Assembly: GCA_036268055.1 (NCBI GenBank) | Contig: DATAUW010000019.1 | Location: 1-64,000, forward strand | Length of the DNA: 64,000 bases | Source: Verrucomicrobiia bacterium | Lineage (GTDB): Bacteria; Verrucomicrobiota; Verrucomicrobiia; Limisphaerales; Pedosphaeraceae | Reading direction: 5' to 3' | Shown: piece after piece, positions 1-64,000 of the stretch | How the letters are laid out: each line of letters opens with the position of its first letter | Position numbering within the stretch: the first letter of the stretch is position 1 | Notes under the pieces: model-generated | The model's input: the letters and a program-made list of their open reading frames with translations, nothing else | What the model was told of the DNA's origin: nothing | Databases searched by the model: none | Made by a program: the position numbers and the translations under genes

Positions 1-809
1 GCAAAACCCAGCAAGCGGTCGCCGTACAACTCATGCGCCTTCTCGAAATTATGCTTTGCCAAATCCAGCAGCCACAACTGCCCGCCCGGCTTCAAAATTT
101 TATACGCCGATTTGATCGTCAGCGCCGGGTCGCTCGCGTGATGCAACGCCTGGCTCAGGATCACCAGGTTCACCGAGTGCGCGTCAATCGGCGGATTCTC
201 CAAATCGCCCAGGCGAAACTCCAGGTTCTTCAATCCATTTTTCTTCGCCTTGTTCGCGCCGAACGCCACCATCTTTTCCGAGTTGTCCACCGCAATGACT
301 TTCTTCGCGCGCCGCGCCAGCAACTCGCTCAACAACCCTTCGCCCGATCCCAAATCCGCCACCACCAGCGGCGGAATGATGCGCAATAGCAAATGCCCAA
401 ACGCCTGCCATGACCGCCCCGGGCCATAACTTCGGTCAAACCGTCCCGCGACCTGGTTGAAATAAACCTGCGCCTGCTCGTGCCGCAACCCGACGATGCG
501 TTTCAGGTTGATCTGGTCCGCCTTATTTTCCGTCAATTCCTTCGCGCCACAGATCGCCAGCCGGATCACTTCCGACGCCGTGCCGTTCGCCGCCGCCAGC
601 AATTTATAAAACGTCCGCTTCCCTTCGCGCCGCGATTGCAACAATCCCGCTTCCTGCAACAAACCCAGATGCGTCGAGATGCGCGATTGCCCCATGCGCG
701 TGATCTCCTGCAACTCATTCACGGAAAGCTCTTCCCGCTCCAGCAGCGCGATGATGCGCAGCCGCGTCGGATCGGACAACGCCCGCAAGGCTTTTAAAGT
801 AGTAGTCAT
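1..809 (-). CDS. ArsR-type regulator fused to a SAM-dependent methyltransferase domain (SahR-like), 3' end outside window
   Basis: I translated this from an ATG at 809-807; the gene runs off the left edge, so only about 269 codons are visible. Residues 1-90 form an ArsR winged helix, with the recognition segment around GQSRISTHLGLLQEAGLL. It lacks the Cys-rich metal motif of true metal sensors. From about residue 150 comes a class I methyltransferase fold, with SAM-binding motif I VVADLGSGEG and an acidic VDNSEKM strand. The gene is divergent from metK-ahcY. ArsR proteins of the SahR group, some carrying a methyltransferase domain, are known to control SAM-cycle genes in Proteobacteria in response to S-adenosylhomocysteine. 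The same role is inferred here from domain order and position. A plain methyltransferase with its own HTH remains possible. Confidence 0.8.
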   Translation of the reverse strand, partial: MTTTLKALRALSDPTRLRIIALLEREELSVNELQEITRMGQSRISTHLGLLQEAGLLQSRREGKRTFYKLLAAANGTASEVIRLAICGAKELTENKADQINLKRIVGLRHEQAQVYFNQVAGRFDRSYGPGRSWQAFGHLLLRIIPPLVVADLGSGEGLLSELLARRAKKVIAVDNSEKMVAFGANKAKKNGLKNLEFRLGDLENPPIDAHSVNLVILSQALHHASDPALTIKSAYKILKPGGQLWLLDLAKHNFEKAHELYGDRLLGF

Positions 810-955
810 AAAACAAATAGCAAAACTTCCCGCAACTCCGATCTCTTCCCCCTCTCCGCCGCTTGCGGAGGAAAGGGCCGGGGAGAGGTGGTCCCTTCGG
901 TCACTTCCAGTTTTAGATTCTCCAAAAATTCAGTTGACGCATTTTTAAAATCTTA

Positions 956-973
956 TATCATCTTATCCTGATA
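956..973. promoter_or_regulatory. Palindrome TATCA-N8-TGATA between the SahR-like gene and metK
   Basis: This perfect 5-bp inverted repeat with an 8-base spacer lies in the AT-rich part of the divergent intergenic region, about 113 bp before metK and 147 bp before the regulator. A TTGACG box at 934-939 is nearby. Size and position suit an ArsR-family operator acting on both promoters. The assignment is by inference only, because arms this short occur by chance. Confidence 0.35.
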
Positions 974-992
974 CGTCAATATGTATTAAAAC

Positions 993-1057
993 AGCGGCAT
1001 TTTATCGGGCTTTGGTGTCGGAAAATTGGCACTCAAGTTTTCGGCCAGGATGCCGCT
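993..1057 (+). promoter_or_regulatory. Folded 5' leader of metK-ahcY, candidate riboswitch or attenuator
   Basis: AGCGGCAT (993-1000) pairs perfectly with ATGCCGCT (1050-1057). Inside, 1010-1019 pairs with 1028-1037 to make a 10-bp hairpin with one mismatch and an 8-base loop. The element ends 28 bases before the metK ATG, where no Shine-Dalgarno sequence is obvious. It does not match the SAM-I, SAM-II or SAH riboswitch consensus as I know them. The structure is seen directly; ligand control is a guess from the genes it precedes. Confidence 0.35.
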
Positions 1058-1085
1058 TAATAACGTCGGTCACCATAAAATATAA

Positions 1086-2270
1086 ATGAGCAAAAACTTC
1101 ATCTTCTCTTCCGAGTCCGTCGGCGAAGGCCATCCGGACAAAGTCTGCGATACTATTTCTGATGCCGTTCTCGACGCCTGCCTCGCGCAGGACCCGCGCA
1201 GCCGCGTCGCCTGCGAGACCTACGCCAAGAGCAACCTCGTGGTCGTCGGCGGTGAGATCACCACCAAGGCCAAGCTTGACTTCAACGACATCGCCCGCGC
1301 CGCCATTCGCGAAATCGGTTACACGCACGACGACGACGTTTTCCATGCCGACAAAGTGCTCATCATGAACGCCATCACCTCGCAAAGCCCCGATATTTCC
1401 CAGGGCGTTGATGCGAAGGCTGCCGACGGCAAGGACACCGCCGAACAAGGTGCCGGCGATCAGGGCCTCATGTTCGGTTACGCCTGCACCGAGACTCCCG
1501 AACTGATGCCCGCGCCCGTCATGTATGCGCATCAACTCGGCCGCGAACTCACTCGCATCCGCAAGGCCGGCAAGGTGGATTGGCTTCGCCCCGATGCCAA
1601 GAGCCAGGTCTCCGTTCAATACGAGAACGACCAACCCGTGCGCATCACCAACGTCGTTATCTCCACCCAACACGCCGAAGACGTGAAGCACAAGGAGATC
1701 AAGGATTTCATTACCAAGGAAATCATCAAAAAAGTTTTGCCCGCGCACCTGCTCGACAAAAAGACCCAGTTCCTCATCAATCCCACGGGTCGTTTCGTCG
1801 TCGGTGGACCGCAGGGCGATACCGGTCTGACCGGCCGCAAGATCATCGTGGACAGCTACGGCGGCATGGGTCGTCACGGTGGCGGCGCGTTCAGCGGCAA
1901 AGATCCGTCAAAGGTGGACCGCAGCGCTGCCTACATGGGCCGTTACGTTGCGAAAAATATTGTCGCCGCCGGCCTCGCCACCAGCGCGGAAATCCAGTTC
2001 GCCTACGCCATCGGTTATCCTGATCCCGTGTCCGTTTGCGTGAACACCTTCGGCACCGGCGTCGTCAGCGACGAAGCCATCGAAAAAGCCGTGCAGGAAG
2101 TTTTCAGCTTCAAGCCCGCCGCGATCATCAAGCAACTCAACCTCCTCCGACCCATCTACTCGAAGACCACCAACTACGGTCACTTCGGCAAGGTGGACGA
2201 CTTGAATAGCATCACTTGGGAAAAAACCGACAAAGCCGCAGCTCTGAAAAAGGCAGCGAAGAATTTGTAA
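1086..2270 (+). CDS. metK: S-adenosylmethionine synthetase
   Basis: This 394-residue enzyme makes S-adenosylmethionine from methionine and ATP in the cytoplasm. The N-terminus has the ATP/Mg signature GEGHPDK (residues 13-19), and the middle carries [17 protein letters not shown] followed by the glycine-rich loop [16 protein letters not shown]. These are the standard MetK landmarks, and the length is usual. The ATG at 1086 follows directly after the folded leader, and no longer in-frame start is needed. ahcY starts 36 bases downstream with no terminator between, so the two are very likely one transcript for the SAM/SAH methyl cycle. Confidence 0.97.
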
Positions 2271-2306
2271 TTCGTTCTGAAATTGAAATCAAAAAATTAA
2301 AAAATT

Positions 2307-3773
2307 ATGGCTGCTATTAAATTGCCCAAGTCGCCGAAAAACCGCCTGCCGAAAAACGGCAACGGTTCTAAACAAGACTATAAAGTTGCCGACATCGGTC
2401 TCGCCGATTCCGGCCGCAAAGAAATCACCATCGCCGAAGCTGAAATGCCCGGCCTCATGTCTATCCGCAAAAAATATGCGGTGGGCAAGCCGTTGAAAGG
2501 CGTGCGCATCACCGGTTCGTTGCACATGACTATTCAGACCGCCGTTCTCATCGAGACGCTCGTGGATCTCGGCGCGGACGTTCGCTGGGCTAGTTGCAAT
2601 ATCTTCTCCACGCAGGACAACGCTGCCGCGGCCATTGCCAAAGCCGGCGTTCCCGTCTTCGCCTGGAAAGGCGAATCGCTCGAAGAATATTGGGATTGCA
2701 CTCTCGACGCCGTCCGTCATCCGAATGGCAAAGGCCCCGAACTCGTCGTTGACGACGGCGGCGACGTGACGCTGCTCATCCACAAAGGTTATCAGCTTGA
2801 AGATGGCGACAAGTGGGTAACGTCACCTTCCGGCAGCCACGAAGAACAAGTCATCAAAAACTTGCTTAAGAAAGTTTATAAAGAGAATCCTACCTTCTGG
2901 CACAACATCGTGAAGGATTGGAAAGGTGTTTCAGAAGAAACCACCACCGGCGTCCATCGTCTCTATCAGATGAAGGAAGCGGGCAAGCTGCTCGTCCCCG
3001 CCATCAACGTAAACGACTCGGTCACCAAGAGCAAATTCGACAATCTCTACGGTTGCCGCGAATCCCTCGCCGACGGCATCAAGCGCGCCACCGACGTCAT
3101 GGTCGCGGGCAAAGTTGCGGTCGTTGCCGGTTACGGCGATGTCGGCAAAGGTTCGGCGCATTCACTTCGCGGTTTCGGCGCGCGCGTCATCGTCACCGAG
3201 ATTGACCCCATCAATGCGCTTCAAGCCGCGATGGAAGGTTTCGAAGTCACCACGCTCGAAGACACCCTCGGCACGGGCGACATCTACGTGACCACGACCG
3301 GTAATTGCGACATCATCACGCTCGAACACATGGCCAAGATGAAAGACCAGGCCATCGTCTGCAACATCGGCCACTTCGACAATGAGATCCAGATTGACCG
3401 CTTGAACAACGCCAAAGGCGTCACTCGGCTCAACATCAAACCGCAAGTGGATCGCTACACCTTCGCCGATGGCCATTGCATCTACATGCTCGCCGAAGGC
3501 CGCCTCGTGAACCTTGGTTGCGCCCATGGCCATCCGAGCTTCGTGATGTCCAATTCGTTCTCGAACCAAACCCTCGCGCAACTCGACCTCTGGGCGAACC
3601 GCGAATCCTATGAACCCACCGTCTATCGTCTCTCCAAGAAACTCGACGAAGAAGTGGCCCGCCTGCACCTCGAAAAAATCGGCGTGAAGCTCACCAAGCT
3701 CAGTAAAAAACAAGCCGACTACCTCGGCGTCCACGTCGAAGGCCCCTACAAACCCGACCACTACCGCTACTAA
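2307..3773 (+). CDS. ahcY: Adenosylhomocysteinase
   Basis: A 488-residue S-adenosylhomocysteine hydrolase that splits SAH into homocysteine and adenosine, relieving product inhibition of methyltransferases. The NAD-binding Rossmann loop reads [13 protein letters not shown] (about residue 272), with the catalytic-core stretch [13 protein letters not shown] before it. The C-terminus ends KPDHYRY, the conserved tail of the family. It is the second gene of the metK operon and is followed by a strong terminator at 3816-3848. The N-terminal 30 residues (lysine-rich, [15 protein letters not shown]) extend beyond many homologues and may be disordered. Confidence 0.97.
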
Positions 3774-3815
3774 TCAACGGGAGGGCGAGCGTACCCGCGA
3801 GCCCCATATCAATTC

Positions 3816-3848
3816 AAAAGGCGAACGGCAACCCCGTTCGCCTTTTTT
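3816..3848 (+). terminator. Rho-independent terminator of metK-ahcY
   Basis: A 13-bp perfect stem (3816-3828 with 3834-3846) has a 5-base loop and runs into six T residues. It starts 43 bases after the ahcY stop. The bases just before it (3778-3803) are the reverse complement of a dispersed repeat that recurs at 39094 and 40911. Confidence 0.9.
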
Positions 3849-3860
3849 GTTTCTAAAACG

Positions 3861-4178
3861 TCAGTCTCTGTTTTGTGAACGTGATAGCGAGAGGACATGG
3901 ATTATAATTGCTACAAATCCAGCCAGCATAACCCATCCAATTAACGAAATCAGACAGCTAAGTGGCCAGCCGAATCCTTCAAGCCAATCTGGCAATGTCT
4001 TCGGAAAAAGTGGTTGGAACAACATGTTCGGCCAATTTGAAAGCCAGTAAAACGGGGAATAAATATACTTGCCCACCAACGTATAACTAAAAAAACAAAA
4101 AAGCAGACCCACTTGCGCAACAATGCTGATTCCAATCGCTCCTGCGCAATATAGAAACAAGCGGCGTTTAAATCTCAT
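3861..4178 (-). CDS. Small membrane protein of unknown function
   Basis: 105 residues. A basic N-terminus (MRFKRRLF) leads into hydrophobic segments at about residues 7-32 (AGAIGISIVAQVGLLFCFF) and 72-97 (LSCLISLIGWVMLAGFVAIIIHV), so it is probably a two-pass inner-membrane protein. I recognise no family. Its ATG overlaps the stop of the HicB-like gene by 4 bases, which points to translational coupling. Whether it works with that small protein cannot be told from sequence. Confidence 0.6.
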   Translation of the reverse strand: MRFKRRLFLYCAGAIGISIVAQVGLLFCFFSYTLVGKYIYSPFYWLSNWPNMLFQPLFPKTLPDWLEGFGWPLSCLISLIGWVMLAGFVAIIIHVLSLSRSQNRD

Positions 4179-4339
4179 TGGTTCAATTCAATCAAATCTC
4201 GCACTGCCGATCCAAGATTGACGAGACATTCCTCGCGTGTTTTCCACTGCCCATTTGCTCCAGGCACTTCCAAACATGTGGCCCAAAAACCGCCTTCATC
4301 CGGCTCTCCCCGATGCACAATAGCCGTAAATTTTTTCAT
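4175..4339 (-). CDS. HicB-like antitoxin-type small protein
   Basis: 54 residues from the ATG at 4339 (MKKFTAIVHRGEPDEGGFW). An upstream in-frame ATG at 4393 would add 18 residues that do not look conserved. The sequence is the partial RNase-H-like HicB fold: the strand KKFTAIVHR, then the GGFWATCLEVPG turn typical of HicB antitoxins, and a helix ending in LIELNQ. No hicA toxin gene adjoins it; the neighbour is a membrane protein on one side and vapC on the other. It may be a solitary HicB-like regulator or a toxin-antitoxin remnant. Confidence 0.65.
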   Translation of the reverse strand: MKKFTAIVHRGEPDEGGFWATCLEVPGANGQWKTREECLVNLGSAVRDLIELNQ

Positions 4340-4397
4340 AAGTTGAATATCTCGCCGAACTATACTTGACCAACCGCAAACGATACTCCTCATTGTG

Positions 4398-4826
4398 CTA
4401 GTCGAGAGGATGTTTCGACCGCAGTCCAGGAAATTTTTTAAAGTCGCGATCCGTTGTAATCAATTCGCAACCGGATTCTATGGCAAGCGCAGCCAGCCAC
4501 GCATCTGGAACGAGGTTGCCGACAGCCGGAGTATCTCTGCATAAAGTTGTGAAAATCTGCCAATGACGGACGCCCGGGACAATCACACGGCAGTTTGTCT
4601 GCTCCCTGATTTGCTTGGTGAAATCCAATGCACGATCAATCGCGGTCGGCACTTGAAAAATGCGCGGATTGGTTACTAATCGCAGGAAAGCGCTCAAAAC
4701 AAAATCACTTAACCCATATAGCTGGCCATTCTGAACAACCCCCTCAAGCCATGACCGATACCGGAGATGATCCCTGGCATCTACACGATTTGCATACACC
4801 AGGACATTTACATCCGGCAAAATCAT
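4398..4826 (-). CDS. PIN-domain ribonuclease toxin, VapC family
   Basis: 142 residues. The first PIN acidic residue is in ILPDVNVLVYA (Asp5). Later acidic residues are in LVPDAWLAALAIESG and ITTDRDFKKFPGL, matching the D...E...D...D pattern of metal-dependent VapC endoribonucleases that cut structured RNAs. It overlaps the preceding RHH-type antitoxin gene by 4 bases, as in most vapBC operons. All four acidic positions look intact, unlike the frameshifted PIN gene at 24669. Confidence 0.88.
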   Translation of the reverse strand: MILPDVNVLVYANRVDARDHLRYRSWLEGVVQNGQLYGLSDFVLSAFLRLVTNPRIFQVPTAIDRALDFTKQIREQTNCRVIVPGVRHWQIFTTLCRDTPAVGNLVPDAWLAALAIESGCELITTDRDFKKFPGLRSKHPLD

Positions 4827-5065
4827 TTTTGCGATTCCATGCGATCAAGCAACGCCGCCGAGTTATCAAGATCAACTCCCGGAAGAAGACCTCCGCCGCC
4901 AGATGTTGTCAGATGAAAAGATGGTTGAGGTGGGACGGCTATCTTAGCGGCAATTTTGTCGCGAAGTGTTTGCTCAATTAAATGAGACAAATCACGTCCG
5001 CTTTCACTGGCCAGCTTCGTCGCCTCCGCAAATACAACATCATCCAGTTGAATCGTCGTTTGCAT
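4823..5065 (-). CDS. Ribbon-helix-helix antitoxin, VapB type
   Basis: 80 residues. MQTTIQLDDVVFAEATKLASESGRDLSHLIEQTLRDKI is a classic ribbon-helix-helix dimerisation and DNA-binding unit. The remaining 40 residues, including a GGGG linker and LLPGVDLDN, would wrap the PIN toxin. It is first in a vapBC pair and ends in a 4-base overlap with vapC. RHH antitoxins usually repress their own operon, so an operator is expected in the AT-rich stretch just upstream (5066-5130), but I could not fix one. Confidence 0.85.
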   Translation of the reverse strand: MQTTIQLDDVVFAEATKLASESGRDLSHLIEQTLRDKIAAKIAVPPQPSFHLTTSGGGGLLPGVDLDNSAALLDRMESQK

Positions 5066-5257
5066 GCGCCAAACTCTACGTCAAAATAATGTAGCTGTCA
5101 AAACCGCTTACAGTCTTGCGGCGACCCGAAACATTCTCAATTTTTAATTTTGCGTTTTTAATTTCCCACCTCCGCGTCTCCGCGACTCCGCGGTAAAAAT
5201 CCCGCTTCTACAGATTTCAATTTGTCTTTCCCCATTCACCCATTACGTTCTCCTGCC

Positions 5258-5437
5258 ATGCAAGTTTCCGAAACCATCCAATGCCCCTTCTGCGGCCAGA
5301 GCTTCGACCTCACCATTGACACCAGCATCCCTTCACAGACCTTCACTACCGATTGTGAGATCTGCTGCCGCCCCTTTGAAGTCACCGTCGAATGCGAGCC
5401 CGGCGAAATTCTTGGCTTGGATGTCTCCGGCAATTAG
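5258..5437 (+). CDS. CPXCG-motif cysteine-rich protein
   Basis: 59 residues from the ATG at 5258. A longer in-frame start at 5222 would add 12 residues that carry no motif. Two Cys pairs, CPFCG (residues 8-12) and CEIC (about 31-34), form a probable zinc knuckle, followed by an acidic tail. This matches the small CPXCG-motif family found across Proteobacteria and Verrucomicrobia, whose role is unknown. It sits 16 bases before a TMEM14-like gene and is probably co-transcribed with it. Confidence 0.8.
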   Translation: MQVSETIQCPFCGQSFDLTIDTSIPSQTFTTDCEICCRPFEVTVECEPGEILGLDVSGN

Positions 5438-5453
5438 CCCAAAGTCCGTCATT

Positions 5454-5750
5454 ATGTTAAATCCGCTCACCATACTTTGGGTTTATATCGTGCTGCTGTT
5501 CCTCGGCGGCCTTGTTGGCTTTCTCAAGGCCGGCAGCAAAATGTCCCTCATCATGTCCGCCGCGTTCGCGGTCATTCTCATCCTTTGCGCCATCCGCATC
5601 ATCACTTATCCGCTGGCCGCCGATTACGTGATGCTGTTCCTGCTGCTCTTTTTCGCCGTGCGCCTCACCAAGTCCAAAAAATTTATGCCCAACGGCCTGA
5701 TGTCCATCATCACGCTCGCCGCTCTCGTTCTCCGCCACGTCCATTTTTAA
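5454..5750 (+). CDS. TMEM14-family small membrane protein
   Basis: 98 residues from the ATG at 5454. The longer open frame back to 5316 only overlaps the upstream gene in another frame. Four short hydrophobic helices are visible, with the family-type glycine-rich segment LGGLVGFLKAGSKMSLIMS and the conserved RLTKSKKFMPNGLM near the end. TMEM14 proteins are small four-helix membrane proteins of unclear bacterial function. The family call is good; a function cannot be given. Confidence 0.8.
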   Translation: MLNPLTILWVYIVLLFLGGLVGFLKAGSKMSLIMSAAFAVILILCAIRIITYPLAADYVMLFLLLFFAVRLTKSKKFMPNGLMSIITLAALVLRHVHF

Positions 5751-5843
5751 TTGAGGCAAAGAATGTAAATCCGTCCCTCGCGTCCGAACCCACGTTCTTT
5801 AATTCCGCATAGTGGCCGTCCGCAAGGACCATTCCGCACTGAA

Positions 5844-8441
5844 ATGTTGCCCATTTGGCAAATTCACGATTCGATTCTCCGCGTCCTCCGCGAAGGCAAC
5901 CGCCTCGTGCTCGTCGCACCCACCGGTTCCGGCAAGACCACGCAAGTCCCGCAGATGCTCCTCGACGCCGGCCTCGCTGGTGATCGCAAAATCGTGGTGC
6001 TGCAACCGCGCCGCGTCGCCGCCCGCACCGTCGCCGCGCGCGTCGCGTGGGAGCGCCAGGTCAAACTCGGCGCGGAAGTCGGCTACCAAATTCGTTTCGA
6101 TGATGTCACCAGCCTTGGCACGCGCATTTGTTTTGTGACCGAAGGAATTTTGTTGCGCTGGTTGCAGAACGACCGCGACCTCGCCGACGTCGGCATCATT
6201 CTCTTCGACGAATTTCACGAACGCAATTTACTCAGCGACGTCGCTCTTGCCCTCGCCAAACAACTCCAACAATCCCGCCGCCCCGATCTAAAAATCGTAG
6301 TGATGTCCGCCACGTTAGACGCCGAACCCGTTGCCGATTATCTCTCCACCGCCTCCGTTTCCGACAATTCCGCACTCCGCACTCCGCATTCCGCACTGCC
6401 CTGCCCCATTCTCATCTCAGAGGGCCAAAGCTTTCCCGTCGAAGTCCGCTACCTCGACAGCCACGACGAACGCCCTGCCACCGAACAAGCCGCCGATGCC
6501 ATCGAACGCATCGTCAATTCCGGCGCGCACGGCGACATCCTCGTTTTCATGCCCGGCATGGGCGAAATCGCCAGCACCATCAACGCCTGCCGCGCCATGC
6601 ACACCACCGAACGCGTCGCGCTGATTCCCCTTCACGGCGAATTGCAACCCGAAGAGCAGGACCTCGCCTTCGCGCCGAATCCGCTTCGCAAAATTGTCGT
6701 CGCCACTAATGTCGCCGAAACTTCCGTCACCATTGACGGCATCCGCCACGTCGTGGACAGCGGCCAGGCCCGCATCGCGCGTTACGACGCCGAGCGCGGC
6801 ATCGGCACTTTGGCGATCGAGGAAATCAGCCGCGCCTCCGCCGACCAGCGCAAAGGCCGCGCCGGCCGCACCGCGCCGGGAACGTGCTACCGCCTATGGA
6901 CGCAAAGCGGACACCTCAATCGTCCCGAGCGCAACACGCCCGAAATCCAGCGCAGCGATCTTGCGGAAGTCGTTTTGCTCCTGCACTCGCTCCATATTTC
7001 CAAGGCCGCGCAATTCGACTGGCTCGACAAGCCCGACGCCATCGCCGTGGAACGCGCGGAAAATCTTTTGCAAATGCTCGGCGCGCTTGATTCCGCCGCC
7101 GCCGAACTCACGCCCATCGGCCGCCAGATGCTGCATTTGCCGATGCACCCGCGTTACTCGCGCATGCTCATCGAGGCCGCGCGCCTCGGCTGCGTCAAAC
7201 CCGCCGCGCTCTGCGCCGCGCTCGTCAGCGGACGCGATCTTCTCCAGCGCCTGCGCCGCGATGACAAACACATCGCCGAGGCGCGCGAACTGTTTGAAGC
7301 CAGCCAGGACTCCGATTTTTTCACGCTCATGCGCGCCTACGAATTTGCGCGAAAAGGCAATTTCAACTTCGACCAATGCCGCCGCTACGGCATCCACGCC
7401 CAATCCGCGCGCCAGGTTGAGCAAACGTATCAGCAACTCATCCAAATCGCCGAAAAAAAATTACCCTCGACCGATAATCGCATTGACGACACCGCCCTAC
7501 TCCGTTGTTTGATGGCCGGTTTTATTGATCAACTTTGCATCCGCCGCGATCTTGGCACGCTTGATTGCGACCTCACCGAAGGCCGCACCGGCGCGCTCGT
7601 GCGCGAGAGCGTGGTGCAAAATTCCCCGCTGTTCGTCGTCGCCTCCATTCGCGAAGTTCCCGGACGCGGCGAAAAACCGCTCACGCTCCTCGGCCTCGCC
7701 AGCGCCGTCAAACTCGAGTGGATTTCCCAGACCTTTCCCCAGCACATCACCGTGCAAGTCGAACATCTCTACGACCGCACGCACAAACGCGTCGCTGCGA
7801 TTCGCATGGTCCGCTTCCGCGACCTCGTCATCCACCATGAGCACCAGCGTGAGATGGACGACGCCGCATCCGGCCGTTGCCTCGCCGAAGCCGCGCGCAA
7901 AGAATATTTTGAGCTTCCGCTGCTCAATCACGAAATCAAACAATTCATCGGTCGTGTGAATCTTGTTTGCGCCGTCATGCCCGAACTGGATTTTCCTCCC
8001 TTCGACGAAGCCGCCATTACCAAGTGTCTCGCCACCGCCTTCGCCGGCCTCACGCTGGCTAAAGAAGCCCAAGCCGTTCATCTGCGCGAACATTTTTTAA
8101 GACATCTCGCCAAGGAACAAGTCGCCTGGCTCGATGAATTATTGCCGCTCACGATACCGTGGCCTGACGGACGCAAACTCAAACTCCTCTACGCCGAAGA
8201 TGCCACCGGCAAAGACGGCGAGCCCAACCCGCCCGAGTTGCAGGTGAAACTTACGGAATGCTTCCCGCTCAAGGAACACCCCCTGCTTTGCGAAGGCAAA
8301 CTCTCCGTCAAACTCTGGCTCGCCACGCCCGACGGCAAACGCCTCGACTCCACCCTCGATTGGCCCTCCTTCAGAACGAGCGTCTATCCCAAACTCAAGC
8401 CCGCCCTCCAAAAAAAATTCCCCGGCACGATGTGGCCATAG
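5844..8441 (+). CDS. hrpB: ATP-dependent helicase HrpB
   Basis: An 865-residue DEAH-class RNA helicase of the HrpB group. Walker A is APTGSGKTTQVPQ (about residue 25), motif II is DEFHER (the HrpB variant of DEAH), and motif III is MSATLDAEP. Motif VI is QRKGRAGRTAPG, followed by the HA2 domain and the HrpB-specific C-terminal domain ending PGTMWP. Length is typical. Its cellular RNA target is not well established. Between the two RecA domains, around residues 175-187, is a low-complexity insert (NSALRTPHSALP) encoded by a short dispersed repeat that also occurs just downstream at 8472. The insert falls at a linker, so the enzyme is probably active. Confidence 0.93.
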   Translation: MLPIWQIHDSILRVLREGNRLVLVAPTGSGKTTQVPQMLLDAGLAGDRKIVVLQPRRVAARTVAARVAWERQVKLGAEVGYQIRFDDVTSLGTRICFVTEGILLRWLQNDRDLADVGIILFDEFHERNLLSDVALALAKQLQQSRRPDLKIVVMSATLDAEPVADYLSTASVSDNSALRTPHSALPCPILISEGQSFPVEVRYLDSHDERPATEQAADAIERIVNSGAHGDILVFMPGMGEIASTINACRAMHTTERVALIPLHGELQPEEQDLAFAPNPLRKIVVATNVAETSVTIDGIRHVVDSGQARIARYDAERGIGTLAIEEISRASADQRKGRAGRTAPGTCYRLWTQSGHLNRPERNTPEIQRSDLAEVVLLLHSLHISKAAQFDWLDKPDAIAVERAENLLQMLGALDSAAAELTPIGRQMLHLPMHPRYSRMLIEAARLGCVKPAALCAALVSGRDLLQRLRRDDKHIAEARELFEASQDSDFFTLMRAYEFARKGNFNFDQCRRYGIHAQSARQVEQTYQQLIQIAEKKLPSTDNRIDDTALLRCLMAGFIDQLCIRRDLGTLDCDLTEGRTGALVRESVVQNSPLFVVASIREVPGRGEKPLTLLGLASAVKLEWISQTFPQHITVQVEHLYDRTHKRVAAIRMVRFRDLVIHHEHQREMDDAASGRCLAEAARKEYFELPLLNHEIKQFIGRVNLVCAVMPELDFPPFDEAAITKCLATAFAGLTLAKEAQAVHLREHFLRHLAKEQVAWLDELLPLTIPWPDGRKLKLLYAEDATGKDGEPNPPELQVKLTECFPLKEHPLLCEGKLSVKLWLATPDGKRLDSTLDWPSFRTSVYPKLKPALQKKFPGTMWP

Positions 8442-8523
8442 AATTCGCTAAGGCCCGCGACGCATTTTCCCAATTCCGCACTCCGCACTGCCTTGGCATT
8501 CTCTAAGCTCTCCATAACCCAGA

Positions 8524-9336
8524 ATGAATCCGTGGGTGGAATCATTGGGAGTTTTGCTAATTGCAGTGGGAGGAACACTCCTGGGCGCGTGGTGTTCACG
8601 CCTGCCGAACCGATACTGGCTCATCGGCTATTTCATCCCGCTATTCCTGATCGCGCTCTACGCCGTCGCCAGCCGATTCCCCATACTTATATTCACGCCG
8701 CCGATTTCATGGATGATGCTGGGCCGGGCAAAATTCGCCAGCGTCGGTTTCATCGGCGCGATGATGCTCACTACGCCCCTGCTGAAACTGCCGTTGCGGC
8801 GCGACCGCATTGCGCTTGGCTGTCTTGGCGCGGTCATCGTTCTCCTCGCTTCCGTGTGGCCGTTCCTTGCGCCCGCTTTCAATCACGATTATCTGGCGAG
8901 CCTCGTCACGCGCATTGATTCCGACGGCGTCTGCCTGCAAAACACCGCCTACACGTGCGGTCCCGCATCTGCTGTAACTGCCCTGCGCAAACTCGGCCTG
9001 CCCGCCGAAGAAGGCCAGGTCGCGATTCTCGCGCACACCAGCGCGGCCGCCGGGACTCCGCCCGATGTCCTTGCTCAAGCGCTCGCGCAAGAATATTCAG
9101 CGCGCGGTCTTGTCTGCACGTATCGCCATTTCGCCAGCGTGGATGAATTGAAACGCGCCGGACTGACACTTGCCGTCGTGAAATTCAATCTCGTCCTCGA
9201 CCATTATGTGACAGTTCTTGATGTCAGTGGCGATACCGTCACCGTCGGCGATCCACTCAACGGCCTCACCAAAATGACCTTCGTCGAATTCGCGGACAAG
9301 TGGCGTTTTGAAGGCGTCGTGCTCTCGCGCAAATAA
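8524..9336 (+). CDS. Membrane-anchored C39-like cysteine peptidase domain protein
   Basis: 270 residues. Three or four hydrophobic helices fill residues 1-120. The soluble C-terminal part has the papain-like C39 triad: Gln/Cys in CLQNTAYTCGPASA (Cys about 145), His in LVLDHYVTVLD (about 227) and Asp in VGDPLNG. The order and spacing match peptidase family C39, which in bacteriocin exporters cleaves double-glycine leaders. No ABC transporter or leader peptide gene lies nearby, so it is more likely a free-standing processing or degradative peptidase. Its substrate is unknown. Confidence 0.78.
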   Translation: MNPWVESLGVLLIAVGGTLLGAWCSRLPNRYWLIGYFIPLFLIALYAVASRFPILIFTPPISWMMLGRAKFASVGFIGAMMLTTPLLKLPLRRDRIALGCLGAVIVLLASVWPFLAPAFNHDYLASLVTRIDSDGVCLQNTAYTCGPASAVTALRKLGLPAEEGQVAILAHTSAAAGTPPDVLAQALAQEYSARGLVCTYRHFASVDELKRAGLTLAVVKFNLVLDHYVTVLDVSGDTVTVGDPLNGLTKMTFVEFADKWRFEGVVLSRK

Positions 9337-9465
9337 ATTGGCTCGCGCAACGGATAAAAATCTTGAATTGCTCTCATTACCGAAACCACCAAACGGCAGT
9401 TTGGTCCTGCCGCGAGCGCGACAATAGCCTTGCGAAAACGGCAAAAATCGTTACTTTGATTACTA

Positions 9466-10038
9466 ATGAACGCGGCTGATTCTCCACCTACTCCTTTGCG
9501 AGGTGCGCCGCTTTGGCCTTTATCCGTGGCCGCGTATCGCGCGCTGGGCGAAGCGGGCTTGATTCCCAAAAATACCGAACTTCTCTATGGTTTGGTTTAC
9601 ACCAAAATATCCAAGTCGCCATTTCATAGCTTTCTGGTTGCCCGTCTGCTGCGCCTGTTGGAGGCAGTGATTAAACCCGGCTGCCTAATCCGATCGGAGC
9701 AACCGATAACCTGTTCCGATTCCGAACCGGAGCCTGACGTCTCCGTTGTGCGCGGCACCGAAAGCGATTTTTTTGCCGAGCATCCCCACACTGCGGAATT
9801 GGTTGTCGAAATCTGTGTGACCAGCCACGACTATGATCGCTCGAAATTGCGCGCTTATGCTTCTGCCGGTGTGAAAGAATGCTGGTTCGTGCTGGCGCCG
9901 GAAAAACAGATCGAGGTTTACCGGAAACCGCTGGGCGAGCAGTTCACTGAACGCACGACCCACGGACCAGGCGGAACACTCGCCAGTATCGCTTTGCCGG
10001 AATTTGTTCTGACGCTCGAAAATCTCTTCGCGAAGTAA
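9466..10038 (+). CDS. Uma2-family (DUF820) PD-(D/E)XK nuclease-like protein
   Basis: 190 residues. The PD-(D/E)XK core is seen as EPEPDVSVVRG followed by ELVVEICVTSHDYDRSKLRAYASAGVKECW, the signature of the Uma2 family. The family is greatly expanded in cyanobacteria and present in Verrucomicrobia. A restriction-like fold is established, but no biological role is. It stands alone with about 130 bp before it and 76 bp after it, and no partner methyltransferase or toxin-antitoxin gene adjoins it. Confidence 0.85.
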   Translation: MNAADSPPTPLRGAPLWPLSVAAYRALGEAGLIPKNTELLYGLVYTKISKSPFHSFLVARLLRLLEAVIKPGCLIRSEQPITCSDSEPEPDVSVVRGTESDFFAEHPHTAELVVEICVTSHDYDRSKLRAYASAGVKECWFVLAPEKQIEVYRKPLGEQFTERTTHGPGGTLASIALPEFVLTLENLFAK

Positions 10039-10114
10039 GAACCCATCGCCTTTTAAAGGCGTCGTGCTCTCGCGCAAAACATTGTAACGATTCGGGGCTT
10101 GACGCCGCGCGCGC

Positions 10115-12181
10115 ATGCCAAAGATGCTAACCGGGATGATTTCAGGGCACGATCCCCGCAACTGCGCCGCCGGCAAACCACCGGCCAAGCCGAAGAACCA
10201 TCGCTGGCCGTCGTTCTTCAAAAGTTTGCCAATCCCACTGGTGGTGCTGGTGCTTTTTTATTTTGCGCCGCATTGGCTGAACTCCAAAGTGCGCAACCAG
10301 ATCATCGGCGATCTCAATAATAACACCCGCCTTACCGCCGCCGAACGAAACGACCGCATCGAATTTTTTTCCAAAGTGGATTTTGCCAAGGTCGCGTTGG
10401 ACGGTGCACCGGAACTTGCCACCTTGCATGAGGGACTCGTCAAGGCGGGCCTCGCCCAAACCTATCGCTTTCTGCGCTGGGGCTTTGGCGCTTCACTGCT
10501 GCTCGTCGTGATGCAACTCGCCGCGATGGGTTACATGACCATCCTGAATTCGAAGGCAAAAGAATCGCAGGAAAATCTTATTCGCAATTATAAACTTGGC
10601 TGGCGCATCGGTATGACTTGCGCCTTCATTCAAATTTTGTTGCTCGTTCCCCTGCTTACTTACGCCTCGTACGAATTTCCGATCATCTGGGCCGATCATT
10701 GGTATCCCAAACTGGTGCTGGTGATTGTCATCCTTGGCGGGACGGTCCTCATCACCAGCGCGAAGATTCTTTTGACCAAGGTGCCGCTGCGATTCAACGA
10801 GCCGATGTCCCGGCGAGTCTCGCGCGCCGAAGCGCCGGAATTGTGGGACGCCGTGCTGACCGCTGCCGCGCGGCTTAACGCCACGCCGCCGGACAATATC
10901 ATCATCGGTTTGCAGTTGAATTTTTACGTCACCGAACTCGCCGTCTGGGATGGCAAGGAACTCGCGCAGGGCCGCACGTTGTTTCTATCGTATCCGTTGC
11001 TCAAACAACTTCCCGAGGAGGAAATCATCGCCATCATCGGCCATGAACTCGGTCATTTCATCGGTGATGACACGCGCCTCACGCGGGAATTTTATCCGCT
11101 GCATTTAAAAACCCACGGCACGCTCGTGGCGTTGGCGGGCGCAAAATACATCGGCTGGACGACGCTCCATTTTTTGAATTTTTTCGATTGGTCATTCGCC
11201 GAAACCAAAAACACCGTTTCCCGCCGGCGCGAATTGCTGGCGGATTCGAAGGCCGCCGCCGTCACTTCGCCGCGCGTTGCCGCCAGCGCGCTCGTGCGGT
11301 TCCACGTGCTGCTCGAAGCTTTCAAGCAGGGCATGGTGGATGCCGTCACCAAGGGCGGCCAAAGCCCGCTGGATATTCCCCTGCACACGGTGGTGCGCGA
11401 AAAACTTCCCGCGGGCGTGGCGTTTTGGGATGAATTGTTCCAGCAAAAATTGCCGCATCCGCTCGACACTCATCCCGCTTTGCATGTGCGCCTTGAAGCG
11501 CTCGGTCAGACGATTGATGCCAAAGCCGCCGAGGCGCTCGCAGTCCAGGAAAATGAAAGCGCCTACAGCCGCTGGCTCGCCCATCGCTCGGAATTGTTTG
11601 CCGACCTGCGCAACCAGGCCGATGCCGCCATTGGAACGATGCGTTCTCGCGCGCAGGTCACCACCGCCGATTATCAAACCGCCGATGGCCGCGAGTTGCT
11701 GGATAAACATTTCCCGGTTCGCAAATGGAAATCCAGCGCGAGAGCTTTTTGGATTTGTTTGATCGTGTTTGGCTGTCTGGCCGGCGGTCTCGTCGCGCTG
11801 GCGATGTTCCTGCCTGCCGAAATGGGTCCGCTGCGAATCTTTTTCGCGTTCTTCGCCTTGCTGCCAGTGTATGGAGTGGGTGTCCTCTGGGTGCGGCATC
11901 GGAATGGGGAATTGACTCTCGACGCCAACGGCCTGAGCTATACCGGCTGGCATCGCCAACTTCGTTTCGCCGATTTGCAAAAAATTTCCTACCGAAAAAC
12001 CTATGGCAGCGTGAGCGCGACATTTCATCTGAAGCAGGCACAACGCCCGTTTTGGAAAATGACCCTCTTCGAATTTAAGCGAAAGAACTTGAGCTATTCG
12101 TTCTCCGGGCTGGCCGGAGTAAAGCAATTAACCGTCGCTCAAACCATCTTCAATTACTTCACGCGGCAAATCCCAAAATGA
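10115..12181 (+). CDS. M48-family membrane zinc metallopeptidase
   Basis: 688 residues. Transmembrane helices lie around residues 40-55, 125-150, 170-190 and 205-225. They precede a cytoplasmic or periplasmic catalytic domain with HEXXH in IAIIGHELGHF (about residue 310) and the downstream zinc ligand region RRRELLADSKAAA. Two further helices near residues 545-595 are followed by a C-terminal domain of about 90 residues. The layout is that of HtpX/Ste24-type M48 proteases used in membrane protein quality control. The two-helix insertion and extra C-terminal domain are unusual compared with HtpX (about 290 residues). Confidence 0.85.
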   Translation: MPKMLTGMISGHDPRNCAAGKPPAKPKNHRWPSFFKSLPIPLVVLVLFYFAPHWLNSKVRNQIIGDLNNNTRLTAAERNDRIEFFSKVDFAKVALDGAPELATLHEGLVKAGLAQTYRFLRWGFGASLLLVVMQLAAMGYMTILNSKAKESQENLIRNYKLGWRIGMTCAFIQILLLVPLLTYASYEFPIIWADHWYPKLVLVIVILGGTVLITSAKILLTKVPLRFNEPMSRRVSRAEAPELWDAVLTAAARLNATPPDNIIIGLQLNFYVTELAVWDGKELAQGRTLFLSYPLLKQLPEEEIIAIIGHELGHFIGDDTRLTREFYPLHLKTHGTLVALAGAKYIGWTTLHFLNFFDWSFAETKNTVSRRRELLADSKAAAVTSPRVAASALVRFHVLLEAFKQGMVDAVTKGGQSPLDIPLHTVVREKLPAGVAFWDELFQQKLPHPLDTHPALHVRLEALGQTIDAKAAEALAVQENESAYSRWLAHRSELFADLRNQADAAIGTMRSRAQVTTADYQTADGRELLDKHFPVRKWKSSARAFWICLIVFGCLAGGLVALAMFLPAEMGPLRIFFAFFALLPVYGVGVLWVRHRNGELTLDANGLSYTGWHRQLRFADLQKISYRKTYGSVSATFHLKQAQRPFWKMTLFEFKRKNLSYSFSGLAGVKQLTVAQTIFNYFTRQIPK

Positions 12182-12235
12182 TTTTTGCTTTTCTGCGCGA
12201 TTGCAAATCGTTTCGCGCTATGGCTCAGTAACTCG

Positions 12236-13843
12236 ATGAGCAACGCGTCCGCAACCTTTGATTCTCTTCTCGACCGCTATTTTAAATCCCTCCTCGCCGA
12301 GCATCCCACGTTCGCCGCCAGCGCCGGCCTCCCGGACAGCCGTGGCAAACTTGGCCGCGCCAACCTTGCGCACGAAAAACGCTGGCACGCCAAACGCCAG
12401 CAAGCCCTCACCACGCTTGAATCACTTTCCCCCAGCGAACTCAGCAATGAGCAACACCTCGACCGCCTCGCTTTTCGCAGCCAGCTATTGCGCGAGTGCG
12501 AAGACTTCGAGCGCGGCCGTCATGCCTTAAACCCGGACGCGCTCGACCACGTGCTCGGCGCTCTCCTTCACGAACTCCAGCGCGGCGAAGACGAGCCAGC
12601 CGTGGTTGCGAAACATTTGCGTTCGCTCCTGCGCGAAACTCCTCAATATCTCACCGAAGCCGCCACCCTGATTGATCGTCCCGAACGCGTCTGGCGCAAT
12701 AGCATGGAACAAACTGCCGCGGGAGCCGGTTCGCTCTTCGACGCCGTTGCCGTATTTCTGAAAAGTGTTTCGCCTCACGCTTCTGACGCGCGGCAAATCG
12801 CCGCCGCAAAAAAAGCTTTTGCGAAATATCACAAACAAGTGGTTGCCCGTCCGCTGGCGCCGTCCGGTTCGTTCGCGGTGGGCGCCGCCATTCTTCAACG
12901 CCGCGTCCGCGATCAACTCGGCCTTGATTATTCGCTCGGTGAAATCGAGTCACTCGCACTTTCCGAAGTCGCGCGCGTCGGCGAACTTCTAAAAAAAGCC
13001 ACCGCCAAATTTGGCCGGGGCAAGTCCACCGATGAAATCATTCACGAGAGCCGCGCCGCGTGGAATCCCGGCGATGATTTGCTCGGCGTGTATCGCCGCG
13101 AAACCCAGCGCGTCGCCAAGGCTTTTCGCGCGACGAAAGCGGTCACCTTTCCCAAAGGCGAAACCCTGGACGTTCGCCTCGTGCCGGAATTCATGCGCCA
13201 TCTTTTCCCCACTGCCGCGTACACGCAGCCGGGCGCGTTCGAGAAACGCCAGCGCGGAATTTTTTGGGTCAACGACCTCAGCGCCACCAAAAAAACCGAG
13301 GCCGAAAAACTCGCCGAACGCCAGCAGCATTTCGGCCTCAGCCTTACCTGCGCGCACGAAGCCTATCCGGGCCATCATTTGCAATTCGTCACCGCCAATC
13401 GCCACCCGCGCCCATGGCGGCGGCTTTTTGCGCACGCGGTTTTTTACGAAGGCTGGACGCTCTGGTGCGAGCAGATGATGGTGGATTTAAAGATCGAGCG
13501 TTCGCCGTGGCTCGAAGTTCAGCAGCTTCACGATGCCCTATGGCGCTGCCATCGCATCCTCGTTGACCTGCGTTTGCAGACGGGCCGCTACAGCTATGAA
13601 CAAGCCGTCGCGCATATGCAAAAAAATCTCGGCTTCACGCGCGCCCGCGCCGCCGCCGATGTGAATTGGTACACCGCCTCACCCTCGGTGCCGATGAGTT
13701 ACTGGCTCGGACGCCTTGAAAACGAACGCCTCCGCAAACGCCTGGTGATCGGGCGCGGCTGGACGCTGCAAAAATTCAACGACTGGCTTATCAGTTTCGG
13801 CACGCTTCCACAGGCGTGGCTGGAAAAATATGGGTTGGATTAA
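12236..13843 (+). CDS. DUF885-family putative metallohydrolase
   Basis: 535 residues from the ATG at 12236; the open frame extends to a TTG at 12185, but those 17 residues look unconserved. The zinc-site motif is CAHEAYPGHHLQ (HEXXH-like, about residue 385), with the family's KTEAEKLAERQ and FYEGWTLWCEQM stretches around it. DUF885 proteins resemble gluzincin peptidases, but no activity is firmly known. There is no signal peptide, so it is probably cytoplasmic. It follows the M48 protease by about 55 bases and may share its transcript. Confidence 0.82.
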   Translation: MSNASATFDSLLDRYFKSLLAEHPTFAASAGLPDSRGKLGRANLAHEKRWHAKRQQALTTLESLSPSELSNEQHLDRLAFRSQLLRECEDFERGRHALNPDALDHVLGALLHELQRGEDEPAVVAKHLRSLLRETPQYLTEAATLIDRPERVWRNSMEQTAAGAGSLFDAVAVFLKSVSPHASDARQIAAAKKAFAKYHKQVVARPLAPSGSFAVGAAILQRRVRDQLGLDYSLGEIESLALSEVARVGELLKKATAKFGRGKSTDEIIHESRAAWNPGDDLLGVYRRETQRVAKAFRATKAVTFPKGETLDVRLVPEFMRHLFPTAAYTQPGAFEKRQRGIFWVNDLSATKKTEAEKLAERQQHFGLSLTCAHEAYPGHHLQFVTANRHPRPWRRLFAHAVFYEGWTLWCEQMMVDLKIERSPWLEVQQLHDALWRCHRILVDLRLQTGRYSYEQAVAHMQKNLGFTRARAAADVNWYTASPSVPMSYWLGRLENERLRKRLVIGRGWTLQKFNDWLISFGTLPQAWLEKYGLD

Positions 13844-13988
13844 GCCCAAAATATTTCCGCCATTGTAACTCCGAAAATAGTCAGGCCGTTCGCAACTGAT
13901 TTCGATCCGTCTTCAAATTGAATCTTTCGCCGCCACGGCGGAACGCAATATCCACGCCGTAAAACCTCCGTCTCTTTCGAATCTTTGG

Positions 13989-14006
13989 ATAGGTATTTCC
14001 ACCTAT
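13989..14006. promoter_or_regulatory. NarL-like palindrome upstream of the pseudopilin gene (copy 1)
   Basis: ATAGGT-N6-ACCTAT, 140 bases before the pseudopilin ATG, within a 300-bp stretch (13844-14145) that holds no convincing gene. The half-sites read ATAGGTA and CACCTAT; the first is the reverse of the TACYYMT heptamer bound by NarL-type regulators. The same architecture recurs at 20769-20788 beside the NarL-type regulator gene. Binding by that regulator is inferred from this match. Confidence 0.4.
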
Positions 14007-14145
14007 AGCAAACCATTTTCGATGATTGTAGTGTCTGTGAAAGCCCGAATGAGAAAGTGCCGCGAGTAACTCGCGCAACCAAGCTTGTGTATGCGTCTCT
14101 TGGACGAGCCAGCTTTCCCATGGGCAAAGTAATTTGAGTGCCATC

Positions 14146-14946
14146 ATGAAAAAGACGAAACGCGAGCACAACGGCTTTACCCTGATCGAATTGTTGGTGG
14201 TGATCGCGATCATCGCCATCCTGGCGGGATTGCTTTTGCCCGCCCTGGCCAAGGCGAAATTCAAGGCCAAGGTCATCAACTGCGCTTCCAACTACCGCCA
14301 GTGGACGATCATGGTGAACGTCTATGCCAGTGACGATCCCCAGGGCAAATTGCCTGCGTTTACCGTTTATAGTTCGGGGGGAAATCCCACCGATGTCGGC
14401 ACCAATTTTGTCACGGCGCTCTCGCCCTATGGCATGACCGTGCCGATGTATTTTTGCCCGGTGCGGTCCAAGGAATTCGACACCGCGAATACCTGGTTCT
14501 TCAGTAATTTCCACCGGAGCCTGAGCCAGATCACCGACCTGAATGTTTATTTCACTTCCACCTTGCCGGGTGGCCGTTCCGAAAATGGCGGATATGGAAA
14601 GCTGCTGCATGACTGGTACGTGCCGCGACTCTCCAACGCCAATGGCGGATTATTTCCTGTGCCGGGCGTGACGGCCAACGCCACGTTCCCGCCTGATTGC
14701 CTGGGATGGCCGCAGAAAACCAGCGACCCCGTCGCCGCCACGGCCCCCATCATGACGGACCTCGCCGAGTACGTCGGCAATTCCACCAACATCAATTTGA
14801 TACCGAGCACCACGGCGCATTTTTTCAACGGCACGTTGAATTCGATCAACCTGGCTTTTGCCGACGGGCATGTGGAACAGCACACATCCGCCACGATCCG
14901 CTGGCAGATGACCGGCGCGGCTGGCCAGGAAAGTTATTTCTATTGA
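14146..14946 (+). CDS. Type II pseudopilin-like protein with prepilin N-terminus and H-X9-DG C-terminus
   Basis: 266 residues from the ATG at 14146. The prepilin signal NGFTLIELLVVIAIIAILAG begins at residue 9. Prepilin peptidase would cut before Phe, and Glu at mature position 5 is present. The long helix LLLPALAKAKFKAKVINC follows. Near the C-terminus, NLAFADGHVEQH is the DG-type motif of the large Verrucomicrobia/Planctomycetes prepilin families. These proteins are numerous in the phylum and their exact role is unknown. It is followed 58 bases later by a secreted protein gene; a terminator at 16670 closes the pair. Confidence 0.9.
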   Translation: MKKTKREHNGFTLIELLVVIAIIAILAGLLLPALAKAKFKAKVINCASNYRQWTIMVNVYASDDPQGKLPAFTVYSSGGNPTDVGTNFVTALSPYGMTVPMYFCPVRSKEFDTANTWFFSNFHRSLSQITDLNVYFTSTLPGGRSENGGYGKLLHDWYVPRLSNANGGLFPVPGVTANATFPPDCLGWPQKTSDPVAATAPIMTDLAEYVGNSTNINLIPSTTAHFFNGTLNSINLAFADGHVEQHTSATIRWQMTGAAGQESYFY

Positions 14947-15004
14947 ACCTCGCTTTCTCTGGCGAACGTCCCGCGCAACCCAAACAACACCAAACCACAA
15001 ACGC

Positions 15005-16639
15005 ATGAAAAAGTTGATGATCAAACAAATTATAAAGCTGTTCGCCTTGCTGGGGCTCGCCACGGCCTGCGGATTATCGAGCCAGGCGCAAACCACCACC
15101 ACCTACACCGTGAACAATTTTGATTCAGCCGCCGAAGTCACCAACAACGCGGGTTATCCCTGGATCAACTGGTTCGGCACCGCCTATTTCACCAACGTCT
15201 GGGACCCCAGCGACGCCAATGGCAACACCAATTCCGGTTCACTGAAAATCGTCGCCATATTTCCCGATGCCGGCGTCGGCGGCCAGTTCGGCCCGCAATT
15301 TGTCGTGATGGATAATTATGGCGGACTCAATCCCCCCAATGGCTACGATGGTTTTCAAATCACGAACTTCCAGTGCGACATCCGCTTTGACCCGACGTCG
15401 CAGACGCAGGTTTCCGGCGGTTCGACCAATTACGGCACGGTGGAATTCGGCTCGCGCGGCACGGGATTCAACCAACCGGACTTCGGCAGCATCACGCCCA
15501 CCGTGGACCAAACCAATTGGATTCATGTAAGCTTGCCGGTGGATGCCGTGGCCAATTCACAATTCACCAACCTGCCAAATGTGTTTGTGAAAATGTTCTC
15601 CGGTTCGTTCACCAACAAGTCCATTTTATTTGTGGATAATATCAAGTTGGTCGGGCCCGCCTCAACCGTGACGAATCCTCCGCCCACCATGGCCATTCAA
15701 AAAGCCGTCCCGTCAGTGCGCATTTTTGCCGGTTCGACCTCCAGTGTGTTTGACCGCGAGCAACTCACCAGCCTCGATCAAAATCAATCATGGGTCGGAA
15801 CCGGGACGACCTATCCTGTTTCCTATTCCTTCACGCTGCTGGACGCCGCCAACGCTGCGGGTTTCCAGACTCATGTCTTCCTGCTTCCGGTCAATTTCAT
15901 TGGCAATCCGATCACAGGAAATGAGTATATGGATTACCAATCATCGAATTCCGTGTGGCTCCAGATTCTTGCCGGCACCACTAATGTCACCGCGAACATC
16001 TCGTGGAAAACAAATCTGCCCAATTCCAATCCGAATAATATCGCGCTCCAGATTACCAACTCGACTGCCGTCGGAACCTGGACGGTGACTTTCAACGATA
16101 CTAACAGTGGCACCTTGACTGCCCCGGGCGCGGCGCCGGCGTCCTTCACGATTGCTGACGCGAATATAACCAACGATTTCGCCAATCCGCTGATCGCGAT
16201 CTTCGGTGTTCAACCCAATTCCACCGCTGGCGAAGGCCAGTTCAACGATTACGCGAACATCACCACCAGGGGTGTGTCGGGCACGCCGATCAACGACACC
16301 TTCGCCACCGATACCGGGCTCAATACAGGCATCTGGGACGCGTCGGACTCGGCGCAAGTGGCGAGCGTGGCCTTCGTCACGACGAACAATCCCGTGTGGG
16401 TGAACTGGACGACGCCGGATCCCGGTTTCGGATTGGGCATCAGTCCCGATCTCACGAACTCCATGGATTGGCATTTGCCGGGATTCTATAATGGGTTTTT
16501 CGGCAACCAGGGAACGGGGACTCAGTTCGGTTTGAAAAAATGGGTTTTGGTGACGCCGGATATTCTGCCTTCGAATCTCAGCGGGACACCGGACACTAAT
16601 GTGTTTTTCCAACTGTCGAATCCGCCGCCGGCCGATTAA
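15005..16639 (+). CDS. Secreted protein of unknown function
   Basis: 544 residues with a signal peptide (IIKLFALLGLATACGLSSQAQ, cleavage near residue 28). The mature part is Thr/Asn/Gly-rich and beta-strand-like. The first 190 residues, starting YTVNNFDSAAEV, resemble a galactose-binding or carbohydrate-binding jelly roll. No catalytic motif or C-terminal sorting signal was seen. It probably forms a unit with the preceding pseudopilin gene, and a palindrome upstream may put both under the two-component system at 16794-20745. Function is unknown. Confidence 0.7.
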   Translation: MKKLMIKQIIKLFALLGLATACGLSSQAQTTTTYTVNNFDSAAEVTNNAGYPWINWFGTAYFTNVWDPSDANGNTNSGSLKIVAIFPDAGVGGQFGPQFVVMDNYGGLNPPNGYDGFQITNFQCDIRFDPTSQTQVSGGSTNYGTVEFGSRGTGFNQPDFGSITPTVDQTNWIHVSLPVDAVANSQFTNLPNVFVKMFSGSFTNKSILFVDNIKLVGPASTVTNPPPTMAIQKAVPSVRIFAGSTSSVFDREQLTSLDQNQSWVGTGTTYPVSYSFTLLDAANAAGFQTHVFLLPVNFIGNPITGNEYMDYQSSNSVWLQILAGTTNVTANISWKTNLPNSNPNNIALQITNSTAVGTWTVTFNDTNSGTLTAPGAAPASFTIADANITNDFANPLIAIFGVQPNSTAGEGQFNDYANITTRGVSGTPINDTFATDTGLNTGIWDASDSAQVASVAFVTTNNPVWVNWTTPDPGFGLGISPDLTNSMDWHLPGFYNGFFGNQGTGTQFGLKKWVLVTPDILPSNLSGTPDTNVFFQLSNPPPAD

Positions 16640-16669
16640 GCATGGGGAAGTTAAAGCGTCCGTAACTCG

Positions 16670-16700
16670 ACGGCGCCGGACTGCAAAGTTCCGGCGCCGT
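16670..16700 (+). terminator. Terminator hairpin after the pseudopilin/secreted protein pair
   Basis: ACGGCGCCGGA (16670-16680) pairs perfectly with TCCGGCGCCGT (16690-16700) across a 9-base loop, followed by a T-rich stretch (TTCGCTTTTC). It separates the secreted protein gene from the sensor kinase gene. Confidence 0.75.
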
Positions 16701-16793
16701 TTCGCTTTTCCGCTGGCTGAAATTTTTGCGATTTGTCCTGTCCCTGGACGATTATTGAGAGAACCATTGATTATTTTTTTTCGAGAATTCAGA

Positions 16794-19700
16794 ATGCGTT
16801 TCATGTCTCACCATCGGTTCGCTGAACGGCCCAATGCGCTTGCGCATGATACCCATTGCGTGCCGAACCGGCGCTCGCCGATTAGAAAAACAATTCACCG
16901 ATTAACGCCGTTCGCATCGCTCTGGCTGTTTTCTATTTTGAGTTTCATTTATTTCCCTGCTCTCACGCTCGCGCAATCTTTTCCGATCGTCACGAATGTT
17001 GACCAATTCTGGAACGTCCCGAACGAATATTTTCTTCGCGGATGTTCTTTCCACATTACTGGTGTCGTTACGCTCGCCGATACCAACCGCAATCTCATGG
17101 TGGTGCAAGACTCGACCGGCGCGGTGGCGATCAGCGGCAGCGTAAAAAAATCACCCGTCATGATCGGCCAGCGCGTTTTGGTTGAGGGAAACGAAGCCGC
17201 GCCGGCGGTTGAAGGTTTTCCTGATTATCCATTTCATCCGTCCGGCTCGGATGTGCCCGCCGCGTTCGAGGCTCCTTCAAACTGGGGCAATTATCATTTG
17301 ACGCGCATGCGGGGCTATCTGCATCCGCCGGTGACGGGAAATTACACTTTCTGGATCGCCAGCGATAATTCATCCGAGCTTTGGCTGAGCACGGATGAAG
17401 ACCCGGCCAAAGTCCGAAAAATTGCCTTCATCAGCGAAGGTTTTTGGGTGAATCCGCGGGAATGGTCCCGCTATCCATCGCAACGCTCAGAAACGATTTT
17501 TCTGCGCTCCGACAAAACCTATTACGTCGAAGCTTTTCAGGAACAGGTCTTGCAAGACGACCATCTTTCGGTCGCGTGGCAAGGGCCGGACTTCGCGCAA
17601 GCCTTGGTTGATGGAAAATATTTGACGCCTTTCGCCGATAGTGCGGATGAAAAAAAATTGCCGGTGAGCCACGGAATTCTCCGCGAATTCTGGACCAATT
17701 ATTCCGCCGGCAGCCTCGTGGGAATCACCGGCCCCCGGCGTTACGCGTCCGTTTTGAGCGCGAAGGAAATTCACCTCACGATCCTTGGCAACGGCCCGCT
17801 GCCTGAGCCGCGCCGCATCTCGCTGGACCAGCCGCTCGCTCCCGAAAATAATTATTGCTGGGTGCAAGTGGAAGGCATGCTGAGTTTTCTCGCGGTGCAT
17901 GACACGTCGGCCAGTTTGGAAATGCTCGACAACAATGAGCAGACGGAGTTGCACGTTCAACATTGGGACAAGGATTCGCCGTTGCATCCGCTGAACGTCC
18001 GCGCCGAGGCGCAGGGCGTGTGCGAAGGCACTCACAGCATGACCGGCCCGCTGACGCCCGGCCTGATCTGGGTTCCTTCGCAGAGCAATATTCGCCTGCT
18101 GGAAACCACCATCACCAATACGGCCCCGTTGACGCTGGCTCAACCCGCCGTGAAGACCCAAATGAATCCCACCGGCGACATGGCGGGATTTTATATCACG
18201 CGCGGGGTGGTCACTTTCAACGATGACGTGCTCAAGAAGCATTGCACTTTCATCCAGGATGATAATGGCAGCAGTATTTTTATTTTGGACCCGGCGGAGC
18301 GTCTCGTCGGCAAACTTCAAATCGGCGAATGGGTGCAGATTGGCGGCACTTTGTTGCTGGGCAAGGATGCTCCCGGGCTTCAGCCGACCGTTCTGAGGAA
18401 TCTCGGCCTTCAGACGATGCCCAAGCCCATCATCGGCCCGACGGATCTTTCGCTGGAGAAAATCGCCAACGGAATCTGGACGGAAGTCGAGGGCGTGGTT
18501 CGTTCCGTGGATACCAACGGCGTTATTTTATTGGCGGGAAAAAAGGCGCTCGCCTCGGTGTGGATTGGACGGACGCCGCCGGAAGTTTTGCGGCATTACG
18601 TGGACGCGACCCTTCGCATCCAGGGCGTCATGTCCACGGCGGTTTTTGGCCGGCCCGTGCTGCTGACACCTTCGCGCGAATTTGTCGAGGTTGAGGAAGC
18701 CGCGCCGGAACATCCTTTTGACCTGCCGGTTTTTTCGATGGCGAATCCGAAGCCGGTTGGCGTGGGCTTCAACTGGCAGCATCGCGTTCGCATGGGCGGG
18801 GTGGTGACGTTTCGCGGCGACTGGGGATTGTTTGTGCAAACCGCTTCGGGAAGCATGCGCGTTCAGACCGTGAATGCTCCGGCCGTTTCCGTTGGCGATG
18901 GTGTCGAAATCGTTGGATTTCCCGATGAAAATAATTCCGTAACGGGCGCGCTGGTGCGTCCCACCGGGAACCATCCTTTATTTAAGCCGCTGAATCTTGA
19001 TCTCGCCACTGTGAGTCCGGGCGAAAGAGGCAGCCTGTTCGTAAAAGTCCGGGCGGATTTGCTGTCCCAGAAAAAGAACGCCAATCATCAAATGCTGGAG
19101 TTGGAACAAGGCCAGCGGGCATTTGAGGCGGTGCTGGCGACGCACGATGGCCAACTGCCGGAGCTTAATCCCGGAAGCCGCATTGAGATCACCGGCGTCT
19201 GCGACTTTCAACCCATCGCCACGGCAGCGGCGAGAGGTGGCTTGTCGGAAAATGCCACCGGGCTTTGGCGGGTTTGGTTGCGCAGTCCCGCCGACGTGGT
19301 GGTGCTGAGCGGGCCGCCGTGGTGGACCTGGAAACGCGCCTCGATTTTGATCGGCATCATGACCGCGATTCTTTCCGGCACGATCTTGTGGATCCAACTG
19401 TTGCGCGTGCGGCTCCGGCGGCAACAGGCGGCGCGGCTGACCTTTTCTCGGCAAACGCTTCAAGGCCAGGAAAGTGAACGCCGCCGCATCGCCGCCAATC
19501 TTCACGACAGCCTTGGGCAAAATTTATTGGTCATAAAAAATCAACTGCATCTGGCGATGCAACCGGTGGGTGCGGTGCCAGAGTTACAACGGCGGCTCGA
19601 GGAGATTTCGAGCATGGCTTCGCAGGCGATTGAAGAAGTACGCCAGATCACCCACGACTTGCGGCCGTATCAGCTTGACCGGCTCGGTTTGACGCAGACC

Positions 19701-20123
19701 ATTCGCGCCGCGATCCGCCGCGTCTCGGAAAACACCGCCATCTCCTTCGCCAGCGATGTTGAGGACATTGACGGATTGCTCGACAAGGAATCGGAAATCC
19801 ATGTTTATCGAATCGTGCAAGAGAGCCTCAACAACGTCGTCAAACATTCCAAGGCCACCGAGGTCACCATCATCGTCAAAAAAAACCTGGCGCGTATCTC
19901 GCTCGGCATTCGCGACAACGGCCAGGGATTTAACGCCAACGCCTTTTCCGCGCACGGGGTTGAAAGCGCCGGTTTCGGCCTGAGCAACATCAGCGAACGG
20001 GCGCGAATTCTCGGCGGCGAACTGGTGGTGGATTCCCGCCCGGGAAGCGGAGTCAGCCTGACGATTGAAATTCCCATTCTTAATTCCAAGCATGAAGCGC
20101 CTGGTGAAATTATTGATCGTTGA
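16794..20123 (+). CDS. Sensor histidine kinase with PA14-like extracytoplasmic region (NarX/DesK-type kinase core)
   Basis: 1109 residues from the ATG at 16794; the open frame back to 16599 overlaps the upstream gene and its terminator. An N-terminal signal anchor (about 38-60) leads into roughly 780 exported residues. These hold a PA14-like beta module (about 164-265, with GYLHPPVTGNYTFWIASDNS) and several OB-like repeats of the VVTFNDD/QIGEWVQIGG type. One transmembrane helix lies at about 845-868. The kinase part has HisKA_3 with the phospho-His in RRRIAANLHDSLGQ (about residue 902) and an HATPase domain with N (VQESLNNVVKHS) and G (DNGQGF, GFGLSNISERA) boxes. PA14 folds often bind carbohydrate. 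The gene overlaps its response regulator by 32 bases. Confidence 0.9.
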   Translation: MRFMSHHRFAERPNALAHDTHCVPNRRSPIRKTIHRLTPFASLWLFSILSFIYFPALTLAQSFPIVTNVDQFWNVPNEYFLRGCSFHITGVVTLADTNRNLMVVQDSTGAVAISGSVKKSPVMIGQRVLVEGNEAAPAVEGFPDYPFHPSGSDVPAAFEAPSNWGNYHLTRMRGYLHPPVTGNYTFWIASDNSSELWLSTDEDPAKVRKIAFISEGFWVNPREWSRYPSQRSETIFLRSDKTYYVEAFQEQVLQDDHLSVAWQGPDFAQALVDGKYLTPFADSADEKKLPVSHGILREFWTNYSAGSLVGITGPRRYASVLSAKEIHLTILGNGPLPEPRRISLDQPLAPENNYCWVQVEGMLSFLAVHDTSASLEMLDNNEQTELHVQHWDKDSPLHPLNVRAEAQGVCEGTHSMTGPLTPGLIWVPSQSNIRLLETTITNTAPLTLAQPAVKTQMNPTGDMAGFYITRGVVTFNDDVLKKHCTFIQDDNGSSIFILDPAERLVGKLQIGEWVQIGGTLLLGKDAPGLQPTVLRNLGLQTMPKPIIGPTDLSLEKIANGIWTEVEGVVRSVDTNGVILLAGKKALASVWIGRTPPEVLRHYVDATLRIQGVMSTAVFGRPVLLTPSREFVEVEEAAPEHPFDLPVFSMANPKPVGVGFNWQHRVRMGGVVTFRGDWGLFVQTASGSMRVQTVNAPAVSVGDGVEIVGFPDENNSVTGALVRPTGNHPLFKPLNLDLATVSPGERGSLFVKVRADLLSQKKNANHQMLELEQGQRAFEAVLATHDGQLPELNPGSRIEITGVCDFQPIATAAARGGLSENATGLWRVWLRSPADVVVLSGPPWWTWKRASILIGIMTAILSGTILWIQLLRVRLRRQQAARLTFSRQTLQGQESERRRIAANLHDSLGQNLLVIKNQLHLAMQPVGAVPELQRRLEEISSMASQAIEEVRQITHDLRPYQLDRLGLTQTIRAAIRRVSENTAISFASDVEDIDGLLDKESEIHVYRIVQESLNNVVKHSKATEVTIIVKKNLARISLGIRDNGQGFNANAFSAHGVESAGFGLSNISERARILGGELVVDSRPGSGVSLTIEIPILNSKHEAPGEIIDR

Positions 20124-20745
20124 CGATCATCCGATCTTTCGACGCGGGCTCCGCGAGATCATCGAGGAGCATCCGAATTTCGAAGTGGTGGGCGAGGCGT
20201 CGGACGGCCAGCTTGGGCTGCGGCTCGTTTCGGACCGCAAGCCGGACATTGTGCTGCTGGACATTGACATGCCACGCATCAGCGGATTGGACATGGCGCG
20301 CGCGCTTCAAAAGAGCGAGCATCCCGCCCAAATCATTGTGCTTACGATGTACAAGGAGGAGGACATGTTTAACGCGGCGATGGATTTGGGCATCAAGGCT
20401 TATATTCTCAAAGAGAACGCCGCCGATGATATTGTGGAAGCCTTGGATAGAGTTGTCGGCGGAAAAACTTTCATCAGCCGCTCCATGTCGGACATTGGAA
20501 AGAAGCGCACCGACCATGTCCAAAAACTTTTATTGAGCAAGCCGCAAATCGAGTATCTCACGTCAGCGGAACGGCGGATTTTGAAACTCATCGCTGAAGA
20601 TAATACGAGCAAGGAAATTGCCGACAAACTCGGCATTAGCGTCAAAACGGTAGATAATCATCGGCTCAACATTTGCCAGAAACTGAACCTGCACGGCAGC
20701 CACAGCCTTCTCAAATTCGCGTTTGATCACAAGTCTCACCTGTAG
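20092..20745 (+). CDS. NarL/FixJ-type response regulator
   Basis: 217 residues from the ATG at 20092, inside the end of the kinase gene. The receiver domain (KLLIVDDHPIFRRGLREII) has its phospho-acceptor Asp in VLLDIDMPRISG (about residue 56) and Lys in AYILKENAADD. The LuxR-type HTH at about 155-205 reads LTSAERRILKLIAEDNTSKEIADKLGISVKTVDNH. It must be the cognate partner of the PA14 kinase. Proteins of this type bind inverted heptamers, and a matching palindrome lies 24 bases after the stop, with a second one upstream of the pseudopilin gene. Confidence 0.95.
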   Translation: MKRLVKLLIVDDHPIFRRGLREIIEEHPNFEVVGEASDGQLGLRLVSDRKPDIVLLDIDMPRISGLDMARALQKSEHPAQIIVLTMYKEEDMFNAAMDLGIKAYILKENAADDIVEALDRVVGGKTFISRSMSDIGKKRTDHVQKLLLSKPQIEYLTSAERRILKLIAEDNTSKEIADKLGISVKTVDNHRLNICQKLNLHGSHSLLKFAFDHKSHL

Positions 20746-20768
20746 CTTTCTGTGGCCGTCCAAAAGCG

Positions 20769-20788
20769 CATAGGTATTGCTACCTATG
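20769..20788. promoter_or_regulatory. NarL-like palindrome between the response regulator and the AraC gene (copy 2)
   Basis: CATAGGTA-TTGC-TACCTATG, a perfect 8-bp inverted repeat 36 bases before the AraC-type gene. Each arm contains TACCTAT, which fits the NarL heptamer TACYYMT, though the arms point outward rather than in the classic 7-2-7 order. Its core ATAGGT-N6-ACCTAT is shared with the site at 13989-14006. Confidence 0.5.
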
Positions 20789-20823
20789 TATGACCGGGAA
20801 AGCTGAATGATAAGCTTGGCCTG

Positions 20824-21306
20824 ATGACCAACCATTGTGCCGCCCGCACCAGCAAAAGTTCAGCGCCAGTTGAAATTTCTTTCGAGAACTCTTCCAGCGA
20901 AGATGCCGGTTGTGGTTCCAATTCAATCCGGCTCGCGACGGGAAATCTGCAAGTGGATCATTGCGTGAGCTACATGGTGCAGCAGTTGAACAAGCCTTTA
21001 AAAATTTCCGTGCTCATCGAACTCGCCGGGATTACTCACAGCCGTTTTTTTGCGGTCTTCAAATCTTCCACCGGTTATACGCCGCTGGATTTTTTCATCC
21101 GTTTGCGCATGCGGAAGGCGCGCGAACTTCTTTCGACCAACCGTTTGCTGGTCAAGGAAGTTTCCTATCTCGTCGGTTACAAGGATGCGCTGTATTTTTC
21201 CCGGATGTTCAAATCCATTTATGGCATAGCGCCGAGTGGATTTCGAACGCTGGCGTCCGATTCCGCGAATTTTGACACCGGGCAGAAAACTCGTTTGGCG
21301 CAGTAG
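20824..21306 (+). CDS. Short AraC-family transcriptional regulator
   Basis: 160 residues. Only the AraC double helix-turn-helix is present (about 40-145): LVDHC-like start, then ISVLIELAGITHSRFFAVFKSSTG as the first HTH, and the second with VKEVSYLVGYKDALYFSRMFKSIYG, the family signature. The N-terminal 40 residues are Ser-rich and there is no effector-binding domain. Its level or a partner, rather than a bound ligand, presumably sets its activity. The palindrome just upstream suggests control by the two-component regulator, making a cascade kinase, NarL-type regulator, AraC-type regulator. Confidence 0.88.
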   Translation: MTNHCAARTSKSSAPVEISFENSSSEDAGCGSNSIRLATGNLQVDHCVSYMVQQLNKPLKISVLIELAGITHSRFFAVFKSSTGYTPLDFFIRLRMRKARELLSTNRLLVKEVSYLVGYKDALYFSRMFKSIYGIAPSGFRTLASDSANFDTGQKTRLAQ

Positions 21307-21396
21307 GCGCGCTGATTAAATTTTCTTAGGGCCGGTTTTGCGGTGGTATCGGGATTTGCGCATTTCAACTTCCTGCGTCTTGGGAAGAAGGAACCT

Positions 21397-21601
21397 TGTC
21401 GCTCCTACGGAGCTTGGTTATTGCAGGGTCATTATTATAAACATGGCGCTCCTAACGGAGCTTGAAAAAAATAAAACCTTGTCCCTTGGCCGCGACATGC
21501 GCGTCGGAGATGATCGCGCAACGGCAGTGTATTAAGCTCCGTTAGGAGCGCCATGTTTATAATAGTATTTCAAATCAATCCTTAGCTCCGTAGGAGCGAC
21601 A
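21397..21601. repeat. Nested inverted repeat, about 205 bp (cruciform/REP-like)
   Basis: The inner arms are 31 bases each and perfectly complementary (21433-21463 with 21534-21564), containing GGCGCTCCTAACGGAGCTT and its reverse complement. The outer arms are 18 bases (21397-21414 with 21584-21601), containing GTCGCTCCTACGGAGCT. The two arm types are variants of the same short palindrome. The 70 bases in the middle code for nothing recognisable. This occupies most of the 398-bp gap between the AraC and M3 peptidase genes; a mobile, non-coding element is the likeliest origin. Confidence 0.75.
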
Positions 21602-21704
21602 CCCTCATGAATACGCTCTTTCAATTCCACAAAAACTGAGATCGGCCCGTCATTCCCCTTAAAATCTCATTCCCATTCGGCAAACTTAGTTTATCTTTTC
21701 GCGT

Positions 21705-23435
21705 ATGAATTTATTGCCGTTCACCAATTTGCCGGCCTACAAGCCCCGTCATTTCGTTCCGCAAAAAATTGATTTAGGGGACATCGCGCAGATCACTCCG
21801 CTTTACGATCAACTGGAAGTCCGCGCTGCCGCGTGCCAGACTCCTGCCGATCTCGAACGCTGGCTCGTGGATTGGAGTGAACTTAATGCCGCGATTGATC
21901 AGGATCAATCGGAGCGTTACATCGCCATGACCTGCCACACGGACAGTCCCGACGCGGAAAAAGCCTACCTGCACGCCGTCGAAAATGTGCAGCCGCAACT
22001 CAAGCCACGCGAATTCAAGCTCGCGGAAATTTTCATCGCTCATCCGTTGCGTGCCCGGTTGCCGAAACAGCGTTACGAAGTCTTCGACCGCAACACCGCG
22101 CTTCAGGTCGAATTGTATCGTCCCGAAAATGTCCCGCTCGAAACCGAGGAAGCCAAGCTCGGCCAGCAATATCAAAAGCTCAGCGGCTCGCTGACGGTGC
22201 CATTTCGCGGCGAGGAAAAAACCCTCGCGCAGATGGCGCGTTTTCTCGAAGAGCCCGACCGTCCGTTGCGTCAGGAAGCGTGGGAACTCGTCGCCAATCG
22301 CCGCTTGCAGGAAGTGGACAAGATCGAAACGATTTTTGACGAGTTGGTAAAAATCCGCGAGCAGACGGCGAAAAACGCGGGTTACAAAAATTTTATTGAT
22401 TACGCGTTTCGCTCCCGCCGCCGTTTCGATTACACGCCCGAGGATTGCCTGCAATTTCACACCGCGATTGAAAAAGAAATCATGCCGGTGGTGCGTGATT
22501 TGCAAGCGGTTCGCCGTGGTCAACTCGGCTTGACCGCGTTGCGTCCGTGGGACCTCGGCGTGGACCCATTGAATCGTCCGCCGTTGCGTCCTTTTGAGCA
22601 GGTCGAAGGCATGGTCGCGAGCACACAAAAGATTTTTAACCAGCTCGACGCCACGCTCGGCGGCGAGTTTCAGGAGATGCAGAATTTGCGTTTGCTCGAT
22701 CTGGCGAATCGCAAAGGAAAAGCGCCGGGCGGGTATCAATCCACGCTGTCCGAATCGCGGCTGCCGTTTATTTTCATGAACGCGGTCGGTGTGCAGCGCG
22801 ACGTCGAGACCATGTTGCACGAGGCGGGCCACGCGTTTCACGCGCTCGCCAGCCGCAAGGAGGATTTGTATGCCTATCGCGATGCGCCGATTGAATTCTG
22901 TGAAGTCGCCTCGATGAGCATGGAACTGCTCGGCAACGAGTTCATCGAAAACTTTTACGCGCCTGCCGAAGCGGGCCGCGCGCGCCAGGATCATCTCGAA
23001 GGCATTGCGAAAATTTTTCCGTGGATCGCCACGGTGGATGCCTTCCAGCACTGGATTTATTCGCATCCCGGCCACACGCGCGACGACCGCCGCGCGGCGT
23101 GGGAAAAACTCATGGATCGTTTCGGCGGCGATGTGGATTGGAAAGGCTATGAAAAAGCGCGCGGCTATATGTGGCACCGCCAGCTTCACATTTTTCTGCA
23201 TCCGTTCTATTATGTCGAATACGGCATCGCCCAACTCGGCGCGCTGCAAGTCTGGGCAAATTCAAAAAAGGACAAGGCGAAAGCGCTCAACGATTACAAG
23301 TCCGCGCTCGCGCTTGGCGGTTCGCGCCCGCTGCCCGAACTTTTCGCCGCCGCCGGCTGCAAATTCGCATTCAACCAGGAAACGATGAAGCCGCTGATGA
23401 ACCTCGTCCGCACCGAATTGGCCCGGCTCAAGTAA
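21705..23435 (+). CDS. M3-family oligoendopeptidase
   Basis: 576 residues. The zinc motif is HEXXH in METMLHEAGHAFHALAS (His about 370), with the third ligand Glu in IEFCEVASMSMELL, as in PepF/thimet-type M3 peptidases that degrade short peptides in the cytoplasm. There is no signal peptide. Length is typical of the PepF branch. The next gene begins with GTG one base after its stop, so the two are co-transcribed although their functions look unrelated. Confidence 0.93.
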   Translation: MNLLPFTNLPAYKPRHFVPQKIDLGDIAQITPLYDQLEVRAAACQTPADLERWLVDWSELNAAIDQDQSERYIAMTCHTDSPDAEKAYLHAVENVQPQLKPREFKLAEIFIAHPLRARLPKQRYEVFDRNTALQVELYRPENVPLETEEAKLGQQYQKLSGSLTVPFRGEEKTLAQMARFLEEPDRPLRQEAWELVANRRLQEVDKIETIFDELVKIREQTAKNAGYKNFIDYAFRSRRRFDYTPEDCLQFHTAIEKEIMPVVRDLQAVRRGQLGLTALRPWDLGVDPLNRPPLRPFEQVEGMVASTQKIFNQLDATLGGEFQEMQNLRLLDLANRKGKAPGGYQSTLSESRLPFIFMNAVGVQRDVETMLHEAGHAFHALASRKEDLYAYRDAPIEFCEVASMSMELLGNEFIENFYAPAEAGRARQDHLEGIAKIFPWIATVDAFQHWIYSHPGHTRDDRRAAWEKLMDRFGGDVDWKGYEKARGYMWHRQLHIFLHPFYYVEYGIAQLGALQVWANSKKDKAKALNDYKSALALGGSRPLPELFAAAGCKFAFNQETMKPLMNLVRTELARLK

Positions 23436-23436
23436 T

Positions 23437-24354
23437 GTGAAAGTGTTCGTCACCGGCGCGTCGGGCTTTGTCGGCGAAGAAATTCTTCGACAGCTTCACG
23501 CCGCTGGTTACGGCATCCGCATTCTCGCGCGAAAGGAAAAATCATCCGCGGTTCAATCCGCCGCCGCGCGTTTCAAGGTTGAGATTCATCCCGGGGACGT
23601 GACCGATGCGCAAACCCTTTTCGGCGCATTGATCGGCTGCGATGCCGTCATCCATCTCGTCGGCATCATCAGCGAAGTGGGCAAATCCACTTACGAAAAC
23701 ATCCACACGCGCGGAACGCAAAATATGGTGGGTGCCGCGCAACCAGCCGGCGTGCGCCGCTTCATCCACATGAGCGCGCTCGGCACGCGCCCGAACGCGG
23801 TCGCGCGTTATCATCAATCCAAATGGGCCGCCGAGGAAATTTTGCGCCACAGCGGCCTGGACTTCACGATCTTTCGTCCCTCGATCATTTACGGCCCGCA
23901 TGATCATTTCGTAAATCTGTTCGCGAGCCTCTCGCGTTTTTCTCCCGTGTTGCCAGTGATCGGCGATGGCCGCGCAAAATTGCAACCGGTTCCCGTCGCG
24001 GATGTGGCGAAGTGTTTTGTCAGCGCACTTTCCGAGCCCAAATCTATCGGCCAAACTTTCGACCTTGCTGGTCGTGACGTTTTAAGTTTTGAGCAAGTCC
24101 TCGACACTATTCTCGAAGTCACGCATCGCAAACGCTGGAAAATGCACGTGCCCCTCGCCATCGCGCGACTCCAAGCCACGCTGCTGGAAAAAGTTTTTCC
24201 TCTCTTCGGAAAAGCGCCGCCATTCAATCGCGATCAACTATTGATGCTTCAGGAGGACAATGTTGGTGATGCAAAGTGCGCAATGGAATTATTTTCAATT
24301 AATGGGGTGAGTTTTAAAGACGGAATAGCTGGCTATTTGCATTCATCAAATTGA
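23437..24354 (+). CDS. NAD(P)-binding protein of the NDUFA9/atypical SDR group
   Basis: 305 residues from a GTG at 23437, chosen because it is one base from the previous stop and leads straight into MKVFVTGASGFVGEEILRQL. The Rossmann loop GASGFVG is at residues 7-13, and a YHQSKWAAEE segment supplies the Tyr-x-x-x-Lys pair. FRPSIIYGPHDHFVNLFASL is the family signature of complex-I NDUFA9-like proteins. Bacterial members act on quinone- or sugar-linked substrates or are structural; no specific substrate can be named. Confidence 0.88.
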   Translation: MKVFVTGASGFVGEEILRQLHAAGYGIRILARKEKSSAVQSAAARFKVEIHPGDVTDAQTLFGALIGCDAVIHLVGIISEVGKSTYENIHTRGTQNMVGAAQPAGVRRFIHMSALGTRPNAVARYHQSKWAAEEILRHSGLDFTIFRPSIIYGPHDHFVNLFASLSRFSPVLPVIGDGRAKLQPVPVADVAKCFVSALSEPKSIGQTFDLAGRDVLSFEQVLDTILEVTHRKRWKMHVPLAIARLQATLLEKVFPLFGKAPPFNRDQLLMLQEDNVGDAKCAMELFSINGVSFKDGIAGYLHSSN

Positions 24355-24435
24355 GACGCCACGCCGGTCAACCCTGCGACATGCAATATCCCGAAACCGG
24401 TTGAAAAAAATCGCTAATCGGAGGATAGTCCTCAT

Positions 24436-24672
24436 ATGATTACGCTCAAAGCGGACAATCGCAGCCGGGTAAAATTGCCGGATGTAAAACCAGGAACCGT
24501 TTTTCAACTCGTGAATAGCGGTTCAGGCCACTTTAATTTGGTTGAATTACAGCCCACCGATGTTCCGATCGTAAATCCAATTAAACGCAAGGATGGTTCC
24601 TATAAATGGCCGGTTAAAATGAGCCGGAAAGAAATAATCGCGGCTATCCGGGCAGACCGGGATTCCCGATGA
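24436..24672 (+). CDS. Probable antitoxin partner of a PIN toxin (AbrB-like)
   Basis: 78 residues. The start MITLKADNRSRVKLPDVKPGTVFQL resembles the looped-hinge strand pattern of AbrB-type antitoxins, and the basic C-terminus ends SRKEIIAAIRADRDSR. It overlaps the following PIN gene by 4 bases, as toxin-antitoxin pairs do. The antitoxin assignment rests mostly on this context. Because the toxin frame is broken, the gene may now be a solitary regulator or decaying. Confidence 0.65.
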   Translation: MITLKADNRSRVKLPDVKPGTVFQLVNSGSGHFNLVELQPTDVPIVNPIKRKDGSYKWPVKMSRKEIIAAIRADRDSR

Positions 24673-25060
24673 AAGCGTATTGGGATTCTTCCGCGCTTGT
24701 AAAAGCAATATTGGATGATCAACTTCACGAACGGTTGGTGAGAGAGGGTGGACTCACTCGTACGCACACTCTCGCCGAAGTGTTTTCAGTGCTTACAGGT
24801 AAAGCCCATATTCGCATGGACGCCGCGGCGGCGGCTAAAGTCGTCAAGCAAATTGCCGAGTGCATTCAATTTGTGATCTTTCCAGCGATGAAGTGATTGC
24901 CGGTCTTTCAAAGGCCCGGCAGCGAGGCGTGAGAGGCGGGCGTGTGCATGATTATTTGCACGCACTCGCAGCAGTTAAATCAGGCGCGAACGAATTGCTG
25001 ACCCTGGATCGCAACGATTTTGACTTGCTCGCGCCCGGTTTGTTGGTGGAACAGGTCTAA
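24669..25060 (+). pseudogene. PIN-domain toxin (VapC type), frameshifted
   Basis: The first frame (24669-24896) starts MKAYWDSSALVKAIL, the PIN start with its first Asp, and drifts off at FVIFPAMK. The second frame (24860-25060) continues the fold with DLSSDEVIAGLSKARQRGVRGGRVHDYLHALAA and TLDRNDFDLL. Restoring one base after position 24874 joins the two as ...QFVDLSSDEV..., giving a normal PIN protein of about 130 residues. A one-base deletion, or a sequencing error, therefore breaks the gene. No slippery heptamer that would suggest programmed frameshifting is seen. Confidence 0.8.
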
Positions 25061-25094
25061 ACCTGTCCGCAAAACCCTTGAGTATCTAATCCGG

Positions 25095-26402
25095 TTACGT
25101 CTCGATCCCGTAAGCCTTGATCTTATTATAAAGTGTCTGCCGGCCAATGCCCAAACGCTTGGCCGTTTCCAATTTATTGCCGCCGGTTTCCTTGAGCATC
25201 TGCACGATGGTATTGCGTTCAACGCCTTCCAGCAGCGTAAAACTTGTGTCACCGCTGGCTTCGTTGCTGGCGGAAGTGATGGACAAGTCAACGCCTTCAA
25301 TCACTTTGCCTTCGCTCAAAAGCACCGCGCGCTGGACTTCGTTCTGCAACTGGCGCACGTTGCCCGGCCAGTCGAACGAACGCAACCGCTCCGCCGCTTC
25401 GTCAGAAAATCCCGTGATGTCACGATTCGCCTGTGAGGAAAACCGCTTCAGGAACGACATCGCCAGCGGCAGAATGTCTTCGCGGCGCTCGCGCAAGGGC
25501 GGCAGATGCACCGATACCGCGCTGATGCGGTAAAACAAATCCTCGCGCAGCTTGCCATCACGGATCGCCTCTTCCGGCTTGCGATTGGTCGCGGCAATGA
25601 TGCGGCAATCCGTCTTGTAACTGGTCCGCCCGCCGACCGGGCGCACTTCCTTTTCCTGGAGCACGCGCAGCAATTTGCTCTGCGTATCAATCGGCATTTC
25701 GGACAGTTCGTCCAGCAGCAGCGTACCGCCTTCGGCCTGGCGAAACAACCCTTCGCGGTCGCTGTTCGCGCCGGTGAAGGCGCCTTTGACGGAGCCGAAC
25801 AATTCACTCTCGATCAATTCGCGCGGCAGTGCGGCGCAGTTGATCTTGATCAACGGCCCAGCGGAACGCCCGCTCGCGGTGTGGACGAGATCGGCGATGA
25901 CTTCCTTGCCCGTGCCGCTTTCGCCGGTGATCAAAATCGAAACATCGCTCGGCGCGACGCGGCGCACGGTGCGCACGACGGCTTTCATCGCCTCACATTG
26001 GAAAATGGAATTCGCGGTCGAGACGGCTTCGCGTAAGGAACGGATTTCCAGCGCGCGCTTGATGAGGTTCAGCAGGCTCTCGGGGTCGAACGGCTTTTCT
26101 GCAAAGTGAAATGCGCCGCGCTTAGTGGCTTCCACGGCGACATCATAGGTCGCGTGGCCGGTGAGCATGATGACTTCCGCCTCGGGCCATTCTTTCTTGA
26201 TGAGCGGGAGCAGGTCGAGGCCGGTGGCATCGGGCAATTTATAATCCAGCAACACCACGTCCGGCTGGAAACGGCCGTAGGTTTCCTTGAGCCCGGCGGC
26301 GTCCTTCACCTGGTGGACTGTGTAATTGCTGCGCTGCAACACTTGTGAGAGCAATTCGCGGATTTCCGAATCGTCGTCCAGGACCAGGATATTTGCCTTC
26401 AT
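25095..26402 (-). CDS. Sigma-54-dependent response regulator (NtrC family)
   Basis: 435 residues. The receiver domain has Asp in VVLLDYKLPDATG (about 53) and Lys in HFAEKPFDPES. The AAA+ domain has Walker A GESGTGKEV, the sigma-54 contact GAFTGA (in SVKGAFTGANSDR) and Walker B GGTLLLDEL. The Fis-type HTH at the end reads NKLETAKRLGIGRQTLYNKIK. It activates RpoN promoters after phosphorylation. No histidine kinase adjoins it; the upstream gene, a glutamine amidotransferase-like protein, overlaps it by 4 bases. It is an orphan regulator whose kinase must lie elsewhere. Confidence 0.95.
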   Translation of the reverse strand: MKANILVLDDDSEIRELLSQVLQRSNYTVHQVKDAAGLKETYGRFQPDVVLLDYKLPDATGLDLLPLIKKEWPEAEVIMLTGHATYDVAVEATKRGAFHFAEKPFDPESLLNLIKRALEIRSLREAVSTANSIFQCEAMKAVVRTVRRVAPSDVSILITGESGTGKEVIADLVHTASGRSAGPLIKINCAALPRELIESELFGSVKGAFTGANSDREGLFRQAEGGTLLLDELSEMPIDTQSKLLRVLQEKEVRPVGGRTSYKTDCRIIAATNRKPEEAIRDGKLREDLFYRISAVSVHLPPLRERREDILPLAMSFLKRFSSQANRDITGFSDEAAERLRSFDWPGNVRQLQNEVQRAVLLSEGKVIEGVDLSITSASNEASGDTSFTLLEGVERNTIVQMLKETGGNKLETAKRLGIGRQTLYNKIKAYGIET

Positions 26403-27211
26403 ATTTTACGATTGCGATTTGCGACACACGCCCGGGTAAAACTATTGAATACTTCCTGATGCTCCGGATACCGGGGCGCCAGACGCTCAGGATGAAACTG
26501 CACGGTCATAAAATACGGCAGCAAATGGGCGGAGTCGCTCTGCAATTCCGTTGCTTCCACCACGCCATCATCGCTTACAGCCGTGACCTTCAGCGGCTTG
26601 GCGACGCGGCCGATGGCTTGATGATGTGTGCTGTTCACACCCAGGCGCTGCTTCCCCGTAATCTTGGCAAGCAATGAATCCTCTGTCAACCGTGCTTCAT
26701 GCACGACCTCGCTTTTGCGCTCCATTTGGCGATGGTTCAAAGCACCCTTGACCTGGCTGGGAATATCCACCACCAGCGTGCCGCCGAGCGCGACGTTTAT
26801 GATCTGATGCCCGCGGCAAATTCCCAGCACCGGTTTGCGTTGTTTAAACACTTCGTCCACCAATATCAACTCGCGCAAATCGCGTTCGCCTTTTTCGATG
26901 TTCACCGTCTTTCGCAACTTCGGCGATAAGGATTTTGTATAGAGCTTCGGATTGATGTCGTCGCCGCCAGAGAAAAGCACGCCATCGCACTGCGCCACGC
27001 ATTCGGCCACGATTTCCGGCGACGCCAATCCCGGCAGCACCAATGGGACGCCGCCCGCCGCCATGACGGCGCGCATATAAGTCTCCGAAAGGCTGATGGA
27101 CATGTCGCCAAATTCTTCGCCTTTCACTTCCGTGTTCGGCGAAACTAGAATCAGCGGCGGCCGCTCGTTTTTGTTTCTAGTCTTCGATTTTGTGCGCGGG
27201 GAATTTTTCAT
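26399..27211 (-). CDS. Class I glutamine amidotransferase-like hydrolase (PuuD/gamma-Glu-GABA hydrolase family)
   Basis: 270 residues. The nucleophile elbow is VLGICRGHQIINVALGG (Cys about 121), and the His/Glu pair is in FMTVQFHPERL. The family breaks gamma-glutamyl bonds, as in PuuD of putrescine catabolism, but no other putrescine gene is near, so the substrate is open. The basic, Lys/Arg-rich first 17 residues may not be translated in full. It is coupled to the downstream NtrC-type regulator by a 4-base overlap and overlaps the upstream small gene by 35 bases. Confidence 0.85.
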   Translation of the reverse strand: MKNSPRTKSKTRNKNERPPLILVSPNTEVKGEEFGDMSISLSETYMRAVMAAGGVPLVLPGLASPEIVAECVAQCDGVLFSGGDDINPKLYTKSLSPKLRKTVNIEKGERDLRELILVDEVFKQRKPVLGICRGHQIINVALGGTLVVDIPSQVKGALNHRQMERKSEVVHEARLTEDSLLAKITGKQRLGVNSTHHQAIGRVAKPLKVTAVSDDGVVEATELQSDSAHLLPYFMTVQFHPERLAPRYPEHQEVFNSFTRACVANRNRKI

Positions 27212-27455
27212 TGATCGTTCTTTTCAGGCGCTGCTCTTCTTCGGGGCGCTGCAACCGCCGACCAATACGACGGCGGACGGCATCCAAAAGTTCCAGCCAA
27301 TCTTCGAGCGGCGGGTCGGCCAGCGGCTGCCATTGCTCAAAACGGCGGTCGCGAATAAAAAATTTCCACTGGGTTCCCACGTGTTGCGCATACAAAAGCA
27401 TTTTTTCGCCTTCGTCATTCACGCGTTTCCAACTGATTTCAGCTTTGGCTCCCAT
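27177..27455 (-). CDS. Conserved hypothetical protein
   Basis: 92 residues, soluble, rich in Arg, Glu and Trp (FFIRDRRFEQWQPLADPPLEDWLELLDAVRRRIGRR). I recognise no domain. It lies between ispF and the amidotransferase on the same strand, 5 bases after the ispF stop and overlapping the next start, so it belongs to a four-gene transcript running from ispF to the NtrC-type regulator. The tight packing supports a real gene. Confidence 0.65.
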   Translation of the reverse strand: MGAKAEISWKRVNDEGEKMLLYAQHVGTQWKFFIRDRRFEQWQPLADPPLEDWLELLDAVRRRIGRRLQRPEEEQRLKRTINEKFPAHKIED

Positions 27456-27460
27456 GATGA

Positions 27461-27940
27461 TTATTCGGGACGATCCACGCTCGCCACGGCCATTGCGGCG
27501 ATGCCTTCGCCGCGGCCGACGAAGCCCATCATTTCATTGGTGGTCGCCTTGATGCCCACACGGGTCGCATCAATGCCCAGCGCGGCGGCGATGTTGTTTT
27601 TCATGTTCGCGATGTGCGGAAATAATTTGGGTTCCTGCGCGATCATGGTGGCGTCAATGTTCACGATGCGGGCCGAACGGGTTTTCGCCTGGCGCGCGGC
27701 TTCCTGCAAAAACACTTTGCTGGGCGCGCCTTTCCAGCGTGGATCGGTGTTCGGAAAAAAGTGGCCGATGTCCACCTCGCCAAGCGCGCCGAGGACGGCA
27801 TCGCAGATGGCATGCATGAGCACGTCGGCGTCCGAATGGCCGTCGAGCCCCTTCGTGTGCGGGATCTCCACGCCGCCGATGATGAGCTTGCGACCGGCCA
27901 CCAGTTGATGGACATCATAACCTATTCCTACATGAACCAT
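27461..27940 (-). CDS. ispF: 2-C-methyl-D-erythritol 2,4-cyclodiphosphate synthase
   Basis: 159 residues from the ATG at 27940 (MVHVGIGYDVHQL); an upstream ATG at 27976 would add 12 residues before the conserved start. IspF catalyses the cyclisation step of the MEP isoprenoid pathway. The zinc ligands are in GYDVHQL and the second His in GLDGHSDADVLMHAICDAVLGA. IGHFFPNTDPRWKG and the C-terminal TTNEMMGFVGRGEGIAA are the family signatures. Length is normal. It is first in a minus-strand cluster with the hypothetical, amidotransferase and NtrC-type genes. Confidence 0.97.
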   Translation of the reverse strand: MVHVGIGYDVHQLVAGRKLIIGGVEIPHTKGLDGHSDADVLMHAICDAVLGALGEVDIGHFFPNTDPRWKGAPSKVFLQEAARQAKTRSARIVNIDATMIAQEPKLFPHIANMKNNIAAALGIDATRVGIKATTNEMMGFVGRGEGIAAMAVASVDRPE

Positions 27941-28065
27941 TCGGCTTAACATATATTCGGTGGAACATTGCACCAAGCAATTTTGTTGATCGCCCGCACG
28001 CGGCTAAAAACGTAACAATAATGTTCGTGCGCTTTTTCCGATTTTGGGCAACATGACGCCAACCT

Positions 28066-28698
28066 ATGTTTTCACTTCAAAAATTGCTCGGCAAAGAAGA
28101 CATGTTCTTTGACCTGCTTGAAGCCAGCGCGGAAGAAGCGCGTGCCAGCGTCCAGGCGCTCGTCAAGCTGAACAAAAACCCCGAGCAAACCACCTTGCTC
28201 TACGAATTCATCCAGGCGCGGCGCAAGGAGAAGCAGATTCGCGCGAAGATCACCGAGGCGGTCTATAATACTTTTGTCACTGCGCTCGAACGCGAAGACA
28301 TCGAGAGTCTTTCGCATGCGCTTTATCGCATTCCCAAGACGGTCGAGAAATTTGGCGAGCGCCTGTTGCTCGCGCCGCAGTATGCTCAGGGCGTGGATTT
28401 TTCCAAGCAGGTGAATTTGCTTGAACAAGCGACCGACACGGTTTGCCAGATGGTCAAAAGCCTTCGCCAGGGGGCGTCGCTTGAGAAAATAATGGCGCTC
28501 AATGACAAGCTGCAATATCTCGAAGGCGAGGCCGACAAGACCGTCATCGAACTGCTCCGCGGTTTGCTCAATGCCAAACACGATGACCCCATCAAAGTCA
28601 TCGTTTTGAAGGACCTTTATGAAGTGCTGGAAAAGGTCATAGATCGTTGCCGCGACGTCGGCAATATCATCGCCGCGATCATTTTGAAAAACTCCTGA
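28066..28698 (+). CDS. DUF47 PhoU-like protein
   Basis: 210 residues, almost all helical, with the repeated heptad-like helices of the PhoU/DUF47 fold (KLNKNPEQTTLLYEFIQARRKEKQIRAKI, VIELLRGLLNAKHDDPIKV, DLYEVLEKVIDRCRDVGN). It is 4 bases upstream of a Pit transporter gene. This DUF47-Pit pair is common in bacteria, where the DUF47 protein is thought to regulate phosphate uptake. Both act at the cytoplasmic membrane. Confidence 0.92.
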   Translation: MFSLQKLLGKEDMFFDLLEASAEEARASVQALVKLNKNPEQTTLLYEFIQARRKEKQIRAKITEAVYNTFVTALEREDIESLSHALYRIPKTVEKFGERLLLAPQYAQGVDFSKQVNLLEQATDTVCQMVKSLRQGASLEKIMALNDKLQYLEGEADKTVIELLRGLLNAKHDDPIKVIVLKDLYEVLEKVIDRCRDVGNIIAAIILKNS

Positions 28699-28702
28699 TG
28701 CC

Positions 28703-29803
28703 ATGACGCTCGTCCTGACCGTCATCGTCATTGCGTTGGTTTTCGAATACATCAACGGATTTCATGACACCGCCAACTCCATCGCCACGGTCGTCTCGAC
28801 CAAGGTCCTGACGCCGCGCCAGGCGGTCGTGCTGGCGGCGGTCACCAACCTCGTCGGCGCGATGTGGGGAACCGCCGTCGCCAAGACCATCACGGGCGGC
28901 CTCGTTGATTCGAGGATAGTCACGATGACTTCGGACATTCTCATCTGCACTTTAATCGGCGCGATCCTTTGGAACTTGCTCACGTGGTGGCTGGGGTTGC
29001 CTTCGAGTTCGAGCCATGCGCTGATCGGCGCGTTGTGCGGAGCGGGCCTGGCGGCGTCGCATAATAATTGGCACGCGATCATCTGGTCGGAGCCCAATCA
29101 CGAGCATTGGTACAAAGGCGGGGGGCTGTTGTGGAAAGTGATCGTGCCGATGTTTTTCTCGCCGGCGCTTGGATTCATCCTTGGTTTTGCGATCATGGCC
29201 GCGCTCTATATTTGTCTGCGCAACCGCCGGCCTTCGCGCGTCAACGCGTTCTTCGGCAAGGCACAAATGTTCAGCGCGGGCGCGATGGGTTTTATGCACG
29301 GCACGAACGACGCGCAAAAGACGATGGGTATCATTGCGCTGGTGCTGCTGGGCGCGACGAAGGCCGGGACTTTCGCGCACTTGCCGGGATTCCTTTCCTT
29401 TCTGGATACGCCGGAACCACCGGCTGGCGGTTCACTGGAAATTGCGCTTTGGATCAAGGTGACGTGCGCGCTGACGATGGCCTCGGGAACGGCCGTCGGC
29501 GGCTGGCGCATCATCAAGACGCTCGGCCACAAAATGGTGAAGCTGCATCCGATCAATGGCTTCGCGGCGGAGGCGAGTTCCGCGACGGTGATTGCGGCGG
29601 CGTCTTACTTTGGCATTCCGGTTTCGACGACGCATAATATTTCCGCCTCCATCATGGGCGTGGGTTGCGCGAAGCGTTTCAACGCGATCAAATGGAACGT
29701 GGTGGAGCGCATGGTGTGGGCGTGGATTTTCACGATTCCGGTTTCGGGTGCCATTGCTTACGGCATGGTTTGGGCGATGCAAGTTGCTGGTTGGGTGGTT
29801 TGA
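28703..29803 (+). CDS. pit: Low-affinity inorganic phosphate transporter, Pit family
   Basis: 366 residues with about ten transmembrane helices. The duplicated family signature is seen as EYINGFHDTANSIATVVST near residue 15 and FMHGTNDAQKTMGIIALV near residue 197, followed by FGIPVSTTHNISASIMGVG. Pit proteins move metal-phosphate complexes with protons. It is paired with the DUF47 gene. No Pho-box-like repeat was seen upstream, consistent with constitutive low-affinity uptake. Confidence 0.95.
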   Translation: MTLVLTVIVIALVFEYINGFHDTANSIATVVSTKVLTPRQAVVLAAVTNLVGAMWGTAVAKTITGGLVDSRIVTMTSDILICTLIGAILWNLLTWWLGLPSSSSHALIGALCGAGLAASHNNWHAIIWSEPNHEHWYKGGGLLWKVIVPMFFSPALGFILGFAIMAALYICLRNRRPSRVNAFFGKAQMFSAGAMGFMHGTNDAQKTMGIIALVLLGATKAGTFAHLPGFLSFLDTPEPPAGGSLEIALWIKVTCALTMASGTAVGGWRIIKTLGHKMVKLHPINGFAAEASSATVIAAASYFGIPVSTTHNISASIMGVGCAKRFNAIKWNVVERMVWAWIFTIPVSGAIAYGMVWAMQVAGWVV

Positions 29804-29825
29804 CCGGCAGATTTCCTGCCTTTGT

Positions 29826-29880
29826 AGCGGCGGTCTATGGCCGTTGAATCCTCTGATAAAGAGCGACCATAGATTCCGCT
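29826..29880. repeat. Short inverted repeat, copy of a dispersed element
   Basis: AGCGGCGGTCTATGG (29826-29840) is mirrored by CCATAGATTCCGCT (29867-29880) with a one-base length difference. The left arm matches 46191-46212 (TAGCGGCGGTCTATGACC). It lies after the pit stop and may also stop transcription. The rest of the gap to 30071 shows nothing else convincing. Confidence 0.5.
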
Positions 29881-30071
29881 GTTCTTACACAACGCGTAAC
29901 GATGCGTATCACGATTTTCAAGCAAACAACTACTTGCACCGGTTGACAATTGGTTCTTAAATCCGCGCGGTTGCCGTCAAGGAATTGTGGATTCGGAGCA
30001 GATAACTGAACTGTCCTCGCAAGAAAATAAAGAGGTAAAGATTCTGTGAGATTTTAGATATTTTTAATTTT

Positions 30072-30443
30072 ATGCCTCGCGCGATTACGAAATTCTCGGC
30101 GATTGTGATTTGCAGCTTTATCATTCTCGCCGCGTTATTAGTAGCGTCATGGCCGAAGAAATTTAATAAGCGTTTCGCTCAAATACGACCTGGAGCAACA
30201 AAAAGCGAAGTAATAAGCCGCGTCGGCCAGCCAGATGCTAAATTCTCAGGTGTTCTCGTGCTATTGAAATTCGGCGGAAATGAAGCATGGGCATTTTCAA
30301 GTCGAAGAAGTCTTTCGGAGGCTTTTGAAGATTTGCTCCACGGAGGTTTTTTTCAACACGGATTATTCACGCCCACCAGTGAAGATTATGTGATTGTTTT
30401 TAATCGAGACGGAATTGTAATCCGGACGCAAAAACCTTTTTAA
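30072..30443 (+). CDS. Small exported protein with SmpA/BamE-like repeat
   Basis: 123 residues. A hydrophobic signal anchor (SAIVICSFIILAALLVASW) is followed by FAQIRPGATKSEVISRVGQPD, which has the G-x-T...V...G-x-P pattern of SmpA/BamE-type domains. No lipobox cysteine is present, so it is probably membrane-anchored rather than a lipoprotein. The locus is AT-rich compared with its neighbours. The BamE resemblance is partial, and a role in outer-membrane assembly is not claimed. Confidence 0.55.
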   Translation: MPRAITKFSAIVICSFIILAALLVASWPKKFNKRFAQIRPGATKSEVISRVGQPDAKFSGVLVLLKFGGNEAWAFSSRRSLSEAFEDLLHGGFFQHGLFTPTSEDYVIVFNRDGIVIRTQKPF

Positions 30444-30483
30444 TTTTGGTGCTGTCCTTCGTGGTGTTCACAGCTTCCCCGGT

Positions 30484-30502
30484 CAATGTGTTGAACACAT
30501 TG
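30484..30502. promoter_or_regulatory. Perfect palindrome CAATGTGTT-G-AACACATTG
   Basis: Nine-base arms around one central G, 61 bases upstream of the FMN reductase ATG. It is too short and unfollowed by T residues to be a good terminator, so an operator for a dimeric repressor is the more natural reading. The regulator is unknown. Confidence 0.4.
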
Positions 30503-30563
30503 GCAATATAATCCCATTCCACCGAGCATTGCCTCTCCCGCCGACTTGCGCTAAGTTCCGGCC

Positions 30564-31154
30564 ATGTCAGAACCAGCTCTGAAAATTCTTGCGGTCGTCG
30601 GCAGCCTCCATCGCGAATCCGTCACGCGCTGCGTGATCCAGAATGCCGCCCGGCAATTTCAAGCTGCGGGTTGCATTGTGGACATTCTCGATTTCGCGCA
30701 GGAACCGCTCGCGCTTTATAATCCCGACACGGCGCACGAAGGCCCGGCTTATTCCGCGTTGCGCGCGCGCGTGGAACAGGCGGATGTCATCCTCGTCGGC
30801 ACGCCGGATTATCACGGCAGCATCAGCGGCGCGACGAAAAATTTTCTCGACCATTTCTGGCGCGAGTTCGCCGGAAAACTTTTTGCGATCCTGGTCGCCT
30901 CGCACGAAAAGGGCCTCACTGCCACCGACCAACTCCGCACGGTCGCGCGCCAGTGTTACGCGTGGGTGCTGCCGTACGGCGTCGCTTTTGTTGACGGGCA
31001 CGATGTGAAGGACGGCCAAATCATCAGCGAAACTTTCAAGCACCGCCTCGAAATGCTTGTGCGCGATACGCGCGTCTATGGCCAGCTTCTTGCCCATCAG
31101 CGGCGCGCGGACTTGCGCGGGACTGAGCCGGGTTTTCTTGCGCGGCATCGGTGA
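30564..31154 (+). CDS. NAD(P)H-dependent FMN reductase-type flavoprotein
   Basis: 196 residues. The flavodoxin-like start KILAVVGSLHRESVTRCVIQ carries the phosphate-binding GSLHRES loop, and TPDYHGSISGATKNFLDHFW is the YHGS-type FMN-binding signature of the NADPH-dependent FMN reductase/azoreductase family. Substrate is not predictable; quinones, azo dyes or chromate are usual for the family. It stands alone, with a palindrome upstream and a dispersed GC-rich repeat (31205-31246) downstream. Confidence 0.88.
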   Translation: MSEPALKILAVVGSLHRESVTRCVIQNAARQFQAAGCIVDILDFAQEPLALYNPDTAHEGPAYSALRARVEQADVILVGTPDYHGSISGATKNFLDHFWREFAGKLFAILVASHEKGLTATDQLRTVARQCYAWVLPYGVAFVDGHDVKDGQIISETFKHRLEMLVRDTRVYGQLLAHQRRADLRGTEPGFLARHR

Positions 31155-31204
31155 GCGGTTGTGCGGAATGTGAGGGAATGTTTTTAGAAATTCTTTAAAG
31201 CTGC

Positions 31205-31246
31205 CCCTCTCCCTAGCCCTCTCCCCGCGCGGTCGCGGGGAGAGGG
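31205..31246. repeat. CCCTCTCC-type hairpin repeat
   Basis: Two CCCTCTCC-like direct units are followed by a hairpin built on CCCCGCG/CGCGGGG and GGAGAGGG. Related copies sit at about 848-890 (between the SahR-like gene and metK) and 36045-36094 (after the metal ATPase). The family is a small GC-rich dispersed repeat, and copies after genes could act as transcription stops. Confidence 0.55.
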
Positions 31247-31460
31247 AAGTGAGGCGCTGGGTGATTTTCAAGCTGGGAGCGAGTGGCCAGCAAAATATTT
31301 TTCCGAACTGAAAACTTAAAACTTAAAACTTTCAACGTGCGCATCTTGACACGGCCACCCGAGGTTAAGCCCTGCCAACGCCGCCGCAGTCCAGCCGGGA
31401 CGAAAGAAATATTTCTGAAATCATCCGGGTTTACGCCGTGTTCATTTTCATCAAATTCTT

Positions 31461-31545
31461 TCGTCCCTGGCGGGACTTGAATCAGAAGCGAATTAAAACC
31501 CAGCCATAAATGGCTGGGCTAAGATCTTTCGTCCCTGCGGGACTT
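31461..31545. repeat. Dispersed repeat with CCCAGC...GCTGGGCTAAG core (copy A)
   Basis: Layout: CGTCCC...GGGACTT, about 25 variable bases, AACCCAGC-N8-GCTGGGCTAAG, then CGTCCC...GGGACTT again. Each block is itself an inverted repeat. Copies B (38960-39042) and C (40715-40792) share the layout. It fills most of the gap before nadA. Confidence 0.8.
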
Positions 31546-31646
31546 CGGCGGCGCGGCAGCGCCACCCTGGCTTTTGAGGGCAGTACGCGGATGCGCCCCT
31601 TCCGACTTGCCTTGCGGCGCTTCCTCAGCCGCGTTAAATTGTGCCC

Positions 31647-32684
31647 ATGATTGATTTGGCTGAATTTCAGGTTCGCGGGGATTTGTTGAAGGTTCGCGCA
31701 CCGATGCCGCGCGCGCAGTTTGATCCGCTTTCGCAGGAGATTTTTGCGCTCAAGAAAAAACTCAACGCCGTCATTCTCGCGCATAATTATCAAGTCCCGG
31801 AAATCCAGGATGTTGCGGATTTCGTTGGCGATTCCCTTGGGCTTTCGCAGCAAGCGGCGAAGACCAGCGCGGATGTCATCGTGTTCTGCGGCGTGCATTT
31901 CATGGCGGAAACGGCGAAGATTTTGAACCCGAACAAGGTCGTTATTTTGCCGGACAAAGATGCTGGTTGTTCACTCGAACAAAGCTGTCCCGCGCCAAAA
32001 CTCGCGGCGCTGCAAGCCACCAATCCGAATTTCTACACGGTCACTTACATTAATTGCAGCGCGGAAGTGAAAGCGCTCAGCGATGTGATTTGCACCAGTG
32101 GCAATGCGGTAAAAATCGTGAATGCCTCGCCGAAGGACCGCGATTTGCTTTTCGTGCCGGACGAAAATCTCGGCGCGTGGGTCATGGAACAGACCGGGCG
32201 CCCGATGACTTTGTGGCGCGGAAATTGTTATGCGCATGTGGAATATCGCGCCGATGCGCTGACGAAATTGATCGGGCAATATCCCGACGCCAAAGTGATT
32301 GTTCATCCTGAAAGCATGCGCGAAGTGCGCGACCTTGCCAACGTTGTTTGCTCGACGGAAAAGATGATTGATTATTGCAAGCACAGCGACGCGCGGAAAT
32401 TCATCATCGTCACGGAATCGGGCATCATCCATCGCATGCAGCGCGAATGTCCCGACAAGGAATTTATTTGCGCGCCGGTGTTTGACGTGATGCGCGCGCC
32501 GACGGACAACTGCCGCTGTAGCGAGTGCAAATACATGAAGATGAATACGCTCGAAAAAGTGCGCGACTGCATGAAAAATCTCGCGCCGCAAATCGAGCTG
32601 CCCGCTGAGATCATCCAACGCGCGCGCCTGCCGATTGAGCGCATGCTGGAAATTTCCGCGAGGCCGCTGGAGAACGCGGGATAA
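31647..32684 (+). CDS. nadA: Quinolinate synthase
   Basis: 345 residues from the ATG at 31647; a GTG six bases earlier is also in frame. NadA condenses iminoaspartate with dihydroxyacetone phosphate to quinolinate using a [4Fe-4S] cluster. LAHNYQVPEIQDVADFVGDSLGLS is the family start, and FCGVHFMAETAKILNP supplies the first cluster Cys. Further Cys lie in CAPVFDVM and CRCSECKYMKMNTLEKV. Neither nadB nor nadC is adjacent. The gene is monocistronic between repeats. Confidence 0.96.
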   Translation: MIDLAEFQVRGDLLKVRAPMPRAQFDPLSQEIFALKKKLNAVILAHNYQVPEIQDVADFVGDSLGLSQQAAKTSADVIVFCGVHFMAETAKILNPNKVVILPDKDAGCSLEQSCPAPKLAALQATNPNFYTVTYINCSAEVKALSDVICTSGNAVKIVNASPKDRDLLFVPDENLGAWVMEQTGRPMTLWRGNCYAHVEYRADALTKLIGQYPDAKVIVHPESMREVRDLANVVCSTEKMIDYCKHSDARKFIIVTESGIIHRMQRECPDKEFICAPVFDVMRAPTDNCRCSECKYMKMNTLEKVRDCMKNLAPQIELPAEIIQRARLPIERMLEISARPLENAG

Positions 32685-32781
32685 TTTACAACCATCGAAT
32701 CTTTTTTTATTCAATGGCTTTCAAAGCTGAAAAAACTGAGGCGGCGTTACTGGATCAAGCCACCAATCAACTTTGCGCGCA

Positions 32782-32883
32782 GTGAAACAGAAAATCGAAA
32801 AGAAATACAGTCGCGTTGATTACGACAAGTTGCGAAAAAATGGGTATAGCGATCACTTTTTGGCAAAGGTTGAGCGAGTATAA
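32782..32883 (+). CDS. Possible tiny protein or gene remnant
   Basis: 33 codons from a GTG: KQKIEKKYSRVDYDKLRKNGYSDHFLAKVERV. The composition (basic, with the patterned RVDYDKLRKNGYSDHFLAK) is protein-like, but no family is recognised and no Shine-Dalgarno is clear. It lies in an otherwise empty gap between nadA and the deaminase gene. It could be the tail of a decayed small gene. Confidence 0.3.
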   Translation: MKQKIEKKYSRVDYDKLRKNGYSDHFLAKVERV

Positions 32884-32982
32884 ATCGGGCACTTTTTGAC
32901 ACTAGCGCGGGTGATAAGAGGATGCTCGCCTGGGCTCGCCTCGCTTCGCTCGATATAGAGGTGAGCGGTTTTGACGAGGGTT

Positions 32983-33013
32983 CCCCCAACTGAAGTTGGG
33001 GGTTAATGAGAAG
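32983..33013. repeat. Dispersed hairpin repeat (CCCCCAACTGAAGTTGGGGG), copy 1
   Basis: A 7-8 bp hairpin followed by TTAATGAGAAG. An almost identical 32-base copy is at 38885-38916. Nothing else was identified in 32885-33154. Confidence 0.7.
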
Positions 33014-33154
33014 TCTTTGCAGTTATGGTTACTGGGGAAAATTGGCGTAAAATTTCAACCGCTGCATCCGAATAGCTCATCATACCGGTTAGGACTCTCA
33101 CCATTTCCAACAAAAAATTTTGTCGCTCATCTTATTTTTAGGATTCTGATGGGC

Positions 33155-33622
33155 CTAATACCGAATCTTATCCGGCTTGTTCTTCCACTCGGTGAACGCC
33201 GCGAGGGCTTCCTTGTGCAATAACTGTTTCATCGGCAGTTTGCGTTCTGAAATGGGGCGCGGAATTTCCCGGTAAATAAAATCGTCGTCGAATTCGATGG
33301 CGGCGGCGTCTTCGCGGGTGTTGCCATAATAAACTTTTTTCAAGCGCGACCAGTACATAGCGGAGAGGCACATCGGACAGGGCTCGCAACTGGTGTAGAG
33401 TTCGCAGTCGTCCAACTGAAAAGTTTTCAAGCGGCGGCAGGCGTCGCGGATGGCGACCATTTCGGCATGGGCCGTCGGGTCGTTCGTCGAGGTGACCTGG
33501 TTCCAGCCGCGTCCGACCACGCGGCCGTTCTTCACCACCACCGCGCCGAAAGGGCCGCCGGCATTGCGCCGCATCATCTGGAGCGAGATGCGGATCGCTG
33601 CTTTCATGAACGCGCTTTTCAT
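33155..33622 (-). CDS. Nucleoside/guanine deaminase-like enzyme (CDA superfamily)
   Basis: 155 residues from the ATG at 33622; the open frame extends upstream only inside the PIG-L gene. The zinc site is HAE in DPTAHAEMVAIRDACRR (about 55) and PCPMC in YTSCEPCPMCLSAMYW (about 85). The C-terminal half (EFDDDFIYREIPRPISERKLPMKQL) is like GuaD-type guanine deaminases. It would convert guanine to xanthine or act on a related base. Its start overlaps the PIG-L stop by 4 bases. Confidence 0.88.
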   Translation of the reverse strand: MKSAFMKAAIRISLQMMRRNAGGPFGAVVVKNGRVVGRGWNQVTSTNDPTAHAEMVAIRDACRRLKTFQLDDCELYTSCEPCPMCLSAMYWSRLKKVYYGNTREDAAAIEFDDDFIYREIPRPISERKLPMKQLLHKEALAAFTEWKNKPDKIRY

Positions 33623-34476
33623 GGGAATAACTCCGCCGGGTTTTGATTGCATGAAATCATTTTTCCACCTTCGTAGGTTTTTTCCAACTTCCCTTCGCGC
33701 CAGCGTTTCAAGCCATACAACGTCGAGAAAACAAAGTCCGGCGCCGCGCCGCCCTGCCCGCCCACCAATTCGCCGCCGCGCCGCACGTTGTCCTGCATCC
33801 ACGCGGGCAGCGAGAGATGATATGGGTTGCGCTTCACCTCAACTTCGTGAAACGTCAGCGCCGTGATGAGATCGCCCAAATCCTGCGGGCTGATTTCCAC
33901 CATCAGATTCGGCGACCACATCGCACCCCAAAATTCCGTCTCGACGACGTAGCAATCAAAACTTTTCGGCAGCATTGCCAGCGCATCCATCACCAGAAAA
34001 TGCGTGCCGATGTGCGAACTGTTCCAGTCGCGGTCATGCGGAACCAAAATCACGTGCGGCTGATGTTGCGCGAGAATATCGGCGATCACCTTCACCGATT
34101 TTTGCCAGAACGCGGGCTCCTGTTCGCGCGTCTTCACATAGATGCGCTCCAAACCGGTCGGCGCGGTCTGCTCCAAACCGAAACCGATGCAGTCGCAACA
34201 GGCTTTCAGTTCCGCGAGGCGACCGGCCTGACGTTCGGGTTTGCTGCCTTGCGTCACGGCGATGTTGATGACGTTCCATTTCGCTTCGCGCAACAATCGC
34301 AGCGCGATGCCGCCGATGATGACTTCATCGTCGGGGTGCGGCGAAAAGATCAGGACCTTGGGGGCATCGGCGGCGACGTCGGGCCGCGGGCAGCGCGGAA
34401 ATTTGCCGAGCGGGAACGATTTTCCTTCGCGCGTCATTCGCGCATAGTCCGAAACGAGTTGATGGTACGGGTTCAT
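33619..34476 (-). CDS. PIG-L family deacetylase
   Basis: 285 residues from the ATG at 34476. The open frame runs further upstream but only through the ROK gene in another frame. The zinc motif is FSPHPDDEVIIGG (about 43-55), with the third ligand in RDWNSSHIGTHFL. PIG-L/LmbE enzymes remove the acetyl group from N-acetylglucosamine-type substrates. The form resembles the C-terminal domain found fused to NagB-like proteins in some genomes. It starts on the last base of the ROK kinase stop, so a sugar-linked pathway is likely, substrate unknown. Confidence 0.9.
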   Translation of the reverse strand: MNPYHQLVSDYARMTREGKSFPLGKFPRCPRPDVAADAPKVLIFSPHPDDEVIIGGIALRLLREAKWNVINIAVTQGSKPERQAGRLAELKACCDCIGFGLEQTAPTGLERIYVKTREQEPAFWQKSVKVIADILAQHQPHVILVPHDRDWNSSHIGTHFLVMDALAMLPKSFDCYVVETEFWGAMWSPNLMVEISPQDLGDLITALTFHEVEVKRNPYHLSLPAWMQDNVRRGGELVGGQGGAAPDFVFSTLYGLKRWREGKLEKTYEGGKMISCNQNPAELFP

Positions 34477-35882
34477 TATTTTTTGATCGTGGGAAGGCTG
34501 GCGGCGGCGATGGCCTGGCCGTGGCGCTTGTCGGTTTCGTCGGGAATTTGAAATTTGATTTTGGCCGCGAGTTCGGGGAATTCGATTTTCAAAACTTCCT
34601 TCGCGCCCGCGATGATCACATCGCCGCCTCTGCCGGTGGTCACGCGGCCGAGAATGAGGATGTGTTTGAAATCGTAAAAATCCGAGTAGTGCGCGAGCGC
34701 GTAGCCGAGATACGTGCCGATGGTTTGATAAATTTTTTCCGCGCGATAATCGCCCCTGGCCATCAACACCTGGACGTGTTTCAATTTTTCGGGAAAGCCG
34801 AGCGACGAATCGGTTTCGATACCCGCGACGCCGAGCAACCGTCCCACGCCCTGTTGCGAAAAATATTGCACGCCGCAGCCGTAATCGCCCGACCATTCAT
34901 CCACCGGCGCGGCGGGATTATAATCAATCGGCATGAAGGCAAGCTCGTTCAGCCACGAGGTAATATTGCCTTCCATGTTCACATAACCGCCGGCGGTGCT
35001 GGTGCCGAGCGCGATGCCGAGCACGCCGTTTTCGCCAAGGGACATCGAGCCCGCGAGCGCGGTGACTTCGCCATCGTTCACGATCTCGAAGGGAATGTTG
35101 CTCCACTCTTTTTGGATTTCCAAAAACATTTCCTTCACGCGCTGGTTGAAAATATCGGGCGCGATTCCGCGAAAGAGCGACGCCACTTTCACGCGGTTGT
35201 TCACATACACACCCGCCGAACTGCCGCCGATGGCATCCACGCGCGGCAGATGTTTCGCGGCGAGTTTCAGCGAGTGCATCACGCCGTCGTAATGATATTG
35301 CGGGTCGGTTTGCTTGACGGGGTCCCAAACGACTTCTTCGCTGAACAAAACTTTTCCGTCCACGACCGCGGCGACTTTGCGATCACTGCCGCCGAGATCA
35401 AAACCGATGCGGCAGCCGTCGAGATGGCGGCCCAGCGGGGTCGTGTTAGCGCGTTCGGGCGGAAGATTCGAAGTGATCACGACTTCAATCGGTTTATCAT
35501 AAATGCGCGAGCCGATGATTTCGGAATCGAACTTGCCGGTGGGTGTTTCGCGATAATGTTTTTGCAAGGCTTCGCCGAGAGATTTGGGGCCGTTGAAATA
35601 AATGCGAAAACCGCCGCGCGACCAGAGGAGAAATTTCACCATGCGCTCGAGGTGAACAATATTGCCGGGCGCGTTCGGATGGGTGTCGGGCAGCGCGACG
35701 GTTTTGAAACGGAAGATGGAACCGTCGGCTTGCTCAAGGGCGAGTTCGACGGGCACGGCTTCGCCGGTGGCGCGCGCGAGTTCGCGGAAGGCGCGGTTGG
35801 CCAAGATCGCGGGACGGAAGGCGGGGTCGAGAACGGGAGTAACTCGCGGAGCGACTAACGGGAGGCCATGATTATTGTTCAT
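34476..35882 (-). CDS. ROK-family sugar kinase/regulator-like protein
   Basis: 468 residues, longer than usual ROK kinases (about 300). The extra N-terminal 160 residues have no recognised fold. The ROK core starts at CRIGFDLGGSDRKVAAVVDG (phosphate 1 loop), with VDAIGGSSAGVYVNN, VNDGEVTALAGSM (catalytic Asp) and LGIALGTSTAGGYVN. No winged helix is present, so it is probably an enzyme, not a repressor. It leads a tight three-gene unit with the PIG-L deacetylase and the deaminase, which suggests amino-sugar breakdown. Confidence 0.82.
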   Translation of the reverse strand: MNNNHGLPLVAPRVTPVLDPAFRPAILANRAFRELARATGEAVPVELALEQADGSIFRFKTVALPDTHPNAPGNIVHLERMVKFLLWSRGGFRIYFNGPKSLGEALQKHYRETPTGKFDSEIIGSRIYDKPIEVVITSNLPPERANTTPLGRHLDGCRIGFDLGGSDRKVAAVVDGKVLFSEEVVWDPVKQTDPQYHYDGVMHSLKLAAKHLPRVDAIGGSSAGVYVNNRVKVASLFRGIAPDIFNQRVKEMFLEIQKEWSNIPFEIVNDGEVTALAGSMSLGENGVLGIALGTSTAGGYVNMEGNITSWLNELAFMPIDYNPAAPVDEWSGDYGCGVQYFSQQGVGRLLGVAGIETDSSLGFPEKLKHVQVLMARGDYRAEKIYQTIGTYLGYALAHYSDFYDFKHILILGRVTTGRGGDVIIAGAKEVLKIEFPELAAKIKFQIPDETDKRHGQAIAAASLPTIKK

Positions 35883-36044
35883 CAGTGGCTGCCGTTTTAA
35901 AGTAGAAACGCGGCGAGTTCAAGAGTTGAATCCTGCGAGGCGGGAATAAAAATTATTTTGAGGTTGTGAACACGTAATCACGATGAGGCTGTTTATCTCG
36001 TGCCAGATGGTATAGACTTAGGGTTGAAGCTTTCCATTTGCGAA

Positions 36045-36094
36045 CCCCCTCCCCAGGCCCTCCCCCGCAACTGCGTTGCAGGAGAGGGAGGGGA
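36045..36094. repeat. CCCTCCCC-type hairpin repeat
   Basis: A GC-rich imperfect hairpin (CCTCCCCCGCAAC paired around GTTGC...GAGGG) related to 31205-31246. It lies just after the metal ATPase stop on its downstream side and may end that transcript. Confidence 0.5.
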
Positions 36095-36126
36095 AACTTT
36101 GGAATGTGCGGATGCGGTGGAATATA

Positions 36127-38454
36127 TTAATCGGCAACTTGCGGGCGTTTCTCGCCGCTGCCGATCAGCAATCTTAAACTGTTCATCACGACGACGACGG
36201 TGCTGCCTTCGTGGCCGACGACGCCGAGGGTGAGTGGAATTTTTCCGAGCATTGCGAGACAAACGAGGACGACGACGGTGCCCAGCGAGATCACGAGATT
36301 TTGGCGGATCACGCGGCGGGTGCGCTGGCTGAGGCGGAAGGCGGCCAGGAAATTTTCCAGCTTGTCATGCATGAGGACAACTTCGGCTTGTTCGAGCGCG
36401 GCATCCGAACCGCGTGCGCCCATCGCCACGCCGACATCCGCCGCCGCGAGACTGGGCGCGTCGTTGACGCCATCGCCGACCATCGCGACGCGTTGTCCAC
36501 CGGCGGCCAACGCGCGAACGGCTTCGACTTTTTGTTCGGGCTTCAACTCGGCGCGGACGTCGTCGAGATCGAGTTCGGACTTCAAATGTTCCGCAGCGGC
36601 GCGGCGGTCGCCGGTCAAGACGACGGTGCGCAATCCGGCGTGGCGCAATTCTTCGATCACCGATTTCGCCTGCGGGCGAATGTCGTCGCGCAGAACAATG
36701 CGGCCGAGCAAATCGCCTGCGCTGAGCCACACTTCGCCGAAGCCGGCATCCGTGGCAGGCACTTGGGCGATGGTCGCGCAATGAATTCCGCCGGCGAGCC
36801 ATTCGCGGCGGCCAAGGCGGTGAAGCACTTCGCCGCGAGACGCTTCGAGGCCATGCCCGGTCACAGATTCAAAACGGTCGAACTCGACGGGGGTGAATCC
36901 CTGGCGTTTGCCGTAGCGGGTCACGGCGCGCGCGAGGGGATGGGTGGAAAGACGTTCGAGCGAGAAAGCCAGTTGCGCGACTTCGTTTTCGCGGCCCGGC
37001 GGGAAGCTCTCGATTTTTTCCACGCGCAATTCGCCGGTGGTGAGCGTGCCGGTTTTGTCGAGCGCGACAATGTTGATGCCCGCGAGTTTTTCCGCCGCCG
37101 CGCCGCCGCGAAATAAAATCCCGTGCCGCGCGCCCCAGGCAATCGCCGCGAGCACCGCCGAGGGGATGGACAATACCAGCGCGCAGGGCGAGGCCACGAC
37201 GAGCAGGGTCATGGTGTGATAAAATGCGCTGCGTTGCGCGCCGGTGCCGGTGAAGGCGGCGAGGCCAAAAGCTTTCCACCAGACGAAAAACATGACGAAC
37301 GAAACTCCAAGAATCAGATAGGTGTAGTAAGCGCTGAACTTGTCGGTGAATTGTTGCGCGGGGGCTTTTTGTTGCTGGGCTTCGCGGATAAGCTGGATGA
37401 TTTTTTGCAGGGCACTTTCGCGCGCGAGCCGGGTGACGGTGATTTCGACCGCGCCCCAAAGATTGAGCGTGCCGGCGAGAACGGAATCGCCGGTGGCTTT
37501 TTCGACGGCGACGGCTTCGCCGGTGAGATTGGATTCGTCGGCGGCGGTTTGGCCTTTGGCGATTTCACCGTCCACGGGAAATTGCGCGCCGGGCTTGATG
37601 AGCAAGCGCATGCCGGGGCGCAAGCGCTCGACCGGAACTTCGCTTTCGTGCCCAGCGGCGTCGAGGACGGTGGCGACTTTGGGGGCTTCCTTGAAGAGTG
37701 AACGGATTTCGCGTTGGGTGCGACCGAGGGCGAAATGTTCGAGCGCGCCGGACAGTGAAAAGAGAAAGAGCAGCGTCGCGCCTTCGGCCCACGCGCCGAT
37801 ACATGCGCTGCCGGCAGCGACCGCGAGCATCAGAAAATGCACGTCAATCGTGCGCTCCTGCAAGCCTTCCCAAACTTCCTCGGTGGTGAACCAGCCGCCC
37901 GCGAGGTACGCGGCCAAAAAGCAATAGAGCGACGCGGGCTGGCCTTGCAAAAAATATCCTGCCGCGCCGAACACGCCGCACAAAATGGCCGCGGCGAGTT
38001 GCGCTTTCCATTCGTCGAAATGATCGTGAGGCTCGATGAATTCGACGTCGCGCTGGACGACTTTGGGCCACGGAATATCGCGCCAGCGCCAGAAGCTGGG
38101 GGCGGTCGGACAGGTCACGCGCGCGATGGTGGTGGCATCGCCTTCGCTGCGAATGGTGACAGTTCCGCGTTCCTGCGCCGTGAGCGGGGTGGTGCAGGTC
38201 GCGCAATTACCGGCGCCGGTGAGGAGTCCGCAAGGTTCGGCATCCGGGCCGCGGGTATTTTGTAGAGTGGCGGTGACGCGTTCGGTGATTTTGGGGACGT
38301 CCACCTGCCCGAGTGTGGCGACGGAAATGGTTTTTTGGTGGTGATTGAAAGTGATGGCTTCGAGCGCCGGTTCTTCGCCGAGAACTTTCGCCACCGAACG
38401 CGCGAGGCATTGGGGATCGGTATCGGATTTGGATGGCGTTGGCGGCTGGCTCAT
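36127..38454 (-). CDS. Heavy-metal translocating P1B-type ATPase
   Basis: 775 residues from the ATG at 38454; a start at 38511 would run through the upstream terminator. The N-terminal 110 residues include a NCATC pair in place of a canonical GMTCxxC HMA site, then EPHDHFDEW before the first helix. Core motifs are the TGEAV actuator loop, the metal-site SPCALVLSIP in helix 6, DKTGTLT (phospho-Asp, about 463), the HP motif in STHPLARAV, and GDGVNDAP. The tail GHEGSTVVVVMNSLRLL is typical of Zn/Cd/Co exporters. SPC favours soft or divalent metals, but the ion cannot be fixed. The gene upstream on the same strand encodes a His/Lys-rich secreted peptide. Confidence 0.93.
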   Translation of the reverse strand: MSQPPTPSKSDTDPQCLARSVAKVLGEEPALEAITFNHHQKTISVATLGQVDVPKITERVTATLQNTRGPDAEPCGLLTGAGNCATCTTPLTAQERGTVTIRSEGDATTIARVTCPTAPSFWRWRDIPWPKVVQRDVEFIEPHDHFDEWKAQLAAAILCGVFGAAGYFLQGQPASLYCFLAAYLAGGWFTTEEVWEGLQERTIDVHFLMLAVAAGSACIGAWAEGATLLFLFSLSGALEHFALGRTQREIRSLFKEAPKVATVLDAAGHESEVPVERLRPGMRLLIKPGAQFPVDGEIAKGQTAADESNLTGEAVAVEKATGDSVLAGTLNLWGAVEITVTRLARESALQKIIQLIREAQQQKAPAQQFTDKFSAYYTYLILGVSFVMFFVWWKAFGLAAFTGTGAQRSAFYHTMTLLVVASPCALVLSIPSAVLAAIAWGARHGILFRGGAAAEKLAGINIVALDKTGTLTTGELRVEKIESFPPGRENEVAQLAFSLERLSTHPLARAVTRYGKRQGFTPVEFDRFESVTGHGLEASRGEVLHRLGRREWLAGGIHCATIAQVPATDAGFGEVWLSAGDLLGRIVLRDDIRPQAKSVIEELRHAGLRTVVLTGDRRAAAEHLKSELDLDDVRAELKPEQKVEAVRALAAGGQRVAMVGDGVNDAPSLAAADVGVAMGARGSDAALEQAEVVLMHDKLENFLAAFRLSQRTRRVIRQNLVISLGTVVVLVCLAMLGKIPLTLGVVGHEGSTVVVVMNSLRLLIGSGEKRPQVAD

Positions 38455-38490
38455 GGTGGCGAAGGCCGGTTTAATTTCGCTTATTCTGGA

Positions 38491-38526
38491 CAAAAAGAAA
38501 GTCCCCGCCAAAAAGGCAGGGACTTT
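38491..38526 (-). terminator. Terminator between the His-rich peptide gene and the metal ATPase gene
   Basis: Read on the minus strand, AAAGTCCCTGCC pairs with GGCGGGGACTTT (one mismatch) over a TTTTT loop, followed by TCTTTTTG. It lies 49 bases after the peptide stop and 37 bases before the ATPase ATG. It could end the short transcript fully or set a high peptide-to-pump ratio. Confidence 0.75.
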
Positions 38527-38574
38527 GCGCGGAAAATGAATGCGACATGGCTTGCGGCCATATCTGACGGGCTA

Positions 38575-38733
38575 TTAAGCTTTGTGCTTTTTGTGGCCGT
38601 GCTTTTTATGATGCTGCTTGTGGTGCTTTTTCACCAGCTTGACCTGGGTGACGCGGGGCGCGGCCTGGACTTCAGTTTGCATCACAGCACCGGAGAAAGC
38701 CGCCAGAAGTATAATCAGGATAATCTTTTTCAT
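38575..38733 (-). CDS. 52-residue secreted His/Lys-rich peptide
   Basis: Too short for ordinary gene calling; I read it from the ATG at 38733 to the TAA at 38575. Residues 1-25 are a clean signal peptide (MKKIILIILLAAFSGA, cleavage after VQA). The mature part begins APRVTQVKLVKK and ends in a tail of alternating His and Lys, with 9 His and 10 Lys in the last 18 residues. Such tails bind Ni, Zn or Cu. It lies directly upstream of the P1B ATPase on the same strand, separated by a terminator. A periplasmic metal buffer or donor for the pump is inferred; nucleic-acid or polyphosphate binding is the main alternative. Confidence 0.75.
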   Translation of the reverse strand: MKKIILIILLAAFSGAVMQTEVQAAPRVTQVKLVKKHHKQHHKKHGHKKHKA

Positions 38734-38884
38734 GAGATGAGAGAAAATAGACAATAAAGCAGGCGTTTTGTCAATGCGAAAATGGTCGCCGATGCCGGAA
38801 AAGGGCGCATCGGCAAAACCAGGGTTGGTGATTTGTAATTAGGGAAACGGTTGAAAACCGTTTTTTGCGTATGCACCGGTTTTT

Positions 38885-38916
38885 CCCCCAACTGAAGTTT
38901 GGGGGTTAATGAGAAG
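38885..38916. repeat. Dispersed hairpin repeat (CCCCCAACTGAAG...), copy 2
   Basis: It matches 32983-33013 with one extra T in the right arm and includes the same TTAATGAGAAG flank. The near identity over more than 30 bases shows a mobile or recombining origin. Confidence 0.7.
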
Positions 38917-38959
38917 CGTTGGGCGAGTGGGTGAGGTTTGGTATCTCAGAATGGTTCTT

Positions 38960-39042
38960 TCGTCCCTCGCGGGACTTGGATTGAAGGGCGATTTAACCCA
39001 GCAATAAATTGCTGGGCTAAGGTCTGCCGTCCCTGCGGGACT
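38960..39042. repeat. Dispersed repeat with CCCAGC...GCTGGGCTAAG core (copy B)
   Basis: Same layout as copy A at 31461. The central hairpin here is CCCAGCAATAAATTGCTGGG, identical in copy C. Confidence 0.8.
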
Positions 39043-39354
39043 ACGGAGAGTGGTGATTCCACCTAACCTTGTGATGGATGCGCACGGGTGGATGTTACGG
39101 CTCGCGGGTACGCTCGCCCTCCCGATTGGGGTGGCGGTTGTTTTGCGGGAGCGAGGGTGGTGTGGTGATGGTTTTTTTTGTTTCTGGCGGGATGGATTTG
39201 GATGCAGGGCGGGTTAGGCCGAGGCGGCAATCCGGTTTGGGAATGGCTGCGGGTCGCAGACCCGCGGTCCGCACGGATCAAGATGGGTTCTTGACTCGGG
39301 GCGGTCGGCTCATATTATTCGCCGGTTATTTTGAATCATTAAAACTGAAACTGA

Positions 39355-40632
<1,278 letters not shown>

Positions 40633-40650
40633 GGCTTAGAAATTGATTCA

Positions 40651-40686
40651 AGCCCGCAAATTCCTAACGGAGTTTGCGGGTTTTTT
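40651..40686 (+). terminator. Terminator of eno
   Basis: CCCGCAAA (40653-40660) pairs with TTTGCGGG (40673-40680), followed by six T residues. Confidence 0.9.
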
Positions 40687-40714
40687 GTTGTGGGTTTTTG
40701 GGAGTGAAGGGGAG

Positions 40715-40792
40715 ACGCGGGACTTGGTTTGAGGGGTGTTTCAACCCAGCAATAAATTGCTGGGCTAAGGTCGGTCGTCCCTGGCGGGACTT
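40715..40792. repeat. Dispersed repeat with CCCAGC...GCTGGGCTAAG core (copy C)
   Basis: Same layout as copies A and B. It is followed by a GCGCGGCAGCGCAG-type GC-rich stretch and then the GGCTCGCGGGTACGCTCG repeat at 40911-40947; no gene lies in 40793-40947. Confidence 0.8.
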
Positions 40793-40947
40793 CGGATGGC
40801 GGAGCAGTGGTTTTGGCTTAATTATAGTGTCATTTTATGGTCTCCTTTCTCGGACGGCTGCGCGGCAGCGCAGCCCTACCATTATAGTGGGTTGAAGGGG
40901 TGAAGGCAATGTTACGGCTCGCGGGTACGCTCGCGCCCTCCCGATTT

Positions 40948-40980
40948 AAAAAAAAGGGCCGCCATTGGTGATGGCGGCCC
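40948..40980 (-). terminator. Terminator of the beta-strand-repeat PEP-CTERM gene
   Basis: GGGCCGCCAT (40956-40965) pairs with ATGGCGGCCC (40971-40980). On the minus strand the stem is followed by a run of T residues, 21 bases past the stop at 41002. Confidence 0.88.
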
Positions 40981-41001
40981 GGTGATTTCTAAAAATGTTT
41001 T

Positions 41002-42378
41002 TTAGGAGGTGCGGCGGCGGCGGATGAGGCTCAAGGCTCCGGCGAGCGCGGCGCCGAGCAGACCGACGGAGGCAGCGGAGGGTTCCGGGGTGAAGACGAT
41101 GTCACCGGCGCTGTTGATTGTGGCCGCTCCGAGCCCGGTTCCGTTTACTTCAATCTCAGCCAGTTGAGCGGAGGTGAGACCGGTGGTGTCCACGCCGAAT
41201 TGCAGGGTGTCCACAGCCGAATTATAGTTAATCAGATCGAGTGTGCCGGTCCAGGTCAGGGAGGAACTATTGGCAAAGGAGGTGGTGGTTGCGCCCGCGC
41301 CGAAATCAATGATGCCGCCACTGGAAAGAGTGAGGGTGGTAGCTCCCATCGAATGGCTGAAACCACCCAAATTCAAGGTTGCGGTCGGGCCGGTCAAAAC
41401 GATGCCGGAACTGCTGGCGATGGTATTGGCCGCGCCCAGCACGAGGGTGATGGCCGTTGCGCTGGCCGATCCGATGGTGGTTACTCCCGAATAGGTATTG
41501 GCTCCACTTAATTTGATCTTGTCACCGTTGGCGCCGCTCAGCGTGAGGTTGGCGCTGCCGCTGATGGAGCCCGAAAGAGTCAACTGGGCCGTGCCGGGGC
41601 CGTTGTTTCTAAGGTTCAAATTGTTTGCGCCCAGGCTCCAGGTGCCGGTACTGATGACGGGGGTATTGGCAGCGCTGGCAAAATTAACGCCACCGCCGGA
41701 GGCCAAATTCACAAAGTTGTTGCCGAGGGTGATGGCAGCGCCGCCGGAGGAAAGGAGCGGCGCAAAACTGCCGGAGGTGAGTTGGATCCCGATGGCGCCG
41801 GTGCTGAAGGAATTGTTATTGTTGAAGCCGACCAGCGTGCTGCTGGAAGCCAACAACGTCCCGCCGGTATAGGTATTGTTACCCAAAAGATTAATGCTGC
41901 CGCCATTTTCAGGTTCGACGCCGCCGCTGCCACTGATCGGCGCGTTGATATTTACAGTGGAACTGCTGTGGCCAAGAAATCCTTGAACCGTGCCGACCCC
42001 GGCCACTACGGTGGTTGAGGTGGGGAGATCAAGGGTGCCAGAGCCGGTGGCATTCAGATTCAAGGTTTCACCGCTGACGGTGGCGAAAAACCCGGCTACG
42101 GATTCATCGGCGCTGAGCGTGACGGTATAGGGAAGCGCGGTGGTGAACTCGGCGAAACTTCCGGGCGTCCAGGCGCCCGTCGCCGTCGTGCCGCCGGAGG
42201 CCGTGGCCCAATTAGGGTCTTCCCAGGAGTAACTCGCGCCGCTGGTGACGCCGGTGCCGGCAGTGGTGCCGTTGACATCAAAAAAATCGTTACCCGCCTG
42301 GGCATTGTTCGCCTGAAGGCCGAACAGAACGCAAACACCGGCGGAGGCATATAGGAGGGTGGAGGAGAAGTTTTTCAT
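41002..42378 (-). CDS. PEP-CTERM protein with autotransporter-associated beta-strand repeats
   Basis: 458 residues. A signal peptide (LLYASAGVCVLFGLQANNAQA) is followed by a Gly/Ser/Thr/Asn-rich beta-helix region. It contains repeats of the NNTYTGGTLLA and ANTYSGVTTIG kind, typical of autotransporter-associated beta strands. The C-terminus is a PEP-CTERM signal: PEPSAASVGLLGAALAGAL, then LIRRRR. Exosortase would cleave it during export to a surface or matrix. No exosortase gene is in the window. GTTAC direct repeats lie 33-74 bases upstream of its start. Confidence 0.9.
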   Translation of the reverse strand: MKNFSSTLLYASAGVCVLFGLQANNAQAGNDFFDVNGTTAGTGVTSGASYSWEDPNWATASGGTTATGAWTPGSFAEFTTALPYTVTLSADESVAGFFATVSGETLNLNATGSGTLDLPTSTTVVAGVGTVQGFLGHSSSTVNINAPISGSGGVEPENGGSINLLGNNTYTGGTLLASSSTLVGFNNNNSFSTGAIGIQLTSGSFAPLLSSGGAAITLGNNFVNLASGGGVNFASAANTPVISTGTWSLGANNLNLRNNGPGTAQLTLSGSISGSANLTLSGANGDKIKLSGANTYSGVTTIGSASATAITLVLGAANTIASSSGIVLTGPTATLNLGGFSHSMGATTLTLSSGGIIDFGAGATTTSFANSSSLTWTGTLDLINYNSAVDTLQFGVDTTGLTSAQLAEIEVNGTGLGAATINSAGDIVFTPEPSAASVGLLGAALAGALSLIRRRRTS

Positions 42379-42410
42379 AGTTTTTTAGATATAAAAAGGG
42401 CTCTATCTGA

Positions 42411-42452
42411 GTTACAGCCGAGTTACTTCTGTGTTACAAAGGTCGTTGTTAC
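42411..42452 (-). promoter_or_regulatory. GTTAC direct repeats upstream of the PEP-CTERM gene
   Basis: GTTAC (GTAAC in gene orientation) occurs at 42411, 42422, 42433 and 42448, with steps of 11, 11 and 15 bases. An 11-base step matches the spacing used by OmpR/PhoB-family activators. The repeats lie 33-74 bases before the start codon, where an activator would sit. The binding protein is unknown. Confidence 0.4.
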
Positions 42453-42564
42453 TACTTACGATTGCAAGCCGCAAGCAAAAAACATGCAGTTACTTAAAAT
42501 AATTTTGGGGGGCGTTCGTTTTCTGAAAAAAAAATGGGAGCACGAGGGAAGATAGGGAATGAAG

Positions 42565-42612
42565 GTGTTCGGCGGGCCGCCGAACACGGCACGCGGGACG
42601 CGTGCGCTCCCC
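42565..42612 (-). repeat. Solo REP doublet of the alaS-transposon family
   Basis: Read on the minus strand: GGGGAGC, hairpin GCACGCG-TCC-CGCGTGC, then hairpin GTGTTCGGCG-GCC-CGCCGAACAC. This is the same order, and partly the same sequence, as each end of the RAYT element in alaS (53313-53962), but with no transposase between. GGAG at the hairpin base is the tetranucleotide typical of REP sequences recognised by RAYTs. Confidence 0.8.
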
Positions 42613-42711
42613 AAGGCTACGGCGGTGCTGGCCCGGCATTAGAAATTGTTTTATAGACTTTCGCGAGGTGGCGAGTGATTCTGCGGCGTCTCTTTAATTG
42701 AAATCCAGGCG

Positions 42712-43872
42712 ATGAAAAAGATGACTCGGCGCGGCGGTTTGAAACGGATGGCCGTGATGGCGGGCGTGGGCGCTTTGTCCGCGGCTGCTTTTCCATTGCC
42801 GGGGTTTGCCGAGCAGGCCGGAGCGCAGCCATCTCCCACCGAGAGCGAGGCGGCGGCCATCGCGGACATCGCGCAAAAACTGATGCAGGAATGTCATGCG
42901 CCCGGGTTATCCGTGGCGATTGCCCGGCATGGACAGTTTGTCTATCAACGGGGTTTCGGCTATGCGGACAAGGCCAGCGGAGAGAGCGTGACGACGGCGA
43001 GCCGGTTCCGCATCGCCAGCATCAGCAAGCCGTTCACGTCCGTGGCGATTTTTTCGCTGATCGAAGCCGGGCGGTTGAGACTGGACGACTTGATTTTTGG
43101 GGCGAAAGGCATTTTGCAGTTCGATTACGGAGCGAGTTATCCGGAACTGGTGTCCAAGATAACGCTTCACCATTTGCTCACTCATACTTGCGGCGGTTGG
43201 GACAATAATAGTGGAATTGATCCGATGTTCTATAAGCCGGAATGGAATCATCGGGAACTCATCGCGTGGGCGGTGCAGGAGCAGCCGCTGAAGTTTGAAC
43301 CGGGCGCACATTATTCTTATTCCAACTTTGGCTATTGTCTATTGGGACGGGTGATCGAGAAAATCACCGGGCAGAGTTACGCGGGGTTTGTGCAGCGGGC
43401 GATGTTGGACAAATGCGGCATTAAAGATATGCAGGTGGGCGGAAATACCTTCGCCCAGCGGGCCGCCGGTGAAGTGGTTTACTACGGACAACCGGGATCG
43501 GGAACGAATCCTTACGACATGAACATCACGCGCATGGATTCGCATGGCGGGTGGATGGCGACGGCGAGTGACCTGGTGCAATTCGCGATGCACGTGGATG
43601 GTTTCAAAACGACCAAAAATATCCTGACGGCGGAGAGCATCAGGACGATGACGACGGGCAGCACGGCGAATCCACATTATGCGTGCGGCTGGGCGGTGAA
43701 CAGCGTGCCCAACTGGTGGCACAGCGGCAGTTTGCCGGGGACGTTGTCAATCATGGTGCGCACCGCCAGCGGTTTGTGCTGGGCCGCGCTCACCAATACC
43801 CGGACGAGTCAACTGGACCTGGATGCGATGATGTGGAAAATGGTGAAAGCCGTGCCGGCCTGGCGGGCGTGA
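42712..43872 (+). CDS. Beta-lactamase-fold serine hydrolase (class C/EstB type), exported
   Basis: 386 residues. The N-terminus MKKMTRRGGLKRMAVMAGVG has a twin-arginine-like signal followed by a hydrophobic stretch and an AEQ-type cleavage region. The catalytic SxxK is in FRIASISKPFTS (Ser about 102), the YxN in HYSYSNFGYCLLG (about 202-204), and the third motif is near NWWHSGSLPG (HSG, about 345). The family includes class C beta-lactamases, D-peptidases and esterases. The form, with ATASDLVQFAMHV, is of the broad beta-lactamase-related hydrolase group, so antibiotic resistance should not be assumed. Confidence 0.87.
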   Translation: MKKMTRRGGLKRMAVMAGVGALSAAAFPLPGFAEQAGAQPSPTESEAAAIADIAQKLMQECHAPGLSVAIARHGQFVYQRGFGYADKASGESVTTASRFRIASISKPFTSVAIFSLIEAGRLRLDDLIFGAKGILQFDYGASYPELVSKITLHHLLTHTCGGWDNNSGIDPMFYKPEWNHRELIAWAVQEQPLKFEPGAHYSYSNFGYCLLGRVIEKITGQSYAGFVQRAMLDKCGIKDMQVGGNTFAQRAAGEVVYYGQPGSGTNPYDMNITRMDSHGGWMATASDLVQFAMHVDGFKTTKNILTAESIRTMTTGSTANPHYACGWAVNSVPNWWHSGSLPGTLSIMVRTASGLCWAALTNTRTSQLDLDAMMWKMVKAVPAWRA

Positions 43873-43888
43873 CCACACCATTGGCAGG

Positions 43889-45070
43889 CTAGCTTTCGCT
43901 TAACCGTTTCTTCGGGGCTTCCAATAACATTTCGTGGGCCTCTTGCAGGATTGCGGGGATGCGCTCGGCGAAGGGGCTGGTTTTCAAGGTTTTAGCGAGT
44001 TTGGCGGCAGAAGCTTTGCCGGCGTTTTCACCGGGGAACCAATGTTGAGCGTTGCCAAGGAGGTTGTAGCGCATTTTGCCCCATTCGACGAGGTCGAGGG
44101 ACTTGGCGTAGGTCCACAGGCGGAGGATTTCGGAGATGTTGATGTGATCGGGGACGTCGTTGTAATTGGGCAAGCCCTCGAACCAGCGCGCGCACCAGTC
44201 GGCGCCGAGGACGGAATCCATCTCTGCGCGCAATCGTTGTGCAATGGGCGCGATCGTGGTTTGGATTTGGTCGTAATGTTTCAGGGCGTCGAGGTGTTCG
44301 TCGAAATCGGTGGGTTTGGCGGCGCCGCAACTGAGGGTGTGAACTTCCTTGCGGGCGAGACAGTAGAGGTCGTTGAAAATCATCGGCGAAAGCGGGTGGC
44401 AAAGTTTCACGAGCTTGGCCGGGGGTTCGTAAAGTTTGCCGCCCTTGTCGTTGGGGCTGATGATGAACATGCCCATGTCGTGCTTGTGGCCGGCAAGGAC
44501 GGCGGACCAGTTCAGGTCGTTGACGAAATACCAGTGGAGGTTGACGTAATCGAATTCGTCGGTGGCGATGGCGTCTTCGATGACGTCGGTGGTGGCGTGG
44601 GTGGAGAAGCCGATGAATTTCACACGGCCTTCGCGCTGGAGTTGGCGGGCAACGGCGAGGCAGCCATTTTTGCGAACGGTGAAGTCAAGCAGTTCGCGGT
44701 TATTGATGCCGTGCATCGAAAGCAAGTCCACGTGGTCGAGCTTCAGGTAAGCCATGGATTGCTCGAAGGTCTTGAGAAAATCCTTGGGGTCGGCCATGGG
44801 CGCGACCTTGGTTTGCACGATCATTTTGTCGCGCGGTAATTTGGGCAGCAGTGCGCCGAGTTGCATTTCTGAGGAGCCGTAGCCGCGCGCGGTTTCAATA
44901 TGGTTGATGCCCAGTTCCAGGGCGCGATGGATGGTCGCTTCGAGGTTCTCCTGATTGGCGCGGGGAACGTCCTTGGGATCCACGTCCTGCCACTTGTATT
45001 GATAACGCATCCCTCCGCACGAGATGACAGGCATTTTGAGTTCCGTCCGGCCAAATCTTCGATATTTCAT
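43889..45070 (-). CDS. Aldo/keto reductase
   Basis: 393 residues from the ATG at 45070 ([20 protein letters not shown]). The barrel carries catalytic Asp/Tyr in [12 protein letters not shown], Lys in MIVQTKVAP and His in DLLSMHGIN. The roughly 100 residues after the barrel ([31 protein letters not shown]) form an extra C-terminal domain seen in a subgroup of such reductases that often also has Fe-S cysteines. Here only one Cys remains there, so a cluster is unlikely. Substrate unknown. Confidence 0.87.
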
Positions 45071-45165
45071 GCGACCCAATGATGGCAGATAAATTGGTTT
45101 GCGCAACGCCGGAATGGCTGGCTGCACGAAATGTTCCGCGGTTGTGAAGAATTTTTAAAGGAGCG

Positions 45166-45194
45166 TTGACACAGTCATTTGCACCGGTTAAGTT
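45166..45194 (+). promoter_or_regulatory. Candidate sigma-70-type promoter of the coiled-coil protein gene
   Basis: TTGACA (45166-45171), a 17-base spacer and TAAGTT (45189-45194). A small hairpin AAGTTG...CAACTT (45190-45212) follows in the presumed leader, and the gene starts at 45228. Confidence 0.5.
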
Positions 45195-45227
45195 GGGGAT
45201 GTTACTCAACTTGATTACCGTTTTGCC

Positions 45228-45980
45228 ATGCTTATTCGAATAATGTTAGGGATTGCCATTCTCGCAGGATTGGCGGCTGGAGTGTTAAATTTCGTCACGG
45301 TTAAGGAGAAAATAACCACGACTATTAACGACCGGGATACGTATCACAAAAATTGGGATACGGAAACCGCCGCTCACAAGAAATTCGAGAAGCTGGCCAA
45401 AGATACGCAAAGCGCTTTGGAACGCACGAATGCCTTGCTCGTCGCCACACAGGCCGAGCGCGATACCGCCGTCCAAACCGCCGCCGACCAGACCAAGCGC
45501 GCGCAAGACCTCGCCGACAATTTGAAGAAGACTCAGGTGGAACGCGACAGCGCTCAGAACGATCTCGCCGCTTGGAAAGCCTTGGGCATCCCCATCGAGA
45601 ATATTAAGACCACGCTCGCCTCGCTCAAAGCCGTCACCGAAGAGCGCGACGCCATCGAGGAAGAAAAGAAAGTCCTTACCGCCACCAATTACAAGCTGAA
45701 CCAAAAGATTCAAAGCATCTTGAATCCCGATTATGATGTTCCCCTGCCCGCCGGTTTGAAAGGCAAAGTGCTCGTCGCCGATCCTCGTTATGATTTCGTC
45801 GTGCTCGACATTGGTGAAAAACAAGGCGTGCTCGAAGATGGCAAGTTGCTCGTGAACCGCAATGGCAAGCTCATCGCCAAAGTCAAAGTCAAGAGCGTCC
45901 AGGCCGATCGTTGCATCGCCAACGTCATGCCCGGCTGGAAACTGGGCGACGTGATGGAAGGCGATCAAGTCCTTTACTAA
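45228..45980 (+). CDS. Membrane-anchored coiled-coil protein
   Basis: 250 residues. An N-terminal helix (IMLGIAILAGLAAGVLNFV) anchors it. Residues 30-165 are a long coiled coil of charged heptads (KKFEKLAKDTQSALERTNALL through ERDAIEEEKKVL). A C-terminal beta domain of about 75 residues (GKVLVADPRYDFVVLDIGEKQGVLEDGKLLVNRNGKLIAKVKV) resembles the barrel repeats at the end of MreC-like proteins. The layout suggests a periplasmic scaffold. The next gene, 8 bases on, encodes a lipoprotein and is surely co-expressed. Confidence 0.75.
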   Translation: MLIRIMLGIAILAGLAAGVLNFVTVKEKITTTINDRDTYHKNWDTETAAHKKFEKLAKDTQSALERTNALLVATQAERDTAVQTAADQTKRAQDLADNLKKTQVERDSAQNDLAAWKALGIPIENIKTTLASLKAVTEERDAIEEEKKVLTATNYKLNQKIQSILNPDYDVPLPAGLKGKVLVADPRYDFVVLDIGEKQGVLEDGKLLVNRNGKLIAKVKVKSVQADRCIANVMPGWKLGDVMEGDQVLY

Positions 45981-45988
45981 GATTTTAA

Positions 45989-46171
45989 ATGCGCCTCCGC
46001 CAACTCATCCTAAATCCCCGAGTCTGGCTTCTTGCGGCCTTGCTCGGGTTGACTGTTGGATTGACGGGTTGTGGCACGGATGAACCCGATAATGTTTCCT
46101 CGAAGCCTTGGAATTCTCCCGAGGGCTGGCAAAACGGTTCATTGCCCAGCAATCTCTATCAGAATCACTAA
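45989..46171 (+). CDS. Small lipoprotein
   Basis: 60 residues. LLAALLGLTVGLTGCGTDEP is a signal peptide with a lipobox (LTGC, Cys 28). The 33-residue mature part is hydrophilic (DEPDNVSSKPWNSPEGWQNG) without a known domain. Asp lies at +4 rather than +2, so outer-membrane placement is possible. It follows the coiled-coil gene by 8 bases; a hairpin at 46194-46212 may end the unit. Confidence 0.75.
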   Translation: MRLRQLILNPRVWLLAALLGLTVGLTGCGTDEPDNVSSKPWNSPEGWQNGSLPSNLYQNH

Positions 46172-46190
46172 GCTCTCCTTTTTCCTCCTG

Positions 46191-46212
46191 TAGCGGCGGT
46201 CTATGACCGCCG
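46191..46212. repeat. Dispersed hairpin repeat, possible terminator
   Basis: CGGCGGTC-TAT-GACCGCCG, a perfect 8-bp stem 20 bases after the lipoprotein stop. The sequence TAGCGGCGGTCTATG is shared with 29825-29839. Confidence 0.6.
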
Positions 46213-46246
46213 AATGTCGATGCTCCTCTTCCTTCCTGATCCGCGA

Positions 46247-46313
46247 GAAACAAAAAAAATGCCTTCGCCCGGGATAAGCCGGCAAAGTTACCTTTGTCTC
46301 AATCCCGGGCGAA
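46247..46313 (-). terminator. Terminator of the PEP-CTERM gene
   Basis: TTCGCCCGGGAT (46264-46275) and ATCCCGGGCGAA (46302-46313) form a perfect 12-bp stem. On the minus strand it is followed by a run of T residues. It lies 24 bases past the stop at 46338. Confidence 0.85.
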
Positions 46314-46337
46314 AGCGAAAACAATAGCTGATTGATT

Positions 46338-47021
46338 TTAACGGCGGCGCCAAAAGGCAACGACGCCCGCCAAACATCCGCCAAGCAACAGCGAAGCCGT
46401 TCCAGGTTCTGGAGTCTGGGTAACGGAAACCGCATCCAGTTCGATGCTCGCGCCACTGCTCATCGAAGTATCTTCAATCAAAAGGCGCGTGTTGTCGCTT
46501 GCGGCGGTAAATTCAAAACTGCGTTCGGTCAGGTTTCCAACCGTTCCAGTCGGCGGAGCATCACCGGAATTGTCAACCGCGAGCGCAGATCCCGAAGGCA
46601 CTCCTGACTCGAGGTCGAAGATGGATGCGCTATCACTAACAATATCCACAGGCATGGGATCGTTATTTCCGCGTCCGTAAAAATAGGTGACATCATAGCT
46701 CATGCCGGCGGTAGTCGCGAAATCCTGCCAAAGCTCACCCACGCCTTTGGACGTGCCGAAACCGCCGATGTTCAAAAGATGGCTGCCGTCCGCTGGATTA
46801 GGCTCGTTCTCTCCGGGCGCGGCGAAAACCGTAAAGTCCGTGGTGCTGGAGGTCGTAGCCAAAGTCCAGCCCGTGATGAAACCGCTAACGGGAGTGGTGC
46901 CCACAGTTGTGCCTATTTGACCGTCGGCTTCAAAGCCGCCATTGACCAGAATGTTTTGGCCAAATGCCGTTGAAGTGGCGAGGAGGGTCGTGATGACTGC
47001 GAAATTTCTGAAGTTTTTCAT
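46338..47021 (-). CDS. PEP-CTERM sorted exported protein
   Basis: 227 residues. A signal peptide (NFAVITTLLATSTAFGQ) leads into ILVNGGFEADG, the usual start of a galactose-binding-like/DUF642-type jelly roll found in exported carbohydrate-binding proteins. The C-terminus TPEPGTASLLLGGCLAGVVAFWRRR is a full PEP-CTERM tripartite signal. It is probably anchored or released by an exosortase encoded elsewhere. The 355-bp gap upstream (47022-47376) contains its promoter region and a palindrome at 47227. Confidence 0.88.
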   Translation of the reverse strand: MKNFRNFAVITTLLATSTAFGQNILVNGGFEADGQIGTTVGTTPVSGFITGWTLATTSSTTDFTVFAAPGENEPNPADGSHLLNIGGFGTSKGVGELWQDFATTAGMSYDVTYFYGRGNNDPMPVDIVSDSASIFDLESGVPSGSALAVDNSGDAPPTGTVGNLTERSFEFTAASDNTRLLIEDTSMSSGASIELDAVSVTQTPEPGTASLLLGGCLAGVVAFWRRR

Positions 47022-47226
47022 GCGTTGGTTATGCCTTCCGGTTGTGTTAATAGATTAATATTCTGCAAGCCCTGTTTGGGGCGGTTCGGAAAAAGCAGAA
47101 GTCTTGCCACACCGGCCCGAAAAAAGATTTTTAGTGGACCACAAAGTTTTCGCGCGATTCTGTTGAGCATTAATCACAGTAAAAAAAGCGGGCGGAGTGA
47201 ACAGAATTATTGAACACAGGCAACCG

Positions 47227-47243
47227 TGTACAAAATTTGTACA
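47227..47243. promoter_or_regulatory. Palindrome TGTACAAA-A-TTTGTACA
   Basis: A perfect 8-bp inverted repeat around one A, about 205 bases before the PEP-CTERM gene start and 134 bases after the rny stop, in an AT-rich gap with no gene. It is probably an operator; no known regulator is assigned. Confidence 0.4.
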
Positions 47244-47376
47244 TTTGCTGTGCGGAATCTAATATGACCTGGAAGATCTCTTCGAGTAGAGATCGAAGAA
47301 ATTTTGATTCGCGAAATCAGCGTCGGGAAAAACGAAAACAAAAATAATCGAAGCGAAAAAGAATTTTCACCGCCTC

Positions 47377-48942
47377 TTACTTAGCTGTCTCCACACAGCG
47401 CGTCTCGCGAATCACCGTGATCTTGATCTGTCCCGGATATTGCAATCCGTCCTCGATCTTCAACGCGATATTTCGCGCCAGCGCAAACGCCTGTTCATCG
47501 CTGACCTTGTCCGGCTGAACCAACACGCGCAACTCGCGCCCCGCCTGCACCGCGAAACATTTCTCCACGCCGGGAAATGACAAAGCGATTCTTTCGAGTT
47601 CCTCGATTCGCTTGAGATAAGTCGCCATCGTTTCCGAACGCGCGCCGGGACGCGACGCGCTGATGGCATCCGCCGCGCTCACCAAAATTCCCCACGGCCC
47701 GATCGGTGGCACATCATTGTGATGCGAAGCCACGCCGTTGACGACCGCATCCGCTTCGCCGTAACGCTTCACAAAATCCGCGCCCACGATCGCATGCGGT
47801 CCTTCCACTTCGTGGGTCACCGCCTTGCCAATATCGTGAAAAAGCCCCGCGCGTTTCGCCGTCGCCATATCCAAGCCAAGCTCACCCGCCATCAACCCCA
47901 TTAAGTGCGCCACTTCAACCGAGTGATCCAGTACATTTTGGGAATAGCTGCGGCGAAAGTGCAACCGGCCAAGCATCTTCACCACCTCGGGATGCACCGC
48001 CGGCACACCCGCCTTAAGCACCGCTTCCTCGCCGAGGCGTTCGATGGTTTCATCCATTTCTTCCGTGACTTTAGCAACCACCTCCTCGATGCGCGTCGGA
48101 TGGATGCGCCCATCCAAAATCAGCCGCGTCATCGCTTCGCGCGCAATCTCGCGCCGTACCGGGTCGAAGCCCGAAAGCACCACCGCGTTCGGCGTGTCAT
48201 CAATCAAAACCGTGATCCCCGTGGCCGCTTCAAAAGCGCGAATGTTGCGTCCGTCGCGGCCGATAATGCGCCCCTTCATCTCCTCGCCCTGCAAGGCAAT
48301 CGTCGCCGTGGTCGTCTCGAAAGTGTGTTCGCCCGCGTAACGCTGGATCGCCAGGCTGATGATCGCCCGCGCTTTTTCTTCCGCGCGAGTCTTGGCAGCA
48401 TCCACGATGTTGCGGCAAAGCGAACTGGCATCCCCCATCGCTTCCTGTTCGATCTCCTTGAGAAATTGCGTGCGCGCTTCGGCTTCGGTCAAATGCGCCA
48501 GCGCTTGTAATTGCGCCCGGCGCTGCTCGGTCAGGCGCTTGAATTCCTGCTGCTGCGCCGCGAGCGCCTCCGCTTCACGCTGCGCCTCGGTCTTCTGGTC
48601 CTGCAAACTTTTTTCGACCTGGACGAGTTTTTCGAGTTGCGTATTGATCAACGATTCGCGTTCGCCCAGGCGGCGTTCAGACTCGGCCAGTTCCTGGCGG
48701 CGCGTGGCGAAAGATTGTTCCGTCTGCTCGCGAATTTTGAGCGCCTCCTCGTTGGCGGCGAGGCGCGCGTCGCGAATCATCGTATCGGATTCGCGGCGGG
48801 ATTTTTCCAGGATGGATTGAGCTTCGTCGGCTTGCAGCTTGCGCGCGTTCTGGTCTTTCCAATAAAGAATAGCAAAACACACCGCTGCGCCGCCGAAGAA
48901 AACGACGACGTCTGTGATCGAGATAGTTGCCAGGAACATCAT
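47377..48942 (-). CDS. rny: Ribonuclease Y
   Basis: 521 residues from the ATG at 48942, just after the stop of the upstream gene; an earlier in-frame ATG at 48969 would overlap it. RNase Y is a membrane-tethered endoribonuclease that starts mRNA decay. A single N-terminal helix (ISITDVVVFFGGAAVCFAILYW) is followed by a long coiled coil (about 30-180). Next come a KH domain (MKGRIIGRDGRNIRAFEAATG) and an HD domain with the metal pair in AGLFHDIGKAVTHEV. The organisation is canonical. Confidence 0.97.
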   Translation of the reverse strand: MMFLATISITDVVVFFGGAAVCFAILYWKDQNARKLQADEAQSILEKSRRESDTMIRDARLAANEEALKIREQTEQSFATRRQELAESERRLGERESLINTQLEKLVQVEKSLQDQKTEAQREAEALAAQQQEFKRLTEQRRAQLQALAHLTEAEARTQFLKEIEQEAMGDASSLCRNIVDAAKTRAEEKARAIISLAIQRYAGEHTFETTTATIALQGEEMKGRIIGRDGRNIRAFEAATGITVLIDDTPNAVVLSGFDPVRREIAREAMTRLILDGRIHPTRIEEVVAKVTEEMDETIERLGEEAVLKAGVPAVHPEVVKMLGRLHFRRSYSQNVLDHSVEVAHLMGLMAGELGLDMATAKRAGLFHDIGKAVTHEVEGPHAIVGADFVKRYGEADAVVNGVASHHNDVPPIGPWGILVSAADAISASRPGARSETMATYLKRIEELERIALSFPGVEKCFAVQAGRELRVLVQPDKVSDEQAFALARNIALKIEDGLQYPGQIKITVIRETRCVETAK

Positions 48943-48943
48943 T

Positions 48944-49546
48944 TCAAAACCGCTCGCGGGCGATGTCACATTGCCAGCGCGTCGGCGTCAGGATGCAATT
49001 TAAACGGAGATCATGCGGCTCGACTGGAAGCGCGCCGACGATCTGCTCGTCAAACGCCACCCCGCAAGCCGGCCCTTGGAGCACGGCCAGTAACCGGTCG
49101 TAAAACCCCTTGCCACGACCGAGCCGATGCCCACCGAGGTCAAAGGCTAACCCAGGCACCAGTATCAAGTCCAGACGCTTTAGCAAAATTTTCTCGCACG
49201 ACGCCACCGGCTCGCGAATGCCAAACTTTCCGGCCTGCAAATCTTGCGCGAGGTCTCTTATATGACACGCGACGTAGTGCCCGTGTTCCACCTCGAAGCG
49301 CGGCAGCAAAACCGTCTTGCCCGCCGCCAGAGTATCCACCATCAATGGCCAAACGTCCAATTCGTCCGCCAGCGGCGCATAAAACAAAATGGATTTCGCG
49401 TCGCGCCACAGCGTTTGCTGCTCCAAAAGTTCACACGCTTGTTCGCTCAACTCCAGTCGTTCGCTCGCTGAAATTTTTTTCAACTCCGCGCGGACTTGCG
49501 CGCGCACGGCGGCTTTGGCTTGCTGCGTTTCGGAAAGCGTCGTCAC
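48944..49546 (-). CDS. 5-formyltetrahydrofolate cyclo-ligase
   Basis: 200 residues from a GTG at 49546 that overlaps the rarA stop by 4 bases (GTGA); an ATG at 49582 lies inside rarA. The enzyme turns 5-formyl-THF into 5,10-methenyl-THF with ATP. ILFYAPLADELDVWPL and the ATP/Mg loop GGHRLGRGKGFYDRLL are the family signatures. It is the middle gene of rarA, cyclo-ligase, rny. In gammaproteobacteria the equivalent gene (ygfA) lies next to the 6S RNA gene. Confidence 0.93.
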   Translation of the reverse strand: MTTLSETQQAKAAVRAQVRAELKKISASERLELSEQACELLEQQTLWRDAKSILFYAPLADELDVWPLMVDTLAAGKTVLLPRFEVEHGHYVACHIRDLAQDLQAGKFGIREPVASCEKILLKRLDLILVPGLAFDLGGHRLGRGKGFYDRLLAVLQGPACGVAFDEQIVGALPVEPHDLRLNCILTPTRWQCDIARERF

Positions 49547-50922
49547 GATTTTTTTCTGGCCTCCGCCAGCGCCGCGCGCCATTTCTCTACGCGCTCCTTG
49601 ATTTTCTTTTCCACGCCCTGCTCCGTTGGCTCGTAATAATGCTTGTCCGCGCCTAAATAATCCTGAGCGACGAAATGGCCCGGTTGATCGTGCGCGTATT
49701 GATAACCTTCGCCGTGCCCGAGCCGCTTCGCGCCCGCGTAATGAGCGTCGCGCAAATGTTCAGGCACTGCCAGCGTGCGACCCGAGCGCACATCGGCGAG
49801 CGCGGCGTCAATGCTCACGATGCTCGTGTTGCTCTTATTCGCCGTCGCAATATATATCGCGGCTTCCGCAATCGGAATGCGCGCTTCCGGCCAGCCCACG
49901 AATTCCGCCGCCTGATGCGCCGCCGTCGCCAATATCAGCGCCATCGGATCGGCGAGCCCCACGTCTTCCGCCGCGCAAATCATGATGCGGCGCGAGATGA
50001 ACCGCGGGTCTTCACCGGCATGGATCATTTTCGCGAGCCAATAGAGCGTGGCATCGGCGTCACTGCCGCGCATGGATTTGATGAACGCGGAAATCGTATC
50101 GTAGTGCGCATCGCCATCGCCGTCATAGACGACCGCTTTGCGCTGGATGCTTTGTTCGGCCACGGCAAGGTCAATGTGAATCATGCCGTCCGCCGTCGGC
50201 TCGGTCGTCAGCGCCGCAATCTCTAATGAGTTCAACGCCTTGCGCGCATCGCCGTCGCTGAGTTTCGCGAGATGGCGCAACGCAGATTCCTCCGCTTTGA
50301 TTTTCAGATAGCCAAGCCCGCGTTCGGAATCGGCGAGCGCGCGTTGAAGCAATTCGTAAAGTTCCGCCTCCGTCAGCGGACGCAATTCAAAAATCTGCGA
50401 ACGCGAAACCAGCGGCGAGTTGACGAAGAAAAATGGATTGTGCGTCGTCGCGCCGATCAACCGGACCACGCCGCTCTCCACATCCGGCAAAAGAATATCC
50501 TGCTGCGCCTTGTTGAAGCGGTGGATCTCATCAATGAAAAGAATCGTTGGCTGGCCGGTGTTCTCCAAACGATTCGCCGCCGATGCCAGCACGCGCCGCA
50601 TGTCCGCCACGTTGGATTCCACACCGCTGAGCCGCTCGAATTTGCTGCGCGTTTGCCGGGCGATGATTTGCGCGAGCGAAGTTTTGCCCGTGCCCGGCGG
50701 TCCGTAAAATAAAAGTGATTGGATGCGATCGGCCTCAATGGCGCGGCGGAGAAGTTGTCCCGGACCAAGAATATGCGTCTGGCCGGTGTATTCAGAAAGA
50801 TTTCGCGGACGCATGCGCGCGGCCAGCGGCATGTGACGTACGGGCTGCGCCTCTGAAGCCTCAGCGGCGGGCGTTTCCGGCGCGGCGATTTTGGCCGGCG
50901 CAAATAAGTCATCCCGTGACAT
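49543..50922 (-). CDS. rarA: Replication-associated recombination protein A (AAA+ ATPase)
   Basis: 459 residues from the ATG at 50922 (MSRDDLFAPAK). RarA/MgsA is a clamp-loader-like ATPase acting at stalled replication forks. Walker A is FYGPPGTGKTSLAQ, Walker B is LFIDEIHRFNKAQQD, and sensor 1 is GATTHNPFF. The C-terminal MgsA tetramerisation domain has IKSMRGSDADATLYWLAKMIHAGEDPRFISRR and ends in HYYEPTEQGVEKKIKERVEKW. All are family hallmarks. It is the first gene of a three-gene unit; the non-coding block just upstream is described separately. Confidence 0.96.
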   Translation of the reverse strand: MSRDDLFAPAKIAAPETPAAEASEAQPVRHMPLAARMRPRNLSEYTGQTHILGPGQLLRRAIEADRIQSLLFYGPPGTGKTSLAQIIARQTRSKFERLSGVESNVADMRRVLASAANRLENTGQPTILFIDEIHRFNKAQQDILLPDVESGVVRLIGATTHNPFFFVNSPLVSRSQIFELRPLTEAELYELLQRALADSERGLGYLKIKAEESALRHLAKLSDGDARKALNSLEIAALTTEPTADGMIHIDLAVAEQSIQRKAVVYDGDGDAHYDTISAFIKSMRGSDADATLYWLAKMIHAGEDPRFISRRIMICAAEDVGLADPMALILATAAHQAAEFVGWPEARIPIAEAAIYIATANKSNTSIVSIDAALADVRSGRTLAVPEHLRDAHYAGAKRLGHGEGYQYAHDQPGHFVAQDYLGADKHYYEPTEQGVEKKIKERVEKWRAALAEARKKS

Positions 50923-50952
50923 GGCACCAAAATAACACCAACTGCGCGCCAA

Positions 50953-51393
50953 CCCAAAAATAAAAAAACCCCACCGTAATGCCGTGTATAACAGCTCCTA
51001 TGAACGCCTTAGGAATAGGTGGAACCCGATCGATTTCTTTCGACTTCCAGTGAAGGCCTGTCGGCCACAACCGAAATAGAGGCTCCGTTTTTTATTAACT
51101 ACGGTTCAAGGACTTTGTTAGGCTCACGAACATGGCAGGGTAAATTGTCTGCTCGATCTTTCCAAAGAGCGGGGCGCTCCGGGCTGCGCCGACTGTCAAT
51201 CAACTGGTTTTATCATCGGCGGATTTTGCAAAAATCTCAAGCAAAAATTTCCGCGCACGGCTTTTATTTTTGAAAATTTTCGCGGACATTCCCCTTGACC
51301 TCACGGGAAACGCGGCCCAAGTTGACAATGGCCTTGAAATGAACGGCGCGTCATTTCCAACACTGCCGTCCGTAAACTCCTTTTTATATTGTT
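50953..51393. other. Non-coding block upstream of rarA; possible small RNA
   Basis: No convincing ORF in about 440 bases. The sequence can fold: GTG-AA-GGCC-TGTC-GGCC-CAC near 51051-51072, CCGT/ACGG, and AACCG with CGGTT. On the minus strand a run GGTGGGGTTTTTTT ends at about 50967. 6S RNA genes are known to neighbour ygfA in Proteobacteria and rarA in Firmicutes, so a 6S-type RNA would fit this spot. I could not confirm the 6S core structure by eye. Confidence 0.3.
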
Positions 51394-52179
51394 ATGAAAA
51401 AAATAATCATTCGGATCGGCATCGTCATCGTTGCGCTCGTGGTCGTCGCCTTGCTCGTCGTGTTTTTCTCGCTCGATTCCATCGTCAAGAAAGGCGTCGA
51501 GACCGTTGGCCCTTCCGTCACCAAAGTGGATGTGAAATTGGGCGCGGCGGAAATTTCTCCCTTCTCCGGCAGCGGACGCCTGGTGAAACTGTTCGTCGGC
51601 AATCCTGAAGGTTATAAAACTCCTTCGGCAATGGAAGTCGGCGACATCAAAGTCGGCGTAAAATTGGGTTCTTTAACCTCCGACACCATCGTCGTCAATG
51701 AAGTCAGCGTGAAGGATGCGGTAATCACCTTGGACGGTTCGCTCAGCGGAAATAATCTCACCAAAATTCTCGACAACGTGAATGGCAACAGCAGCAGCAC
51801 GCCCAAACCCAAAGGCGAACCCGCGCAAGCCGGCACCAGCAAAAGTTCGAAGAAATTTATCGTAAAGGATTTTCTGATTGAAGGCGCGAAAGTGAATGTG
51901 AGCATCACCGTCCCAGTGCTGGGCGCACAATCCACCACACTTCCGATACCGACCATTCATCTCCAAAATATCGGCGAAGCGGAAGGCGGCGTCACCGCCG
52001 AGCAGTTAGTCCAGGCCGTGATGAAACCCCTCATCTCGAGCACCATCACCGCCACCGGCGAATGGGTTTCGCACCTCGCCGGCAAAGCGGGCGACCTCGG
52101 CAAAACCCTCGGCAAAGACGGCGCAAATACCTTGAACAACGCCACCAAAGGCCTCGGCGGTTTGTTTAAGAAGAACTAG
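51394..52179 (+). CDS. AsmA-like exported protein
   Basis: 261 residues. An N-terminal membrane helix (IRIGIVIVALVVVALLVVFF) is followed by a beta-rich domain typical of the AsmA/DUF748 group: VGPSVTKVDVKLGAAEISPFSGSGRLVKLFVGNPEGYKTPSAMEVGDIKVGVKL. A Ser/Pro/Lys linker lies at about 128-152. The C-terminal 60 residues are Gly/Lys-rich with possible helices. Such proteins span the periplasm and bear on lipid transport or envelope assembly. Monocistronic. Confidence 0.72.
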   Translation: MKKIIIRIGIVIVALVVVALLVVFFSLDSIVKKGVETVGPSVTKVDVKLGAAEISPFSGSGRLVKLFVGNPEGYKTPSAMEVGDIKVGVKLGSLTSDTIVVNEVSVKDAVITLDGSLSGNNLTKILDNVNGNSSSTPKPKGEPAQAGTSKSSKKFIVKDFLIEGAKVNVSITVPVLGAQSTTLPIPTIHLQNIGEAEGGVTAEQLVQAVMKPLISSTITATGEWVSHLAGKAGDLGKTLGKDGANTLNNATKGLGGLFKKN

Positions 52180-52188
52180 CCTGTAATT

Positions 52189-52359
52189 TAACCGCGGAGA
52201 CCCGGAGGCGCGGAGAACAAAAACTTTAAGCCACGGATGGAACACAGATTAAACACGGATTGAGAATTTATTTTTCCGAATTTAAGCCTTATTCCATTTT
52301 AGCACACTCTCCCATTGGCCGTCCGCAAGGACCTCCGCGCCTCTGCGTCTCCGCGGTTA
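52189..52359. repeat. Inverted repeat of about 170 bp before alaS
   Basis: TAACCGCGGAGAC...GGAGGCGCGGA (52189-52214) and its reverse complement (52334-52359) match at 24 of 26 positions. The enclosed 119 bases are AT-rich and non-coding. They include GGCCGTCCGCAAGGACC (52319-52335), which is also at 5814-5832, and half of the arm recurs near 5166-5195. It is probably a non-autonomous mobile repeat. Confidence 0.65.
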
Positions 52360-52426
52360 AAATCATCTAGCCCTGTTTTGAGGTTTTGACCTATTCATCC
52401 GCGCTTGTTAATCTTCCCGACCATTT

Positions 52427-55400
52427 ATGACCAGCAGTGATATACGCCAGTCGTTTCTCGACTTCTTCAAATCGAAGCAACACACCATCGTGCCCTCGTC
52501 CAGCCTCATGCCGGACTCGCCCAACCTGCTATTCACGAACGCCGGGATGAACCAGTTTGTGCCGATTTTCCTCGGGCAAATCCAATGCCCCTATAACCCG
52601 CCCCGCGCCGCTGACACCCAAAAATGCATCCGCGCCGGCGGCAAACATAACGACCTCGACGACGTCGGCCTCGACACCTATCACCACACCTTTTTCGAGA
52701 TGCTCGGCAACTGGAGCTTCGGAAATTATTTTAAGCAGGAAGCGATTGATTGGGCGTGGGAACTCATCACCGAGGTCTGGAAGTTCCCCAAGAACCGCCT
52801 CTACGCCACGGTTTATTCGCCGGATAAAACCAAGGGCGACCCCAGCGATTTCGACCAGGAAGCCTACGATTTTTGGGCCGCGAAATTCACCACCGCCGGA
52901 CTCGATCCGAAAGTCCACATCGTCTATGGCAACAAGAAAGATAATTTCTGGATGATGGGCGAAACCGGCCCGTGCGGCCCGTGCTCGGAATTGCACGTGG
53001 ACCTCACGCCGGACGGCTCGACCAAAGGCTCGCTCGTCAATAAAGGCAGCGCCCAGTGCATCGAAATTTGGAACCTCGTCTTCATCCAGTTCAACGCGAA
53101 CCCCGACGGCACCTTCTCTCCCCTGCCCGCGCGCCACGTGGACACCGGCATGGGCTTCGAGCGCGTCACGAGCATCATCCAATGCACGAAAAATTTCACC
53201 AACTTCAGCGGCATCATTTCCAATTACGAAACCGACATCTTCCGCCCCATTTTCGACGTCCTGGAAAAGATGAGCGGCAAACGGTACACATCCACATTGC
53301 CGGGACAAAATATTCCCGGGGAGCACACGCGCCCTCGCGTGTCGCCGACCGCGCCCTCGCGGTCGGCATCCGAGTCCGGCCATCAACCGGGGACAAAATA
53401 TTCACGTCGCAACCTGCCGCATTTTGAGCGTCCGTGGGCAAAATACATGGTGACTTTTTCAACCCATGATCACCGCAAATTAACGGCCGCCGAACGCGAT
53501 TTGACGCTCCGCAGCATTCTCTACGCTCATGAACATCGGCAATATCAACTCTATGCCGCATGCGTGATGCCTGACCATGTCCATCTTCTATTTGAACCAC
53601 AGATAAAAGAAAAAAATGAGGCTGGCGAAACTGTTTTCTGGTCTTTGCGCGAAATCTTGCAAGGTATCAAATCTGCAAGCGCCCACCAAATAAATGAGTC
53701 ATCCGCCACCAAAGGTCATGTTTGGGAACAAGAATACATGGATCGAATGATTCGCGGAGATTCTGATTTTGAAGAGAAATTTCATTATATATGCAGGAAT
53801 CCTTGGGATTCGGGCGACGCATCGGCTACGGAAAATTATCCTTGGTTATGGACTCCGGGTGTTTCCGCAGAACAAGTCAACACAGCGGAAAATGTTAACG
53901 CTGTAGTGCCGACTGCGGGGGCGCAGTCGGCTGCACGCGAGGGCGCGTGCGCTCCCCGGGAACAGGAACAGCTGGACATCGCCTTCCGCGTCATCGCCGA
54001 CCACATCCGTACGTTGAGTTTCTCGATTGCCGACGGAATTCAACCGGGCAACACCGACCGCAACTACGTCCTGCGCCGCATCCTCCGCCGCGCGGTGCGC
54101 TATGGCCGCACGCTCGGCTTTCATCAGCCGTTTTTCTACAAACTCGTGGACGTCCTCGCCGACACGATGGGCGGCGTGTTTCCCGAAATTCGCGCGCGCC
54201 AGCAAATCGTAAAGGACGTGCTCAAGACTGAGGAAGAAGCTTTCAACAAGACACTCGATCGAGGCATCGAACTCTTTGAAAAAGCGAGTTCGAGCAATTC
54301 AGCTTCGCAATCGGAATTGCCAGCCAACTTCGCTTTTACGCTCTATGATACGTATGGCTTTCCCTATGACCTCACCGAATTAATGGCGCGCGAACGCGGC
54401 CTTACGGTGGATAAAGCGGGCTTCGACAAACTGATGGAGGAGCAGAAGGCTCGCGCTCGCGCCGCCCAGAAAAAAGAAGTCATTTCCCTTTCGCAAATCG
54501 AAACCACCGCTCCCACAAAATTCGTCGGGTTCGAGCAACTGCAAACTCCAGCGAAAGTTTTGGAAGTTGTTTCGGTCAAAGACAAGACCGGCGTGATTCT
54601 CGACGTTTCTTCGGCCTATGCCGAGATGGGCGGGCAGGTCGGCGACACCGGTGAAATGTCCGGCGCGGGCCAGCTTTGGCGCGTCGCGAACACGCAAAAA
54701 ACCGGCAACACCTTTCTGCACTTCCTCGCGGACAAGGACGCACCCGCTATCGGCACGACCGTCGAACTTTCCGTGGATGCCCCCCGCCGCGGCGCCATCC
54801 AGCGGCATCACACCGTCACGCATTTGCTTCATTGGGCCTTGCACGAAGTCGTCAACCAGGAAGCGACGCAGAAAGGCTCGTTCGTCGGGCCGGACAAATT
54901 GACGTTCGATTTTAATTCCGCCGCGCTCACGCCCGCGCAAGTGCGCGACATCGAGAAACTGGTCAACGAACGCATCGTTGAAAATGCGGGCGTCTCCTGG
55001 ACGGAAGTCCCGCACGACGACGTCAAGCAGCGCAAGGACGTGATGCAATTTTTCGGCGAGAAATACGGCGACGTCGTCCGCGTCGTGCAAATCGGCGGGC
55101 AAGCGGGCGCATTGAACGGTTATTCGATGGAACTTTGCGGCGGCACGCACACGCGCGCGACTGGCGAGATCGGTTTGTTCCGCATCGTCAGCGAGGCCGC
55201 GGTCGCGGCGGGCGTGCGGCGCATCGAAGCGGTCGCAGGACTCGCCGCGTATCAGGCGGCGCATCAGGAAGCGGAATTGCTCCGCTCGGTTGCCGGCCGC
55301 GTGAGCGCGCCCATCGCCGAACTTGAAAAGAAAATTGATTCGCTGCTTACCCATCAGCGCGAAATCGAGAAACAACTGAAATCATTCCAGCAAAAAGAAG

Positions 55401-55765
55401 CCGCCCAGGCCGCTCGCGGATTGGTTGCTCGTGCGCAAAACATCGGCGCGGACAATTTGCGCGCCATCATCGAAAATCTTGGCAATGTGGACGGCGATTA
55501 TCTGCAAGCCGTCGCTGACGCACTGAAGGGTGAGTTTAAAGGCGTCGTCGTGCTGGGTGGAACTTCAAATGGCGCAGTCTCGCTCATCGCCACCGTTTCG
55601 CCGGAGTTCACCGCAAAAGTGCAGGCGGGAAAAATCATCCAGACGATTGCACCCATCGTCGGCGGCAAAGGCGGTGGAAAACCCGACAACGCTCGTGGTG
55701 GTGGCAAAGACATTGCGAAATTGGACGAAGCGCTCGCTAAAGCAAAAGCATTGCTCAGCGTGTAA
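52427..55765 (+). CDS. alaS: Alanyl-tRNA synthetase interrupted in frame by a RAYT transposase
   Basis: One unbroken ORF of 1112 residues; normal AlaRS is about 870-900. Residues 1-292 are the class II catalytic core ([20 protein letters not shown]; motif 3 in [14 protein letters not shown]). At residue ~293, after [10 protein letters not shown], AlaRS stops and about 218 foreign residues follow. AlaRS resumes at [26 protein letters not shown] (~512) through the tRNA-recognition helices ([14 protein letters not shown]), the editing domain ([23 protein letters not shown]) and the C-Ala domain ([16 protein letters not shown]). The join lies between catalytic and tRNA-recognition domains. No stop or frame change occurs, and every AlaRS motif I checked is intact, so the enzyme presumably works with the insert or after its removal. 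It is the only alaS in view; a second genomic copy cannot be excluded. Confidence 0.95.
   Translation: [1112 protein letters not shown]
53325..53367 (+). repeat. Left REP doublet of the RAYT element
   Basis: Hairpin 1: ACACGCG-CCCT-CGCGTGT (53325-53342). Hairpin 2: GCCGACCGCG-CCCT-CGCGGTCGGC (53344-53367), a perfect 10-bp stem. GGGGAG precedes hairpin 1. The block is bracketed by two direct copies of GGGACAAAATATTC (53302-53315 and 53390-53403). The whole doublet is translated within the alaS frame. Confidence 0.88.
53908..53950 (-). repeat. Right REP doublet of the RAYT element
   Basis: The mirror of the left end: GCCGACTGCG-GGGG-CGCAGTCGGC (53908-53931), then GCACGCG-AGGG-CGCGTGC (53933-53950) and CTCCCC. 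Small differences from the left end are mostly compensated across the stems (GACC/GGTC against GACT/AGTC), suggesting selection for structure. Confidence 0.88.
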
Positions 55766-55784
55766 CGTCCGAGGAAAATCAAAC

Positions 55785-55811
55785 GGCGGCCGGGCGCAAT
55801 GCCCGGCCGCC
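55785..55811. terminator. Bidirectional stop hairpin between alaS and the S8 protease gene
   Basis: GGCGGCCGGGC-GCAAT-GCCCGGCCGCC, an 11-bp all-GC stem between two convergent genes (alaS stop at 55765, protease stop at 55823). No clear T-run on either side, so termination may be by stem strength or factor-aided. Confidence 0.7.
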
Positions 55812-55822
55812 ATCAATCGAAG

Positions 55823-58800
55823 TTAATTAATCTTCGTGGATTTCACGCGGTAATACCGGTGCGCCGGAACTGCATTCGTATCGCCGATCATCAACACTTT
55901 GCCGCTGCCGGGGACCGATGGCAGAACAGGAATCCAATTCGAATCGGTGAGCAGGTTTTTATACTGCAAGGTGTAATTATATCCCGGCAGGCTGTTCACG
56001 AAGAGCACCAGGTTCGCATTGTTCGCCATGCCCATACCGGTGATCGCTCCCGGCGTCGTGCTGCTGTTCGTAAACATCGTATAAATCTTTGGCGGCGTCA
56101 GCACCGTGAGGACCGCGACGGAACTCGTCGCCGACCCGGCGATGTTGGAGACGACTACCCAATAATTGCCCTCCTGCGGATTTTGGATATTCGTCAACGT
56201 CAGGATATTCGAGTTCGCGCCCGCGATGTTGTTCGATTCAAACACCCATTGATACGCGAACGGCGACGTGCCGCCTGCGCTCACAAGGAACATCACATTC
56301 GTGCCCACCAGCCCGATTATATTGGTCGGCTGCGTGGTGATGAACGGCATTTGATTTGCCCCGCTGACATTCATCGCCGAATTGTTGGCGTTATCGAAAT
56401 CAGGAGTGGCGCTGCTGACGCTCACGAAGTTCGTGATCGGCCCCGGCGAAGTCGGCACCACCGTGACCGTCACAGTATTCGACATTCCCGCCAGCAAGTT
56501 CGATACGCTGCCGCTGATCGTATTGCCGTTCGTGACCATAGGAATGGAGGCCGAGACGAACGTCACATTCGTTGGCAACGTATCGCTGAACGTGATTCCC
56601 GCCGCCGCGTCCGGCCCAAGATTTTGAATCGTCGCCGTGTAAACCAGGTTCGATCCAACGATTGCCATGTTCGGCAAATCATTGCTCACACTAATACCCA
56701 CGTCCGTGGATGTGCCGCAGCAAACATAGGAGCCGTCATGAATGACGATGCTATCTATATACCAGCCTTTGACGACGGTGCTGTTGCCAATATCCGTCGC
56801 GAGACGCCAGCGGAAGAAAACTTTTTGTCCCGCAGCCGACGGCGGCAACGTGGCAGTGGTCGTGATGTAGCCGCCGGAGTTGCCACTCCAGCAGAGACGC
56901 GCGCCGAGCGGGTTACTATAATTCGTGCTGATTTCGCAGTTATAACCGCCGCTCACAAAATTTCCACCCGCCGCGATGATGTCGAAGAATGGCCCCTCGT
57001 TGATCGAAATTTCCAGCACGCCGCCGTCGTAAGCCTGGAAGAAATCTGACGGACTATTTTCCAAATCGTAATTATTGCGGAAGACGATTTGCGCGGACGA
57101 TGAAACGATCTGCGCATAACCCGAAATCAAATCGCTCGTGCCGTTCGTATTGACGTCGGCGACAAACGCGGCGTTCGGCGCGGTATCCACCTGATCAGTC
57201 ACCGTGACCCAGTTGCTCATACCGGCGGTCGCTTGATTCGTGAAATCCATCGGGAGCCCGGGCGCGCCAACTTCGTCAAAACTTTCTCCATACGTATCGG
57301 CAGGGACGAATTGGCCAAGCGGCAAGATGAAATTCACCGTGCCAAGACTGATCGAGCCATCGCTGAGTTGGAGAGTCGCGGTGATGTTGCTGCCGCAAGC
57401 GCCATTCGCGGTGAATGTAAACGGCTGGCTCGCCGCCGCGCCGCCTGCCGCCAACGCGCCGAAAGAAGCCGACTGCGTGCCACTCGGAAAAATGGAACTG
57501 TTGGTCAGAAGCGTCGCGGTAAGATTGCCAGTGCTGATCGAGCCGATGTCCTGAAGAGAAAAATTCACAGTGACCGTTTCACCCGGATCAATCGCGCCGT
57601 TACCAGGAGAGCAGCTTTCCGCCACGACCGTCGTTCCCGCCGCGGAAATGATGGGCGACGGAACGGAATTGGCATTGTAAACGACGAGGGCAAAATCCTG
57701 TGACAAGGCATTGCTGCTGTTGGGCACGCCGACCGAATTGATACTTGTGCCGTTGATTTTCACCACGAAACCACCGCCCACACCGGCGGGGAGGAAAACA
57801 CTTTCGACATTGTTGCGCGTATCGGAAACACCGCCCGTCGCGGAATATTGGCCGTTGAAAACATTGCCTTTGTAAACATTGCCGCCGACCGTGACGGTCA
57901 GGTCGAGGTTATTATTATAGGCAGCGCCGGTGGTATTGCCGGGGGCATCCGTCCACGCGACGGTTACGCGGAAAGGTTTGGTTTGATCCACGATCGTTCC
58001 GACATACGAACGGCTTTGACCGCTGGCGGTGAACATGTCTGCGGACAATTCATCGCGCAGGATGCGCGGCGTGCCGTCGAACGCGGTGCCGAGATTCATT
58101 TCGCCCATGCCCTGATTGATCGAAGGCAAGGTGTCGTTCGCCGTGGAGCCAGTCATGTAACGCGCGGAGTTCATCAGGAACGCTTTGGTCATGGCTGCGC
58201 TCGGCGGAGTATTGGATTGATTGATAAAATATTGGCGCAACAACGCCGCGCCGCCCGCCACGCAGGGAGCGGCATGACTCGTGCCGGATGACACGGTGTA
58301 AAACTGCTGATTCGTCGGAAAGAAAGGATTGCCGTTGGGACCGCCGTCCACGCCACTGCCGTTGAAGCAAGGATCGCAAGTGCCCGTGCCCGCTGGTTGC
58401 GGAATAGCCAGCGACCATTGCGCAACACCGCCACTGACGTGAGTGCCCGGCGCCATGATGTCGGGTTTTGTGCGTCCGTCCTGGCAAGGTCCGCGGCTCG
58501 AAAATGAAGCGATTTCATTCGCGCTGCTGGATTCGCTGTCTCCGATGCCGCCAAGGTCGGTGGCGCCGTTGCCGAAAGGCTGGAAGTTGTCCGCCGCGCC
58601 GACCGAGATTACGTTCTTGGCCGTGGCGGGTGTATCAATGCTTTCAACCCCATCACCGCCGCTGTTGCCTGCCGCAAAGACGATCACCATTTCCTGATTG
58701 CCCGGAGTCGAATAAAGCGAATTGGTGGATTCCGCGTCGCGAACCAGTGCGTCATAATTTTGCGCGCGACTGTCATACAACCCCCCAACGACCGCGCCCC

Positions 58801-60202
58801 AACTGTTATTGCTGATGCGCGCGCCGCCATGATGCGCCTGGGATTGAAGCGTGTTGAAATTCGGAAAATTTTGGTAGTTGGTATCGGTCTCAGGATAATC
58901 CGTATCAAAGATGACGGATGAACCAATGTTGACGAACGGACAGACGCCCAAGCCATAATGATAACCATTGGCGTCTTGGAAAGGATAGCCGGACAAATTG
59001 TCATAGCCCGCGATGATGTGGGCGTTGATTGTGCCGTGACCGTCGCAACCGACGAGCGTGTTAAAAAACTGGTTCGCGGTCGTTTCCTGGCGGGCATAAA
59101 CTTCGCGGCTCGCGCCGGCCATTGTGCCGCCCACGTGCAATCCGAAATGCGCCGGGGAAGTCGTGCCTTCATCCACACCGGTGTCCGAAACGTCCACTGA
59201 AAAACCAGACGCTGTGAATTGCGCCTGAGTAAAACCTTTGCTCGCGAGCCACGCGAGATAGCCGGGGCCGGAAGGAATATTGTTCGACAAATTGCCCGCG
59301 ACAATTTGATCCTGCCGTTCATCCAGCGGTTTCTGTGAAAAATACGGCTGGATGGAAACCACTTCCGGCTGCGCGGCGATGGTGGCGAGATCTTTCGCGT
59401 TGAGTCGCGCGACGATATTGACGTAATGCAAAACGGTGTGCGCTTGTTGCAGCGGCTCGAGTTTTAATTTATCGAGCAGTTGCATGGTGTTCGTATTCGC
59501 CGCGTCGTCCGCCATGAGTTGGATCGCAAAAAGATCAGTGCCGATTTCACGAGACCTTCCTTTTTCATCCTTCATGCGCGCGCGCGGATGGATTTTGTAA
59601 TCCGAAGTATAGGCGCCTTCCCATTGAACATGCGGAGCAGTCTCGGCGAGCTTCTGCACTTTGGCCAGGCTCGCGGAATCGCCATAGACGAGGTAAGCAT
59701 TCTCGGGGATGTAACTGACAATCGTGACACCGGCGGCGATGAGGTCATCGCGCCATTGCGGCTGGATGGGTCCGACAAAATGAATCAGGTGCAGGCGCTT
59801 GCCGGAAAAAGCGCTCAGGGTGGTCCGTTGAGCCTTGATTTCTGGCCGGGTAGTGTCCAAATGTTTGGCATTGAGCATGACGACATTGTATTCGTCATGG
59901 ATTTCCACGTCGGAATTAGTTGAAAGAACGGCTGCAGCTTCGGGGGCGTCATAAATTTGATAGTTGCCGTAGTCAGCCAGGAGGCGTCCACCTTTGGCGG
60001 CAATCTGTTGCGCCAGAACGGGATTGTTGACCTTGATTTTGTGGTGTTTTCCCTTGGCGGAGACGGCGGAAGTGGCGGGGGTATCAATCGCGAAGGAGTT
60101 AAAGCCAAACAGCGTCAAACTCAAAATTGCCAACAAACTGGCATCAAACATCCGGCGCAAAATCCACCGATGATGCATCTTCCTGGCTAAAAAATTATTC
60201 AT
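55823..60202 (-). CDS. Large secreted subtilisin-family (S8) protease with DUF11 and Ig-like modules
   Basis: 1459 residues. A signal peptide at about 18-40 (LLAILSLTLFGFNSFA) is followed by a propeptide-like region to about 310. The S8 triad is Asp in VDVSDTGVDEG (about 335), His in CDGHGTINAH (about 387) and Ser in SGTSHAAPCVAGGAALL (about 640). After a P-domain-like jelly roll come a DUF11 module (VGSNLVYTATIQNLGPDAAAGI, about 1180-1260) and an Ig-like module (ITTQPTNIIGLVGTNVMFLV, about 1290-1370). The end RYYRVKSTKIN is common in secreted Verrucomicrobia proteins. It probably degrades extracellular protein. Monocistronic, divergent from hom. Confidence 0.92.
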   Translation of the reverse strand: MNNFLARKMHHRWILRRMFDASLLAILSLTLFGFNSFAIDTPATSAVSAKGKHHKIKVNNPVLAQQIAAKGGRLLADYGNYQIYDAPEAAAVLSTNSDVEIHDEYNVVMLNAKHLDTTRPEIKAQRTTLSAFSGKRLHLIHFVGPIQPQWRDDLIAAGVTIVSYIPENAYLVYGDSASLAKVQKLAETAPHVQWEGAYTSDYKIHPRARMKDEKGRSREIGTDLFAIQLMADDAANTNTMQLLDKLKLEPLQQAHTVLHYVNIVARLNAKDLATIAAQPEVVSIQPYFSQKPLDERQDQIVAGNLSNNIPSGPGYLAWLASKGFTQAQFTASGFSVDVSDTGVDEGTTSPAHFGLHVGGTMAGASREVYARQETTANQFFNTLVGCDGHGTINAHIIAGYDNLSGYPFQDANGYHYGLGVCPFVNIGSSVIFDTDYPETDTNYQNFPNFNTLQSQAHHGGARISNNSWGAVVGGLYDSRAQNYDALVRDAESTNSLYSTPGNQEMVIVFAAGNSGGDGVESIDTPATAKNVISVGAADNFQPFGNGATDLGGIGDSESSSANEIASFSSRGPCQDGRTKPDIMAPGTHVSGGVAQWSLAIPQPAGTGTCDPCFNGSGVDGGPNGNPFFPTNQQFYTVSSGTSHAAPCVAGGAALLRQYFINQSNTPPSAAMTKAFLMNSARYMTGSTANDTLPSINQGMGEMNLGTAFDGTPRILRDELSADMFTASGQSRSYVGTIVDQTKPFRVTVAWTDAPGNTTGAAYNNNLDLTVTVGGNVYKGNVFNGQYSATGGVSDTRNNVESVFLPAGVGGGFVVKINGTSINSVGVPNSSNALSQDFALVVYNANSVPSPIISAAGTTVVAESCSPGNGAIDPGETVTVNFSLQDIGSISTGNLTATLLTNSSIFPSGTQSASFGALAAGGAAASQPFTFTANGACGSNITATLQLSDGSISLGTVNFILPLGQFVPADTYGESFDEVGAPGLPMDFTNQATAGMSNWVTVTDQVDTAPNAAFVADVNTNGTSDLISGYAQIVSSSAQIVFRNNYDLENSPSDFFQAYDGGVLEISINEGPFFDIIAAGGNFVSGGYNCEISTNYSNPLGARLCWSGNSGGYITTTATLPPSAAGQKVFFRWRLATDIGNSTVVKGWYIDSIVIHDGSYVCCGTSTDVGISVSNDLPNMAIVGSNLVYTATIQNLGPDAAAGITFSDTLPTNVTFVSASIPMVTNGNTISGSVSNLLAGMSNTVTVTVVPTSPGPITNFVSVSSATPDFDNANNSAMNVSGANQMPFITTQPTNIIGLVGTNVMFLVSAGGTSPFAYQWVFESNNIAGANSNILTLTNIQNPQEGNYWVVVSNIAGSATSSVAVLTVLTPPKIYTMFTNSSTTPGAITGMGMANNANLVLFVNSLPGYNYTLQYKNLLTDSNWIPVLPSVPGSGKVLMIGDTNAVPAHRYYRVKSTKIN

Positions 60203-60345
60203 GCACGGCGATTTTAGCTACTTGCGTGCCAGCGTAAAAATCCGGCGAACTTGCGCTTTGCAATTCCCGAAAAAAAACTCGCGCCGCGTTTGCCGTTAAA
60301 AAAAAATTGTCGCGCTCTTTATTTCACGGCATGCTCGTTGTCTTT

Positions 60346-61683
60346 ATGCGCCAGGTTAATCTAGGCATTATCGGCGGCGGCACCGTGGGTGGTGGCGTTT
60401 ATCAGGCTATTCAACGGAATGGCCCGCTGATGGCGTCGCGCCTGGGCGTCCAACTGCGCGTGGCGAAAGTTTCTCTGCGCGATCTGAAAAAAGCGCGTCC
60501 CGTAAAAATTTCTCCATCGCTCCTCACCACCGATTGGCAGAGCATCATTGACGATCCCGCCGTCAATTTGATCGGTGAATTCATTGGCGGCACGACCACG
60601 GCGCGCACGGTTGTTCTCAGCGCATTTAAAAAAGGCAAGTCGGTCGTGACCGCGAACAAGGCCCTGCTCTCCGCGCATGGCGAAGAATTGTTCGCCGCCG
60701 CGCAGGAGCATAGCGCGAATCTTTACTACGAGGCCAGCGTCGCCGGTGGCATTCCCATCATCAAAGTGTTGCGCGAAGGCCTGATCGGCAATCGCATCAC
60801 GCGCCTCTATGGAATTGTCAATGGCACGTGCAATTACATCTTGAGCCGGATGAAACTTGAAGGCGCGGATTTCGCGGAAGTGCTCGCCGATGCGCAGCGG
60901 CTGGGTTACGCCGAAGCCGAACCTTCACTGGACATTGACGGCCACGACGCCGCGCACAAGACGGGAATCCTCGCGTCGCTCGCGCATGGCTTTTGGGTGA
61001 ATCCGCAGCACATCTACGTCGAGGGAATTCGCGGAGTCACGCAGCAGGACATTCTTTTCTCCGGACAACTTGGCTACACGATAAAATTGCTGGGTATCGT
61101 CAAGCGCATGGATGATTCTGAATCCAGCAAAACGAAAGCAGTAAATCGTAAATCGCAAATTCAAGTTTCCGTTTATCCCGCGCTGGTGCCGAATTCCCAC
61201 GTGCTCGCGAACGTGAACGGAGTTTTCAACGCCATCCTCGTGCGCGGTGATGTGGTTGGCGACACTTTATATTATGGCCGTGGTGCGGGCCAGGATGCGA
61301 CGGCGAGCGCGGTATTAAGCGACCTCGCGGACGCCGCGTTGGATTTGAAGTGCGGCATCAAGAGCCGGGTTTCTCCCTTCGTTCCGCACGAACGCGAGGG
61401 CGCGGTGTTGCCGATCGGCGAAGCGGTTTGCCGCTACTACGTGCGTCTCAGCGTGATTGACAAACCTGGCACACTCGCAAAAATCACCGCCATTTTGGGC
61501 GCGGCGAACATCGGGATTTCCTCGGTGATTCAACCCGAAGGGCACGAGGGCGGAAGTGTGCCGTTGATTTTGATGATCCACGACGCGACGAATAAAAACG
61601 TGAGCCACGCGCTCGCGAAGATTGGAAAGCTGTCCGCCGTCAAGGCGCCGCCCGTGATGATCCGCGTGGAAAATTTTGACTGA
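60346..61683 (+). CDS. hom: Homoserine dehydrogenase
   Basis: 445 residues from the ATG at 60346 (MRQVNLGIIGGGTVGGGVYQ); earlier in-frame ATG (60331) and TTG (60307) starts add unconserved residues. It reduces aspartate semialdehyde to homoserine. The dinucleotide loop GGGTVGGG is at residues 9-16. GGIPIIKVLREGLIGNRITRLYGIVNGTCNYIL is the family signature with the catalytic Lys region. A C-terminal ACT domain (LSVIDKPGTLAKITAILGAANIGISSVIQ) suggests feedback control by threonine. First of hom-thrC-lysC. Confidence 0.96.
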   Translation: MRQVNLGIIGGGTVGGGVYQAIQRNGPLMASRLGVQLRVAKVSLRDLKKARPVKISPSLLTTDWQSIIDDPAVNLIGEFIGGTTTARTVVLSAFKKGKSVVTANKALLSAHGEELFAAAQEHSANLYYEASVAGGIPIIKVLREGLIGNRITRLYGIVNGTCNYILSRMKLEGADFAEVLADAQRLGYAEAEPSLDIDGHDAAHKTGILASLAHGFWVNPQHIYVEGIRGVTQQDILFSGQLGYTIKLLGIVKRMDDSESSKTKAVNRKSQIQVSVYPALVPNSHVLANVNGVFNAILVRGDVVGDTLYYGRGAGQDATASAVLSDLADAALDLKCGIKSRVSPFVPHEREGAVLPIGEAVCRYYVRLSVIDKPGTLAKITAILGAANIGISSVIQPEGHEGGSVPLILMIHDATNKNVSHALAKIGKLSAVKAPPVMIRVENFD

Positions 61684-61684
61684 C

Positions 61685-63046
61685 ATGAGCGCGCTTTTAT
61701 TTCGCAGCACCAACCAGCAATCGCCCGCCGTCAACCTGCGCGACGCCATGCTGGCCGGCCAGGCTCCCGACTGCGGGCTTTATTTCCCCGAGAAATTTCC
61801 CCGGCTCACGGCGGATGAAATCGCGGCGTTTGCAAAATTACCGTACGGTGAAATTGCCTTTCGCGTGTTGTCGCGCTTCACCGCAGGCGTGATCCCCGAC
61901 GACGCGCTCGCCGCGATGTGCCGCGAGGCTTATAACTTCGCCATTCCCATCGAGAAAACCTACGACCGCGTTTATGTCATGCGGCTGGATCAGGGGCCGA
62001 CGGCGTCGTTCAAGGATTTTGCCGCGCAGATGATGGCGCGGATGTTCGGGCAATTTTTGCGCGAGACCGGAAAGCAACTGACAATTCTCACCGCGACCAG
62101 CGGCGACACCGGCTCAGCGGTTGCGCATGCGTTTCATAATGTGCCGGGCGTGCGCGTGATCGTGCTTTTTCCGTATGACGAAGTCAGCGTGAGCCAGCGC
62201 AAGCTGATGACCACGCTCGCGGAAAATGTCCGCACGATTGCGATTGACGGAAAGTTTGACGATTGTCAGGCGATGGTGAAACGCGCCTTCGCCGACCCGG
62301 CATTGAAGCACATCCCGCTTTCCTCGGCGAACTCGATCAACATCGGTCGTTTGCTGCCGCAGAGCATTTATTATTTCTACGCGGCTTCGCGGGTGGCGCA
62401 GCCGGGCGAACCGATCGTGTTTTCCGTGCCGAGCGGAAATTTCGGCGACATGATGGGCGCGGTGGTCGCGGGACAAATGGGTTTGCCGATCAAGAAACTC
62501 ATCGTCCCCGTGAACAGCAACGATGCGTTCCCGCGCTTTCTGTCGTCGGGCAATTACGAAAAAATTGTGCCTTCGCGCAATGCTGTTTCCAACGCCATGA
62601 ACGTGGGCCATGCCAGCAACCTTGCGCGGCTCGTGGCCGTTTACGGCGGCCACATGGACGAGACCGGCAAGATCCACAAGCTGCCCGACCTCGCTGCGAT
62701 GCGCCGCGATTTATTTTCAAGTTCCGTTTCCGACGAACGCACGCGCGAAACGATCCAGGAAGTCTGGACGAAATATCAGTTGCTGCTGGAACCGCATGGC
62801 GCCGTCGCATGGCGCGGATTTTTGGATTGGCTCGCGACCGAGCCGATCGGCAATTCGCCCGCCGTTATTTTGGAAACCGCCAACCCCGCCAAGTTCCCCG
62901 AGGAAATCGAAAAAACCATCGGCTTTTCGCCCGATGTGCCTGATGCGATGACTGAACGGAATAAAATGGCGGAAGATTTCGACCGCATGGGTGCGGATTA
63001 CGGGAAATTTAAGGATTATCTGTTTGCAAAGCACAACCTAAAATAG
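61685..63046 (+). CDS. thrC: Threonine synthase
   Basis: 453 residues from the ATG at 61685, one base after the hom stop. This PLP enzyme makes threonine from O-phosphohomoserine. The N-terminal part has the class-typical LRDAMLAGQAPDCGLYFPE. The PLP Lys is in GPTASFKDFAAQMMAR (Lys about 113), and TATSGDTGSAVAHAF binds the cofactor phosphate. The long form with VPSGNFGDMMGAV and NSNDAFPRFLSSGNY is the class 1 (E. coli/yeast-like) enzyme. It lies between hom and lysC. Confidence 0.96.
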   Translation: MSALLFRSTNQQSPAVNLRDAMLAGQAPDCGLYFPEKFPRLTADEIAAFAKLPYGEIAFRVLSRFTAGVIPDDALAAMCREAYNFAIPIEKTYDRVYVMRLDQGPTASFKDFAAQMMARMFGQFLRETGKQLTILTATSGDTGSAVAHAFHNVPGVRVIVLFPYDEVSVSQRKLMTTLAENVRTIAIDGKFDDCQAMVKRAFADPALKHIPLSSANSINIGRLLPQSIYYFYAASRVAQPGEPIVFSVPSGNFGDMMGAVVAGQMGLPIKKLIVPVNSNDAFPRFLSSGNYEKIVPSRNAVSNAMNVGHASNLARLVAVYGGHMDETGKIHKLPDLAAMRRDLFSSSVSDERTRETIQEVWTKYQLLLEPHGAVAWRGFLDWLATEPIGNSPAVILETANPAKFPEEIEKTIGFSPDVPDAMTERNKMAEDFDRMGADYGKFKDYLFAKHNLK

Positions 63047-63185
63047 GTGGCATCGGCATTTAAAGGGAATTTTTGGCCCGTTCCTCGACTGCCAAATCCA
63101 GTCTTTTCAAAACCAGGAACTCTGATACCTTCCCCTTCCCGTTTCCGTTGCCGGAATTTTTGCCGGCGCGGGAGCGAAGCATTTT

Positions 63186-64000
63186 ATGGCGTTGATCGTT
63201 CAAAAATTTGGCGGCACTTCGGTTGGCAACCCGGAGCGCATCAAGAATGTCGCAAGCCGCGTGGCGAAGTATCGCGCGAAAGGCGACCAGATTGTCGTCG
63301 TCGTTTCCGCGATGAGCGGCGTCACTGATAATTTGATCAAGCTCGCCCGCGAAATCATGCCGCTGCCCAGCGAGCGCGAGATGGACATGCTGCTTGCGAC
63401 CGGCGAGCAGACGACCATTGCGCTGACCGCGATGGCATTGCATTCGATGGACATCCCCGCCGTTTCGTTGACCGGCTCGCAAGCGGGCATCCTGACCGAC
63501 GACGTCCATACCAAGGCGAAAATCCAAACGATTCAGCCCAAGCAAGTGCATGCGTTATTGAACGCGGGCAATGTGGTGATCGTAGCGGGTTTCCAAGGAC
63601 AAACCGCTGCCGGACACATCACGACGCTTGGCCGCGGCGGTTCGGACTTGACGGCGATTGCGCTGGCGGCGGCATTGAAGGCCGACCTTTGCCAGATTTA
63701 CACGGACGTTGACGGTGTTTACACGGCCGACCCGCGCATCGTCCCGAGCGCGCGCAAACTTGACGAAATTTCCTATGACGAAATGCTGGAACTCGCCAGC
63801 CTCGGCGCGAAGGTGATGCAATCGCGCTCGGTGGAATTTGCCAAGAAATTTGGCGTCGTGTTTGAAGTGCGTTCGAGTTTGAACGACAACCCAGGAACCA
63901 TTGTGAAAGAAGAAACGAAGAACATGGAAGACGTCGTGATTCGCGGCGTATCGCTCGACAAAAACCAGGCCAAGGTCACACTCGTGGCCGTGCCCGACGA
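63186..64000 (+). CDS. lysC: Aspartate kinase, 3' end outside window
   Basis: About 271 codons are visible from the ATG at 63186. It phosphorylates aspartate, the first step towards lysine, threonine and methionine. It starts ALIVQKFGGTSVGNPERI, the kinase signature. It then has VVVSAMSGVTDNLI, the catalytic GRGGSDLTAIALAAALKADLCQIYTDVDGVYTADPRI, and the beginning of the first ACT domain (VVIRGVSLDKNQAKVTLVAVPD) at the edge. The gap after thrC is 139 bases and holds a small hairpin (GCCGG...CCGGC near 63152-63170) but no T-run, so operon continuity is likely. Confidence 0.95.
   Translation, partial: MALIVQKFGGTSVGNPERIKNVASRVAKYRAKGDQIVVVVSAMSGVTDNLIKLAREIMPLPSEREMDMLLATGEQTTIALTAMALHSMDIPAVSLTGSQAGILTDDVHTKAKIQTIQPKQVHALLNAGNVVIVAGFQGQTAAGHITTLGRGGSDLTAIALAAALKADLCQIYTDVDGVYTADPRIVPSARKLDEISYDEMLELASLGAKVMQSRSVEFAKKFGVVFEVRSSLNDNPGTIVKEETKNMEDVVIRGVSLDKNQAKVTLVAVPD

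Follow-up and report, generated by a model that had tools for sequence, protein, structure and literature searches.

Is the double hairpin at positions 42565–42612 of this 64,000-nucleotide stretch of Verrucomicrobiia DNA (the window) a copy of the ends of the transposase element that lies in alaS? The initial annotation proposed that it reproduces the end of this element, which encodes a RAYT and lies 10.7 kb away. The doublet itself was confirmed by sequence and fold. Read from 42612 to 42565, the minus strand is GGGGAGC / GCACGCG-TCC-CGCGTGC / C / GTGTTCGGCG-GCC-CGCCGAACAC: a head (GGGGAGC, 42606–42612), a first hairpin with a 7-bp stem and the loop TCC (42589–42605), a spacer C (42588), and a second hairpin with a 10-bp stem (42565–42587) whose loop is GCC, where most of its siblings have TCC. 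When folded as single-stranded DNA, the doublet forms exactly these two hairpins, both of them perfect (-20.9 kcal/mol, z -3.8). It lies in the gap between two divergent ORFs: a 458-aa ORF on the minus strand without a Pfam match (41002–42378), and, 99 bp away (the annotation had said about 100 bp), a plus-strand gene of the beta-lactamase/serine hydrolase family (PF00144; 42712–43872), which was identified with Pfam.

The 7-nt head by itself is uninformative, as it occurs 3 times in the window versus ~8 times expected. With the 24-nt head and first hairpin as the pattern, we found 19 matches with at most 3 mismatches in the 5.1-Mb assembly and none for the reversed control, so the further genomic copies that the annotation had expected do exist. 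(Genomic copy numbers for both REP families discussed below are from pattern searches.) The reversed control and the z-score of the fold rule out a chance match. The doublet has what is expected of a REP, namely a G[T/G]AG-type head, a short palindrome, and many scattered copies, and these copies are intergenic or close to the start of a gene. It is a single REP and not an inverted pair (REPIN). We also checked copies for solo REPs that are in frame inside conserved genes, as the annotation had recommended, and found none in the source genome among the copies checked: where ORFs span solo copies, either the frames are not conserved or the copies are near gene starts. The in-frame copies are instead complete RAYT elements or what deletions have left of them. 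On the basis of its sequence, its fold, the 19 genomic copies, and their alignment, we assigned the doublet to what we call the T-loop family. We conclude that it is a commonplace REP between genes that shows its age, and that its family is a sister to that of the alaS RAYT's own repeats.

The element in alaS is more unusual. The 1112-aa open frame of alaS (52427–55765, plus strand; ORF and Pfam evidence), which is the only alaS found in the assembly, runs straight through it. Alignment to 18 uninterrupted relatives shows an in-frame insert of 211 aa (53303–53935, plus strand; residues 293–503 of AlaRS) at a position that we call site A, in a linker of variable length before the AFRVIADHIR motif. 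Within the insert is a RAYT or Y1 HUH domain (53396–53854, plus strand; residues 324–476), which is supported by Pfam (Y1_Tnp), NCBIfam, alignment, and AF2/Foldseek. Its H384, H386, and Y454 are intact, and no start codon of its own is evident. The domain is flanked by two REP doublets of a second type, the C-loop family, both of which are also coding: a 5' doublet with the loops CCCT/CCCT (53318–53367, plus strand) and a 3' doublet in the inverted orientation (53908–53957, minus strand). Two inverted flanking REPs, as expected for a RAYT, are also present at most of the 79 related loci that we describe below. The domain scores 84 bits against NCBIfam NF047646 (the cut-off is 80 bits, and some relatives are just under it). 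Its AF2 model has a pLDDT of 88.9, and the best Foldseek match is 4er8 (E 4.4e-7, TM 0.69), a structure of E. coli TnpA_REP in complex with a REP hairpin, which is also the sole sequence match in the PDB. The model of the whole AlaRS, from a shallow alignment, has a mean pLDDT of 71 and a pTM of 0.40; the RAYT core is modelled with confidence, and pLDDT is below 50 in the stretches encoded by the REPs (residues 292–334 and 479–510), which is consistent with predicted disorder, as in flexible tethers. We also noticed a 6S RNA (RF00013, 74 bits) at 50964–51144 on the minus strand, ~1.3 kb upstream of alaS.

How similar is the solo doublet to the ends of this element? The head and the stem of hairpin 1 are identical between the two families, and to that extent the doublet does reproduce the RAYT end. 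However, the match ends there: the second stem is different, as are both loops, in a way characteristic of each family. In T-loop copies, the loop of hairpin 1 is TCC and so, usually, is that of hairpin 2; these copies have a second stem of GTGTTCGGCG/CGCCGAACAC or variants of it, and GGGTTTT, TTTT, or something similar 5' of the head. The ends of the alaS element have the loop CCCT (CCCC once) and the second stem CCGAC[C/T]GCG, and nearly all C-loop copies have TCCC before the head. The solo doublet has the loop TCC in its first hairpin and no TCCC before the head, although its second loop (GCC) is atypical and counts against placing it in the T-loop family. Because the loop, the flank, and the second stem all differ, we ruled out that the doublet was copied directly from an end of the alaS element.

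The families also differ in their state of preservation. Of the 36 C-loop copies, which include both alaS ends, 27 are exact and 99.2% of the stem cells in their alignment are paired (the reversed control gave 0 matches); of the 19 T-loop copies, 5 are exact and 93.0% of stem cells are paired. By these sequence measures, the C-loop family is fresh and the T-loop family is older and decaying. Some C-loop copies form inverted pairs spanning 132–155 bp. Covariation in the REP stems exceeds that in shuffled and slid controls, which shows that the secondary structure has been kept. In the C-loop family, compensatory changes are mostly at the foot of hairpin 2, and the apex (GCG-loop-CGC) is invariant.

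Could the alaS RAYT have made the solo doublet anyway, by reading GGAG and the first hairpin, with the loop and the second stem being irrelevant? The annotation had suggested that these parts suffice. The assembly has five Y1_Tnp genes, and the one in alaS is the only RAYT with GGGGAGC doublets at its ends; we rejected the other four as sources of the doublet, as no such doublets are nearby. The shared head and hairpin-1 stem would be explained, and the foot of hairpin 2 is indeed free to covary. But hairpin 2 has a constant apex and loop, and this loop corresponds to the one in hairpin 1: across 100 doublets at RAYT ends, 98 have the same first loop base in both hairpins, versus a mean of 33 and a maximum of 49 after shuffling (the sequences are related, hence not independent). 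Because the two hairpins of a doublet share this base, it probably sets the specificity of the REP, as far as sequence comparison can tell. In Stenotrophomonas maltophilia, the loop and the GTAG head are recognition determinants of TnpA_REP, and the loop is critical (PMC8266576), which also argues against a RAYT that ignores the loop. One locus (L206, 2099–2149) mixes the types: it has the flank and second stem of the T-loop family, yet C-type loops in both hairpins. This pair of loops fits a joint switch, and it implies that loop types can interconvert or that one RAYT may accept both, which would favor the alaS RAYT as the source. On the other hand, the families are cleanly separated by the loop, by the hairpin-2 apex, and by the bases that precede the head, and the T-loop family is far more decayed. 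Overall, we consider it unlikely that the alaS RAYT made the doublet.

Instead, it is quite probable that the doublet is a REP from an orphaned and decaying T-loop family, and that the alaS RAYT, which belongs to a lineage that lodges in frame, serves the separate C-loop family. As to which RAYT moved which REP, we infer that the T-loop family is an orphan whose RAYT is gone or unassembled, which is the simplest reading. None of the five Y1_Tnp genes in the source assembly has TCC-type ends. Among relatives, RAYTs with T-loop GGGGAGC ends are found in thrS (L125 and L126) and in alaS (L136, L159, and L163). We considered whether the source genome might have such a RAYT in its thrS, but that frame is 655 aa, which is the size of uninterrupted relatives. 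The assembly, with its 41 contigs and a completeness of 96%, may simply have missed a T-loop RAYT. The cognate RAYT would have resembled the T-loop-ended ones of relatives, such as those in thrS, and would have been lost or never assembled. A HUH-Y1 transposase of the RAYT family would have spread the T-loop REP, with its G[G/T]AG head and its tandem hairpins with matched loops, as single-stranded DNA to extragenic sites.

The initial annotation had also read the doublet as the expected relation of a REP family to its RAYT, and as a sign that the RAYT is or was active. The general relation holds for the alaS RAYT and its own C-loop family, and this population (36 copies, 27 exact) suggests that the alaS RAYT was recently active; the solo doublet is just not a member of it.

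The distribution of REPs across relatives is less tidy. The annotation stated that equal abundance in relatives without the RAYT would count against the relation, and this is partly the case, as T-type REPs are plentiful in some genomes in which we found no close RAYT (53 copies in G025, 24 in G018, and 14 in G008). Across 39 relatives, at least 4 T-type copies were present in 5/7 of those with a close RAYT versus 7/32 of those without (Fisher p 0.02); with a threshold of at least 1 copy, p is 0.08, so the association is only modest overall. C-type copies are most numerous in G058 (198 copies), which carries a sister of the alaS RAYT, followed by G043 (41, without a close RAYT), G000 (36), G017 (17), and G001 (8); all other genomes have at most 4. 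The REP-rich genomes without a close RAYT (G043, G025, and G018) imply that REP populations can outlive their RAYT or lose sight of it. Similarly, given the C-loop REPs of G043 and the T-loop REPs of relatives without a close RAYT, the matching of REPs to RAYTs is not strict.

Another explanation is that the doublet is kept as a regulatory element in RNA or DNA (a terminator, an mRNA stabilizer, or a gyrase or IHF site) and that its mobility is irrelevant. Its hairpins are stable, it is intergenic, and REPs have known secondary roles in other bacteria (PMC2817692, PMC3733652). But it is in a divergent gap rather than at the 3' end of a gene, and the T-loop family is scattered and decaying, with no conserved neighbor seen among the copies. 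We think that a regulatory role is very unlikely to account for the doublet.

The window contains other dispersed repeats as well. Two copies of the "Acido-Lenti-1 RNA" (Rfam RF01687), at 38997–39042 and 40745–40791, coincide with a direct-repeat family (D1), and the source genome has at least 116 copies. At L024, inverted copies (1970–2015, minus strand, and 2650–2695, plus strand) flank a 147-aa transposase (2162–2605), and in G026 (L239), copies lie on both sides of a 61%-identical relative of this transposase. RF01687 resembles a REP-like end that belongs to a further Y1 transposase. Further short dispersed repeats are at 32981–33002 and 38883–38904 and at 29823–29849 and 46189–46215 (palindromic TTCCCCCAACTGAAGTTGGGGG; TGTAGCGGCGGTCTATGGCCGTTGAAT), and these are probably other REP-like families.

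To return to the RAYT in alaS, its close relatives (E < 1e-40, from 78 genomes) were all in long frames, inside alaS or thrS. A scan of named genomes, which are largely fragmented MAGs, gave 79 loci, mostly from Verrucomicrobiota MAGs (one record is titled Kiritimatiellaeota). Five RAYTs are stand-alone. The other 74 share a reading frame with a host gene on one or both sides: 67 are bordered by host sequence at both ends, 5 reach contig ends, and 2 have a stop on one side (L117 and L121). The hosts of the 74 copies are alaS (30, at two sites), recG (28), metH (9, at two sites), thrS (5), priA (1), and carB (1). Like site A, site B of alaS is in a linker whose length is naturally variable. As a control, we examined RAYTs from across the phylum that are above the NCBIfam cut-off, and only 8/110 of these are in frames of at least 500 aa, versus 73/79 in this lineage. 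In most copies, the frame continues without stops through the REPs and the RAYT, and even the stand-alone copies read through their 5' REP. An in-frame ATG is found near the start of the domain in 8/74 copies (only ATG was counted; GTG/TTG are commoner). The doublets are free of stops in all six frames more often than shuffled sequences (67% vs. 33%), which is partly expected from their coding position.

Some of these loci are more complex. Two alaS genes (L077 and L080, in G058 and G068) carry two RAYTs in a single frame, at sites A and B; the two RAYTs in G058 belong to different clades and have different types of REPs. At a third site in alaS, the linker of the editing domain, L077, L079/L117, and L080 have in-frame REP pairs without a RAYT, such as GEHTRPRVSQSAPPPIAS...AAREGACGPQ in L077. 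At site B of alaS in G061 (L237), a REP peptide is fused in frame to the C-terminus of a RAYT (DAWLWTPQTPRRDAKESTRDAHAPP). This relic is the scar of a deleted RAYT, left by an internal deletion that preserved the frame of the host. In L117 (G009), a stop between host and RAYT splits alaS into frames of 398 aa and 1040 aa, and in L121, metH is cut after the RAYT; these stops may reflect a split gene, decay, or assembly error. RAYTs from other lineages are also found in frames of 670–1100 aa (G115:C3, G142:C53, G145:C112, G116:C123, G157:C1/C18, and G195:C125), so RAYTs may have come to lodge in frame on more than one occasion. We did not find the alaS-type RAYT in any phage records, and PADLOC did not link the RAYT to a defense system.

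These RAYTs seem to be maintained. The HUH histidines and the catalytic tyrosine (H61, H63, and Y131) are invariant in 17 aligned sequences, and the lineage is under purifying selection (dN/dS of 0.03–0.15, where dS is not saturated). In the RAYT tree, which is from a short search, the host-site labels cluster but require 18 changes (the minimum possible is 8), and well-supported branches alone force at least 5 changes for alaS site B and at least 4 for site A. From the tree, the lineage appears to have switched hosts repeatedly.

We lean towards the view that this lineage of REP transposases is an in-frame guest of AlaRS, RecG, MetH, ThrRS, PriA, and CarB, that brings neither a start nor a stop, with REPs that double as linkers, and with specificity set by the loop base. 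The RAYT is predicted to act on DNA and would excise or copy the single-stranded DNA between REP ends. An insertion into a coding sequence would survive only if its total length is divisible by three and if it falls in a linker that tolerates it; the whole element, from REP to REP, would then stay open in the frame of an essential enzyme. The RAYT would be expressed together with the host, as an internal domain of a fusion protein that the host enzyme presumably tolerates, and the terminal REPs would be both the ends that are recognized in the DNA and the coding sequence for flexible linkers. Specificity would be read from the loop base that the two tandem hairpins have in common. Copies would move among the few sites that tolerate them, leaving scars that keep the frame. 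Decay that breaks the frame would be lethal, and RAYT copies may persist because selection on the host enzyme purges such decay.

It is also very unlikely that the insert is removed, as an intein, as an intron, or by translational bypass, and is harmless for that reason: inserts in single-copy essential genes do resemble inteins, and each is flanked by inverted hairpins, but Pfam finds only AlaRS domains and Y1_Tnp, the absence of a Hint domain (Pfam) and of an intron (Rfam) argues against an intein or an intron, the frame is continuous and stop-free through the REPs and RAYT in most copies, the sites are linkers that naturally vary in length, and the internally deleted copy in L237 persists as an in-frame scar.

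The in-frame guest that we favor shares features with several known systems. As in REP/RAYT (TnpA_REP) systems, REPINs, and BIMEs, there is a HUH-Y1 transposase with inverted REPs that have a G[G/T]AG head and a hairpin (Nunvar 2010, PMC2817692; Bertels and Rainey 2011, PMC3116915; PMC8266576), and there are many short non-autonomous copies, some of them in inverted pairs 132–155 bp apart. Unlike in those systems, every REP consists of two tandem hairpins whose loops match, and most members of the lineage lie in frame in essential genes and show no evident start or stop in the element itself. The domain belongs to the same superfamily as the TnpA_Y1 subclasses of Quentin et al. 2018 (PMC6006769), which list HUH motifs of the DH[V/L/F]H type and tyrosine motifs of the YI..NP type. 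Palindromic repeats in frame within coding genes, including tRNA synthetases, are known from the verrucomicrobium Opitutus terrae and other bacteria, Rickettsia among them (Di Nocera 2013, PMC3733652), but those are short repeats of ~20–80 aa without a RAYT, whereas here the in-frame insert is a whole transposase. Our solo doublet, which is intergenic, also differs from the intragenic REPs of Opitutus terrae. Like inteins, the RAYTs are mobile, code for protein, and are inserted in frame in conserved genes that are present in a single copy; unlike inteins, they have no splicing domain, they lie in variable linkers instead of active-site motifs, and they are apparently retained in the protein. 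Among open-licence papers, we found none that describes housekeeping genes with a whole RAYT in frame, and we found no discussion of Verrucomicrobia or of intragenic RAYTs in PMC6006769; absence from these papers is not proof. The solo doublet is a REP of a known type, while whole in-frame RAYTs are apparently undescribed.

On its own, then, the solo REP is ordinary, and the RAYT lineage is the larger result. The TnpA_Y1 survey left out proteins that were longer than expected, treating them as fusions or annotation errors (PMC6006769); surveys that drop "over-long" transposases, or that annotate these genes as plain alaS or recG, miss the whole lineage. With a shared loop base, and with both families present in the same genome, the coding of REP specificity becomes testable. 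Finally, residence in indispensable enzymes would explain the long persistence of single-copy RAYTs without any benefit to the host.
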